Source: Punctularia strigosozonata HHB-11173 SS5
Taxonomy: Eukaryota > Basidiomycota > Agaricomycetes > Corticiales > Punctulariaceae
Direction of reading: 5' to 3'
Assembly: GCF_000264995.1 (NCBI RefSeq)
Contig: NW_006767437.1
Span: forward strand, 1,941,428 to 2,005,427
Length of the DNA stretch: 64,000 nt
Both the position numbers and the translations under genes were made by a program. This document shows, in pieces, positions 1 through 64,000 of this stretch. The notes under the pieces are model-generated. The model was not told the DNA's origin, made no database searches, and was given only the letters and a program-made list of their open reading frames with translations. The number at the start of each line of letters is the position of its first letter. Position 1 is the stretch's first letter.

Positions 1-2426
1 GGCCTCCTCTGCCTGAGCGTGGTTGGCAAGGATGATATGTTCCATGCCCATAAAGAGCATCGGCAGATGAGACCTACGGCACGACACGTTAATTTGCGAA
101 ATGCAAGAACGCGCGCGCTCAGGTCGGCGTACCCAGGGAACATGCGCACACATGTCGAATAGGCCGTGACGCAATGGTCGTGTTCGCCTTCATACGAGAA
201 AGTATGGGCAAATGCAATCCATGCAGGGCCGAACCGTGGATCCATCAGAGAGGTCTTGCTACGTGATCTTCATGTCAAATTCGTTGTCGACATGATGGGT
301 CAAAATCTACACACCTGAAGTACTTCCTCGCTTCACTCCACTTCTTCTGGCTCATGTACCAAACCCCAACAGCGTACCAACTGATCGCCGACTCGGGTTC
401 CTTGTCGACAAGCTCGTGCGCAAGCACGAATAGCCTCGAGTGTAGGTGTCCAAGATGGTGCATACATGCCAGATGGAGAGGCATAGTCGGCACGTGCACT
501 GATACCAAACCCAGTATCCTATTGCAACATCACGGTCAGCGATAGTCCAGTCCGGCGATCAGAATGAACAGAGGTTACCGGGACGTGATGGCGAAACAGT
601 CTGCCCATCTGAACTGCGCATATAACGCGTCCGCAAACGCGTACAGCAAGTCTGGGTTATCCGCGAGCCCATATTCTTCCACCAGCCGTCGTCGAACAAG
701 TGTATGCTCTTCGGTGTGTTTATACTTCCGAAGACGAGATGTGTAGATGAGACGAACAAAGTCAGCATCTTCCGGTGTTTGCTGATTGAAGGCGAGTCCC
801 TCCACGAAATTCCACTCTGTCGGAGAGAAAGGTATTATTCCTGCGGTTATATCGCAGGGGTATAAGCGCACCTTCCTCCGGGGTCATCATTTCCCCGCTG
901 ACCAGTTGATCGAACGAGTCATAGCACTTCACGTCCAGAGCGAGTGCCTCCATGAAGCAGTTTTTCGCCGTCTCTCCTCTGCCGAGCTTCATCATTAGGA
1001 TCCCCCGAAGATGGCACATAGACGCCTCAATCTACCAAGGTTATTCAGCGAGACAGAAAGACGGAATGAGGGGCACCCTGACCTTAATGCCACCGTCCGT
1101 GTTGGGCAATTGGATGGTATTGTCGTCTAAATTCAGAACTTCATGAGCGTCCCTCCTGAGACGCGGTTATTACCCACCTAGATCTCTGAATGGGTTCGCC
1201 TCTCCCAGCATCTCCGTCGCCTCCGCCCACTTCCCTTGTCTCACCTGGCACTGCGCCGCCAGATACCGACATGCCACGCTCATATCTACCAACCTGCTCA
1301 CTTCGTCCTCACTGTCTCCCAGACCCTGGACGCCGTCGACGTTAACATTCCTCTCCGCAGCGACGTCGATCATCGCACTGGGCCCAACGGGGAGTCGCCC
1401 GTTCCCTATGCTCAGGCCTGTGCCGAGGTTTATGGGAAGGGACGCTGTGGGATTTAGACCCAGGTTGTTTCCTAGTCCGATTTCGATGGCAACGCCCAAT
1501 CCAGGAGGAGCTGGATTCGGAGCCGGAGCTACAGCAGGCGCCTTGCCCTTTCCTCCACCCGCTTGCGCCGCGGCGTGAAATGCGGATGGATGATTGACTT
1601 GCGCACCAAAGACGAAGGGTGCTGCCGATGGTCCATTGGCGCTTTGGTGTTGGTACTGGTTGGAAGGCCCTGCGACCTTCTCGTCCGGGAGACGTTGGGG
1701 AGATTGGCCAAAGACGGATGGGTGCGGTTTGGGCGGGAGGTTAGGTGGGCCGGCTGGGAACGGGCGGGTGAGGAGCTTTTCGGCGCGGGAGTATTGATTA
1801 GTGAAGAAGTATGTTTGAGCGAGCCAAAAGGCGTCATTCGGGTCGTCTACGGTAGGAAATTGGCGTTAGTCGGAGAAGTTGGATGTATGATGAGAAGACA
1901 TACTAGTCCAACTGAGCACCTTGTCGCCCCAGAATGCGGCGGTTTCGTATAGATGTTGCATCAGGGCATCGTGCCGCCACAACCGCATCCTATCTACGGC
2001 GGTCCACTCGAAGTCGTCCTCGTCCTCGTCCTCTTCCTGTTCGTCCGCGTCCATTGCACTTTCGCGCGTCTCGTTGTGTCCGTAGTCTTGGAACACATCC
2101 GTCGTATCCACAGCGAGCGGATGCCTCGCCTGGCTCTTGGACTTTTTGTGCCTGGGGCCCCGAGGCGATGACCGCGCGGGCGAGACGTATAAAGTTGACC
2201 GGCTCGGGTCGAGAGCATAGGAGGAGTACGAGCTGTTACGCGAGTGCGCATGGGATCGGGTGGGGTTGCGCGCGTTGGCGATGGTGCTGACGAGCGCTTG
2301 CGGACCGAAGGAGAATGAGCTGTCGATGGATCCTCGTGGACGGTGGCGTGAAGACGCTGGTGGCGAGGAAAGGCGAGGCATTGCAGGAACAGGAAATGGG
2401 ACGTTTGCAGGCGTGACAGGATCCAT
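1..2426 (-). CDS. CDC16: Anaphase-promoting complex subunit Cdc16/Apc6 (3' end cut off by the window edge)
   Basis: TPR scaffold subunit of the APC/C ubiquitin ligase, which acts in the nucleus on mitotic cyclins and securin. The start at 2426 opens a Ser/Pro-rich leader with a short acidic stretch, then a conserved segment containing [11 protein letters not shown]. Downstream exons, separated by short introns, carry TPR helices: residues around [19 protein letters not shown] near 600-700, and [25 protein letters not shown] near 310-390. The latter is the family's hallmark TPR motif (SWxAVGxYY...AR+Y). An intron begins at about position 311; the next exon reads [15 protein letters not shown] and the last visible one [15 protein letters not shown], matching the order in Cdc16/Cut9. 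The C-terminal TPRs and the stop lie left of position 1. Exon borders in the middle were not all resolved. Identity rests on motif order; no search was run. Confidence 0.88.
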
Positions 2427-5210
2427 GGTGCTTGATATCAGACGACGCGGAGTATAACAGAATACGATCGCGGCGCGCCTGTGGCTCTCTCTTGTTCACC
2501 TACCACGTGCGACGCGTTTAACTGACCTGCACCGTGCAGGCACGACAACAGCTCGAATCTTGTGAGCCTGTGCCTCGAGAGAAGAGTTTGCATCGCGGTA
2601 GAAAACCTTGTCCGGGCTCTCCCCGTCTGCAAGATCTTCAATCATGGCTGCGGTTGGTCGACAAATCGGATTCCCAAATTGCAACCTTCCAATCAATGCC
2701 AACGCCTACCTCCAGAGGTCCTGACGGATTTGCTTTCGGCTGACAGGTCATGGTATCGACCGTTCACATGCCCTGGTCGATGTTTCTCTCTCGACATCAG
2801 AACGTCCTCGTTGTGGATGAGCAACATGTACAGGGCCTCCAGTTCCTGCGCTTACACTACCCCATACGACTTTTTGTTGATTTTCGAATCAGAGATGATT
2901 TCCCCAACCACCATTGCCATAATCACGAACACCGTCCCCGCGACTGGGATAGACACGTTCTATATTTGAACTTCCAGCGCAGACCTGGCGAGCGTTGTTG
3001 GGGCACATTCCTGACGTATTCTACTTGACGATGATCGCAGGCGGTCGTACGATGGCTACTGTGCGCAATGTTTTAGGAGGGCCCTCCGATCGCAACGCCT
3101 GCGAAGTTATCTGCCCCGATTTACGGGCATCTGGTCTGGGAATATAGCCACACGTCCGCAATTGGCATTCATGTCAGTGGGACGGAGGATTTGGAGTGAT
3201 GGAGAGAACAGCCCAATTGTTGATCGTAACGCCCGCAAGAAGACCGGGGCTCGCCCGGGGAATATCATCCTCACATTGGCGAAAACACGGGCAAATATAG
3301 GTCGACCCTTGACGTCCGTGTCCATAATCGGCTCATACCTATACCTGTCCAATTTCCGAGAGGCGGACCAGATACGGGATCTTCGAAGCTTCGTTCCTAC
3401 CAGATTGATATGCGCCGGCCCCCCTTCCTAGTGAATGCCAATGTCGTCCAGCCGGGCCTGAGGATTCGTGCAGCAGCGCTGATGATGATGCCCGAGCCAA
3501 TACTTAAGTCTCCCGATGGTGTCTGCCCTGCCTTCCTGTATGTTATAGTACTTTCTCTTCACGGCTCGGAGCACTCGCTTTACGTTCATCAGAGCGTTGT
3601 CGCAATATTGTACGTGTCCCGCAACTCGGCGAGTTTAACATGAATGCGCGCAGATCTATACGGCTGTAGACTGGTATGTAGTAGTGATTGCACGACCGCA
3701 CTGTGCCTGCGTATGATACTTGACTGCATCGCAGATGGTGAGTTGTTCGATGTTTCAACCGACGTTACCCAGCCATGTCGCACTAGCGAGCACGACCTAC
3801 ATACTCACCTATTCTATTCTAGGATGTTTAGATCGACCCCGATACGTTTGGCAAGCACCACATACGATCAGAGCGCCCGTCTTCTCCATGAGGTTGTCTC
3901 TCAGTATTCCTGAGATGACGGTATATTAGAAGTAAAAACTCGGTGTCGTATGGACAAGTCCCCTTGCCACCAGATGAAGATGTCCATTCAAACAACCCAC
4001 CGACGAAAACATCAGCATGGAACTACCCCAACCTTAATAGATACGCCGTCATCGTGGGACTACGTACAGAGCATGCAACCCCACGCGATATGCATGTTGC
4101 TACTCAAGCATTCGACCGCTGCATCGTACCTGCTGCGTCGAAGATCCGAGTAGCCGGATATGGTACCGTCAAGAGTAGCTTGGGGGCGATCTGAGACGCT
4201 GCACGTAAGTATGCGTAACTCGGGGGACAGTCGATATGATCAGGGCACAGGTACGAACAGCTCGGCTGAGGGCCTGAGGCCGCTGACGGACGGTTTATCG
4301 CCGTTCATTTGGCGATACGGTTATGGCAACTCTGATTTGACTCTGATCCGCAGACTCCGCACGCTGTCGCTGCGTAGAAAGTTTATGCCGTGTCGGTAAC
4401 GATGCCGCCACAGAAACAGTCCGTCCACAGTACTGCTTTGCTTGAATATGCCTGCATGTGGGACATTTACAGAGGCTTAGTAGGGCCATCCATAATGATG
4501 TTCCACAATTGTGTCAATTTGGTGTCAGTAGTAACTTGCGGACGAAGATCGAGATCATCGGAGAGGCGAGCACGAGGATCACCGCCACTGTTCGTCGAAG
4601 GGAGTCAGCTTTCGTTTCCTATGGCGACCGGGGGTCACCACATTGCTAAGGTGCAATCTGACCGATCACCCCTCTCCGTTTCGCCTGCATCGCATCTACG
4701 TAACTCTCCTGAGGCTTCCTCCACGCGCGGGCGCAGCGCATGATCCAATTGCCCTCCTCTTGGCGCCGCTGCCGTTTGCTCCGAGAGCCGTAGCGAAAAG
4801 GCCGGGCCGACGTTCGTTTTGCCTTATCGCGAGTAAGGCTGCGTGCAGACGTAGGTACTAGGGACGGATCGCGCTGATCAGTACTGGAGAATACGTCGTT
4901 TCGAGGTCATCAAATTCATCGATGAGACGGACAAAGGTCTGACAACGAGGGCTTTTGGTAGCAAAGGCATCTTTCACCGCAACCTCGATCACGACCCCGC
5001 GCGATGCATCAATTAGAACAGCCTGGATGCTTCTTCTCGGAGAGCGCGCCAGGGTCCCATGCTTGTATAAAAGCTCAGGAGGATGGCCGTCGTCCCCCAG
5101 GTTGAACCTCATTTTCCTTCTTCACGTCTAACACTTTTCGAGCCCGGTGCTCTTCACTTATTTTCTACACAACCGATCACACTTTTTTCACGACAAACCT
5201 ATCATCACCA
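2427..5210. other. Gene-poor stretch, no gene recognised
   Basis: Only short open frames are seen on both strands (for example 2562-2969 plus, 3162-3431 plus, 4858-5112 minus, 84 codons). None shows a domain I recognise, and none links to a neighbour through clear splice sites. The 3162-3431 frame has protein-like composition and could be a remnant of a decayed gene. The last 150 bases hold the promoter of the secreted-protein gene that starts at 5211. Confidence 0.4.
5066..5071 (+). promoter_or_regulatory. TATA box of the cysteine-rich secreted protein gene
   Basis: TATAAA lies about 140 bp upstream of the ATG at 5211, and a pyrimidine-rich leader follows it. Position and sequence are typical of strongly expressed fungal genes. 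The transcription start is inferred, not seen. Confidence 0.5.
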
Positions 5211-5928
5211 ATGGCCCGTTTCTCCTTCCTCCAGGTCTTCCTCTTCGCCAACGGTACGTGCGCTCCCGACGCCCTTCCTCTCGCCTCTGACACGATCCCC
5301 CACCTAGTGGCGCTCATGGCTGCCGCGCAAGGCACCAAGTTCATCACCGAAGCGTGTGCGGCCGACAGCGAGTGCGCGTCCGGCTGCTGCGGTTTCAACT
5401 CTGGATTGTGTGCCGGCGCTGTGATCGCCCAGGAGCGTGACGGTGGCTGCGGCCACGGTGACGCCTTCCCCAACAACAACGCGGCGGTTGCGCTCCTCGG
5501 GCCCAACGCCGAGGCCGCGCCAGGCGTCCCGAAGGCGGGTGTCACCACCGCGGCGGCGGCGGATAACGCAGCTGCAGGTACGTCCCTATCTCCTTATTCC
5601 ATAGCCGCATTTGTTGACGATTTGCTCTCCAGCCACCACTTCGGTTGCCGCTGCTGCGGCTACGAGCGCCGCCGCTACCTCGGCTGCTCCGGGCACCAAG
5701 TTCATCACCGAGGCGTGCGCAAGCGACAGCGAGTGCGCGTCCAGCTGCTGTGGCTTCAACTCGGGCAAGTGCGCTGCCGGCGTCGTCGCCCAGGAGCGCG
5801 ACGGTGGCTGCGGCCACGGCGATGCCGTGCCCAACAACATCGCGGCGCAGAAGATCCAGGGCCCGAACGCGGAGAAGGCGCCGGGCGTTCCCCGGGCCCG
5901 CATGCTCCGCAACGTGATGCGCGTCTGA
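5211..5928 (+). CDS. Secreted protein with two tandem cysteine domains (BAS2-like)
   Basis: Three exons: 5211-5253, 5308-5577 and 5633-5928, with introns 5254-5307 and 5578-5632. Splicing exon 1 to exon 2 gives a clean signal peptide (MARFSFLQVFLFANVALMAA). Two near-identical modules follow, each with the pattern TKFITEACAxDSECASxCCGFNSG, then CAxxVxAQERDGGCGHGDAxPNN. The first is in exon 2 and the second in exon 3, joined by an Ala/Thr-rich linker. The module resembles small fungal secreted proteins around Magnaporthe BAS2 (biotrophy-associated secreted protein 2), which normally carry one copy. Role: extracellular, function unknown. The single-copy relatives are known from plant-associated fungi, but the family is also common in saprotrophs, so a virulence role should not be assumed. 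The C-terminus (MLRNVMRV) is basic. Confidence 0.85.
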
Positions 5929-7409
5929 ACATCCAATTGTGTAGTTTATTGTGAATAGAACGGCTTGTGTTAGACGTATACCTGGCTCTTGTGTGACGCC
6001 TCCGCTCCCATGAGTGTGATCAGAGACAAGGTATTTGGAGGATGTGATCTACGGAGCCGCCTCATACGTCTACCCCTCCATCGCCGCTGATCACTACGTC
6101 GACGTCCCAGTCCACGGCAGGCACCCTTTTCGTGCTGGTGCCGGTGTCGAATGTGGATAGATCGTGCCGCAGTACGTGCATTCAGAGAAAGCAGTGTATG
6201 TTTAACTGCTGCCCGATAGAACGGCGGTTTCGTGTAGTTATATTGCAATGAGCCTCCTCCGGTTTTCTTGCTTCCCGCGGTAACACGATTGTGATTGACA
6301 GCAGTATGTAAAGTCGATGTTGAGATGAACCGCTCAATATACAGACATGCCAGGTGAAGCTGGAAGTCGCTGTATGGGGCTGTGTCCTCGGTGTTCACTG
6401 ACACTACAGTGTAAAGGCACTGGTTGATGCACTCAAAACCGGCAGGCTCCTGCATTTCGCACATGCCACATTCTCTTTCTTTTGACCACCTACAACTATG
6501 TAAGCTACTACTTCCATACTGCACAAATTTTTTTGGATGAAATCTGGGCGGAAGTGAGCAATGAGGGTTGATCCGCCCAGGGGAGGCCTGGCGCGCATAA
6601 AACGTTCGTTGATGCAGTGGCAGTGCCCACGGCAACTGATGCAGCCATCACATCGGGTCACACCGTCGCTTTATGCCGGTAAGCTCTCACACGCTCCCAA
6701 GGCGCGTCGTGCGTTGGTGCATCACCCTCCGGTCTTCAGGATAGGCTCTGAGTTGCTACCCGCCACAGATGATCCTATGTCACTAATGAAAACTGCACCC
6801 GAGATATAAAACAATGCATTGGTGCTTTTTTGGAGGTTATCTGATTGTAATTGGAAGCGAAACAGGATGCACATCTTGTGGTACATACTCAAAACAGCCT
6901 GTTTGCGAAAGTGAACGATTTTTAGAAAATCAGAGAGTGCTTCGATTCGTTGGAAAACTCGGATCTAGTATATTCAAGCATGCATCTACCCCCTGATTTA
7001 ATCTCAGAACTCTCAGACGCTTCCTTCGTGTGGAATTGTCGTTTGCATCAAGGAGTGCGGCTGCATCAAGCAGTGCCTTTACACTGTACGGGCTGTTGCG
7101 CGGACCTGAGTGCGCCAACCTTGGCAGGTTTATCTGTCTCTGATGCGTCCGACGCGGTCTACTGCCGTTCCACATGGTCCATTCGTGTGAGCCATCTATG
7201 CTTTGCATTCAACTCGTGTTCATCGGTGCCATCGTCCGAGCCAGCATCTGCTCTGAATCTGAACACGGCCCTAGTCCATGAGGTTGCAACAGGCATAGCT
7301 TGGCCTTTTACATATATGCTCGGGCTTGTTCTGATGCCCGCACATATTGTACCCTCTCGTTGACTTCAATTGGGGTCTGACTACTACTACTACCACCACC
7401 ACCCCCACT
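5929..7409. other. Intergenic region between the secreted protein and the arrestin array
   Basis: No supported gene. A 221-codon minus-strand frame at 5970-6635 has no recognisable motif and lies over the presumed 3' UTR of the secreted-protein gene. The segment 6800-7000 is AT-rich. The last 100 bases contain a TATA-like ACATATATG near 7310 and an ACC/ACT-rich leader before the ATG at 7410. Confidence 0.5.
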
Positions 7410-9395
7410 ATGGACGGACCGCCGGACGACCTGCCCCCGCCGCACCCGGAGGCCCACCTCGCCGCCGCAGATCACGAAGAGCTACCCGCCTATGGCGAGC
7501 CTCCTCGCGCGCCCGAGCCGCGCATCCCGACAGGCAGCAGGCGCGAGCGCATCGAACACACGTACACGCTCACGAACAGGAACGATCGGCCGTGGTTGAC
7601 GCTCAAGCTACGGAGCCGCGCGCAGCAGCCGACCTACCTTCCGTACTACTTCGAGGGGGATGAAATCGCCGGGAATGTGGAGCTCAACTTGGAGAACGAG
7701 GACAGCATTCGTGAGGTTGCTGTCATTGTGCGTTACTGCTTGATTTGCGGTATCATCCTTTCTGAGCCTTTGTTCCTGTGCAGTTGAAGGGTCAAATCGG
7801 GAGCACGGCCTTGGACGCGATCACCTTCGTCAATATGCAGGAAGTCGTCTGGTCGACTGGAATGGGCGCCCCTCGTGCATTCCCGGTCTCAGAAGAGTCA
7901 GAGGCGGAACAAGCCAACAGCGCCCGTACCACACCCTCGCCTACACACGGTTCGACCACCTCCGCTTCCTCACGCGGGTCGTCACGTTCATCTTCGCGAG
8001 GCCCGAGCGCTTCCACCTCACCTGCAAACCCGTCATTTTTCACCTCGCCAAGGTTCCTCCGGCGCTCGTCCTCTTCGAGTGCCCCTGTGCACAGCGGCAA
8101 GCTCTTGGGCAAGTACGCATGGCCATTTTCGATGACGCTGCCCAAGTCAGTCACACTGCGCCAGAAGAACGATGTGGAAGGGAAAGCGTACGTCCTTCCG
8201 CCGTCGTTCAGCGAGCGCTCGGGCGTGCGCGTCACGATCCAGTACGAGCTGTACGTCAAAATTCGGCGCGGCAAACTGCGCGTGGATAGCAAGTGAGTTT
8301 GAGGCTCGCGAGCCTGTTTATATCTTTGCTGCTTCATATTATTGATCTCCCGTAATGTAGGGTGGGAACTGTGTTTGGATATACACCGATCAGCCAGCCA
8401 CCGCCACCCTCGATGTTGCGCCAGTTGGCGTATCAGGAGCATCTCCCGGCTCTTGTGGGTCCAGATGGAGATCCCGACGGCTTCGACGTCTCGGACCCTG
8501 CCACGATACACGCCAGGGTGTTCGACAGTCGCGATATCCAAGTAACTTGCAAGGTCAGTCAGAGCCGACCCGACGCATATGATCGCTTTTTCATGCTGAA
8601 TTTTCCTTTCACGCAGTTATGCCTCGCAAAACCTGTGGGTGCTCATTGGTCTCGCATCATGCTCGATAATTAAACGCGCGCGAACAGCTTACATACACCC
8701 GGGGCACGCCAATCCCGCTCGTGCTCTACGTAACCTGCCCCGACGCGCTCTCGCTCGACTTGCTCAACCCGGCCGTGCTGAGCAAAGCCGTACAGCTTCT
8801 CCGGCACGTCGCGCACAACCCGACGCCGGACGCGAACGCTAAGGCGAAGACGGCTCCGGCGATGGGGCGCCCCAACAGAGGTCCGAGCCGGCCTGGTGCG
8901 GCCGATGTCGGATTTACCGTAAGCTCCCGCTTATCTCTTCTGCTCCCAGAACTTATCTCTGCATCGTGCAATGTAGCTCGCAACCCACTTTGTTAAGTCG
9001 GCGGTGCTGTGGCCGCATATGGAGGGGACGGGCAGTCCAGAAGACTCGCATACACGCCGGTTTGATGGTGAGATTGTGCTCCCGAACGACCTAAAGCCGA
9101 CGAGCTCGCTCCTCCACTTTGACCTCCACGTTAGTCCCTGCCGTTCTCCCTCTCTACTTTCCCGCTTCTGATAGTCGTGTTACGTGTTCAGTACTCGGTG
9201 ACCCTCTTCCCACCCGTGGCGCCGTTCCTCGCGTGCGCAGACGAAGCGCCGCTCGTCTCGCGTAATGTTGAGATCGTCACGGCTTACGCGCGAGGGCCAA
9301 AGCCCCGTGCGATGTCTCCGCCCGGCTACGACCTCGGAACATGGACCCCGGCGTACGCGCCCAGTTTTCCTGTTGGGACGGCTTTTGTGGCGTAG
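7410..9395 (+). CDS. Arrestin-like protein, tandem paralogue A
   Basis: Seven exons: 7410-7727, 7784-8292, 8361-8553, 8617-8634, 8688-8918, 8977-9129 and 9192-9395. The start at 7410 (MDGPPDD) was chosen over an in-frame upstream ATG at 7347 because paralogue C starts with MDG at the same place. A Pro-rich head precedes the conserved segment ERIEHTYTLTN, then LTLKLRSRAQQPTYLP and FEGDEIAGNVEL, a beta-sandwich pattern like arrestin N-domains. Exon 2 contains a Ser/Thr-rich insert of about 70 residues (7900-8100) that the other two copies lack or shorten. Family knowledge: fungal alpha-arrestins act as adaptors in ubiquitin-dependent endocytosis of membrane transporters. No PPxY motif was seen, so that role is only inferred. 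The final exon ends with TAG at 9393-9395. Confidence 0.82.
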
Positions 9396-9839
9396 TCGTG
9401 TGCGTATTTGTATGTAGCTAGTTCCTCTTCTTTGGGTGGATATGGTTTTCGTTGTAACGTAGAGTACTGTATGCGCGTCTCTGTAGTTCACTGTGGGCCG
9501 GCTTCATTCACGCCGAAGCCGGCCTTCTGTACGTACGATGATCTACCCCTGTTGATCCCTTCTGTCATGATGGCAGCCGCAAGAAGGCCGAACAGCCATT
9601 CGCTATACATGCTAGGCATGGCTTCCCTGATCTAGCGCCCGACCAAGGTGTTTGACCGCAGCACTGACGGATACACCGCGCGACGTTTTGTACGATGTCG
9701 GACCTTCGTTGGCCGTTTACGTTCGTTATCTTCACCGCCAGTGCTTTCAATAGCAGAGTTGTGTCATGAACCGCCCCTCTTTGGACAAGACGGTTCAATT
9801 CGCTATGTAGCACTGATCATCCCCGGTGGAGTTCGCGAA

Positions 9840-9848
9840 TATATATAC
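9840..9848 (+). promoter_or_regulatory. TATA box that decides the start of arrestin paralogue B
   Basis: A TATATATAC-type box lies only about 25 bp before the first in-frame ATG at 9866. Transcription would therefore begin at or after that ATG, which favours the next in-frame ATG at 9923 as the real start. Confidence 0.5.
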
Positions 9849-9922
9849 AAACCACTGTTCATGCATTGATGGGGTGTCGTATCATTACACCTCGTCTGAG
9901 GTCTCTCCGACAGCGCATCTTC

Positions 9923-11603
9923 ATGGCGAATTATCTGGCCGACGTACGTTCGTCGAGCTCGTCGACTAGGGGTACTACTGCTGGGCCATCCCCGACCTAC
10001 CCGTTGCTCAGACGGCTCCCGAGACTGCCCGCATCTCTTGCGGTTATCCCTAATCGTGGACTCGAGAAGACCGAGCACACATATACACTCGCGAACGGGG
10101 AGGAGAAGCCATGGTTGAGACTGAAGTTGCGTAGTCGTGCCCAGAGATCGACCTCCTTACCCTCCTACTTCGAGGGTGAGGAAATTGCAGGGAGCGTGGA
10201 ACTGGACGCGGAGAGCCCGAACAAAATCAGAGAGGTCGTTGTGGTCGTACGTGACATGGACAGCCGAGGTTCCTTGTTCTTCTATCTGATCCAAGGATCT
10301 CATGCAGGTGAAAGGAAAGGTGGGTAGCGCGTCACTGCCTGCAAGTACGTTTGTAGAGATGAAGGAGGTCGTCTGGTCCACAACGTCGATAAGCCCACGG
10401 AACACTCCTCCCGCCGACAGCGAGTGCGCTCGACGACACTGTATCAACCTCACCGGAACCTGCTCCTGGCCGTTTTCGTTTCTGTTGCCCAAGCATGTGT
10501 TGCTGAAAGGCAAACAGTATCTGCTCCCGCCATCCTTCAGCGAACCGTCCGGAGTGCGCGTGAGCGTCCGGTATGGGATCTATGTTATGGTCCGGCGAGG
10601 CAGCTGGCAGGCGAGCACAAAGTAGGTAGACGTGCGGGGCGCTGAGAAGCGACAGTCCTGAATATTGTTTGACGCAGGATGGGGACGATGTTCGGATATA
10701 CGCCCGCCACCAGTGTGGCTCCGCCGTCCCTGCTTTGGACGCTCGCCGATAGGAAGCAGCACCTCAGCACTGACAGAGCCGGATTCCTGGGACCGACGGT
10801 TATGCGCGCTAGGGTGTTTCACGATCGCGTCGTGAAGCTAACATGTGAGGTGGGTGGCAGCTACGGCCCTTGGCGCGAGGATCAAATTTCTGACAAGATC
10901 CGTTGCATGCAGTTGTATCTCGCAAAGCCCGTGAGCGCCCGCTGCATCATGCTCCCGTTCGGGGGTGCGTGGCTGATCGAAAATGTCCAGCTCGCATACG
11001 CTCGTGGTACGGCTGTCCCCATCGTCATGTGGATAAGCTGCGCGGACTCCGCCGCGCTAGCGCTTCTCGCACCGGACGCGCTGAGTAAGGCGGTCCGGCT
11101 CCGCCGCCACGTCTGGTTTGACCCATTACTGGCCGGCCCTGAGGTGACGGTAAGCCTAACTGATCCCGCTAGCAGGCCTGATCCTATAACGAAACCCGTC
11201 CCCTACAATAGTGCGTGCAATCGGCGGAGTTCCGGTTGGTCGATGAAAGCGTCGACGAAACGGGTTTGAGTACTCGGCGGTTCGACGGCAGGATCGCCCT
11301 TCCCGAGGATCTCAGCCCGACCAGCGCACTTCCGCACTTCTTTCTCCAGGTTCGTCTCGCGCATCCTTTCCGTAATAAAGGGCCAACTAATGCTCGGATG
11401 CGGTGCGGCACTCTACACTGTAGTACTCCGTGGCACTCTTCGCCCCCGTCGTGCCTTGCTTCGTGTGCGTGAACGGTGGAGGTATGCCCCTCATAAGCCG
11501 TCATGTCGCCATAGTCGGCATGGGCGCACAGGTCGTGACCCAGGGTGATCAGCGCGCCCGAATGCACTATCGGGAGGTGATTGGGAGCCAATATGCAGCG
11601 TAA
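9923..11603 (+). CDS. Arrestin-like protein, tandem paralogue B
   Basis: Same architecture as its neighbours: exons 9923-10246, 10308-10621, 10678-10849, 10913-10930, 10991-11149, 11212-11349 and 11424-11603 (TAA). Conserved blocks in order are EKTEHTYTLAN, LRLKLRSRAQ, YFEGEEIAGSVEL, a KGKVGSASLPASTFVEMKEVVWS block in exon 2, MGTMFGYTP at the start of exon 3, YLAKP in the 18-nt exon 4, and YARGTAVPIV in exon 5. The Ser/Thr-rich insert of paralogue A is almost absent. Introns 3 (10850-10912, 63 nt) and 4 (10931-10990, 60 nt) are both multiples of three and free of stops, so a transcript retaining them would still be readable. I prefer splicing because the paralogues have introns at the same positions. 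Confidence 0.8.
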
Positions 11604-12201
11604 TCGGAGGAGGAGACCGCCGCATTGCGCGTGAGCATCCTTTCCACCGAGACGATACCGAACGGTCGAATTGGAGGAGAAATGATGTCATACGGACTTC
11701 GAGGTCGAAGACATGCCTGATTTCCGTCTGGAGTGCAGAGCCGAGCGGAGTACTAGTAGCCAAACCTATGCTGAACACAGTTTCATGGAGGGAAGAGAGC
11801 TGCGAGGTAACTCGCGGTAAGACCTGCTGTGACATGGCATCCCAGTCCCAACCGCGCACAGAATGGAGAAAACCGCGAGGCTTCCATGGCAGGCGGTGGT
11901 GTAGGGTTCAATGCGCGCTGGGCGATCATCGGTTCGAAAGCCAAGAATGAACCATGTATGTAAGATCATCCAACTTTAGGGCACCGCTCTCCAAACCTTC
12001 GCTCGGCATCCCTGTCCCTCATCGTGGCTGCGCTGGCAGTGCAGATCTCGCATTTGGCTGATGGACAGCGCACGTATTGCCACAGGTGCTTCGAGCTTGA
12101 TGCTGTCATCACGATCGTGAATGGGACTGGCGGATATAGATTGTGCTATCCATGCTGTGAAGGAATCGTGCAGCCCCAGCGAGGTCTCTCCTCAGCACCA
12201 C
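11604..12201. other. Spacer between arrestin paralogues B and C
   Basis: About 600 bp without a supported gene. Several short frames are present but none resembles the flanking family. It should contain the terminator of B and the promoter of C. I see no convincing TATA box close to the ATG at 12202. Confidence 0.4.
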
Positions 12202-14031
12202 ATGGACGGTCTCCGGTACGACGCGCCTGCGCCGGCTACTCTCGCTATTGACGCTGCGGCTGGGCACCCGCCGGCCTATCGCGTGGCGAGACGGCTACCG
12301 AAGCTGCCTGTAGCCATCGACACAACCGGTCGCGTGAGCGAGAAGACGGAGCACACGTACACCCTCGCAAACAGGAAGGGAAAACCGTGGTTGACGCTGA
12401 AGCTGCGCAGCCGCGCACAACAGCCAAGTTTTCTGCCTTCGTATATCGAGGGCGACGAGATTGCGGGACGGGTGGAGCTGGACGCGGAGGGCACGAACGG
12501 TATCCGAGAAATCGCGGTGGTTGTACGTAATCAGTGTCCGAGCACCGTGGCCCCTTGTGTCCTCATGAAGCATCATTTGCCCTGTACAGGTAAAAGGACA
12601 AGTAGGGAGCTCATCGATGGACGCAACCACGTTTGTCGAAACGAGAGAGGTCATCTGGCCGATGGCGTCGCCACGATCGCCGTTGAGCACCAACAGCCCA
12701 CTATCTTCCCCGGAAAGCGAAAGCGCATTGCTCGATGGTGGCAGGCTCACGGGAGCGTGCTCCTGGACGTTTTCGCTGACGTTGCCGGGGAAAGTACTGC
12801 TTGGGAGTGACGGGGACAACAAGGTCTACCAGCTCCCACCATCGTTCGGGGAGCGATTGGGCGTGCGCGTGAGCGTCCAGTACGACGTCTATGTTAAGGT
12901 CCGGCGGGCTAGGTTCCGCGCGAATGCAAAGTGGGTGATCGTAGAAATCCACTCGACTGTAGCGATTTTCCTGAAGCTTTGTGGTGGCGCAGGATCGGGA
13001 CGATGTTCTGCTACATGCCCCTCGTCCGACCGCCACCGCTCCCACCGCTCCGCGCTTTGGCGTATAGGGCGCAGCTCCCGGCTCTCATAGGCTGGCTTGG
13101 CGATCCGGAGGGTTTCGAGGTCTTGAAGCCGGCAAGTATCAAAACCCGGGTGTTCCACGACCGCGACGTAGAGGTTATGTGCGAGGTGGGGTCGGTGCGA
13201 TCCTCCATGGTGGTCTTGGGTTCCTGACGAGTTTTCATCCGAATAGATATACCTCGCAAAGCCTGTGAGCGCCCCCCTCCACCCCGTTTGTGATCCGCAC
13301 GCTAACCAACTTCCAGCTCGCTTACACCCGTGGGACGGCCATCCCTCTGGTCGTGTCCATAAGCTGCTCTGACCGCGCCGCGCTCGATCTCTTGAACGCT
13401 GACGTGCTCGGCAGAGCAGTCCGGCTTATCCGCCACGTATGGTACGATTCACGACCGGGAGGGAGCGCACGAGCGCATGGTTCGCCAGCCATCGCCGAGT
13501 TCACGCTCGGAGAACAGTTGTCGGAAATCCCGGTGACGGTGAGCGAAGATCAGGGCACCGATCCCGGGGTAAATTTGAATCATGCTTGCCTCCTAGCTTG
13601 CGCACCACTTCGTCGCGTCGGCCGCGCTCCGGGTCGCCGACGACGAACGCGACGACGGCGTTGCCTTGTACACCCGCCGTTTCAATGGTGAGATTGCCCT
13701 GGCCAGGGACCTCAAGCCGACTTGCGCGCTCCCGATATTCTTCCTCCAGGTCAGTCCCGCGCGTCCGTCCGAGCGGGCCCAATCAAGGCTGATGCTGACC
13801 CTTTCGCCGCCCTAGTACTCGGTCGCGATCTTCGCGCCCGCCGCACCAGGTTTCGTTTGCGTGGACGAAGCTGACACTCCACTCTTTTCCCGTAATGTGG
13901 AGGTCGTCACGGCATATGCGCCCGGGCCGCAGCCGAGGCCGAGGCCGTTCAACGCTCCTGGATGCGATGCTGGAACGCGGGCACGAGCGTACGGGCAAGA
14001 TACAGGGGGAAGACTGGTGAATTGCGTGTAG
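12202..14031 (+). CDS. Arrestin-like protein, tandem paralogue C
   Basis: Seven exons: 12202-12522, 12590-12930, 12993-13185, 13247-13264, 13317-13538, 13597-13749 and 13816-14031 (TAG). All six introns sit at the same places and phases as in A and B, including the 18-nt exon 4 (IYLAKP). Conserved blocks: EKTEHTYTLANRKGKPWLTL, LRSRAQQPSFLP, GDEIAGRVELDAEG, FVETREVIWP, IGTMFCYMP and YTRGTAIPLVVSISC. The last exon encodes YSVAIFAPAAPGFVCVDE, SRNVEVVTAYAPGP and a short divergent tail. The start is the ATG giving MDGLRYD. Likely role as for paralogue A: an intracellular beta-sandwich adaptor, by analogy with alpha-arrestins; not shown here. Confidence 0.8.
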
Positions 14032-15298
14032 GGCGTTTCCTTCGTGCTGTGACTGCCCATGGGGGCAAAACAAATGCGGTGTTGTTTGCTGTACTCCATC
14101 GCTTCTGTTACTGTTGACAAAGCATGTGTGATCTCTGTGTGATCTGATAGCATCCGGAGCTGGTTGGCGTACCCATTATGGGCCAGTGGGCACGAAGCTT
14201 TGCAAGCAAGCGGATGAAATGCGTGTACCGTGGTCACGAGAGAGAACGTAGACCGAACGTGAACGCGGATCATTCGACATCCCCAGTCCCGGCGTTGCGA
14301 GTGCCTGAGACAAGTCCTCCGAACAACGAATGCGTTTGGTCGTACATGCGTATGCATATGCTGTAACACCAAGACTGAAAGTCGAATACTTTTGCGACCC
14401 TACCCAACTTTGAGCCCATCAAAGACGACAGCAAGTGGACGGCCGTCAGGCGTTTTACGCTATGGTAGCAGCAGCGAGCTCTGCGGCCGGGCCCGAGATC
14501 CGTCGCAGCGCGTTGACCCCGTGGGGTAGTCCTGAGAAGAAACACTGGGTTTCTTGAGAGATGATGGCCGGTTATATGCAGTCCTAGGGTCTCCTGGTAA
14601 AGATGGCGCTCTGTCGAGTACAACGGTTCGTCGAGTCGGGAGATGGACCAGTTCTATTGGATGATGACGTCGGTGCATCGTTGCTGATAAGCTGGAGCGA
14701 GCCCGAAGCGTCGAAGGCGCGGCAGAACGCGTGGTGAGGAGGATGGGGACGGAAATGTCGCAAGCCCGCCCCAGCCGGGTCGTGCGTCGCGGGCAACGTG
14801 TGGCCCGAGCGACCTTCCGGATGTCGGCACGGCGCAGGGTGAGCGCGGCTGGGAAGGGAGCGTGCGTCGGCGTGTCTATAAATGCGCGGGACGTCCGACG
14901 TCCAAGGGGCCGTCTAAAGTGCGGCCCCCGCCTGCTCCGGTCGTGCGTTCGTGAATTTTCGAGGGTCGTTGCTGGGCTGAACCAAGCTTGCGCGACGACG
15001 GAGACGGCTTGCTCGGCTTACGCTGCATCGATCGACGTCATACTCGTGTCTTGCCCGATATCCTCGCCCGCTACTACCTTGCACCAATTTTCTTTTCCAT
15101 TTGATCTGCGCTCTCGATATACCCGCGACCGCCAGGAACTCGTCCCCCGTCGACGAACACGAACACGACAACCCCAACGAATCACCGCTGCATCTGTCAC
15201 ACAACACATCCCCGCGAGACTCGATTGCCGATCACATAAAGCCCGCCTCCCGCCCTCGCCGTCCCTCTTTCCCCTCCGTCCCTCTCCAACTCTGAACC
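14032..15298. other. Promoter and long leader of the trehalase gene
   Basis: No gene is supported. A 299-codon plus frame (14731-15630) and a 186-codon minus frame (13812-14372) are GC-rich shadows without motifs. A TATAAA lies at 14877-14882, about 415 bp before the trehalase ATG. The leader from about 15170 to 15298 is strongly C-rich, as in many basidiomycete 5' UTRs. Confidence 0.45.
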
Positions 15299-18250
15299 AT
15301 GCCGCAAGCTCAGTCTGCCGCAGACCCCCTCGGCCGCTCTGTCCAACATCCCGATGGCGAAGGCGAGCCCACCGCCGCGCCTGCGCCCCCCGCGACCCCC
15401 GCGGAAACCGCCGCCGCCTCGCGCACCCGTGCGTTCAGTCACGTACGTGTCTCACTGCATACCGCAGCCCTGCCTCACTGCTTCTCTACCGTTCGCTGAC
15501 CGGAACGATGCACAGTCCCACATCGGCTCGGACCACCCGAAGCGCCCGCCGCTGTTCCAGGCGGACACGCATGTCCGCTCGCGCCGCATGTCGCACGACG
15601 AGAAGGGGTCGGCCCCGCGCCGTTTCCTGATCGACGTCGAGGAGACGATCCGCGTCGTGCTCGAGCAGGAAGATACCGACGGCGACTTCCAGATCTCCAT
15701 CACCGATGCCGGGCCCAAGCTCATGGCGCTCGGCACGGCGACCAGCAATGGCTACAAGAGTTTCGACATCCGGGTGCGTTTCTGCTACACCGTGTCCAGG
15801 TCCAGCGATTCCTGACGCAGCCCGCGCTCGCTCAGGGCACGTACATGCTCTCCAACCTTCTTCAAGAACTCGCCCTCGCCCGCGATCACGGCCGAAAACG
15901 GATCGTGCTCGACGAGTCCCGCCTGACCGAGAACCCGGTCGACCGCCTCTCGCGCATGATCCGGCACTCCTTCTGGCACTCGCTCACCCGCCGCATCGAC
16001 GGCGACGGCCTCGAGATCATCTGCGCCGACCCCAAGAACCGGACGGGGCGCGTCAACCCCCGCATCTACGTCCCCGCCGGCGAACCCGCCATGGCCGACT
16101 ACTACCGCCGCGTCGCCCGCGAACGCCCGCACCTCAACCTCGACGTCCAGGTCCTCCCGCCCAAGTGCGATGACCCGGTGTTCGTGAAGAGCCTGAACGG
16201 CAAGCCCGGCTTGCTCGCGCTTGCGATGAACGAGGTCGACGACGGCAAGGGCGGCAAGACGCTCAAGGGTATCCCCTTCGTCGTCCCAGGCGCACGTTTC
16301 AACGAGGTGCGGGATCAGTCTCGCCTTCCCCCTCCCCGCGCATGTAACACTCACGCCACCGAGCGCAGCTGTACAACTGGGACTCGTACTTCATCTCCCT
16401 CGGCCTGCTCGTCGATGGCCAGGTCAACATGGCCAAAGGCATGGTCGAACACTTTATCTTCGAGATCAAGCACTACGGCAAGATCCTCAACGGCTCGCGC
16501 TCCTACTACCTCTGTCGATCCCAGCCGCCCTTCCTGACCGACATGGCCCTCCAAATCTACAACCAGCTCGACCGCTCCGACCTCGAGGCGAACCGGCAAT
16601 GGCTCAAGCGCGCGATCCAGGCAGCGATCAAGGAGTACCATACCGTGTGGATGGCGGAGCCCCGGCTCGACCCCAAGACGGGGCTCTCGCGCTACCGCCC
16701 GGGCGGGCTCGGCATCCCGCCCGAGACGGAAGCGACGCACTTTACGCACGTCCTCGAGCCGTTCGCGGCCAAGCGCGGGCTGAGCGTGAACGAGTTCAGC
16801 GAGAAATATAACGAGGGCGCCATCTCCGAGCCGGAGCTGGACGAGTACTTTTTGCACGACCGCGCCGTGCGCGAGTCCGGGCACGACACCACGTACAGGT
16901 TCGAGAAGCGGTGCGCGAACCTGGGCACGATCGACCTCCAGGCGCTGCTCTACAAGTACGAGGTCGATATCGGGACCGCGATCAGGGAGGTGTTCGACGA
17001 CGAGTTCGAGGTCGAGGAGGAGTTTGACCTCGCGCCGTGGCCCGTGACGGAGGAGAGGTATAAGAGCCCGCGGAGGGAGAAGAGCACGAGCCGGACGCAG
17101 CGCAGCGCGGAGTGGTTCGAGCGCGCGGCGTGGCGGCAGGAAGTGATCGACAAGTATCTGTGGAACGAGAGCAAGGGGCTGTACTTTGATTACGACACGG
17201 TTCAGGAGAAGCAGAGCTTGTACGAGTCGGTGACGGCGTTTTGGGCGCTGTGGGCCGGGTGCGCGAGCGAGGAGCAGGCGCTCAAGCTGGTGTAAGTGCT
17301 CCTATATTTCGTCGCGTGATAAAGTGCGGTGCTGACAATCGCGCGACGAACAGGAACCAGTCTCTGAAGAAGTTTGAGGTGCTCGGCGGGTTGGTCTCAG
17401 GTACGGAAGAGTCGCGCGGGAAGATTTCGCTCGACCGACCGAATCGGCAGTGGGACTATCCGTGAGTGGTCGGACGTCCAAGCTTCCCGCGATCTCCGAT
17501 CCTAACCTTCTTTCGTCCTCTTCTTGCAGGTATGCATGGTGAGCCACGCGCTTCTTACGCTCTTCGCACGGCGGCTTGCCTTTCTATTGGGCGGCACATA
17601 CGAAACGAGGCGGGACGCTGACGTATGCATGTTCGCAGGCCTCCGCATCAGATCATGGCGTGGGTTGGTCTTGAGCGGTACGGATATCTTGAAGATGCGC
17701 AACGTTTGGCGTACCGCTTCTTGTACATGTGAATGTGCCCTCGTCTACCCCACCGTTATCGTGCTCACCTGATTATGCTAGGATGACCACCGCCTTCGTC
17801 GACTTCAACGGTGTCGTGCCGGAGAAGGTCAGTCCTTTCATTCCTGGCATTGAAGAGTCCATATCCCTTATCTGAGCCTTGACAGTTCGATGCGGTAAAG
17901 CTCTCCCACTTGGTGGACGCCGAGTACGGGAACCAGGGCATCGACTTCAAGATGGTGCCCCGAGAAGGCTTCGGCTGGATGAACGCTGCATATCAAGTCG
18001 GATTGTCATTCTTGACCACGAACATGCGCCGCGCCGTGGCTGCATGCACAAGCCCCGAAGGTGAATAAGCGCCTCCCTTGATGTCGCCGTTATGTGCAAG
18101 CCCATTTTGCTCATCGGTTTCTTTGCAGTCGTGTTCGGTCTGGGAGGCCCGAACCAGAACGATAGCAACGTGCAGACGCGCGCGGCAGCCGTCACGACCG
18201 ACCCGCTGGACCTTGCTATGGACAACCTCGCGATATCGCCTTCGAACTGA
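15299..18250 (+). CDS. NTH1: Neutral trehalase (GH37)
   Basis: Cytosolic enzyme that hydrolyses trehalose to two glucose molecules. Ten exons: 15299-15442, 15516-15773, 15836-16306, 16369-17291, 17354-17461, 17530-17538, 17639-17728, 17782-17827, 17886-18060 and 18129-18250. In order it shows a Pro/Ala-rich head, a PKA-type site RSRRMS, a calcium-binding loop [15 protein letters not shown] (EF-hand-like, as in fungal neutral trehalases) and the catalytic (alpha/alpha)6 domain. Trehalase signature 1 is [15 protein letters not shown]; signature 2 is [16 protein letters not shown]. Exon 6 is only 9 nt and encodes part of signature 2. The C-terminus ends LAISPSN. The Ca2+ loop and RRxS site mark it as a neutral (regulated) rather than acid trehalase: in yeast Nth1, PKA phosphorylation with 14-3-3 binding activates the enzyme. 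An alternative acceptor at about 15820 would add a few residues before GTYMLS. Confidence 0.95.
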
Positions 18251-18607
18251 ACCGCGCTCGAGCCAATTGCCCTGTGGCTATGACATACCTTATTACGGCG
18301 TTCTTCGGACTCATAATCAATTCAAAAGGGCTGGAAGTCACCTCTAGAAGCGCAAGCCGTTTGCTTGCATGATACGCCTCCTTCTGTCTCTCCCTGTAGA
18401 TGATCAACTTGGCGGACATTCCTTTCTTCACTTGCACCCCCGCTTCTACACTTTGCACTCTTCGCGCAGTTCGTCGGTCCGCTGGAAGGTTGAGAAGACG
18501 CATTACGTAGACTAGTAGAACGCAAGTGTCTGTATATTATTCGTTACAATGTAAAAAGTAAGGAGCTTTATTACAGTGGATCGATCTATATACGTAAAGT
18601 GCACTAT

Positions 18608-20273
18608 TCAAATCCCCATATGCACATAGGTTGCCCATCTCTCTGGAGGCATGCCCTGCTTGCGCAGCTCCGCGACTGCTCGGTGCAATGCACGAGGTAC
18701 AACATCCGGCTCCACAACATCTTCGGAGAAGATAGCCTCGTAGACGCCTTCCGATGCGTGCGGCCCGTCAGCGTCGTACATTTCTCCATATGAAGCGACA
18801 TCATCGAGATGCATACGGATGACCACCATCCTAGCACTCACCACATCGTGCCGATGACGGACCGGAAACCGGTGAAAAGCATTGCTGAGGAAAGGTGCAC
18901 CATCTCGTCCGGCAACTCTTCATCACCGGCGGCGGACTCGCACGCGGAGAGGAACGCAAACAACGCGTTCTTTGGCTTGATGCGCATGATATTCTCCACC
19001 GTCAGAACGCCGTCGTGCAGGTAGAAGCCACTTCCAAGCGGATCGGTCTTCTTCTACGTCGCGTGGCACGCGAAGTGCACGATCGCCGCATCGGGGAGTT
19101 TTGCGGCGACGTTCCTAATGGTAACGTGGTCGCCAAGGTTGGCCTCGACGACACTTCCTTGGTCGGCGAGCTGCATCATCCGCTGAGAGGGGAGTATCGC
19201 CCAGAGCTGGGTTATCTCCTCGACGGTCATTGGTAGTGGCGCCATTCCAGGGGCCGGCGCCGGGCTGACCCAGAAGCAGAACATCCAAGCTCTTGGTAGG
19301 AGTCGGTTGCAACTCACGGCGACCATCGATCAACGCACTCAAAGTCGGGGTGTACGACGACACAGCGAAGTCCGAAGTGCAGGACAGTCATTCTTCTGGT
19401 AGCTTCAAATCGTGGGCCTCCATGGACCTGTAGATCCCCGCGGCATGAACGGGAAGGAAGAAGGGTCCCGTAGGGCACCACCAAAGTCGAGGTCTCTCTT
19501 TTTCGTCTTCATGAGTCTACGCACTTCCGCAAGCACGGCATAGCATGCGCTCTTCATAGCATTTCTTCGGGGAACCTTGATCATTGCGCGACCCGGCAAG
19601 CAGTAAAAACACGGGGCCTTTTACGGCCGAGAGCCGAATTTCCTCGAATGGCCGTGATGAGAGGAGACGTTCGAACCCCGGTGAACGGCGTGCTTCTGAG
19701 AGCAGCGCTTCAAACTCGTCAACTGCTTGACGTCGTCTCGAGACTTCTTGCTCTGTGACGCCGGCAGCGTCCTGGTAACTGCCTTCCTCCAGCTGCCTCG
19801 ATATCTTGAGAAGGGGTTCCGAAAACTAGGATGGAAGGCCGTCGAAGGGCGTCCTCATCTGCAGGATGCCGTTCCAGAATATGGCGCGACCCTGCTCAAG
19901 GTGCTCCAGGGCACCGCGGGAATCACCAACGGAAATAGCATGTTCGGCTGCTCTGAGCGCGAATCCCGGAGCTTGTTTTAAGGCACGAAGGCGCGATCTC
20001 GTGTCCATCCCCCAGTAGGCGAGACGTGGAATAAGCAATAGGCCCTCCGCGTAGGCATGGGAGAGGTCTGTATTCGAATTGCCTGTTGAGGCTGCTTCTA
20101 TCCTGATCTGGGGATTCAGGAGGGCATAACTCCAGCTGTTCTCTGTTCGCTGCGAGGCCTTCATCCAAAATCGATAAATCGTATGTTCGAGCATGGCGAC
20201 GTCTACAGTACCCGACCAGTCCTTTGTACACCAAAAATGTGATTTGACCATTACTCCATGTCCTCCCATTCAT
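18608..20273 (-). pseudogene. CHAT-domain half of a decayed CHAT/TPR gene
   Basis: CHAT proteins are caspase/separase-fold peptidase-like proteins, often fused to TPRs and expanded in Agaricomycetes. Recognisable pieces, reading 5' to 3' on the minus strand, are: a TPR-like YDLSILDEGLAANREQLEL (about 20160), AYAEGLLLIPRLAYWGM and ALEHLEQGRAIFW (about 20060-19860), SRQLEEGS (about 19790), LWWCPTGPFFLPVHAAGIYR (about 19490-19420), VEANLGDHVTIRNVA then VHFACHAT (about 19150-19057), FLSACESAAGDEELPDE (about 18970-18910), and a C-terminus ending APERWA-like (PPERWATYVHMGI) at 18608. These pieces lie in different frames. In-frame stops occur at 19826-19828 and at 19054-19056, right after the catalytic-His motif. 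The His (FACH) and Cys (SACES) of the dyad remain. The frame breaks do not coincide with clear introns, so I call it a pseudogene. Confidence 0.75.
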
Positions 20274-20852
20274 ACCCTGTAAAAACTATCTTATATGATG
20301 CACATTGTGCTTCTGCACAACCTCAGCATATTTTTATGGTTTGCAATGCGTTGAGGAGCTGTGTGGACACCGATTACTGGTTGTCACGCGCTTAAGACGA
20401 AAACTATTCATTTGCACACCGGCTATGTCACGCCGGCCTCTGCCAAAACGGCTGTCACGGATACCATATTTGGGAGCCAGGATGGCTGTGCGACTCAAAT
20501 CTGTCACACTTTCCCCGTCGTTTCGGCTGTTTTGCACATGGTTTGCACCCTGGTGGACGTAGTTCCGCATTGGTGCCCACATAAGAGTACGGAAAATATG
20601 CCTTGGGTACACTTGGTTGATACGAGGAGCTGCGGTTGTCAGTAGACTCCGCAATCGTAGCTCTACATACAACGTGCAAGGAGTAGAAATTTGGTCAGAA
20701 TGGGACTTCACACATTCTAGACAGTCTTACAATTAATCGAGTCGATTAATCGCACCCCATGCAGTATCAAATATTGTAGCCAGCATATATATCAACTATA
20801 TGGTACTGTAGTTCAAAGAGGAAGTAGCTAATTCTGAGCGAGGGGAGCCAGA
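20274..20852. other. Non-coding block separating the two halves of the CHAT/TPR relic
   Basis: About 580 bp, AT-richer than its surroundings, with no match to CHAT/TPR protein sequence in any frame. It contains a near-perfect palindrome at 20732-20750 (ATTAATCGA, one centre base, TCGATTAAT) and a small direct repeat (GTACAAGTGACTG) at about 20865-20895 just beyond its right edge. It may be inserted DNA or simply decayed gene sequence. Confidence 0.4.
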
Positions 20853-22471
20853 TCAAGGCAGGTGTACAAGTGACTGGTACTGTACAAGTGACTGATCGGG
20901 CACTGTATCTTCCAGTTGGAGGCTGAGGGCTTGAACGAGTGCGACCGAACTAACTGCCAGGAGGTCGAGCCTCGTCCGATCTGTGATTTGATTACATCGG
21001 CGACTGATTTGGAGGGCCTCCTGCAAGTCGTTCGAATCGCCCATGCGTTCATATTGATGCGAGAGGGCTGTTACCAGGCGTCCCTGGGCGAAAAGTCTCG
21101 TAGGATCGACCTCAGCAAGATCGCTGATCATGTCTCTGAGTACTGCAATGGACTCGTCGAGATCAGCCATCCGCCCGCGTTGTTCGAATCGTGTGGTGAG
21201 CGTGAGTGCAAACATAGAACGGGTAGAGGAGGGTGGCCTGATCTCCTGCGAGATCGTGACGGAGCGTCGGTAACATGCGATTCCCTCGTTCAGGTCATCG
21301 AGAGAGGTGTGAAACTCCTGGAAGCGACGATGTAGGACGTATCCCAGCATGTTGAAATTCCGATGGGTGGCGACGGGACGGTCGTATGCAAACTGCATGG
21401 CTTGACGAGCGAATGAAACGGCTTCGTCCATCATGATGGGGTCGCATGGCACATGGACGAAGCACCGAGTGATGAGGCAATTGGAGAGTACCAGCATACA
21501 CTCTCCTATTCTGTCATCCGGTCGGGATTTGCTCGCGAAGATGATATCACGGAGCAAACAGATGCACGCATCCATCTCTCCAACCGGGGTACTTTCCGTG
21601 ATGGGCTGGAAGCAACGCCTGGTGAAGATGAGTGCGAGAGTCATTATTGCTGCTGGCGTCCGACTTGCACCTATTTCATTACTGAGCTCCAGCGCAGAGT
21701 AGCACAACGCCATGACCTCCACCATATCGACGCTCCGACCACAGTCTCTTCCCGCGGCCAACGCTCGAGCAAGGCTCTCCTGGGCCGCTGCTCGTACTTC
21801 TGGCGTGATCCTGGAGTTTGCCAGCACTTCACGGTGCAGTGTTATTGACTCCTCAAGGCCGTCCTCGCCGCCTGGTTCCTGATACCGAGCCAGCAATCGC
21901 TCCGCGAGTTCGTACTGCACTAGAAAAAACCCGGAATTCGGTTCGTCATCGATATGTGAGATGAGCTAAAGTCGACAGCGGGCAATCTCCGTATCCGTGT
22001 CCAGCAGCCATGCACGTCGCGCCTCTTCGTCGTCCGCGTCAACGTCATGCAGGATTATGACTGCTGTCGTCCAGAGAGGTGGATCAGAGTGGCAGTCTTT
22101 ATATGCAGGTTCAAGGCGTCTCTTGTCGCCTTAGCGGCCAAGATTTTTCTCCCCGTCCGAAGATGGATGGGCTCTTCTGACAACAATACTTGAGAAATCC
22201 TTTGCGCTAATGAGCTCAAAGCAAAGCATGCCAAGATGCGTTCCTTATTCGTCTTTCCACATAAATCTGTGAGCCCGCTCTGAGAGTTCCACTCGCTGTG
22301 AAAGACATTGCCAAGGTTGGATCCTGCCTTGTCGAAGGTCGGGTGATAGTGGGTGTATGACAGACAGTAGTACCGGGTGCGTGAAATTTCTCTTCTCCAG
22401 GCTTCTCCCGAACGGTTGCCGGATGGCGCGGGACGAGCTGTCACGCTCGTCTGTGAACGAAACGTAAGCAC
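20853..22471 (-). pseudogene. TPR half of the CHAT/TPR gene, probably non-functional alone
   Basis: An open frame of 355 codons (21920-20853) encodes degenerate tetratricopeptide repeats: LDDLNEGIACYRRSVTISQE, LDESIAVLRDMISDLAEVDP and LQEALQISRRCNQITD, each about 50 residues apart, the spacing typical of basidiomycete CHAT/TPR proteins. The frame continues upstream as far as a TAG near 21967, where a TTTAG could also be an intron acceptor. A further frame at 22055-22471 (NKERILACFALSSLAQR...) may be the N-terminal part. The 3' end stops at 20853 without reaching a CHAT domain; the CHAT domain lies about 580 bp further on, in broken frames. Taken alone it could still be a TPR-only protein, hence moderate confidence. 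Confidence 0.6.
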
Positions 22472-22708
22472 TTACAGATACGGCCTACTGGGTTTTCACG
22501 TACAGTCGTGATGGAGACTATCCTACATTTTAAAACATCCTCTGAAGCAGTTCGCTGTGCGCGAGAAGTAAAACTAAGCGGGCAGTACATACTGTATTTA
22601 GGCGAGTCAACGAGCACCATTATGAACAATCAGACGGACCACTTCGCGTTTCGCGACTGGGTCTGTGCTTGGCATGTCTTTGTTGACCCGCAACGTAACC
22701 CGGCAATT

Positions 22709-24646
22709 TCACCTGCCTGGCACGGATCCAAGCGTATCGATCCCAACATCATCCCGCCCGAAGCCATCGGCGAAGGGATCTCGCATACTGCCTGTCCTCG
22801 CGCGCCAGAGTTGTGTATATGCCTGCTTCAATCGCTGTAGTTCGGCGTCAAGGATGGCCGTTTTGTTCGCGAGTGCAATGAAAGTAGCATGCTGAGTTTG
22901 AAGTGTTGTCGATATGGCTGGAGGAGCGGTGAACAACAGCTCGCTTGGAGAATAGATACTGGAAGAAGGTACCTTGCGGCGTATACTGTGACTCATTCGT
23001 CGCGGCTGCGGAGATTTTGCGCTCAATTTGCTGCGATGAATCCGAAATTAGTCGCGGAGGGTCATGGAGACTTTCGCTGCGCACCTCTATCGTGGCTTTG
23101 TACCACCTTAATCGTTCTCGCATTTGCTCTGTGACCCTCGTAAACAGCCTGAAACGGGAAAACGGTCATTGTTCGGCCTGATGATACGCCAGTCGCACAT
23201 ACTCGAGTGGGAAGCCAGCGTGCACCTTGAGGTACCCGGCGCTCTGTGGTTGGCTCACGGAGCGGAAGGCATCGACGATGTGCGTTGCGACGATGGTATC
23301 TTGTACGGCTTGTTCAACCTTAGCTTTCAGGTCACGAGTGAAGTGAGTATCTTGATGCAAAGTCGCAGTCGCCTGAAGGAGCTCCTAAGGACCGATGGCG
23401 TATTAGCAAGCAAATGACTGAACGCTGATGGGTCATCACCTGGTGGGTATTCCACATCAGCTCCTGGCCTTTCGTCGCCTCATCTCCCACTTTACGCTCT
23501 TTGAGCTCCTTACTGATTTGGACGCGACCCTGTATATGCGACCTACATTGCGAAAGCTGGTCAGAACGACAAGAGGAAACAAACAGTTCGGACATAATCT
23601 CACTCGACACCCTCAAAGATTTTCTTAACGTTATCTGGCAGGTCGTTAAATTTGGTGTTTTTGAGGAATGGTGGTGCACCGGCTTGTTGCGACGCCTGAG
23701 GTTGACCAAGAGCAGAGACCCTGCGAGGCATGACGTGAAACGATATCTGGACGACGAACGTGCGACCTCACCCCAATCTATTCGAGCGTCAGTCGTGAAT
23801 CGTCGAGGGGTACGAAAAGCGTGATTAACAACTCACGTTTGTTGAGTTTGCGGTTTCTGACCAAATAAGCTCAATCCAGAAGTGTTATTGGTCGAACTGA
23901 ATCCACCGAAAGCGGCCTGCCCAGGCTGGTTCGCTTGGCTATTCGTGTTTCCGAACAGCCCGCCCGTCTGCTGTTGCGGCTGACCAAAGAGGCTAGTAGA
24001 TGGCTGAGTTGTATTAGGCTTTGATCCAAACAATGAGCCAGATCCGAAAGCATTTTGCTGCTGAGGCTGTTGCTGCTGTTGCTGACCAAAGAGGCCACCG
24101 GCGTTGGTCGACGATTGCTGGTTGTTCTGACCAAATAATCCGCCTGAGGGAGCACCCGACTGCTGAGCCGTGCTTTGACCGAAGAGACCTCCTGTAGGAG
24201 CATTTGACTGCTGAGTTGTGCTTTGACCGAATAGTCCGCTACTAGGGGCGTTCGCCGGTTGCGTGGATTGACCGAACAGCCCACCGCTAGGGGCGTTTGA
24301 TTGTTGCGTAGGCTGACCAAACAATCCGCCACTGGGGGTGCTCGATTGCTGAGTAGTTTGACCGAAGAGGCCCGTGCCTGACTGCTGTCCTCCAAACAAC
24401 CCCCCGCCTGTTCCCTGGCTCGTGTTCTGTGTCCCAAATAGAGAAGGGGCAGCCGCTTGCCCTTGCTGTGGGGCTCCAAATGAACCGAATGCTGGTTGTT
24501 GCGGTTGCTGTTGTGTTGTACTGCCGAAAATGTTCGTGGCAGGTGCTGGTTTGGCACCAAACCCAGAGAAAGCTGAGCTAAATAAGCAGAGTCAGAGAGG
24601 TAGGCTGGCACGACATGGGGTGTGCTCACTTGGAAGCGAAAGCCAT
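22709..24646 (-). CDS. NUP57: FG-repeat nucleoporin, Nup57/Nup54 type
   Basis: Component of the Nsp1-Nup57-Nup49 (Nup62-Nup54-Nup58) channel complex of the nuclear pore. Exon 1 is 24630-24646 (MAFAS plus two bases); exon 2 is 24577-23837, with many GLFGQ and GLFG repeats in Gln/Ser/Ala-rich spacers. Exon 3 begins at 23720 and encodes the link to the folded part: [24 protein letters not shown]. Later exons carry the coiled-coil region: [54 protein letters not shown] and [27 protein letters not shown] near the C-terminus. The order (FG repeats first, coiled coil last) and the QLWRA...GSMRDPF ending fit Nup57/Nup54. The short first exon was chosen because it restores the frame into [12 protein letters not shown]. 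Confidence 0.87.
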
Positions 24647-27600
24647 GCCTCCACAACCAGAAGGTTCAAATCAACGGAGCCGTCACCGTCTCATCTGCGG
24701 CGCGCTAAGGACGCGCCCTGTGAGACGATCACGTGAAGTTTCAGTGATCCGTGGGCTGGTGGATCTCTGCTATCACTCTTAGTCGATGCTTTCCGCATCT
24801 TTGAAATTTGAACTCGATGGTAGGTAGGTAGGTAGGTATATTGCCGACGAGGTCCCGGTAGCGGAACAGCCGGTTGCTGCGCTGCACGTACGCCACTCGT
24901 GCAGTCGACAGCGTGCCAAGCAGCTCGGTGTGCAGTCACTCGGCTCTCGCGGCGATAACAACTTGTCGTGTCCGCCTTTCTTGTTGAAATATGGAACAGG
25001 AGCCTGAGCACGAAGCCGCAACTTGGGTAAGAACAGATACAGTGCGTATATGCGCGTGCGCATAACTGACATATATATGTTATTTCGGTTCCTGTAGCTC
25101 GAAAGCCCAGATCGAAGCGATATATATCCGCAACGTCTATTTCACGCTTTCAACCCGGATATGTTTGCTGTCGATCTCAAGGTTTGGTCGCAGCCAAGTC
25201 GCAGACGTGGACCCTGCATGCAGTGATTCGTGCTATCGCCAAAGCAGGTCTAGTCACCCGACCGCGCGAGAACCAGCTTGCAGTAGAAGCTGATGCCGAG
25301 AAACGCCATTGAGTGCGCCGCGATGTTGCATCTGATCCGTGCTCGGACGATGGCGGCGAAGATCCGTCAAGCTTTATCACCGCTCTCTGGATGGGACCAC
25401 TTTCCCTGCATAACAGGGATCAATCATGCTCGGACGGAACAAAACAAACATAGATTCTAGGTACATACTTCGCCTCAAATCGGAAACAAAGGCTCGACGG
25501 CTGGAGCTCCCGGGGAGCAGGATGTTCGCCGATCAATGGAACCTCTTTGCTATAGACAAGTACTGCGGCGGCTTATTGGTCCACTTCAAACCATACCAGA
25601 CGGCGTTTCACCGAACTGCAGGATCGCTATCGCCACCTACAGTTATGTGGCGCTCTCGGTGAAACATGCCATGTTCATGATGGGCGCACGAGCCTTGGAC
25701 GGCAATTCATCTACAAGTTTCCCATCAGCTTCCTCGGGCACGGAAATGGATCTATGTGCAATCTTGCTACTGCCACTTGTTCGTGCATCCCTCGCCGTCG
25801 TGTACCCACCCATGCTACTTCGGCACGCAGGGCGTTCGGATGTCGTAAAGGAACTCCAGTCTCCTGATTTCGGCGTTTCGGTGCATCTAGATGGACGTTC
25901 GCCCATGAACAATCCGTCGTACGCGCGCTGAGCAGGGATACCTGCTTTATTGGCGTTGCTGCGCACCTCGACTTATCGACCCACGTATATCCTCTATGAC
26001 TTCGTATGTGTGCATCGTCGCTCCCTTCGGAGCGAACCATGCACGACCCCTGGTTTCATTGTGCAATTGTACCCATCGGGGGCGATTGCATTTGCCTTGG
26101 ATCTCCGCAGGTCACCGTGCAATCAGCTGGGACGGATCTTTGATGGAGACCGATCGAGCAGTTCTGGTATCTGAATCCTCGAATTATGTACAGAGGTGAG
26201 CATAATCAGATATGTTTTCACGCGGTTGTCATCGCAGCGAATACTACCGACGACAAACACAGGTTCAAGGGTCCAACGCACCCGTGTCGAACGATAGCGG
26301 GTACGTACTCTTTCGACGCCCATATTTTGCTGTCATGATTCGATCTGACGCGGGGCGATATTGGTAACTGTGCATAATCTCGGGCCATCTCTCAGCTTCT
26401 AGGACGAAATCTCAAGGTGTCTGACGTCAAAGCACATCGGGTCGGGGTGACTCTTACCCTTGCCTCGGTTACTGCTGACGTTGGCCTTACCAGACAACAG
26501 ATGAGATAAAACTTTCGCTATCTACATGCTCCGCAGTTGGCCAGAGTAGTCCGTCCCGATATGCATCCTTTTCTTGTCCTTTGTTATCCTCAAATCCGAC
26601 TGACTAGCGACCTTGCATCAACCATTCCTGATGGGAATGTCACAAGTTCTTGCCGTCGCTTGCCTGCGAGAAGGATCTAACCGCATTTCATCAGATTCCA
26701 TCCTCCGACTCCGTCGGTGGCTGGATGGGCCATGCACGGTCTTGCACGGTGTCATCACTGATTATTCGCGTCTGCGGAACCGGGAGGGAAATGTCGACGA
26801 CCTGACTCCAGACCCTCCGCCATTGCCCCACCCTTCCAGAAATTCTTCGGAGTCAAAGACAATTATCCGAAGCCGCCCTGTCCCTTTCCAGCGCTTGATG
26901 GCCATTCAACTGTTCTCGATCACGTCAGTTTGCCGCCAGGAATCCCGCGCAACTGTGAGCCTGAGAGCCAAACATATCTCGAAAAGCGGAAATATCCCGA
27001 GGGAGTGATATCTACTGGAGCATCGCGTCGTACGTACGTGGTACATAACGTCGCACAGCCGACTCGCAGGGTCGAACTGATCGTTCAAGAATATACCACA
27101 ACATCAGAGATGTTTCGTTTTCCATTACTTATTGAGATCCGGTTTTGAGATCCTGGTCAGAGGTAGGGAAGTTTGCGGTGGGAAATTATTGGAATAAAAC
27201 GTCTCTATTGCAACAGGCACGAGTTGCGATTCCAAGTACTGAAAACAGGCCTAGGACGGGTTCCCCGCCGATATAAACAGAAGCCAAATTTATCTTGATG
27301 GCGAGCGTTTCCACTTTCAGATTGTGTGTTTGTTTACTTGAGTAGGACAGAAGTAGGCATTCAACGGCTCCACGTCCAACTTCACATCGAGACGGCTGTT
27401 GTTATGGCAAAAAGTACGTCATCCTGTCAAAACCTGAGACCATGAGGAGACGGTGGTAAGAACTCAAAGCATGACCCTTACAATCCTTCATCGGCCGAAA
27501 TCTAGTACGCTACCAGGTGAGAGCGTAAGACCCTGAGCGTGGATGGGCGGAGTTGCTGACAGCAGACGTGAACCTCCGTGCGTGCTCGCGTTATCCTACT

Positions 27601-28239
27601 GGCCCTATCATTGCCACTTGGCAGGTGACAATTCCATCTTCCTGGTATAGAGGGCCTCGGATTCAGTGATCATGTCAGCTTCATCCACAGACACCGAGCG
27701 CCTCTCTGAATCACAGCGAAGGTCGAAGTGCTTTTCCACAGCAGTCCGGCAATCTAGGCGACCCGGGACCTGTGTTACCTGAATTTTTGGCTCTAATAAT
27801 CTCGTGGCGCCGGCATGTGGGTCGCCAAGATAACTCAGCAATTGGAGCGCTCGCGATGCTGCAGCTTTGGCACCGGCTGAAGAATGCGGCGATTTACAGA
27901 CCTTCTCGTGCGGATGATGAACTATCGACAAGCCGTGCATATAGTTCCTCCCATGGCTCGCTCTTCCGTGATCAGGACTGTGAGGAAAGAGAGATCTCAC
28001 TACGCGTGAATAACTAGGTAGCAATCACGTTGGCATTACCAGAAACCCAGAGTACGCCTCGTAGCTCAGTCTCTGTGCGACCACTCATGCTGCTCATCCT
28101 GGATAGCGGCGATGAGGATGATCGCAGCCGAAGAATGCCATTCACGGGCGGAGTCTTCTCCGATAAGGACGATGCAGTAGTGGCCGCGATGTGCTGCTCA
28201 ACCGTATAGCTCGACTCACTTGCCCATCAAGAAGTTCAT
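24647..28239. other. Gene-poor stretch upstream of the nucleoporin
   Basis: No gene is recognised across about 3.6 kb. Frames up to 138 codons occur on both strands (25536-25931 plus, 26613-27008 plus, 27608-28024 minus) but show no domain, signal peptide or consistent splicing. The first few hundred bases should contain the nucleoporin promoter. A small tetranucleotide array lies near 24820. Confidence 0.4.
24819..24840. repeat. Short GGTA/GTAG tetranucleotide repeat
   Basis: About five units of GGTA in a row. It is a simple microsatellite and no gene overlaps it. Confidence 0.8.
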
Positions 28240-28362
28240 CATCAGGAAAAACCGGATTTGCTAAAAGTCTCCTAAAACGCACTAAAACGTGCTCATTTAG
28301 TAGTTTTAGAGGGTTTCGGTACCCAATAAGCGACTCTTTCGATAGTCCGATTTTTCCTGATG
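28240..28362 (-). mobile_element. 123-bp MITE-like element, copy 1
   Basis: The element begins and ends with inverted repeats: CATCAGGAAAAA[T/C]CGGA at one end and its complement at the other. It is exactly 123 bp, flanked on both sides by AT, which fits a 2-bp target-site duplication. It lies in the opposite orientation to copies 2 and 3 and is highly similar to them over its whole length. It carries no coding capacity, so it would have to be moved by an enzyme encoded elsewhere. Confidence 0.82.
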
Positions 28363-29221
28363 ATCAGCAGCCACATAGTGCATGATGTTCTGCAATCCAC
28401 GATATCTGCGACTGACTTCAATTTCGGGTGTTTATCAGATTTCGAGCACCTGCGCGGACTCGGAGGAAGATACGGTACGGCTGTTACTGTCGGGAGTATG
28501 TAAATTCATCTCTCAACATGAGTCCCATCGTTTACAGCTGTACGGGCCAGTACTTGAAGGACAGTGCTCTCGCCTCCGATGGATGGATAAGCGCCAAGCT
28601 CGAGCCATCGCAGCACAGTGATCAGCACACCTCCCATGCGGAGATGCATTGGCCAGTGACAACTTGGGCACCTGATCGGAGTCGGACGGCCCCCTTCCTA
28701 ATCGGCGTTCTCCCGTCACAAAGAGTACAGTTCCAGCACATCTCGCCTCTGTTATGCAATTCGCTGAAAAGTCCCTGGGGTATTTGCAGGTGCACGACGA
28801 TGTGCTCAAGCTGGGCAATAGAAACTAAATTCCTCATATATCACCCGCAGCACACGTGAGCATGCACGGAGTACCCGGCGTGTAGCAATGCATAGAGAGC
28901 TGACGCAATGCAACAGGACGTTCCATAAACGTGCGCTCCGAGTTGCCACTGCACTCTACGGGTACCAAAACCGCCAAAACCCCTGGGGCGCAATGATCTA
29001 CGCATCAGCATGTTGAATCTCTGAAACCGGTCAAATACTTCCACCGGCGCGTACTGCTCTGTATCCCCGGTGCAGCATCTACGCCGCGTTACGCCATGTC
29101 CTCGTGCGCTCGTATGCCGGGACGCCGCGTCCTCAGATGGAGGCATTCACATGCCTGATCAACGCTACTCGAATTCACTGCCTTCTACAATTGTTACGGT
29201 ATCACATGAACGTCAGCAGTA
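28363..29221. other. Spacer between MITE copies 1 and 2
   Basis: About 860 bp with no recognised gene. Frames at 28428-28859 (plus) and 28513-28818 (minus) overlap each other and lack motifs. Because the flanking MITE copies are in opposite orientation, single-stranded DNA or RNA across this spacer could fold into a stem of about 120 bp. Confidence 0.4.
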
Positions 29222-29344
29222 CATCAGGAAAAATCGGACTATCGAAAGAGTCGCTTATTGGGTACCGAAACCCTCTAAAGCTACTAAATTAGCACGTTTT
29301 AGTACGTTTTAGAAGGTTTTGAGCAAATCCGGTTTTTCCTGATG
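29222..29344 (+). mobile_element. 123-bp MITE-like element, copy 2
   Basis: Same length and ends as copy 1, flanked by TA on both sides. Direct orientation relative to copy 3, which starts 25 bp further on. A TA duplication is the signature of Tc1/mariner-type target sites; with AT at copy 1 the superfamily is not certain. Confidence 0.85.
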
Positions 29345-29369
29345 TACAAGGTTGCAGGTGACTCGCATA

Positions 29370-29492
29370 CATCAGGAAAAATCGGACTATCGAAAGAGTC
29401 GCTTATTGGTTACCGAAACCCTCTAAAACTACTAAATGAGCAGGTTTTAGTACGTTTTAGGAGGCTTTTAGCAAATCCGGTTTTTCCTGATG
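29370..29492 (+). mobile_element. 123-bp MITE-like element, copy 3
   Basis: Nearly identical to copy 2, differing at a handful of bases (for example GGTTACC for GGGTACC). Again flanked by TA on both sides. Separate target duplications at copies 2 and 3 argue for two insertions rather than a tandem duplication of one. Confidence 0.85.
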
Positions 29493-31953
29493 TAGCAAAC
29501 ACGCGAGTTTTTGCTTTCTTTACCTACCGCATTGTCCAATTTTGACTACCTGGTACAGCATGCCCAGTGAAGCCTATCCGTGTTGCCAAGGCAGTTACGC
29601 AGCATCACGACAGCCAATTTGCAGAAGGAGCATCGGCCTGCCGCGTGGAGCATACGGACGGGCACAGTGACTGCCCCGAGTCGAGACTCCGAGACGGGTT
29701 TCTCTCACTTCAGCACCGCGCTTGCGATCCGGGCGCGTTACCAAGAATTCGGAAGCAAACGCGGGTCTTCCGCGACCGCAGTGTGCTCTTCGCGCAAAGG
29801 CCGGAAGCTACCTTGTTGAGATGCGATGCGTATTTTGTAACGTGTACGGCAATCGCTCACATGCTTCCCTGCAGCGTTGCGCAGGAGATATGAAATACGG
29901 ACGTATCATTCATGGGCGCCATATATTGGACATTTATACGCGACGCCGTCGTTACGGTGCTACCGGGCGCATCCGACGCGGGCATATACCGCATCAGGTT
30001 AGGCGATTTCAGGGTGGGATCGAGTACGCCTGCCCTGCCATTCGAAGGGCGCGTCGAAGGGTGCAATTCAAAGATGCGGTTCTCATGACCGGATGATGCT
30101 GATTTCTGCTATGTTACAAAGCAGTGCCGTGCCGTGGCAGCCCAACGTCTTCCTGCGTCTCAATCGAAGATGCAGAGTTGCCTCCAAGGACTTGCAAAAT
30201 GACGAAGCGCGTTGTTGACGTCGATTTGGAATGGATGTGTGCGACGTCGCGAGATGCGTCCTCTTGCCGAAGCGTTTCAGGTTTTCAAACTCGTCCCGCG
30301 TTGTTGGCCTGGGTACGAAAGCCAAGTTGACGTTAATCTCCGGGAAACCGGGGAATTGCCAGTAATGCCAAATTGGCGCTTTCCGCGCTCGAAGAGGCGC
30401 CCCCGCCGTCCACCAGTCATCCTGGAATCTGGATTACCATCATTTGCGCCGCCGCCGCACTGGTTGTCAGCGACCTAGGTCGAGGAAGCAGGTGCGCGCC
30501 ACGCACACGGTGCCGCATGCGTGAGATCGATCTGCCTTGCCTGATTGACGACGCCGCAGACCATGGCATGGGGAGCACGCCACCGATGTCTCGATACGAA
30601 CGCCCCATCTCATGTATTCCCATGGTCCCGCTATCCACTCACTTCGGCGGCGCGCGACGGGCATCAATCCACGAAGCACTCGATGATTTGGGCGGTTTGA
30701 CTGCCCTGCGAGACACTGGCGCCCGATGGGTCTCCTGCGCATTGCCATTTGAAGTTAAGCTCTGAGAAGCGCGGGGTTAGGTGCGGGCCTTGTGAACTGG
30801 GTATCATTTATATTCTCTTCTTTTTTTGTCGTTTGTTTCGGGGATAGGAATCGCTCCCGTCCGGCGATCGCGTTGGCTGTCGCGCACCCGTGTCACGACG
30901 TCCGACATCGTCGCATCGGCGTATGATTGTCAGTCGAGTGCGCTGCTGCGGCGAGAGCGGCGGGACCGGAAGAATCTGGGTCGCGCGCGCGCCGAATCTT
31001 GGCGGTATCGCAGGCGTCGGGATGACGTGGTCGAGATCTCGTGGGGGCACACCCTAATCACGATCCAGGCACCATCCGTCCCGCGCGCTTTGGCCCGTTC
31101 GCCGGTTCCCACGCTAAGGATTCCCAACAGTCACACCCTGCGCGCTGGGGGGCAGCGGCAGAAGAGAAGAGTAGGGTGGAGGGAGCACGAGGGCAATTGC
31201 AAGGGAAGGTAGGGTCCGTGGCAGGTCCGTGGCCGCGATAGGACTCGGCCAATGCGGTGCGAGGGATAGCCGGGCCCTGTACGGAAAGCGCTGTGCCCAT
31301 CGTGATCTGGTCGTTTACGTCCCCCGTCCTGAGATCTCCCGCGAGTGGATCTTCGTAAGATTAGCGGGGAGATTGGTCAGATTGGACCCCCATTGGCGTT
31401 CCGCCTGTCGTAGGCGTGGTGGAAAAATACGTAAAAACTCTGGCAGGGTCTGTGAAGAGCGGCGGGCATGAGCGCGTCGAGTGCCTGGCGGAAAAAAGGG
31501 GAGGGCATGAGCGGGAGGGGGGGAAGATGGAGAGCGAAAGCGACGGGGTTGGTGCGTTAGTGCGGGTCCGGTGGGCCGGTTCGCGCGATCGGGGCTTGGG
31601 CCGTGCGAACGCGGCGGCTTGCTCGCATCGTTCTGGGCAGCTTCGCCCGGGCCTCGCATCCACGTCGCTCTTCCAATCCATCCACTCTCCACCCCGACGC
31701 CATCCAGCGCCCCCGCCGTCGCCACCGAGCCCGACGACAGAGCCACGACCGTGCTCCCCGCAGCCTGCGCCGGCCATCCGGAGACACCGCCGGGCACTGA
31801 TCGCACTCCATACCCATCAGTGTCGCGCACTGACCCGGCCACCCGGACTGTGCGCGCCCTCCACAGCAAGCACTGTCACCGTAGCCGCGACCCGACGGAG
31901 ACGGCAAGCGACTCGTCCGCCTCAGCCACAAAAACCCGCGGCACCCCTTGCCC
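29493..31953. other. Gene-poor stretch and promoter region of the GATA factor
   Basis: No gene is recognised. Frames up to 130 codons at 29567-30765 have no known motif. From about 30800 the base composition becomes GC-rich with pyrimidine tracts, as expected for the promoter and long 5' leader of the GATA factor starting at 31954. Long frames at 31315-32192 on both strands are composition artefacts. Confidence 0.4.
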
Positions 31954-34764
31954 ATGAGCTCCCACCACCAGAACCACCCGCCGCCGCCCTCCGCCGGTGC
32001 CCACCCCCCTGCGTCCATCATGCACGGCGGCGGCGAGTTCCGCCTGCCGTCGCTCAAGGACCTCAACTTCCAGTACCAGCCGCCGCCGCCCCCGCTCGAC
32101 GCGCCCCCGCCGGGCCCCATCGGCGACTGGTCGCGGGGACCACCTCCCCCGCCCCACTCGAGCTCGAACGCGCCTGCCGCCGGATACGCTGAGTCGCGGC
32201 AGGGCCAGGCACCGGGCCATCAGGGCGAGCATCTGCCACCCCCGCCGCCGCGGAACGTGAACCCGTACTATGCCCAGCCGCAACCTCCACCGCACCCGCA
32301 CGCGCCGCCAACGCCAGCGTCATCGAGCAGTTCCATCGGGCCCCCGCCGCCTCCCGCCAGCTCGCGGGAGGAGAGCGTGCCGGGGCCGCTATCCCGACGG
32401 GCTTCGTCGGGTAGCACCGCGTCGGAGCGCCCGCCTCAACATGCAGTACGTTCGCTCTCCTGATCCCGATCGCGCGCGCAGTACCTCAAAACTGTCTACA
32501 GCAGCAGTACGCGATGTACCCTCCCCCCGGGGCAAGCGTGAACAATCCCTTCCACCAGGGTCCCCCACCGGCGGGGTATCACTCCCACCCGCCGCCATAT
32601 CACGCGTCGGCCTACCCCGCCCCGGCCCCGGCGCCTCAGACGCCGACCCAGAGCCAGCAGCAGCAGTCGCCTCCGAGCGGTCCGCCGGCGGCAGCGCCCT
32701 ACCCGCGCCAGCCACCGCACCCGCCTCACATGCGCCCGCGCGAGGCGCCACCGCTTCCGCTGCCGCCGCCGACGCAGATGATCGCCTTCCCGCCTCCGCC
32801 CCCGCCCTCTGATCACGCGTCCTGGCAGCACGCGCACCTGCGCGGCTTGCCTCCGCCACCACCGCCTCCAACGCTGCAGCTCCCACGCCAGAGCAGCATT
32901 GGTGCTAGCGGTAGTGCCCCGAGTTCGGCTTTGGGTGCTGCTGCGACGGGTGAAACATCAGGGTCAGGACCCGCACACGATCTGGATAAGGTTTCCGCGC
33001 GGCAGCGGACCGTGTCTGAGGTACGAGACCTGCTGTTCTTTTCGCGTCCTTATCGTGTTACTTCTGTTTCTGTTTTCTCTCTGTGCTGTCTCTAGCCTTC
33101 TGGCTTTCTTCCGCTGTTCGACGCACCTTTCCTTTCTCGGTTTTACCGGCTATCAGAAACGGGAATGGGTGGCTGATGTCTCGCTCTCGGCACGTCTATA
33201 GATCATCAAACTTTGTACGGCGTTGTACGGTTTCGCTGACAAGTGGGGTAGGTTTTTGTCTTTGCTGCTTTTCTTCTTTTCTATTTATTCGGTTTTGCGT
33301 AATTAACGCGTGCAACTGCCGTTTGCGCTGACACGCTATCAATCGGTTATTCTAGCGCACTATCAGAACTCGGTGCAGTCGAATCGTCCGCAGCCGAGCG
33401 CGCACGAGTTGGCGGAGATGAGCCGGAAAGCGGCCGAGGTCGTACGCCTCCTCGAGACGCTCAAGCGCATGGTCGACGCTGAGACGGAGGCGGCCAAGGA
33501 GAACACGCGGGCGCCGGCTGTAGGTGGTAGTGGCGGCGCGGGAGAGGATCCGTATCGTCCGCCCAAGAGGCCATGGGAGGAGGTTGACAGTCCGGGGGAG
33601 ACTGTGGGTCAAAGGGAGGGCATGGGACCCGGGCAGAGGGAGGGGGCGGGCAGCAGGCCAGGAACGGGGCAGGGGGCGACGACGGCCGAGCAGGATATGG
33701 AGATCATCCGGTCCAAGCGCGCCTCGACGGCGGCGAGTTCGGGGCAGCCGAAGAGCAAGTACCGGAAGCGGAGCGTGAGTGGTCTCCGGTCGCCTCTTTA
33801 CTACCGAACGAATGCTAAACGGTTTGTGGTTTGTTCCGGTATTCTTACTGCAGAGGGCGAGTCCGCCGGGCAAGTGCCATTCGTGCAACTCGCGCGAGAC
33901 CCCCGAATGGAGGCGCGGGCCGGACGGCGCGCGGACGCTGTGCAACGCCTGTGGACTGCGTGAGTCATCAACTTTCTCTCCATTTCGCTTGTCGCGTCTA
34001 ACGAGCCGAATGCTGTAGATTACGCCAAATTGGTGAGGAAGCGCGACAAGCTGATCGCAGAAGGGCAGACGCCGCCGGTCGACCTTGCGATGTTGCGCGC
34101 GTCGACGGCGGCGCGTGCGGCAGAGAACGGGGGCGCGAGTGGCTCGGGGAACAGGGATGAGGACCTCGACACGGACGCGTCGCCGAGGCGATCGTCATCG
34201 CCCGCGTACGCTGGCCAAGATCATCAGGGCCTGAGCCACGGTCAAGGTCAGGGTCAGGTACCGAGCCATCAACAACAGCATCCGTCTACGGCGTACTCTA
34301 GCTCAGGGCCGTCATCATCGAAGATGTCGCCTCCGTCATCCGCCTCCGCTTCCGCGGCCGGCTACTACGCCGGGCCGATGTCCGGGACGTATCATTCGCT
34401 CCAGCAACCGCCCCCTGCGCAGTATCAGTCGATGCCGCCGCCTCCACCTCCGTCTTCTTCGAATTCGCACCGGGGACCTAGCCACGTCCCCGGACATCAT
34501 CAGCATCAGCATCAGGGGCATGGACAACATGGACAAGCGAGCGGTGGGGCGCCTCCGCCGCAGATGCCACTGCAGCCGGGCAACCCGCCGCCCCCGCCGT
34601 GGGCGAGTCACTCGGCTGGCGGCGGGCCGCCGCATGGCCGGGGAAGCTACGGATCTTTGGGCGACTCGCGCGAGGGCGAGTCGGGCTACGGCGGTGGTGG
34701 TGATGGGTGGCGCGCTCGGCTTCTGGACGCCGGCGGGTCTGGGGGGCGCTCGCCGCCGCGCTGA
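31954..34764 (+). CDS. GATA-type zinc-finger transcription factor (type IVb, NsdD-like)
   Basis: Nuclear DNA-binding regulator. Six exons: 31954-32445, 32502-33020, 33202-33247, 33356-33774, 33854-33959 and 34019-34764. The N-terminal half is very rich in Pro, Ser and His, presumably disordered. Exons 3-4 encode a conserved helical block: [15 protein letters not shown] then [20 protein letters not shown]. Next come [27 protein letters not shown] and a basic KSKYRKRS, a likely nuclear localisation signal. The zinc finger is [20 protein letters not shown] then TLCNACGL, i.e. CX2CX18CX2C, followed by [12 protein letters not shown]. The 18-residue loop defines type IVb, shared by NsdD/SUB-1/Gat1-type regulators of fungal sexual development. 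The zinc finger is split by an intron after CNACGL. The C-terminal tail is Gly/Pro/His-rich. A developmental role is inferred from the family only. Confidence 0.9.
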
Positions 34765-35555
34765 AGGAGACGAAAAGAGGAAAGCAAAACGGTTGTTTAT
34801 GGTATGGGGTATATCATTATGCGTGTTTCCATGATATTCCATCTTTATCTCGTCCTCCTTTTCTGTGCTTGTATCCTGGACTTTCTTTTCTCGCCTTTCG
34901 CTTCGCTTCGTTTTCGTTAATAGTAACTTAATCTGTATACGATCCGGGTTAGATTAGGTGCCTCTAATGATCATCGACGCGTTTGTGCTCGAGAGCCGGA
35001 TCTGGGGCTGTACCGGATCTTGGAACTAATTAACGAGTTAACGAGGGGGTCATGGCACGCTTCAGTGCCTCAATCGTCCGTATGCAGGCCTAATTTGCGA
35101 TTCCGATCTCTTCGGAAGATGCTTGGGAGATGGGATCGGTACGTGGCGGATCCGGAACCTTGGGTAGATGGAGGGGGCGGATGCGCTTCTTTGAGCCGCA
35201 TTGCTGAGATCTCGCGCCGTAATCAGAAGCTAAATCGGGACGCGATCCTCCTGAAGATTGGGCGTGCGGGGGTCATTGGGACGCCGTATGGGATCGCGAT
35301 TGCTTGTTTGGAAGAGGTGAGCTTGAGTGCTCGTGTATGTACCTGCTTCTGTTCATTGTCCACCACACGGCGAACAGAGTACAATGAGACATCGGACGCC
35401 ACGCGGAGAGGGTCGGTCCGAAGATGTACAGCGTCCTTTCTTCCTATATTCCCTACATACATACAGAGTTTGAAAGCGTTTTGAACTGCGAAGCAGCTGG
35501 CTGACGTGATACAGACAGGGTGACAGCGCGCGGGATCTCATCGGATCTGAGCGTC
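34765..35555. other. Intergenic region between convergent genes
   Basis: Lies between the GATA factor (plus) and the dioxygenase gene (minus), so it should hold both 3' ends. AT-rich, U-rich RNA-like tracts at 34790-34940 fit a polyadenylation region. The frame 35020-35484 has no recognisable motif. Confidence 0.5.
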
Positions 35556-37272
35556 TCAGTCGTTGTACCCGCGCGGACGGCCGTTGGCGGTCGCTGGCAG
35601 GCCCGGCACCTCGATCCCCTGCTGCTTCCAGATCTCAATCTGGCGATCCTTCGCCACCTTGCCGTCCCGCTCGTACTCGGCGACGGACGTCGGTTTCTCG
35701 CCGTGAGGTGTGGCGCGGAGGGCATGGCGCGTCGCGGGCCAGAAGTCTGCGAGCGACGCGATAGGACGTTAGCAATGTTTAGCACCGCGGGAAGAAGGAA
35801 GGGAGAGAGGACGGATAGAGGCAATAGAAGGCGGTGAAAGAGTGGCACAAGGAGGAAAGGCACCTACCGAACGTAGCGCTGTGGGTCACGACGCGGTTGT
35901 CCCAGATCTGAATGTGCGTGTATCGGGTCAGATTGCGTTCGGCGGCGGAGGTAATCTGGGGCGCAGAAGCTGCGCGCCGCGCCGTACTCACCGCGATCGA
36001 GTTGGGTTCCCAGTGGAAGCGGACTTGGAAGTCGGGGTTCTCGGCCAGCTGGTGGAAGAGGAATTGGAGGACGGCGTCCGACTCCGCCTTGGGAAGGCCG
36101 ACGATTCGACGCGTGAAGCCTGTCGTGACGTTGAGAAGGGCGGAGGTGGTATGGAAGCGGGAAAAGGAAGCATTCCACACCTGGGTTGACGTAGACGCTC
36201 TTCCAGCCCGTGGCGGGGTGGACGCGGACGACCGGGTGCACTGACTCGATGGGTTCGCGACGGACGGGGAGGCCGGCTGCGCGTGCGCCGTCTGCCTGGG
36301 CGACGGCACTGTGCACCGCGGTCAAGCCTTCGAGGTACTTCTGGAAGCCGGGACTCAGGGAAGAGTAAAGAGCGTATCTGCGGATCCCGCGTCAAGACGC
36401 TAGACGATCAAACCGAGGAAGACCAAGGACAAACCCTGAGGACCACAACGTATCTCCGCCGTACTCAGGACCGGTGATGACCTTCAGCGACGTCTGAGCA
36501 GGGGGTTGAAGTTCGTAGGACACGTCGGAGTGCCAGAGTTCGATCTTCGAGAAGGCGGATGGGTCGGGCCGACGGGAAGCGTCGTTGTAGACGACTGATA
36601 ACGCAAGTGAGCAAACGATGTGCAAAAGTCCGTCTTAACTCTTACCGTGAACCTCCTCAAGGCCTGGCTCCTTGGGGATGGGCGTCGTCGCGTGCTTGTG
36701 TAACGGGCCGAAATGCCGCGCCAAGTCAAGCTGCTCGCGGATGCTGATTTCTTGGTCGCGCAGGACTGAATGGATATCAGCTTAGGACAAGGTGGATTAT
36801 GTCGCTGTACTCACAAACGACGCCGCGCTCAGCAACGAGCAATGCGCTAAAAGAGGCGTCAGTGTCTTTCGCCTTCACTGCGAGATATCACGTACAGCTC
36901 ATCCTTTTGCGTAGGAGTAAGTTGGCGGAGGTCGATCCCTTCGATCTCCGTGCCGATGACCGGCGTCAATGTCTTGACCTTAGTCGCCGCAGAAAGCAAA
37001 GCCTTCTTCTCAGGATCTGCCCTCTTGGCCGGGTCATCAACCACTATGTCGCCCAACGGTTCCCACTTGACATCGGGGAACGTTGGCTGGAGGGATGTGT
37101 TAGTGTACCCTGAAGACTCATCTCCCATGAAGGCAGGACGCACCTTGTACTGTGCGTACTTGTATCCGGTATCGCCGTCGTCCGCGATTGCTGGGGAGTA
37201 GAATGGATTGAAGATCTTCTGCTCGGCCACCTTTTGCGCGGGGGAAGTCTCGTTGATAGCTACCGGTGCCAT
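35556..37272 (-). CDS. TauD/TfdA-family Fe(II)/2-oxoglutarate dioxygenase
   Basis: Probably a sulfonate or taurine dioxygenase (Jlp1-like), which releases sulfite from organosulfonates in the cytosol. The start at 37272 gives MAPVAINETSPAQ. Blocks in order: YKYAQYKVRPAF, PVIGTEIEGIDLRQLT, LLVAERGVVF, LRDQEISIREQLDLARHFGP, the iron ligands in LWHSDVSYE, GPEYGGDTLWSSGYALY, HPVVRVHP, YVNPGFTRRIVGLP, and the distal iron ligand in WDNRVVTHSATF. Then comes RHALRATPHGEKP with the 2-oxoglutarate-binding Arg. The C-terminus ends RARGYND. At least six short introns interrupt it; splicing was followed through the N-terminal half and the HSD/SSGY junctions. Substrate cannot be read from sequence. Confidence 0.9.
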
Positions 37273-38462
37273 GACGCTTCAGTTACAGGTGTTGTCCAGC
37301 TGCGACTAGAAAAGCATCTGCCGCGCGATAGTCAGTTCTTATATGCGATTTCGGACAAAGCATGACGACTCCGCAGGGATGCGCACAAGCTCGCGCAAAG
37401 AGAAGGTGGGATGGCGAATCGTCACGTGAGGGCGTAGCAGAATGGCAAAATGTTCACTTGAGCGCAGGAGAGTGTGAAGTCGTTATCGCCACCAGAGCGG
37501 GATTGCGGCATTACGAGTCGATGGCATAATCGCGTGGTCGCCTTGTCTGCAGTAAAAGCGCGATTATGAGTAAGAACCAAGGGCCTCGATGGCCCGGTAC
37601 GAAGAAACTATAGCCCCTCGACCTGTAAATGTTTCCGTCTGGAGCGAAAACCTTGGTTCTATAGGCAAAGGTACTGAGCCAAGGTGCTCCAATGGTGGGG
37701 ACATGACATCCGTTGATCTCCAGAGTTGGGGTAGGCTGCAGACCAAATAACATGTGCACGACAAGTTGTCACGACCAGGAACGGCGCCATTCGTTAATCA
37801 CCATAGCAAAACTATCCTCGGGTCATTGAAGATGCAGAACTGACTAGGACTGGCTGGACGCGGGTTTCGATGGCGAGGGACCCCCTTGCAAGAAGAACAA
37901 AGCGGCCGACGTCGAAAAAGCAGCGACAGCGCAGTATAGAATGCAACCATCATGCATCATGGTTCATAACGAGTCTCGAACCTGAGGCATACTGTGATAG
38001 GACCTCCATTCGCCCAATAGAAGGTTGATATCGCCCTTGACCGCATGGGTGTTTGACGATGCCTCGTTCGTTGTCTGAATCCCGCATCAGCGCCGAATCG
38101 TGCCTAAATCGTGCCCCGATATTCCGCAGGTGTTCGAGGCATATTCGACTAATGACTGTAGCTTTCGCAAGTGAGGACGCACGCATCTGAAAGACAAATT
38201 CAAGCCAAGTATGCAGATGAAGGTCGTCGTCAGCAGCCTGAGCAAACATGTGAGCCGCGCGTGCGTCAAAGTCGAAACACCCGACCCCTTTGTTACCTAC
38301 CACATCCACTACCAGCCCGAGGTTATACGTTATGGGTACGTGGTCGGCTTATATATCCGGATGTTGACGTTCATGGCGCGGCGTTCATCGAACAGGCATT
38401 CCGAAGGTACGGCGCTCCCATATGCACCACATTGACGCTCGCTCATTGGACCTTGTACCCAG
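37273..38462. other. Intergenic region between divergent dioxygenase and XRN1 genes
   Basis: About 1.2 kb that must contain both promoters and the undetermined first exon of XRN1. A 119-codon minus frame (37950-38309) has no motif and sits where XRN1 regulatory sequence is expected. Candidate ATGs for XRN1 occur at 38211/38220 and 38332, none giving the expected MG[VI]PK start. Confidence 0.4.
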
Positions 38463-41400
38463 TTTTTCCGATATATATCGTGCGTGCTATCGCTCCCAAG
38501 AGATTGAAGGCTTACATTGCGACAGAGAGCGTTACCCGTTGACGTCCCAGCTCATCCAGGAGAATAAGATCCCGGAGTTTGGTGCGCCACCACCTCTGGT
38601 ATATGTTCTGTGGATAGCTCATGTTTGTCTGTCAGACAACTTCTATCTCGACTTCAACGGCATCATCCACAACTGTAGGTCCTGAAATGTGGGTATTACC
38701 ATGCTTCTCACCGATCCACCAGGTTCGCACCCGAACGACGAGGATGCCCACTTCCGGTTGACCGAGGAGCAGATATTCACCGCCATATTCAGCTATGTCG
38801 ACCAACTGTTCGGGAAGATCAAGCCAAAGAAGGTGTTCTTCATGGCGGTCGACGGCGTGGCTCCGCGAGCGAAGATGAACCAGCAACGGAGTCGACGATT
38901 CAGGACAGCGAAGGAGGCGAAGGATGTACGAGAGAAGGCAGAAAGTCGAGGAGAGAAGCTTCCGGACGAGAAGGCGTTCGACAGTAATTGTATCACACCT
39001 GGTACGTACGCGTCCGCGTGCCATGCATGATGTAAAGCTCACTGACAGGGCACAGGGACGGTGTTCATGGCGAAACTCACAAAGCAACTGCAATATTTCG
39101 TGAACAAGAAGATTACAGAAGATGCCGACTGGCGAGAGGTGCAAGTCATTCTCTCGGGTCACGACGTTCCTGGCGAGGGAGAGCACAAAGTCATGGAATA
39201 CATCCGACACTGCAAGGCGCAGCCGGACTACAACCCCAATACCCGACACTGTTTATACGGGTTGGATGCCGATCTGATCATGCTTTCGCTGCTCAGTCAC
39301 GATCCCCATTTCTGCCTTCTCCGTGAGGAGGTCAAGTTTGGTCCTTCCCGAAAGTCGAAGAGCGCGAAGTACGTTCCTATGTTTTGGTTCTGGGGATATC
39401 TCGACTGAGAAGCCGTGGCATCATAGAACCCCGGAATCCATCAACTTCTACCTATTGCATCTGACTCTCATGAGGGAATACCTTGATCTTGAGTTCCGGG
39501 ACATCGAGCACGTATTACCTTTTGACTACAGTCTGGAGCGGGTGATAGACGACTTCGTTCTTCTGGCGGTATTCGTCGGAAACGATTTCTTGCCTAATTT
39601 GCCCGATTTGCACATTCACGAGAATGGCCTTGAACGTCTGTTCGAGGTGTATAAGAAGATCCTTCCTTCGCAAGGTAAGTGAACGCACCCCTTTCACCGG
39701 CATTCGTCTAACCGATCGACCAAGATGGCTACATCAACGAGAGTGGGACCATCAACCTCAAGCGGCTACAGGTCGTCCTTGACGAGATGGCGCAATGGGA
39801 GCAGGAGATCTTCGAGAAGGAGTATGCCGACCTGAACTGGTACAAGGGAAAGCAGGTGAAACACTTGAAGGAGATGGAACATGCACGGAAGAAAGCTCAA
39901 CTAGGTACGTCGTACCAGTTGCTATTCACCGCATATTGCGCTGACCTACCGAAGTCCTGACGAAACCGCAACGGGTCATCTTCGACCAGGTGAAGGCGTT
40001 CGTCTTACAATACCGAAGCGCCTCGCCTGCCGTCATTTCCGATGCCCGTCTCACCATGCCCAATAACTTCCCCGCGAAGGACCGAAAATTCATCAACGAC
40101 CTTGCTGCGGACCTTAGGCTCGTCGTCACTTGGGACGAGTACGACGAGGATGACCAGAACCTCCTCACATGGAGGCTTCCCGGCGCATCCGATGAGCCGA
40201 TACCGGACGAGGTTGACAAGGTGGACGGTGAGGAGGAACAGTGGGAAGACGTAGACGAGGATGATGAGGATGAGGATAGTGGCGAGGACGCAGAAGCCTC
40301 TGAGGCGGTAGATCGAGTCTTGAAGAAGTATGAGAAGGCTAAGGTGGTGAAACCCGACGCCGAGGGAGACTTCGATGCGAGATACGAGTTATCCATCAGG
40401 GATAAGATGGACGAATGGAAGAGAGTATATTACGGAGTACGTGCACTCCTCATGCGCATTCCAAGGTATGAGATGCTGATGCTCGTGCTTGACAGGGCAA
40501 ATTGGAAATATCCTATGATGACCCGGTTGCCATGCATGACCTGATCTACTGCTACGTGGAGGGTCTGCAATGGATCATGCACTATTACTACAGCGGAGTC
40601 GCTTCCTGGGGCTGGTTCTACCGCTATCACTATGCTCCTCGGATATCTGGTAAGATTATCCGCACCATAGATTTGGCGCTTGTGACCGATAACTTTCAGA
40701 CTTACGGAACGTTGACAAGTTCACCTTCAACTTCGAACTCGGCAAACCCTTCAGGCCATTCGAGCAGTTGATGGGCGTTCTGCCGGAGGCTAGCAAGGAC
40801 CTTATACCGAACGCGTACAAGGTACATTCCATCTTTTTTCTTTGGCTGATTCGCAGAACGCAACTCACGGGCAAACGCTCAGGACCTTATGTATGATCCG
40901 AACTCCCCTATTTTGGACTTCTATCCCCAAGAGTTCGAACAAGACCTCAACGGCAAGAAGCAGGATTGGGAGGCCGTCGTCAAGATTCCTTTCATCGACG
41001 AGAAGAGGCTTCTTGCAGCTATGTCCTGTAAGTCCATATAGTCGCCGCCCTTCCCCCATTCTGAACAATTGTGATCAGCGCGTGAACATCGCCTGAGCGA
41101 CGAGGAGCGCCGGCGGAATGACTACGGCACCAGCCTCAAATTCATCTACAGCCCTGAACATCCCTTCGAGTATCCGTCATCCTTGCCAGGATTCTTCCCT
41201 CCCCTATACCGTTGCATGTGCCGTATGGAACCGTTCGATTTGCCACTCATCGACGGCCTGCATCTCGTGGAGGGCCTGTGCGATGGCGTCCTTCTCGGTG
41301 CACATGCTCTTGCGGGTTTCCCTTCATTGAAGACGCTCCCTCACACCGCGTCGCTCGGTTTCCACGGCGTCAACGTGCATGGCTCGGAGAGTCGCAACAA

Positions 41401-43757
41401 GTCAATGATAGTTCATATATCAAACCCGCACGAGGGCAAGAGGCTCGAGGACATCGCGGAGGAGATGATTGGCAAGAAGGCATATATCCAATGGCCTTTT
41501 CTCCAGGAGGGATTGGTGGTTGCCATCTCGGACCCGTTATTCAAGTACGAGAAGGCTGCGATCATCGCTGGAACGCCGACGAAAGTCATCAAGAATCCAC
41601 ACTCGCACCAGGCCCTTGGTTTCTGGAAGATGAAGTCGGATTCCATCGAGAACCATTATTCAAAGCGTTGTGGAGTCATCACAGGGGAAATCGAGGTCTT
41701 AGTACATGTCAGGCCGTTGCGAGGTGGGTTCTTATAACCGTTCCACGATTCATGCTAACATGCCTCGTCCGGACGTAGGTCTCAAACGTATGGAAGATGG
41801 CGCATTCGTTAAGGACTATGAGGGTCAAGACAAGGAAAAGGAGCAAGCGCTGCAGATGGCCCTATCCGAGATCAGCTCCGAAGATCCCCGCTTCCTAGAG
41901 AGGGCGGCACCGCCGCTTTCCGAGGAGTTCCCAGAAGGGAGCAAGGTTTTTTTCCTAGGAGAACATGCTTATGGTGTAGCTGCTCAAGTCTCTTCCACGT
42001 CTGAGAAGACCCTTTCAGTCATTCTAGCTGTTAGTGAAGGTCGCCTCGTCTCTAATACATCTGCTCACGCCTTCATGATTACTAGTTCTTCCCATCGGAC
42101 AAATCCGAGAACGAGAAGTTCAAGGAAGTAGTGAAAAACAGGGTCTCCAATCGGTTCATCCCTTCATTTCGCGTTGGCGACATGGTCGGGCTTTCAGGAC
42201 GTGCCCTCTCCAAGATCACCTCAAGCTTCATGGTTCTCACATCCGACAACCAGAAGGTCAACCTTGGTCTCAGCCTTAAGTTCGAGGCCAAGGCATTGAA
42301 AGTCATCGGGTATTCGCGGAAGGAGAACCGGTACTGGGAGTTCACTGAGCAGGCAATCGACCTTATCAAGGAGTACAAAGTAAGCTAAGGATGGTTTGCG
42401 CCATCAGATTGATTTAACTGATATTCGCTCGCCAGGCCGCATTCCCAGAAGTATTCCGACAATTGGATCATGGCGGAAATGGTATGTACAGGCGGACATC
42501 AACAGATCTAGTGGTTGACTTGGGCATCAGATATGGCGCGTGCCACGGACGTGTTCCCCGGATCGAACGCAGAAGCCGATGCGAAGGTTAAAGAGGTGAA
42601 AGCATGGCTCTCGAAGAGAGGTGTTCGAGATTTCGAACCAGTCTCTCTCTTTTGCGATCAGCTCGACAAGGTACTTTCTTTTCCTAATTGGTTTCATTGT
42701 TTACCAACGTGGCCTCCGTAGGCGGCTGTCGCCGAAATACAGAAGCTTGCCGACTCCTTCACCGAGAACAGGACCCCAGCTACCATCAAGAAGGCGATTG
42801 TGAAGGGTATCCCGCGTCAGGCGGTCATCAAGCCATCACACGCAGTCTACCGTCTCCAAAATCAACGTTTCGGTCTTGGAGACCGCGTGACGATGGTGAG
42901 AGATTCAGGTGGAGTGCCGTTGTCGGTCAAAGGCGTCGTGATTGGCCTCAACCCCAAGAGCATGGACGTTGTTTGGGATGTGCCTTTCATGGCAGGGACA
43001 ACTCTAGGTGATCGGTACGTGTATTGTTCTTTCAGCGTTATATATATCTCGCTTACACGATGTCACAGTTGCGCACCCTACCGTGGAGCAACCGTCGAGT
43101 TCAACTCGTGCCTCAACTTGACGGAGCCGCAGTATATCGCGTCCACCAACCCGCAAGTGCCGACGGCGCCCAACACGAACTCCGCATTCAAGCCGCGCTT
43201 TGGTCCCCATCCTACCATACAACCTGCGAACGGGCAACAAGCAGCGTCAGGTTTCCGAGCCGCACCAACCGTCGTACGGTATGTCATTTTGCACCTTCAT
43301 GTGCCGACAATACCTGATCTCACCTATGTCCAGCCATCAAGGCGCACCAGTGCACATTATGTCCAACCCTAACCGCGGACGGGGTGGTTGGACTAACGGT
43401 AGAGGCGCGGCGCCTGCCCGGGCACCCGCCAACGGTGCGAACGGAGCAAGCGCAGCCCTATCTCAGCAACAACCTCCGGGGGCGTCAAACGGATTGCCGG
43501 CTCAAGCGAGTGGCCAGCAGCCGTCGGGACCAGCGACCAACGGTGCACGGCCATCTCCCCCTCACCCTTCCGGGCGGGGCGGCCCTGCAGCGCAACAGCA
43601 GGTCAACGGAAGGGGTAGCTTCCCTCCCCGCGGTGGGTTCAACCCCAACTTCCGCGGTAGAGGAGGATTCAATCCTAACTTCGAACGCGGCCGCGGGGGC
43701 GGACCCCCTCGCGGTGCGTTCAGGGGTCGTGGGCGCGGTGTCCCGTCCCATGTTTAA
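38463..43757 (+). CDS. XRN1: 5'-3' exoribonuclease 1 (Xrn1/Kem1); first exon not resolved
   Basis: Cytoplasmic enzyme that degrades decapped mRNA. From 38463 the spliced reading is [14 protein letters not shown], then [20 protein letters not shown], the canonical Xrn N-terminus lacking only its first five or so residues. Active-site blocks follow: [62 protein letters not shown] and [12 protein letters not shown]. The second conserved region has [20 protein letters not shown] and HYAP. The Xrn1-specific middle (PAZ/KOW/SH3-like part) spans about 41100-43000, including [11 protein letters not shown]. An acidic run ([20 protein letters not shown]) sits between the two conserved regions. The C-terminus is a Gly/Arg-rich RGG-type tail ([17 protein letters not shown]). 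More than a dozen short introns. The long C-terminal half distinguishes it from Rat1/Xrn2. The start codon and first coding bases are uncertain. Confidence 0.93.
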
Positions 43758-44084
43758 AAAGAAGCTACATCGTAATCTGATTTATGTCGATGCTTATTGC
43801 TGTCGATGCTAACCTCACATTAACGGCAGTATTTGATCTCCTTTCGGACCAGCACTGATTGTATGATTGTACCATGCGCCTGTAGTGTATCTATAATGTG
43901 TAGCATATGCAGCATCTGCCATGACGAGGCTTGTTCTAGTGACCTTGATGTTCATCCTATCGCTGCGATCCGCCTTTATATTTCACGCACGGTAACATAG
44001 CTTGAAAGCGTTGATGATTTACATTGCTGGCATCACAATCGCAGGCACAACAAGAGATAGCTTCACTGTGATTCCGCATCACGA
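43758..44084. other. Short intergenic region between convergent genes
   Basis: About 330 bp, AT-rich, between the 3' ends of XRN1 (plus) and the ARP10-like gene (minus). No gene seen; it should hold both polyadenylation regions. Confidence 0.6.
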
Positions 44085-46160
44085 CTAGGCCCCCACCACT
44101 GTTATTCCAGGCGGTGACGGGCTTTGTATCTCCAAACTAGGATGCGGTGCCCTCGCACTCGGCGCCCCGGCTGGCAAACTGGTCCTTGTCCAGTCCGGGA
44201 TCACGCTCTTGCCCACCACCGCGACGGTCCCGTCCTCCTCCATCGACATTAGACCCCGGTCCAGCGACGGGTCGGACTCATCCCACCGCTCACGCGGGAC
44301 CTCCATCCCGCCCGTCTTGAGCGAACCGGCCAGCGAGCCGCCGACCCAGGCCATGGTTGCCGGCGCAAACGCGGGCGCCTTCCCCGCGTTCACGGTCGCG
44401 CTGCCTTCGGACGGCGCGGGGGGGCTGGGGTTGTTAAGGATGGCAAAGTAGGGCAGGAGCGGGCGAAGGGGCGCGTATCGGTCGTATGTAGGCAGAGCGG
44501 GCCGACCGCGACGATTCTGATGCGTCGGCGGTTCAGAAGCGTGATCGGAGACGGCTCGGACGAGTTCTGCGTGGAGCCGAGGTATGAATCCGGGAAGCAT
44601 GGGAGTACCCCCCACGACGAGGATGGAAGAGGCCATCGTTTTGCGGAGGTCGACAGGAACCTGTGGGCGGCTCGTTAAGTTGGACGGGTTGTATGTGAGC
44701 ACATACAAAACATGCCTTGAGCAAAGAATCTAATATGATTTCCGCCACGCTGCCCTCGTCCACGTCCCCGCCGTCGAAAAGTACCTCCGCAGCCCGCTCC
44801 CTGATCCACCCTGGTACCACGAGCGTCCCGCGGCCTGTGCCAGTACTCTGAGACGAAGGCGGGTTTACGGGTATGCGAAGATCAGTGGCGGTGGAGTAGC
44901 GGGTATAGAGGGAGGACAGTGCTTGAAGGTGGTTTTCGGCCGGCCGTGGACGGGTGGTCACACCGGTGGGATGTGCAACAACGGACGAATAGGCGTCTTG
45001 GGAGTACATGCCCATCGATGTCGAGGCTCGTGATTGCGCCCGGGACTGCGATTGCGACAGCGAGTAGCCAGACTCGGACGGCGTAATGTCGCTGCTGGGC
45101 GGAGCGTCCAGATCCATCGACTCGCTCCCGGGAGAGGTAACTCTCGTGTCTCCACCCGGCGTGTCTCTTTCTTTGGGAATTGGAGACGCTACCAAGCAGG
45201 CTCGGGTTTTGATCTCCTCGATGACATGGCCAGACAGTACTTCTTCGGGCACTCGAGTGGAGCGACTGGCGGCGGGTATATTGGCGGCAGCGGATAATGA
45301 GGTTGGAGGAGGAAGGTAGGTCCCAAACAAGAGGAGAAGCGCACGGAGGTGGGAGGACAGTCGAGAGCCAGCAAGAGGCGTGGTACGAAGGTGAGGGAAA
45401 AGGGGACGTGCGGCGAATATCTTGATCGGACGTGGGTGAGCAAGAAACGTGCTCAATAGATTAACAAAACTCACGGGTAGAACGGTCGACTCGAGGTGAC
45501 CGGAGTCAAGAACGAGTCCTGTAATACGGCCTGCGGCTAAGAGCGCTAATAGCGAACTTGGGGCGAACGATATCGAAGGAACCTGTAAGTTTCATGAGAG
45601 GAGTCGCCTACCAAAGCTACCATGCACGTACCTGAAGGTTCTTGAACAAGACGCGCGCAAGCATCTCCTTAATGTAGAGCGGAAGCAAGGGGTGCTCGAC
45701 TACGATGATCTTGCGCGATTTCGGTTCTGTCATGAGCGAACTGTCCTGTTCCATTCAGCTTTCAATCCTTTGGCCTCTTTGTCTGGTCTGCTCACTCGTG
45801 GAAGACGCTCCTGAGTCGCTCCTGCAGCTTCGCTTCTAGCGTCCTCTCCTCTTCCTCCCTCTCCTCCATGTCTGCAGCCCTATCTAGCGTCCACAGCGTC
45901 CCAGTGCTCCTCGTATCCCTCTCCGCTTCATCGCAAGCGTAGAATACATCCCTTGGGCGCCCTTCCCCGCTGAATCCAATCTTCCATATCCTCGAACCAG
46001 GGTCAATCACGACACGGTCCTCGGTGCCGTACAAAGAATGTCGACGTGTAGTGGTATAATGCGGTGAGGACTGGTGTATCGTAGATGCATTTAAACGCGC
46101 GGTTGGTGTTGCTGGTGTTGCCGTGGTCCGCGAACGCGGCGTTGCAGGGACGGTCGACAT
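44085..46160 (-). CDS. ARP10: Actin-related protein, Arp10/Arp11-like
   Basis: Likely a dynactin pointed-end actin-related protein, needed for dynein-driven transport. The start at 46160 gives a Thr/Pro/Ala-rich head, then the actin phosphate-1 region VVIDPGSRIWKIGFSGEGRP. Further blocks: KIIVVEHPLLPLYIKEMLARV, VPSISFAPSSLLALLAAGR, GLVLDSGHLESTVLP (phosphate 2), RTRVPEEVL-like text, VAEIILDSLLK and VPVDLRKTMASSILVVGGTP then MLPGF (adenosine region), ending with AWVGGSLAGSLKTGG. The order matches actin-fold proteins. A Ser-rich insert of about 90 residues lies in the middle (about 44930-45170), unlike actin. The intron between VAEIILDSLLK and VPVDLRK uses either a GC donor at 44715 or a GT donor at 44706, both in phase 0. 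The ARP10 name is by resemblance, as fungal Arp10/Arp11 are divergent. Confidence 0.8.
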
Positions 46161-46529
46161 GGTACGCGAGGGAGGGGGAGAATGGAAATTGCCGTGCTTC
46201 GGTAGACGGGCCGTGAGAGCTCTTGCTGAAGCGTCGATTTCATCGAGTAAGCATGCAATCCTGGCTCGTCCTCCTTCACCTTAGTGATCCCTCCTCCGAG
46301 TATGAAAACCTGTCCCGAAGAGCAAATTCGTATATGGCGTAGAAACAGGTGTATTATGATACTTAGCGGTGCGCACGCCAGCACGATGATCGACGCGGCC
46401 TTTCCGCTCGTCCCGATTTGATTCTATACGGGTAGCTTACAGCTCATTTAATAGCTGCACCCATATACGGCCGATACAGACAACAATCCTGTTACACGAA
46501 GCAAACGACAACACGAAACATAGGAGATA
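46161..46529. other. Promoter of the ARP10-like gene and 3' end of BRF1
   Basis: About 370 bp, no supported gene. A 97-codon minus frame (46091-46384) runs into the start of the ARP10-like gene in a different frame and shows no motif. Confidence 0.5.
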
Positions 46530-48979
46530 TTACACTTCTTGTTCGTATGCATCTTCCCACACCCCCTCCGCGAGTCCTTCAGTTTCGTCGCCCTCTGCAT
46601 CGTAATCGCCAGCAGCACCACCGTCAGTGCCGAGAGTCGTTGACGGATTACCCTCTTCTAGCCGTCCCGGAGCACGCTTACTCTTCCCAACCTGAGCCAT
46701 ACCCACTCCACCGCCTTCCTCCTCCACGACCTCCATCCCCTCCGCGTCTTCCTCGCCCGGCATGGTATAAAGGTTATCGTTCTCTCTGCCTTCTGCGAAG
46801 GCTATGTCGAGTTTGTTATCCTCGTCTATGAACAAGTCTTTGAGAGCATCGTAATTGATACGCTTGCTGAATTTGGGATTTTTCTTCACGAGGTTCCTGG
46901 CGGACTCCGCCGCGGTACTTCCGTGAGGTGTGGACGCATCTCGAGGCTTGTTGTTTGCCTTGCGGCGCTGTTGGGCGATACGTGATAAGTCGGAATGCAG
47001 CAATGCAATGAAAGGACGAAACACGAAAACGACGGAAAAAGGCGAAAAAGATGCTTCGAGCGTGGTACGAACCTTGCGACTCTTGGCTGCATCCCGTCCA
47101 GAATCATTTAGGAGGCCTTTTGCTACACCGACATGCCACTCAGCCACTGCAAATTTGGGCGCGGCGGGCGAAACTATCGAATACGTACCTGCGATGGCCT
47201 CGAGATAATCCTTGTTCAACTCCACCCACACCCGCTCTCTGATCTTCACCTCTTCCTCTGTCATGATGAATTGATCGAGTTCCTCCTCGTCTAAACCTTG
47301 AAGCTCATCTACGACGGTGAGCTGAGCTCGTCGTCTTTGCTCGGCTTCGCTCAAGGCTTCAGCCAAAGACGTGCTTTGGGCGTTCCCAAGGAAAGAGTTG
47401 AGCTCTTCTGCGAGGGCTTCGTCCAGCTGTTCCTCTAGAGGGTCTTTCTCGGTACTGGCAATCGCGATATCGACCGGCAAGGTCGGAGTCGGCGACTCCG
47501 CTGTACTGGTAGGAATGGGATTCGGTACCAAGGTCGCATCGGGGTCGAGAAGTGCAGGATCGATGCTGTTGCCTGTGACATCGTCCGCATCGATGGAATC
47601 CTGTGCAGTTGCCTCTGTTTCATCTGGTATGAACAATGGTTGCTCACGCGGGGGTTCATGAGTCCCGGCAAGGATGCCCTCGTTCAATAACGAGGGATCA
47701 ATCACTGGCTGTGCGGGTTCGGAACTGAGTTCTTGCTCGCCTTCCCGCCCGTCGTTCCCCGCAGGCTGGCCCTGCTCCTCGTCTTCTCCGCGCTTCCGCT
47801 TCTTCTTCCGCTTCGTTGCCTTTGCCGTTTTTTCCTGCCCTTCCGCGAGCTCTCCGCATTCTTCTCGTTCCCTTTCGTCCCGTTCTTTCTTCTCCTTCTC
47901 GCGTCCCTTTGTGTAGGCCGGCGGATCAACCTCCTCCTCTAGCCATACGGTCCGGAAATCCGCCAACGTCAATTCGCCACTTGGCGTCTTCCTAAATTCC
48001 TCCATCCGCTTCCTCAGGGTGACGTCCGCAATCTTGACGACCTGGACAATCTCTTCGATGCTTCTCCGGAAATTGTTCATGCGCGCGGCGAGCAGCAGCG
48101 CTGCGCCACAGATCCCGGCAGGCCGTCGTCCCCGCGTCATCCAATCGCGGTCAAATCGTTGCACGAGGCGGACGGCGTCTGTCGCAACTTGATGCGTCTC
48201 CTCACCGAACTCCAACAACGCCGCGAAACGCGAGATGTAGTGAGAAGGGTCGACCAGCGGGAGGCGCAAGTTGAGGGTCTGGACAAGCTGAAGGTACGTG
48301 TGTCCGAGTTCGAAGACATTGACCTGCGAGAGTAACGATGTAAGGAAAGGATGTGCAAACAAGGGGCACGCTTGCCTGAAGTAGGTCCGAAAAGTCGATA
48401 AGCATGTAGTTCCGAGTCTCCTTCTGTCTGCACGCGACATATAGACAGACAGCCACCACGTTCATGCTTTTTCGGCCCTTTGTGAACTTGTGTTCCACCG
48501 CAAGGGTGTAGAGACGCGTCGCCGCATGGCAGATGGACTCGGACAAACGTAAGATACCAGCAACGCTTTGAATTTTCCTGCTGGCTGCGCCCCACAATGA
48601 GATACAAGAGCCCATTTGGAGTGCGGTCTACTCACCATTTGCTATGGTTTGTTCCCTAGACTCCCCATCTCCGCCTCGGTTCCCGAAAAACCCGCCCATC
48701 CTAGCGCGCGCTATTAGAGAATAAGTTAGTGATGCACCATGGCGGAACAAATCTTTCCTCACTTGCTCCTTGAGCGACATATGAGCCCTGGACCATCGCT
48801 GCACCCGATGAAGTCTCCCCAAACGTAACTTCGGAGACTATCGTGTTCTCCTCAACGACCGTTCCACACGCGACGCAGAACCCGTTGCCTGCTGCTGCGT
48901 CATACTCGATGACCGAGCCTCCACACTCGGCACAGACAGTTGTTCCCTTCGGATGTTCAGGCTGACGGTACTCGATCAT
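46530..48979 (-). CDS. BRF1: TFIIIB subunit Brf1 (TFIIB-related factor)
   Basis: RNA polymerase III initiation factor for tRNA and 5S genes. The start at 48979 gives MIEYRQPEHPKG, then a zinc ribbon CxxC...CxxC (VCAECGG and CVACGT). A junction at about 48720 restores QGATRARMGGFFGNRGGDG, matching the Brf1 consensus. The first cyclin fold is KRKIQSVAGILRLSESICHA and KSMNVVAVCLYVACRQKETR; the second is RFAALLEFGEETHQVATDAV and RRPAGICGAALLLAARMN. A Lys/Glu-rich linker and a long acidic region follow, then the Brf1 homology block NPKFSKRINYDALKDLF. The acidic C-terminus ends WEDAYEQEV. Two short introns (about 42 nt and 110 nt) interrupt 46960-47200 although that region reads open without splicing. 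Brf1 homology block, zinc ribbon and cyclin folds in this order exclude TFIIB itself. Confidence 0.93.
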
Positions 48980-49339
48980 TGCACGAAACACTCACCATGT
49001 TTCCAGGTTTGGCGGTGTTACTGACTGAGGCGTAGGTATGTACAAAGCTCGATTCGGAACGGTTGCAGCGACCGCTATATACAAGGCGTCACGCTGCCAA
49101 AGAGTCGAGGAGTCATGCGCGGGATAAAGGTGAGTCAAGAGGACCGAGATTAGATGCGGACTCGAAGCCCTCACAGTCGAAAACATGACATTCTCACGCC
49201 CCGACTTGTGGTCACTCAATAGGCCTGGTAAGCTGGATATATGAGTAGTACTGTAGTACAGTACGCGGAAAGCGCCGTCCGCAGACATAACGGTGAAAAC
49301 AGGAGTGATAATCCTGGGTCGCTGCTACCCTCCTCGTCG
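48980..49339. other. Intergenic region between BRF1 and PEX11
   Basis: About 360 bp holding the BRF1 promoter and the PEX11 3' end. A 98-codon minus frame at 48992-49288 has no motif. Confidence 0.5.
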
Positions 49340-50628
49340 CTAAGTACTACTATCCTCCGGTGTTCCCGGCACATCGAGCAGGGATCCCGGCGAAGCCATT
49401 GACGGAAGCACAGTCTCGTTCACCGCAGCAAGTGGCTCTACCAGCGGCTCCTCCGCTGGCGGAAGTTGGTGTAAGGCCGTGGCTTTCCAGCCGCTACGGA
49501 ATGATGCCACGGCAGCGATGAGACCGAACACAGCCGACCACGTCTATGGTAACGCAGCTTGTCAGCACGAATTGGCGAGCGACTGGGCTCCAGCAGCGTA
49601 CCTCATTCTGATATAGGCCTCCCTCGAGAGACCTAGACACAATTACGGTGGTAAGCTATGCCATCCAGGAGGAAGAGAGAGCATAACGCACCAATGAATC
49701 GTCAGAGGAAGGTACCCAAGGTTCACCACTAGCTCATTCCAGTACGCATCCCACCGTTGTCGTACCTCGGTGCGTTCGGCTGCCCCCATTCCCGCCTTTC
49801 CCTTCGCCTTGCCCAGAGTACGCTCCTTCGCCAACAAAAGTTGCCTGTCCTCCCTCAAATGGGCGAATTGGAGCATCACGTACAACGCCCAGAAACGACA
49901 CGACCATAGGCTCAACCTGTTCACGTCCAGCTTCATTGTGCGTCTGGCGGACTTCGACCTCAGCAGCCAGAGCGGGAGAATAGAAGACAGCGCAGGTATA
50001 GTGGTAGGAATGATGGAGTGAGAGGCGAGATAGGATATGTGCTCCAGAGGATAATAAGCGAGCATACTCCACCCTTGTAAGCGCTCGATGGTGAGGAGCT
50101 TGCGAGTCGGGGGTGGGTTTCGTTCGAGAGATATCAGCCATTGGAAGATAGGAAGGAGGCCTGGAAACCGACTTCAATTCGGATCCAAGAGAATAAGTGC
50201 GAAGCTTTCATACCCCAGATTCTCCACAGCGTCCTTGCATCTCCGATGATGCTTGCAAGCTTGTTCAAGCCAGGCGCGTGAGCGCTCTGCGGCGCCTTCC
50301 GCAATCCGACGCGATGTTGGAATCTGGCACGTATCTCAAGCAGGGGCACCAAAAGCTTGACCGCGTATTGGATGACCTGGAGTTGACCCTCGCCTCAGCT
50401 CTGACGTTCGCGGGACTGGCAGAGGGCGCACCATGAATAGTTTACTTTACTGCCGGTCAGATGAAGCAAGCAGGGATTGTTTCGGAGAAGCACTCACTCG
50501 CTACCGCTCCATGTACTCAAATACCGAACCAGATGATCCAGTGTCTCTGAAGGCGGCACTATCGCAAAGCAGCCTAGTACCGAGTCGCTCAGATTCGATG
50601 GATTGATCGCCTTTGACGTGCGAGGCAT
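49340..50628 (-). CDS. PEX11: Peroxisomal membrane protein Pex11
   Basis: Peroxisome membrane elongation and division factor. The start at 50628 gives MPRTSKAINPSNLSD; no earlier in-frame start is better. Conserved pieces: ETLDHLVRYLSTWSGSE (the Pex11 N-terminal LxxxLxTxxGxDK-like helix), VPLLEIRARFQHR, LNKLASIIGDARTLWRIWG, LAYYPLEHISYLASHSII, SRFWAL-like LSLWSCRFWALYVMLQFAHL, WNELVVNLGYLPLTIHW, and a C-terminal hydrophobic segment VFGLIAAVASFRSGWKATA. The order fits the fungal Pex11 family (N-terminal amphipathic helices, C-terminal transmembrane segment). Four or five short introns. It ends DSST at 49340. Confidence 0.88.
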
Positions 50629-51614
50629 GACGTGAAGTTGGTACAGCACGATGATCCCGAAATCGGGTGTTTCTTTTTGAGAGAACAAGTCAGAGGGTGG
50701 GGACGAGACCGTATGAAGGTTGTTACCGCGCTACAGGGTCGTAAGTAGCAAGCGCCGAAGCGCGTGATTTCCGGCGACCCCGGCTGCACTGAATCAGGCT
50801 CTGGTATTCTGGCCATGCTAGGACCTCTGTCAAGTTTGAAAAAGACAGAGAGTAGTTTCAGAAATGATAGATCCCCTGATTGTTCAGTGAACGGAGTTGT
50901 GAAACCTGTCCGTCCATTAGCCGTGCGAACTACGAGTAAGATATGGCGTTATGTATTGGCATTAGTGTTAACTTACACTCACCTGCCCCAGCGCTTGTTT
51001 CTTGACTGCGTTTACCTGGTCTCTCGAGCTTTCATCCTACCTTAGGCCTGTGCACCGCGTCGCTCAGAAAATGGCCAGACTCGGGGACCCTTCGTACAGC
51101 AATCTGCAGGACGTCAGATTGTGACAACGTCTGTCATCATCCACTCCCTTGCGGGCGTACAAAGCTTGCAAATCGCAGCTTCGCCGCTGGTCCCCCGATA
51201 AACTCAGTTGCTACGGTCCTGTCCCTGTTCTTCTAGATGGATGCTCTTATCGGGGATGTTGGTCGGGTGCTGCATCCGGAAGCAAACACAATCTCTAGTT
51301 GAATCGGCCCGTGCACGCAGCACGCATGCATCCTGCAGGAACACCGGAACAGACCCACGTCCTCTTTTTTTTCTTTTGTCATTACATATTGGCTCAACAA
51401 TCACCGAGCCGCTCGGCGTATCAGAGACCGAAAAGGATCGGCATCAGTACCGCTTGAAGCCAACGACGCTGCGATCATTGCGACTTTGACGGCCCAAGGA
51501 GCCCTTGCGCGTCCGTCGGGGAAGGTTCACATGGACTTGTCCTAAGTATATATATAATGCCATTTGCGCTCCTGTCATCTACACCGTTTGCAACCCGCCG
51601 ACATCCTCAACACC
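50629..51614. other. Intergenic region before the mini-peptide array
   Basis: About 1 kb with no recognised gene. Small frames at 50764-51045 and 51208-51489 lack motifs. The right end holds the promoter of peptide gene 1. Confidence 0.5.
51547..51556 (+). promoter_or_regulatory. TATA box of secreted peptide gene 1
   Basis: TATATATAAT about 60 bp upstream of the ATG at 51615. Distance and sequence fit a core promoter with a short leader. Confidence 0.6.
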
Positions 51615-51752
51615 ATGCGCTTCACTACCATCTTCGTCGCCGTCGCCGCTCTCGTCGCTGCTGCCTACGCAGCACCCGAGCCGGTTGCAAAACCAATATG
51701 CGCTATCTTCCCGTGCACTTGCATTGGTGAGCCCAGCTGCTGCTGCGCCTGA
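51615..51752 (+). CDS. Secreted cysteine-rich peptide precursor 1 (45 aa)
   Basis: Single uninterrupted coding exon. Residues 1-19 form a signal peptide (MRFTTIFVAVAALVAAAYA). Residues 20-27 are four X-Pro/X-Ala dipeptides (AP-EP-VA-KP). Residues 28-45 are an 18-mer with six cysteines at its positions 2, 7, 9, 15, 16 and 17, following the consensus XCxIxPCxCxGxxxCCCx shared with genes 2 and 3. Predicted path: secretion, signal-peptide removal, then stepwise trimming of the dipeptide pro-region. An intron donor (GGTATGT) starts 1 nt past the stop, as in the paralogues. Function unknown; six cysteines in 18 residues imply up to three disulfides. I do not recognise a described family. A TATA box and the conserved paralogues support it as a real gene despite its size. 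Confidence 0.85.
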   Translation: MRFTTIFVAVAALVAAAYAAPEPVAKPICAIFPCTCIGEPSCCCA

Positions 51753-53137
51753 GGTATGTGTATACTGCACTGCCTTTTTCATGCATTTGACCGACACGAC
51801 GCTCGTTGTTAACGTGGCCATTTGCTCGTGCGGCGAAGAAAAGGGTGTCTTGGGAGGACTGTCTTGGTGCCTGGGGGGAATGCGGATGGATGTACCAGAC
51901 GGTCACGATTACTATACAGCTCCCAAAACTTCCGGTGACCAGCCCACGAAGCACTGCATGCAATGGAACTATATGAACCGACTATGTCAAGATTTTCTGA
52001 GTTCGCGAATGTGCCGGTGGAATGCGACCCGGCGATGCAGTGGGCTGACGCAATTCCGTGCAGAATTTGCTCACCACCGTATGAATCTTCGTATAAGATG
52101 CCAGCCCGCGCCTTGACGAGGGCGTCTCCCCAGCAGCATTCCTCGATGACAACGTCCCCTCTGCTCGCTTCTTACGTTCAAGTTGCGGCCAGCGACGTGG
52201 TTAGAAATACCATGTCTTCCTCTTGACACGCCGTCTCATGTTTGACCAGTACTGGCTGTCGTTTACAGAACATCCGACGATGACTCGCTCGTTGGTACTC
52301 CTTCGGCCTGATCCTGGATGCTGTAACTGCGACCTGCTGTTAAGTTGAGCTCTATCTGAGGCCCTCAATTTTGCCGCCGACAGTAACGGCTTTCGGGACA
52401 CCGATCCAATTCCGCTCTATAATCGGCCAGCCCACCATACACCGGCGACAAGCGAGGCATCGGCGCTCCTGAATGGAAACCGGATCATGTGGAGTCTTCG
52501 GCAATCTGTGCTCTCGTGTACACCTGATAACGACTACCGCAGGGCTTATTGTGGTGTCGCTTGCAGGTGATCGCAGCAAGCTCAATCCAGGCATATTCAC
52601 GCATGATTTGATTATGATGGTATCTACTACGCCACGCCGGACTCTATGGTCTCTCCATCTCCCGGGTCAACAACCTTGAACAATCAAAAATCTTCACCTA
52701 AACTACGGACTGACGGTCCGTCTCAGCTGGTCCATAGCACTATGTCATCCGGGTCACTTGATGCGATTGACTCATGGAGAAAAGTCGTGCCGTGGACGCA
52801 TGATACTCCGTTCCAAGTGGATAGGATAGGCCAGCAGTATCCCTTCGGGTCGTCAGCTCGCGTTATGCAGAACCGGATCGATTGTATACTGACTGCTGGC
52901 GGCCCAGTCAAGACATCACAAGGGGTGCAGGTGCAATCTCTCAGTGGTTCTCCGTGGCTGCTTTAAGCGGCACTCACCAGAATCCATCAGAAGAGTACAG
53001 TTAGTCTCAGGATAGTATCACCTCCGTAGGCGACCTTGAGACTAACTGCGGCTCCGTCACCGTCGGGGGAGTTTGGAAGACTATATAACGACGCAGTTCT
53101 GAACATTTCAACCTCATCAGGAGCCAAACAACTTACT
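51753..53137. other. Spacer between peptide genes 1 and 2
   Basis: About 1.4 kb. The first part should be the 3' UTR of gene 1, including an intron that starts at 51754. No other gene is recognised; frames at 51963-52226 and 52646-52966 lack motifs. Confidence 0.5.
53083..53089 (+). promoter_or_regulatory. TATA box of secreted peptide gene 2
   Basis: TATATAA about 50 bp upstream of the ATG at 53138, equivalent to the boxes of genes 1 and 3. Confidence 0.6.
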
Positions 53138-53296
53138 ATGCGCTTGACTAACTTCGTCGGTGCTGTCGTATTCCTCGCTGCTGTCCTGGGCATTACGCAC
53201 GCTGCCCCCGAGCCCGAGCCCGAGGCAGAGCCAGAAGCACACTGCGACATCTTCCCTTGCGTCTGTGCTGGGCAACCAGCTTGCTGTTGTGACTGA
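53138..53296 (+). CDS. Secreted cysteine-rich peptide precursor 2 (52 aa)
   Basis: Paralogue of gene 1. Residues 1-22 form a signal peptide (MRLTNFVGAVVFLAAVLGIT then HA). Residues 23-34 are six dipeptides (AP-EP-EP-EA-EP-EA), a textbook substrate pattern for dipeptidyl aminopeptidases of the Ste13/DPP-IV type. Residues 35-52 are the 18-mer with all six cysteines in the family positions and the conserved I, P and G. The variable positions differ from gene 1, including the first and last residues. The intron donor (GGTCAGC) begins 4 nt after the TGA. The ATG nearest the TATA box was chosen. Function unknown. Confidence 0.85.
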   Translation: MRLTNFVGAVVFLAAVLGITHAAPEPEPEAEPEAHCDIFPCVCAGQPACCCD

Positions 53297-54108
53297 AAAG
53301 GTCAGCTTCCTGTCCTCAGGAATAGCGTCGAGATGATGACAATGTGCAGCGTGGTTAATGCTACCGAGGGTCACGCCGAACGTCGTGCACATACCGGATC
53401 AACAGTGAATAGAGTAATTGAGGGTTAGTAGGCGTGTCTACGCAATTGCGAGTATAATGCTTGTGTATTCGCACACGATGGGCTCGCAGTTATCGCATTC
53501 AGCATAGCTCAGAGCAGAGTGAAGCGTGTTGAGTCCCAAAACTCTCTGAAAAGACGACAGACACTGACGGTCAGTGACTCAAGGTTACTTTCGGTGGCCT
53601 CACTTCGAGAATTTATGTTTGCTTGCCACGTCAATTCCTTGAATCCGTTGCGCTCGCTGGCGTCAGAGGTGTATCAATTGGCAGCGCCGCTCTACCAGGC
53701 TACACTCCGCATGTGAACGGGCAATTCGAATCATGCGACGTCATGCAGATGCGATATTCATTTCGCATCAAATTCGCTCCCGCTCCATGTGCAACGGAGA
53801 ATCGCAACCGCCTATAAAATACGCCGTTCAGATAGGCATCACGAACAATCCGGAGCCAGGTACGCTCGTGGGACGCCCATGGAAAGTGACGCACCCGTAT
53901 TGGAAGCGGTGCCGCCATCACTGATGCGCGATCTACGAGCGCTCAGGTACTTTCGTCAAATGGTACTCGCGCTTATCGCGGCAAGGATGACAAGCAGCAC
54001 TGGTTCGTGAAAGGAAGCACGCGTATAAATGCGAGCTGCAAGGCAAGGGAGATAGCAGGCCCATCGCACTCACCTTGCTCACCCGCAAAGCACGATCATA
54101 CACACACC
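53297..54108. other. Spacer between peptide genes 2 and 3
   Basis: About 810 bp: the 3' region of gene 2 with an intron donor at 53301, and the promoter of gene 3. A TATAAAA at 53813-53819 is followed by no recognisable member of the peptide family, though a decayed copy cannot be excluded. Confidence 0.5.
54024..54029 (+). promoter_or_regulatory. TATA box of secreted peptide gene 3
   Basis: TATAAA about 80 bp upstream of the ATG at 54109. It overlaps the first bases of a longer in-frame ORF starting at 54007, which argues that translation starts at 54109 rather than 54007. Confidence 0.6.
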
Positions 54109-54252
54109 ATGCGTTTCACGGTCGTCGTCGTCGCCCTTGCCACGCTCGCCACAATCGCCTTCGCAGCTCCCGAGCCTAAGCCTGCGCCTGTGCCGAAGTG
54201 CTTGATTGACCCGTGCCCTTGCATCGGGAAAGGCGGCTGCTGCTGCGCATAA
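54109..54252 (+). CDS. Secreted cysteine-rich peptide precursor 3 (47 aa)
   Basis: Third paralogue. Residues 1-19 are the signal peptide (MRFTVVVVALATLATIAFA), residues 20-29 five X-Pro dipeptides (AP-EP-KP-AP-VP), and residues 30-47 the 18-mer with the six family cysteines and the conserved I, P and G. It is the most divergent in the variable positions, carrying two lysines and a Gly-Gly before CCC. An intron donor (GGTAAGC) begins 1 nt after the TAA. An upstream in-frame ATG at 54007 is rejected because it lies 5' of the TATA box and would destroy the signal peptide. Function unknown. Confidence 0.85.
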   Translation: MRFTVVVVALATLATIAFAAPEPKPAPVPKCLIDPCPCIGKGGCCCA

Positions 54253-55725
54253 GGTAAGCGATCCTACGATTTTGTTACAGCATTTGACTGCTTACGAACA
54301 TGCAGCATCGCAAACATAGCCGATGGAGGGTTGCGAGGAACTACTGTCGGCGGCTTTGGAAGAGACAGCATGAGCGGAGCGTTTGATACTATTAGTACCT
54401 GTACTTCAGCCGCCATATGAATCTTCTTTCGCGTTCGAGCATTGCCGCAAAGCAAGCATGCACGAATGCTTTGAATGCTTCGGCTAAGCGATAGTGCTCA
54501 ATCAACGTAAGGTCCAGAGGACGCGTGTCCGTAGTATTCTACTGAATGCGCCTGAACCGCCCGGAGAGTGTTCCTGACAGTCGTTTTATGAAGTTGGAGT
54601 CCACTGCGTTGACCCTCGGAGTCTGCGACGGTTGGAGGCAAGGCGCGCGTTGGAGGCTTGACACGGTCGTGTGATCGTGAGAAGGCCGCGCGGTCCCCAT
54701 AAAATTGCAATTGCTCCCTTTACGCTTTCCTTCGAACAATCATGGGGACACAAAAGTTCGGGCTCGGTGCAAGCTTTCCGTTTCCTTGTCCGCGTTCCCG
54801 TCCCCTAGACTGACCCAAGGTGCAATCATGCGCTGGATCTCCTTCTTGTCTCGGGTTAGGTTCGTTTGACCGGCATTCATCGACTGGGAGGCATCGCTTC
54901 AGCTGATGCTCATGATTCGTCGAGAGATGCTGGGAGGATCTAGGTTGGGACGAGGTGGAACCTACATCTATTTTGCCGTATGTCTCTTCAGCGAACCTAT
55001 ATCCACATGCTTGTACTTCGATAGAACGATACGATCCATTCGTGGTCACTCAAGAAACTGTCCTGAGACATGCTTTCTTCGGTCCAGGCAAATCTGTGCA
55101 AACGTCACATACCCTCATCACAGACCGTACCGCCCTGGATAGTCATTCCCACCACAAAAATTCTTACCGTGAAGTCCGAGGTAGATCACTAGACGCCTAC
55201 GGTCATAAGACCGGAACTCATGGTCATAGCTACCTCGACAAGGCGAATAGAGCGCGACATCGACTCTATGACCCGAACATTTCCCTTCCAGGACGACTCC
55301 GATAATCTGCCGATCTCATCCCCGTTGCATGAATCATGTTCCCCTCTTCAATCGCAGAATGCTATGAGTACATGGTGTTACATCCAACACGTCACTGCTC
55401 ATGCCCTGGTCTAAAGTAGGTAGCAAAATGGGATTCTCGATCGCGCTAAAACTGACTAGTTGTATCCATAGGTCTTTCGCAATATTCCGTGGATCCGCAT
55501 CTTCTTATGATGCGAGCTTCTTCCGGTAGTATGGGTGGGGTATCATGATTACGGAATTGCACCTTCGCCCGCTCGGAAGCTCGGCACCTGCAACTCACAT
55601 GCGTAGGCCCTTTCGCGACTATACCCCGGAAGACCGCCACGTCGACTTACTAGAGTCGCTTTAAAGAGCGATCGGCGCATAGAGATCGGCATCGCGAGGG
55701 TCCCTCAATTCAGTTCAATTTAGTC
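54253..55725. other. Intergenic region between the peptide array and the xylanases
   Basis: About 1.5 kb. It begins with the 3' UTR intron of peptide gene 3 (donor at 54254). Frames at 54498-55305 on both strands show no motif. No further member of the peptide family was found. Confidence 0.5.
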
Positions 55726-57569
<1,844 letters not shown>

Positions 57570-58240
57570 ACTTCACTTGCTTGCTAATGCGCAGCAAAAC
57601 GATTCGTGAGGCCGTGTAACATACCAAATTAAATTCAGATATTTCTTGTCATGCTGGAGAAAAGAAAATGGAGAATATTCACTCACTCAAATCATGGTAT
57701 GCATGTTTGTTGACGGCCCTGCCGAACTTCGTGGGTACATTCAAGCCATTGACTGGCTCCGCCTTATCTCACCAACCTCTCGCAGTGACTAGCACACGCC
57801 GGGTGGTTATTGCTTGGACCAGCGCAGGTAGAGACTATCGCCGCTTTTTGTACTAAGTATCCAGGGCTGAGGCCTCGAGCTCAACTTGAACATGCACCTC
57901 GGTGTCTATACTTTGAATTCGTTTCGGAAATAGAAACGTGGGGGACCAGCGGTCGGAGCCGAACACAGAGCACAAGCCGGCGCTTCTCCCATTACTTCCT
58001 CGTGACGCGGACTTCTTCCGGAGAAGGGGCATGGCCATGGTGACCACCGCTGACAGCGGTCCGTCGAGCTCCCCAGCTTGGTTCTTCTTCATTTAGGTAC
58101 ACGGGAGCACGCACATGTCGGGCGTTTTTGCGACATTCCTCCGTTGGCGCGTCGTTCCTACAACCACGGGCGCGTTATAAGGCGATGTTGCAAGGTGCTC
58201 TGCTGCTAAGGTCCCACCCGGTCATACGGCTTCGCTCAGG
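57570..58240. other. Spacer between the two xylanase genes
   Basis: About 670 bp, no gene recognised. A TATAA at about 58176-58180 lies 60 bp before the ATG of copy B and is the likely core promoter. Confidence 0.5.
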
Positions 58241-59819
<1,579 letters not shown>

Positions 59820-60411
59820 ATGGGTCATGTTTTCATCTTGTGTTCTTCGTCTTACCGGCGAGTTCGTGTGTGAAATACCGGAATGTACTCTACATCCAGC
59901 TGTGGGATCGAGCGGAATCGAGATATCGGCTGAACACTCCGCCTAGAACAAGCCGAGAGCTGCTGAGCGTCCAGTCGCTGATCATGAGCCAGTGCATGTA
60001 AGAGGGATAAACGTATGGGAGACCTTAAAAATCCTACGAGAAACCTTCCCTTGCCCGCTGATATCACTTCTACACGGTGATCCGCGTTCATTGTGAGCAA
60101 GAAGATACAAACATATGAAGACCGATATGGTCGCGCTCAGATAACCACGTGCCGGCATGTGCCGAAGCTGATGCCGAAGCTGATGCCGGGCTGATCTGGC
60201 TGACATAGCTGCATGGACCATGGACACCAGGTTGAGCAAAGCGCTGCACCAAGGAGTCGCCAACAGAATTTTTGGATATCTTTGGCAACAATTAATTATG
60301 TGGCACATTGGTCTAGTGGGTCCATTACCTAATATAAGGCTTACCATGTATGTCGATATCAGAACGTGCACCCTGTTTTGCTCTACCATTCTGTGCGACA
60401 AACACACCGAC
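59820..60411. other. Spacer between xylanase B and the alpha-kinase
   Basis: About 590 bp, no gene recognised. Contains a short 12-bp tandem repeat near 60160. Confidence 0.5.
60157..60194. repeat. Short 12-bp tandem repeat (GCCGAAGCTGAT units)
   Basis: Three units, the last diverged (GCCGGGCTGAT). Non-coding context; no function suggested. Confidence 0.7.
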
Positions 60412-62999
60412 ATGCCTGATCCACCAGGACACCATCCAGCTGAGGAAGTCCAGGCTACTTTCACCTGTGGTGGCCAGGTCTGCCAGTGTTGCTTTGTACG
60501 GTTTCAGCCTGGCAAAACAACCTTTACTACTGTGCTCAGCTCTCGTTCATCGCGTTCTGGCGAAGCGTTCAGAATATGCTGTGTGGCCTGTACAGAGTAT
60601 TATAGAATGAAGGCTGCTGCAAGTGAGTCCACATTGTGACAGGCATCCGTGTTATACACACAACATTGTCTTCAGCTTCCTCGTGGTCATCGTTGCATAC
60701 AAGTGCTCCACTCTATAGCGAGGCTATTCATCAAGATGTCTCTGCAGCTCAGCGAGGGCAAGGTATGTTCTAAAGCTACCTCCCAGCCCTATACCAGTTG
60801 ACTCTTCTCAGGAACAGCTCCTATTCAGCTAATTGGCACGGCGCATGGACTTTCTGGGCCCCAAGTTTCTTTGATCCCTCCACAAGTAGGCCGACGGAGT
60901 ATCCACTCACTGCACCCTGTCAGTGCTGTCCTTCCTGCTGTCCCTCGGGTAGCACAGGTGACAGGCACACCTATTGGCTACACCCCAGCGCATGGTCAGC
61001 TTGGCTCTCAGCTTGCTATATACCAGTCTCATGCTAGCGGCTTGTCTGAAACATTCAACGCGTCTGTCTTGATGGGTCGAATTGTCTGTAGTGGGAGCAG
61101 CCAGAAGCTTGAGAACATTGGAGTATGCCAGCAACATTTCTATAAGACTTATCTAACTTTGATGAATCACGTCTCCCATAGGATATTGGCATCGGTGTCC
61201 CAGCAATCCCTGCACGTATTGGATTAGCAGAGCTCAAGCAATGCCTCTTTCACGCTCTTGCTCCTCGGTACAACAAGTGGTCGGAAAACTATCCTCTAGA
61301 ACTTGATGCTATAAACGTTCACTACAAGAAGCAGATTACGCCCCTCCTCCCAATGTCTCCAGATATTAATATTGTCTGGCGATTCTTGGTGAAGAAAGGA
61401 GGGGGCAAGAATGCTGTTGAAAGCTTTCAGCCAGATACTGAGCTTCCTCTCTGGCTCGTCGTTGAAGAAGAGATGTATGATCGTATTATAGGTCATATCT
61501 CACAGACACAGTCTACTTCTGAGGCCAGCTATGTGAGTCACTCTTACATTGCATTTCTCTTCCAAGAACTTACCTCGCTCCTTAGGATGATCAGGCCCAA
61601 ACAGAAAGACACAAAATGTCTGGCCGAATATCACCAACTTTGACATACATGAGTCCCTCCCAGGAGCCAATTCAGTCTCTCACAGACAGCTCGCGGGCGA
61701 AATCAGTAAGAGTCAGATTCTTGATACTATTGTCTATGCTGAGCGTACTCCTCTAGACTGAAAGAACACTGACCACCACTCGTTCGCCTCCTGGTTCACC
61801 TCCAGCTACACCTCCTCCATCCAAGCGGCTGATGACTGCAGAATTGTTCACCTCCCCGAGTCGTTATAAGGACAGACTTGATGCTGCATTGAGCGCTCAG
61901 ATGCGTCTGGACCCTGTTCAGCTTCGTGACATATGTATGTGATTTCTCAGCTGCTATTTCTCTAATCGAATTAAGTCCTCTCTTAGTGGGCAGGAAGTTC
62001 TATCCATCTGTCAGCTTTTATCATCTTCCCAAGCTCTTGCTCAGCCAACTTCTCTCCCATCAAGATCATGTACCTATCACAGGCAATTCCATGCTCCTTC
62101 AATACTGCAAGGAGCTCGAGGGTACCTTGGTCGTCGACATTGCCAATCAGATCGGCGATGGGTCCTTCAAGACTGCACACAAAGCCGAGGTGTCTGTGAG
62201 GACTGGATCTCTTCCCCAGTTGCTTCATGGCACTGTCTGTGCCAAGCAGGTTTATGTGGTCTTGGATAAGAAGCAGAGACATCGTTTAGATGGGATGAAA
62301 GAATTGCGCGAGTGCTATGGCGAACTCAACAACCTTGCATGGGGTTCTGCCCTTCTTCACGATGTTTATGCCTTTATGGCCCGTGAGGAACAGAATCTTG
62401 GCCCTCTGCCCTGGGACTGTCCAAAGATGCAGTTCGTCGAGGCTATGCTTGCCATTTGTCAAGGCCCACAGGAGAAGATTTTCCTTATCAAACAGTGGAT
62501 CCCGATTGAAGATGGCTTCTACAAGTACATTAACAACAATGTTCCTATTCCTGACACCTTTGCTGACGAGGACTTGAATACGCGCGCCGAGTTTTTGTCG
62601 TTTTCGCAGCACGTTCAATGGGTTAAGAGTGGTCAGAAAGTATTTGTCTCGGATCTACAAGGTATGTCCATCGGCGTGCATCTTGCTCAGACACTAATGG
62701 GTGCATCCAGGTGGTCGAGACCTCTTAACTGATCCACAGATCATGACACATCCGTAAGGCGTGAAGTAAATCCACCATCCTAAACCTGACCATGCATCTT
62801 TGCTAGGTCTATGGGTGATGTTTTTGGAGATGGAAACGTCCCATCAGGATTTCTCTGCTTCACCCAAAAGCATCGATGCAACAGGTACTGCTCATACTAT
62901 AAACTGCCTATCCTTCCTATCAAGACTATTCATTGCGGTGCGGGCGTAGCCTCATCTTCAGGTCATCTTAGTGCAATGAGTGTCTCATTGGACGATTAG
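60412..62999 (+). CDS. Alpha-type protein kinase (MHCK/EF2K family)
   Basis: Atypical Ser/Thr kinase. Start at 60412 (MPDPPGHHP) is tentative. The N-terminus is cysteine-rich (CGGQVCQCC then CCVACTEYY), as often seen in basidiomycete alpha-kinases, and may bind zinc. Middle exons are Pro/Ser-rich and include GTPIGYTPAHGQLGSQLA and ITPLLPMSPDINIVWRFL. The catalytic domain starts in the long frame 61926-62732: IGDGSFKTAHKAEV (nucleotide-binding loop), TVCAKQVYV with the likely catalytic Lys, EKIFLIKQWIP, FADEDLNTRAEFLSFSQHVQ and KVFVSDLQG. Downstream exons give GRDLLTDPQIMTHP, then GDGNVPSGFLCF and KHRCNRYC, the C-terminal zinc/Asp-rich signature of alpha-kinases (GxGNxGxxG-like, then HxCNxxC). 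Exon borders in 60640-61930 were not all resolved. Substrate unknown. Confidence 0.8.
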
Positions 63000-63179
63000 T
63001 TACACTTACCCTACTCTATATACCATTTGATGTACAAGGTCTTCAACAGACCTAAAAATGAATCAAGATGCTTCAACGCTCACATTGCTCTTGTCTGAGT
63101 ATAATATGCAAACACGAGTTATCATTCTATGGGATACCTGTTGAAGATGTCCATGTATGTCTATAACATGGGGAGTAAA
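63000..63179. other. Short intergenic region, convergent genes
   Basis: About 180 bp, AT-rich, between the alpha-kinase and the dioxygenase-like fragment. No gene seen. Confidence 0.6.
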
Positions 63180-63700
63180 CTAAACCATATCAGAGGAGGG
63201 GGCCAAAAGCTCCTGGAGGAGCTCATCGCCAGCAAAGGAATATATCGCCAGCCAATCCTCCCATGCATGTGTCTGCTGTGTATCTAAAACACGCTTCAGC
63301 TCTGGATTGTAGGTTGCCAGGGACTTGGCATCCTGGAACTGGTAGTCGTGCCATCTAAAAAGGGAGCCTGCAGTATACATTGTTAGGATCGCCGGATTGA
63401 ACCTTGAGGGATAATAGTGTTGCAGTGGCGAACCACAGCGCTGGGGAAGAAGATGGTACCCCCTGGAGGAAATTCGACCAAGAGGCCAAGTTCCCATAAG
63501 CACATATGACCGCTGACCTCATGATCATAGTCACCAAGGCTGTGAACGGCACACTGGCCAGCAGCATAGTTTGCTGAGTCACGGTGGTCCTTGGTGACGA
63601 CTGAGCTGCCAAGGTTGAAGGTAATCGCAGAAAATGTGCAGTCAGGAAAGGGTTCGTGCAGCTCAGGCTGGTTGTCCATAATCTTCTTCTTCACCAACAT
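63180..63700 (-). pseudogene. 2OG-Fe(II) dioxygenase-like fragment (TET/JBP-type resemblance), frame-broken
   Basis: Two overlapping minus frames together read like one double-stranded beta-helix domain. The upstream frame (63700 to 63383) has FSAITFNLGSSVVTKDHRDS, with HRD as a possible iron-binding HxD, GDYDHEVSGHMCLWELGLLV, EFPPGGTIFFPSAVVRHCNT with a candidate distal iron His. The downstream frame (about 63420 to 63180) has MYTAGSLFRWHDYQFQD and a tail. The switch at about 63400-63420 is not explained by an intron of normal length, so a frameshift is likely. The pattern resembles dioxygenase-like proteins common next to transposons in basidiomycetes (TET/JBP-type). An AG acceptor right before the ATG at 63700 shows that the gene extends further right, but no upstream exon is identified. 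Family call is from motif memory only. Confidence 0.5.
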
Positions 63701-64000
63701 CTGAGAAAAATCCCATGACTATACAGCACTACATAGTCCAATATAGCATCCATAGTTCCATAGCAATGTCAATTTGTATGGTTGCTATGGAGCTGCCTGC
63801 AGTTGCTATAGAGGTACCTGCCAGTGCTATAAAGTGCTATGGGTGCTATAGATCACACTGCCATGACTAAATAGCACAGAGCCAATGCTATGGGCACTAC
63901 AGACACTATGGCAATTTGGTAGTCATCATATGCTCAGTAAATGCCATGATTAATCAGACAAAAAACTAAAATGTTTGATTTTGAAAGAAAATATTTGGAT
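63701..64000. repeat. AT-rich region with scattered GCTAT[AG] repeats
   Basis: The motif GCTATAG/GCTATGG/GCTATAA recurs more than eight times between about 63740 and 63910, irregularly spaced, for example TGCTATAAAGTGCTATGGG and GTGCTATAGATC. It is a degenerate minisatellite, or part of a repetitive element or long intron. No coding potential seen; the window ends within AT-rich sequence. Confidence 0.55.

What the first reader, a model, noticed from the sequence alone, without database searches (positions are those of the whole stretch)
51615..54252. Array of three mini-genes for 18-residue, six-cysteine secreted peptides
Three genes on the same strand encode 45-, 52- and 47-residue precursors. 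In each, a signal peptide and a short pro-region precede exactly 18 residues with cysteines at positions 2, 7, 9, 15, 16 and 17 (XCxIxPCxCxGxxxCCCx). The pro-regions differ in length but the last 18 residues align without gaps, so that segment is the conserved unit. Variable positions are fully diverged, as in a diversifying secreted family. Six cysteines in 18 residues with a CCC end is an unusual scaffold, and I know of no named fungal family with it.
Basis: partly seen in the sequence, partly recalled or inferred. Interest (0 to 1): 0.92.

Follow-up and report, generated by a model that had tools for sequence, protein, structure and literature searches.

The report
Three secreted six-cysteine fungal mini-peptide genes
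A fungal genome carries three neighbouring tiny genes whose products look like secreted 18-residue peptides with six cysteines, each preceded by a run of two-residue units of the kind a known fungal enzyme clips off, so they are probably a small, unnamed family of peptides released into the surroundings.

Summary
Three + strand ORFs (45, 52 and 47 aa) each start with a signal-like segment and end in C-x4-C-x-C-x5-CCC-x. These are the only matches in six frames, and 150 simulated windows gave none. TATA boxes 56-85 bp upstream of all three ATGs and an excess of third-position changes support real, constrained genes.

Between the A-x-A signal-peptidase site and the 18-mer, every pro-region is an unbroken run of X-Pro/X-Ala dipeptides: 4, 6 and 5 units. 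That is the substrate type of Ste13/DPP IV dipeptidyl aminopeptidases. Stepwise trimming would stop at X-Cys and release exactly 18 residues each time. No dibasic KEX2 site is present. Ste13-type trimming of other peptides in mushrooms is indicated in print.

I propose a KEX2-free, dipeptide-trimmed precursor of a three-disulfide mini-peptide acting outside the cell. Maturation is inferred, not shown; the target is unknown. Pfam, NCBIfam and PDB sequences gave no match above threshold, but no fungal genome collection could be searched, so spread and expression are untested. The claim of a diversifying family is not supported: dN is below dS where both could be computed.

The parts
51547..51552 (+). 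TATA box, 68 bp upstream of gene 1 ATG
   Evidence: TATAWA expected 0.045 per 110 nt in this window
51615..51752 (+). gene 1, 45-aa precursor including stop codon
51615..51671 (+). gene 1 predicted signal peptide, 19 aa, A-Y-A | A-P site
   Evidence: sequence (-3,-1 rule, recalled); AlphaFold helix over residues 2-19; hydrophobicity 3.09
51672..51695 (+). gene 1 dipeptide ladder AP-EP-VA-KP (8 aa)
51696..51749 (+). gene 1 predicted mature 18-mer
53082..53087 (+). TATA box, 56 bp upstream of gene 2 ATG
53138..53296 (+). gene 2, 52-aa precursor including stop codon
53138..53203 (+). gene 2 predicted signal peptide, 22 aa, T-H-A | A-P site
   Evidence: sequence
53204..53239 (+). gene 2 dipeptide ladder AP-EP-EP-EA-EP-EA (12 aa)
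53240..53293 (+). gene 2 predicted mature 18-mer
54024..54029 (+). TATA box, 85 bp upstream of gene 3 ATG
54109..54252 (+). gene 3, 47-aa precursor including stop codon
54109..54165 (+). gene 3 predicted signal peptide, 19 aa, A-F-A | A-P site
   Evidence: sequence
54166..54195 (+). gene 3 dipeptide ladder AP-EP-KP-AP-VP (10 aa)
54196..54249 (+). gene 3 predicted mature 18-mer
54254..54305 (+). possible 52-nt intron in the 3' untranslated region of gene 3 (GTAAGC...CAG); weak
   Evidence: a donor-like GTATGT also follows the stop of gene 1, but no acceptor of the sought form was found there

Best explanation
Three paralogous genes encode precursors of secreted, disulfide-dense 18-residue peptides. 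Signal peptidase cuts at A-x-A|AP. A Ste13/DPP IV-type dipeptidyl aminopeptidase then removes 4, 6 or 5 X-Pro/X-Ala dipeptides and stops at X-Cys. KEX2 is not needed. The six cysteines form three disulfides, and the peptide acts outside the cell on a protein or cell-surface target. A role in defence or antagonism against competitors is somewhat more likely than self-signalling. Shown: the ORFs, their constrained pattern, the dipeptide architecture and the promoter boxes. Inferred: secretion, trimming, disulfides and function.
For: The pattern is unique in the window: 3 matches, and 0 in 150 simulations. All 15 of 15 dipeptides in the three pro-regions end in Pro or Ala; shuffling residues within the regions reproduces this in all three for 9 of 200000 draws. 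The motif A-x-A-(X[PA])4+-X-C occurs in six frames of the window only in these three genes (5 overlapping rows at 3 places). Ladder lengths of 8, 10 and 12 differ by whole dipeptides. The register is fixed because a cut one residue later would put Pro at +1 (recalled signal-peptidase rule). TATA boxes lie 56-85 bp upstream in 3 of 3, with 0.045 expected per 110 nt. Synonymous changes fall in 6 of 11, 4 of 11 and 5 of 9 codons with the same residue. Literature: Ste13 sites are often repeated XA/XP dipeptides, and some Basidiomycota precursors carry them (PMC6339444, passages). Peptidomics in mushrooms gives what its authors call the first indication of STE13 activity in a basidiomycete (PMC9769878, passages). 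DPP4 homologues were found in all, or in another sentence almost all, of 42 fungal species, with transmembrane forms in all six subdivisions (PMC8469457, passages).
Against: There is no transcript, peptide or homologue. No fungal genomes could be searched, and the window's own genome is not held. The ladder tests were written after the ladders had been seen, and the three pro-regions share ancestry (APEP in all), so they are not independent. At the DNA level only genes 1 and 3 are clearly alike (score 59); genes 1/2 and 2/3 score 29 and 23, inside the range of random controls used in the same script (maxima 28-31), so the kinship of gene 2 rests on the protein pattern. In the papers seen, fungal Ste13 sites follow a KEX2 cut; here they would follow signal peptidase directly. 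AlphaFold gave no confident fold for the 18-mer (block pLDDT 56-64). Net charges of -1, -2 and +1 do not fit a membrane-active cationic peptide.
Confidence: 0.6

Rival explanations
1. The pro-region is only a flexible acidic, proline-rich spacer. The secreted product is the 26-30 residue peptide that signal peptidase leaves, with no dipeptide trimming.
For: No protease step has been observed. Proline-rich N-termini are low in complexity, and APEP is inherited by all three.
Against: 15 of 15 dipeptides keep Pro or Ala in the second place, and length changes keep the register.
Confidence: 0.2
2. A signalling peptide, analogous to the ascomycete alpha-pheromone: trimmed by Ste13 and sensed by a receptor of the fungus itself. 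(This shares the maturation model with the best explanation and differs in function, so the odds overlap.)
For: Same final processing signal. Gene 1 has a sub-threshold Pfam hit to MF_alpha_N, E 0.3, 11.4 bits against a cut-off of 22.
Against: Six cysteines and changed loops are unlike the alpha-pheromones quoted, and there is no KEX2 repeat. The Pfam hit is not significant, and genes 2 and 3 have none.
Confidence: 0.25
3. A secreted metal-binding (metallothionein-like) peptide, in which CxC and CCC hold copper or zinc rather than form disulfides.
For: CxC and CCC motifs; six thiols in 18 residues.
Against: A signal peptide sends it through the oxidising secretory route. Only one CxC. Conserved Ile, Pro and Gly between the cysteines suggest a folded scaffold. 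No metallothionein match in Pfam.
Confidence: 0.12
4. Prenylated a-type pheromone-like precursors, since the last four residues CCCA/CCCD formally place Cys at the CaaX position.
For: Cys four residues from the end in all three.
Against: A signal-like start in all three; a-type precursors are made in the cytoplasm and exported by ABC transporters (PMC9769878 passage). Asp as X in gene 2 and Cys as both middle residues are atypical (recalled).
Confidence: 0.03
5. Chance or decayed ORFs that are not expressed.
For: No expression data. Genes 1/2 and 2/3 are not alike above controls at the DNA level.
Against:: unique pattern, TATA boxes, synonymous excess.
Confidence: 0.04

Closest known systems
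Ste13-processed precursors in fungi: ascomycete alpha-pheromones and basidiomycete KEX2-processed repeat proteins (KEPs)
   Same: Signal peptide, and X-Pro/X-Ala dipeptides directly before the peptide core
   Different: One core per gene instead of repeats, no dibasic KEX2 site, six-cysteine core; core peptides quoted in the passages seen carry no more than two cysteines
Beta-ginkgotides of gymnosperms (PMC5522442; abstract and two sections seen)
   Same: 18-20 residues, six cysteines in a 16-residue core, 37.5% Cys
   Different: Spacing C-CC-C-CC against C-C-C-CCC here; endopeptidase-cut propeptide and a C-terminal tail; plant origin
Bee promelittin and yeast alpha-factor spacers (recalled; alpha-factor also)
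   Same: Stepwise removal of X-Pro/X-Ala dipeptides
   Different: Unrelated products; melittin has no cysteines (recalled)
Small cysteine-rich proteins of mushrooms (PRI3/cylindracin, PMC11532979, passages)
   Same: Secreted Cys-rich mushroom product, with antifungal activity shown for a recombinant fragment
   Different: 95-residue precursor with eight cysteines; the authors suggest no processing beyond the signal peptide
Pleurotus poSSP family (PMC7105643, passages)
   Same: Secreted proteins of a white-rot mushroom, multigene family
   Different: About 18 kDa, far larger

Membership tests
KEX2-processed repeat proteins (KEPs) | N-terminal signal peptide | tested here: met
   home-made filter, helix, sequence. 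No dedicated signal-peptide program was run
KEX2-processed repeat proteins (KEPs) | Several repeated peptide cores in one precursor | tested here: not met
   one core in each of three precursors
KEX2-processed repeat proteins (KEPs) | Dibasic KEX2 sites (KR, RR, KK) | tested here: not met
   none in the three translations, by reading them
Ste13/DPP IV substrates | Repeated XA/XP dipeptides before the core | tested here: met
   15 of 15 dipeptides; definition from PMC6339444
Ste13/DPP IV substrates | Trimming by the enzyme | not testable with these tools
   needs peptide mass spectrometry or enzyme
Beta-ginkgotides | 16-residue core with six cysteines | tested here: met
   sequence
Beta-ginkgotides | Cysteine spacing C-CC-C-CC | tested here: not met
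   C-C-C-CCC here
Fungal metallothioneins | Cytosolic, no signal peptide (recalled) | tested here: not met
   signal-like start in all three
Fungal metallothioneins | Metal binding | not testable with these tools
   needs a binding assay
Named families in Pfam-A, NCBIfam, PDB sequences | Match above threshold | tested here: not met
   no match above any cut-off

The most novel reading that the evidence does not exclude
A class of fungal secreted peptides not described in the sources searched: hyperdisulfide 18-mers with a C-C-C-CCC framework, released by signal peptidase plus a dipeptidyl aminopeptidase alone, without KEX2. Repeat- and KEX2-based searches for fungal peptides would overlook them, and they may be widespread and unannotated.
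Probability: 0.4. Interest if true: 0.75.

Novelty: new variant of a known kind. Interest (0 to 1): 0.58.

Why it matters
If true, fungi make conotoxin-sized, six-cysteine peptides by a short route that KEX2-repeat searches would miss. The dipeptide ladder gives a specific, searchable signature (A-x-A, an even run of X-Pro/X-Ala, then X-Cys) and exact predicted masses. It would also give a Ste13-type enzyme in a fungus a natural substrate outside the KEX2-repeat class, and a compact new scaffold for peptide chemistry.

Tried and rejected
Homologue searches: the 3-sequence alignment found no relative in viral contigs (75 pattern matches, none confirmed) or genome contigs (599, none confirmed). 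In the 239 records so fetched a script found 122 in-frame cores; 13 of 122 had an ATG 12-90 residues upstream, and reading those 13 I saw no signal peptide followed by a dipeptide ladder. They look like cysteine-rich readings of repetitive DNA (inference). So the cysteine pattern alone is weak evidence in very large collections.

A decayed fourth copy between genes 2 and 3 was suspected from an alignment. Local DNA matches of each gene to the rest of 50.2-55.7 kb score 20-22, against a control median of 22 and maxima of 28-31, so there is no support for it. This test is blunt: by the same score genes 1/2 (29) and 2/3 (23) would not stand out either.

A conserved intron just after the stop codon was considered. 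Donor-like GTATGT and GTAAGC follow the stops of genes 1 and 3 (the form sought follows 120 of 3883 stops), and gene 2 has only GTCAGC. An acceptor with a branch-like site was found only for gene 3, acceptors without it for gene 2, none for gene 1. Left as weak.

Selection: the YN00 method returned nothing for any pair, and NG86 dS was not computable in two of three pairs of 18-mers. For genes 1 and 3 the signal peptide gives dN 0.33, dS 0.52.

Structure: AlphaFold on the 3-row alignment (mean pLDDT 68.8) shows only a signal-peptide helix; the mature part has low confidence, so no fold search was run. I saw no such framework in the titles and abstract starts listed, but the lists are capped, only openly licensed papers are held, and I opened six papers, none in full. 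One search returned 0 papers; (three consecutive cysteines, secreted, fungal, peptide) returned one wheat defensin paper.

Full report
Observation. The three ORFs are at 51615-51752, 53138-53296 and 54109-54252 on the + strand. A six-frame search for C-x4-C-x-C-x5-CCC finds these three and nothing else, and each lies at the end of an ATG ORF. 150 order-2 Markov simulations of the window gave no match. Among 964 ATG starts with ORFs of 25-150 aa, 53 passed a simple home-made signal-peptide filter, and these three have the highest cysteine density.

Are they genes? Each has a TATA box 68, 56 or 85 bp before the ATG, where 0.045 such sites are expected per 110 nt. In the 18-codon unit, differences by codon position are 5/6/11, 6/4/7 and 7/7/12, so the third position changes most, clearly in two pairs and slightly in one. 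Of codons with the same residue, 6 of 11, 4 of 11 and 5 of 9 differ synonymously. NG86 dN is 0.33, 0.31 and 0.52; dS is 1.03 for genes 1 and 3 and not computable for the other two pairs; YN00 gave no values. Nine of 18 positions are invariant: six Cys, Ile4, Pro6 and Gly11. Whole precursors of genes 2 and 3 are 49% and 58% identical to gene 1. At the DNA level only genes 1 and 3 stand out (score 59); 1/2 and 2/3 score 29 and 23, within random-control maxima of 28-31.

Precursor architecture, the main new point. After the predicted signal-peptidase site (A-Y-A, T-H-A and A-F-A, each before A-P), the residues up to the 18-mer are AP-EP-VA-KP, AP-EP-EP-EA-EP-EA and AP-EP-KP-AP-VP. Every one of the 15 dipeptides ends in Pro or Ala. 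Shuffling residues within each region keeps this in all three regions for 9 of 200000 draws; this controls for composition, not for shared ancestry, and the test was written after the ladders were seen. The combined motif A-x-A, four or more X-[PA], X-C occurs in the window only at these three places. The two neighbouring ORFs with xylanase-type starts, at 55726 and 58241, have no ladder in their translations. A dipeptidyl aminopeptidase of the Ste13/DPP IV type removes such units from a free N-terminus; it should stop at I-C, H-C and K-C, because Cys is not a preferred residue in that place (recalled; XA/XP preference from PMC6339444). The result is 18 residues in all three cases although the precursors are 45, 52 and 47 long.

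Is such trimming plausible here? In PMC6339444 (passages) the authors describe STE13 sites as often repeated XA or XP and report clear signatures in some Basidiomycota repeat precursors. In PMC9769878 (passages) peptides from Pleurotus precursors with such motifs were found by mass spectrometry, and the authors call it, to their knowledge, the first indication of STE13 activity in a basidiomycete. [quoted passage not shown] In the fungal examples in these passages the ladder follows a KEX2 cut; here no dibasic site exists, so signal peptidase would expose it directly, as in bee promelittin (recalled). That difference is what makes this a new variant.

What does the peptide do? The predicted peptides are small (1776-1878 Da with three disulfides), with side-chain charges of -1, -2 and +1. 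A common cationic membrane-lytic action is unlikely. A conserved cysteine scaffold with changed loops in neighbouring paralogues suggests recognition of protein or surface targets. I give defence or antagonism a slight lead over self-signalling, with metal binding third; this is judgement, not a result. AlphaFold does not help: only a signal helix (residues 2-19, pLDDT near 80) appears, and no residue reaches 90.

Relations. Pfam and NCBIfam give nothing above cut-off (the only hint is MF_alpha_N at E 0.3 for gene 1, half its cut-off). The profile matches no PDB sequence at E up to 10. The nearest peptides in size and cysteine density that I met are the beta-ginkgotides, with six cysteines in a 16-residue core, but their spacing is C-CC-C-CC (abstract and sections 10 and 12 of PMC5522442). 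That paper compared 65 mapped six-cysteine peptides of 2.0-3.0 kDa, a range just above the masses here; a C-C-C-CCC spacing is not mentioned in the sections that I read.

Surroundings. The genes lie between - strand frames (PEX11-like at 49.6-50.2 kb, below the Pfam cut-off; BRF1 at 46.5-48.5 kb; actin-like at 44.5-45.6 kb) and + strand GH10 xylanase frames (56.4-56.8 and 59.2-59.9 kb). No peptide-modifying enzyme was recognised in the ten frames scanned by Pfam, which are only part of the window. The taxon is unknown: broken frames that suggest many introns, and the xylanases, suit a wood- or litter-decaying fungus, but that is inference.

Limits. No fungal collection could be searched. Homology beyond the window, expression, processing and disulfides are all untested.

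Noticed in passing
5211-5928, + strand: Another secreted-looking cysteine-rich product: the segment FITEAC..DSECAS.CCGFNSG.C occurs twice, in two frames separated by what looks like an intron near 5578-5632. Pfam gave only a sub-threshold hit to a phage family, probably chance.
   Followed up: partly
55726-59946, + strand: Two GH10 xylanase frames (56386 and 59167) and two similar starts with signal peptide and WGQC (55726 and 58241), looking like two tandem xylanase genes; exons were not joined or checked.
   Followed up: partly
61893-62732, + strand: Frame with a weak alpha-kinase match (E 0.0017, just under the Pfam cut-off).
   Followed up: no
54254-54305, + strand: Possible intron starting one base after the stop codon of gene 3; a donor-like GTATGT also follows the stop of gene 1.
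   Followed up: partly
7335-13090, + strand: Three similar frames in a row with HTYTLxNxxxxPWLxLKLRSRAQ, perhaps a tandem arrestin-like family (Arrestin_N E 0.0097 for one frame, below cut-off).
   Followed up: no
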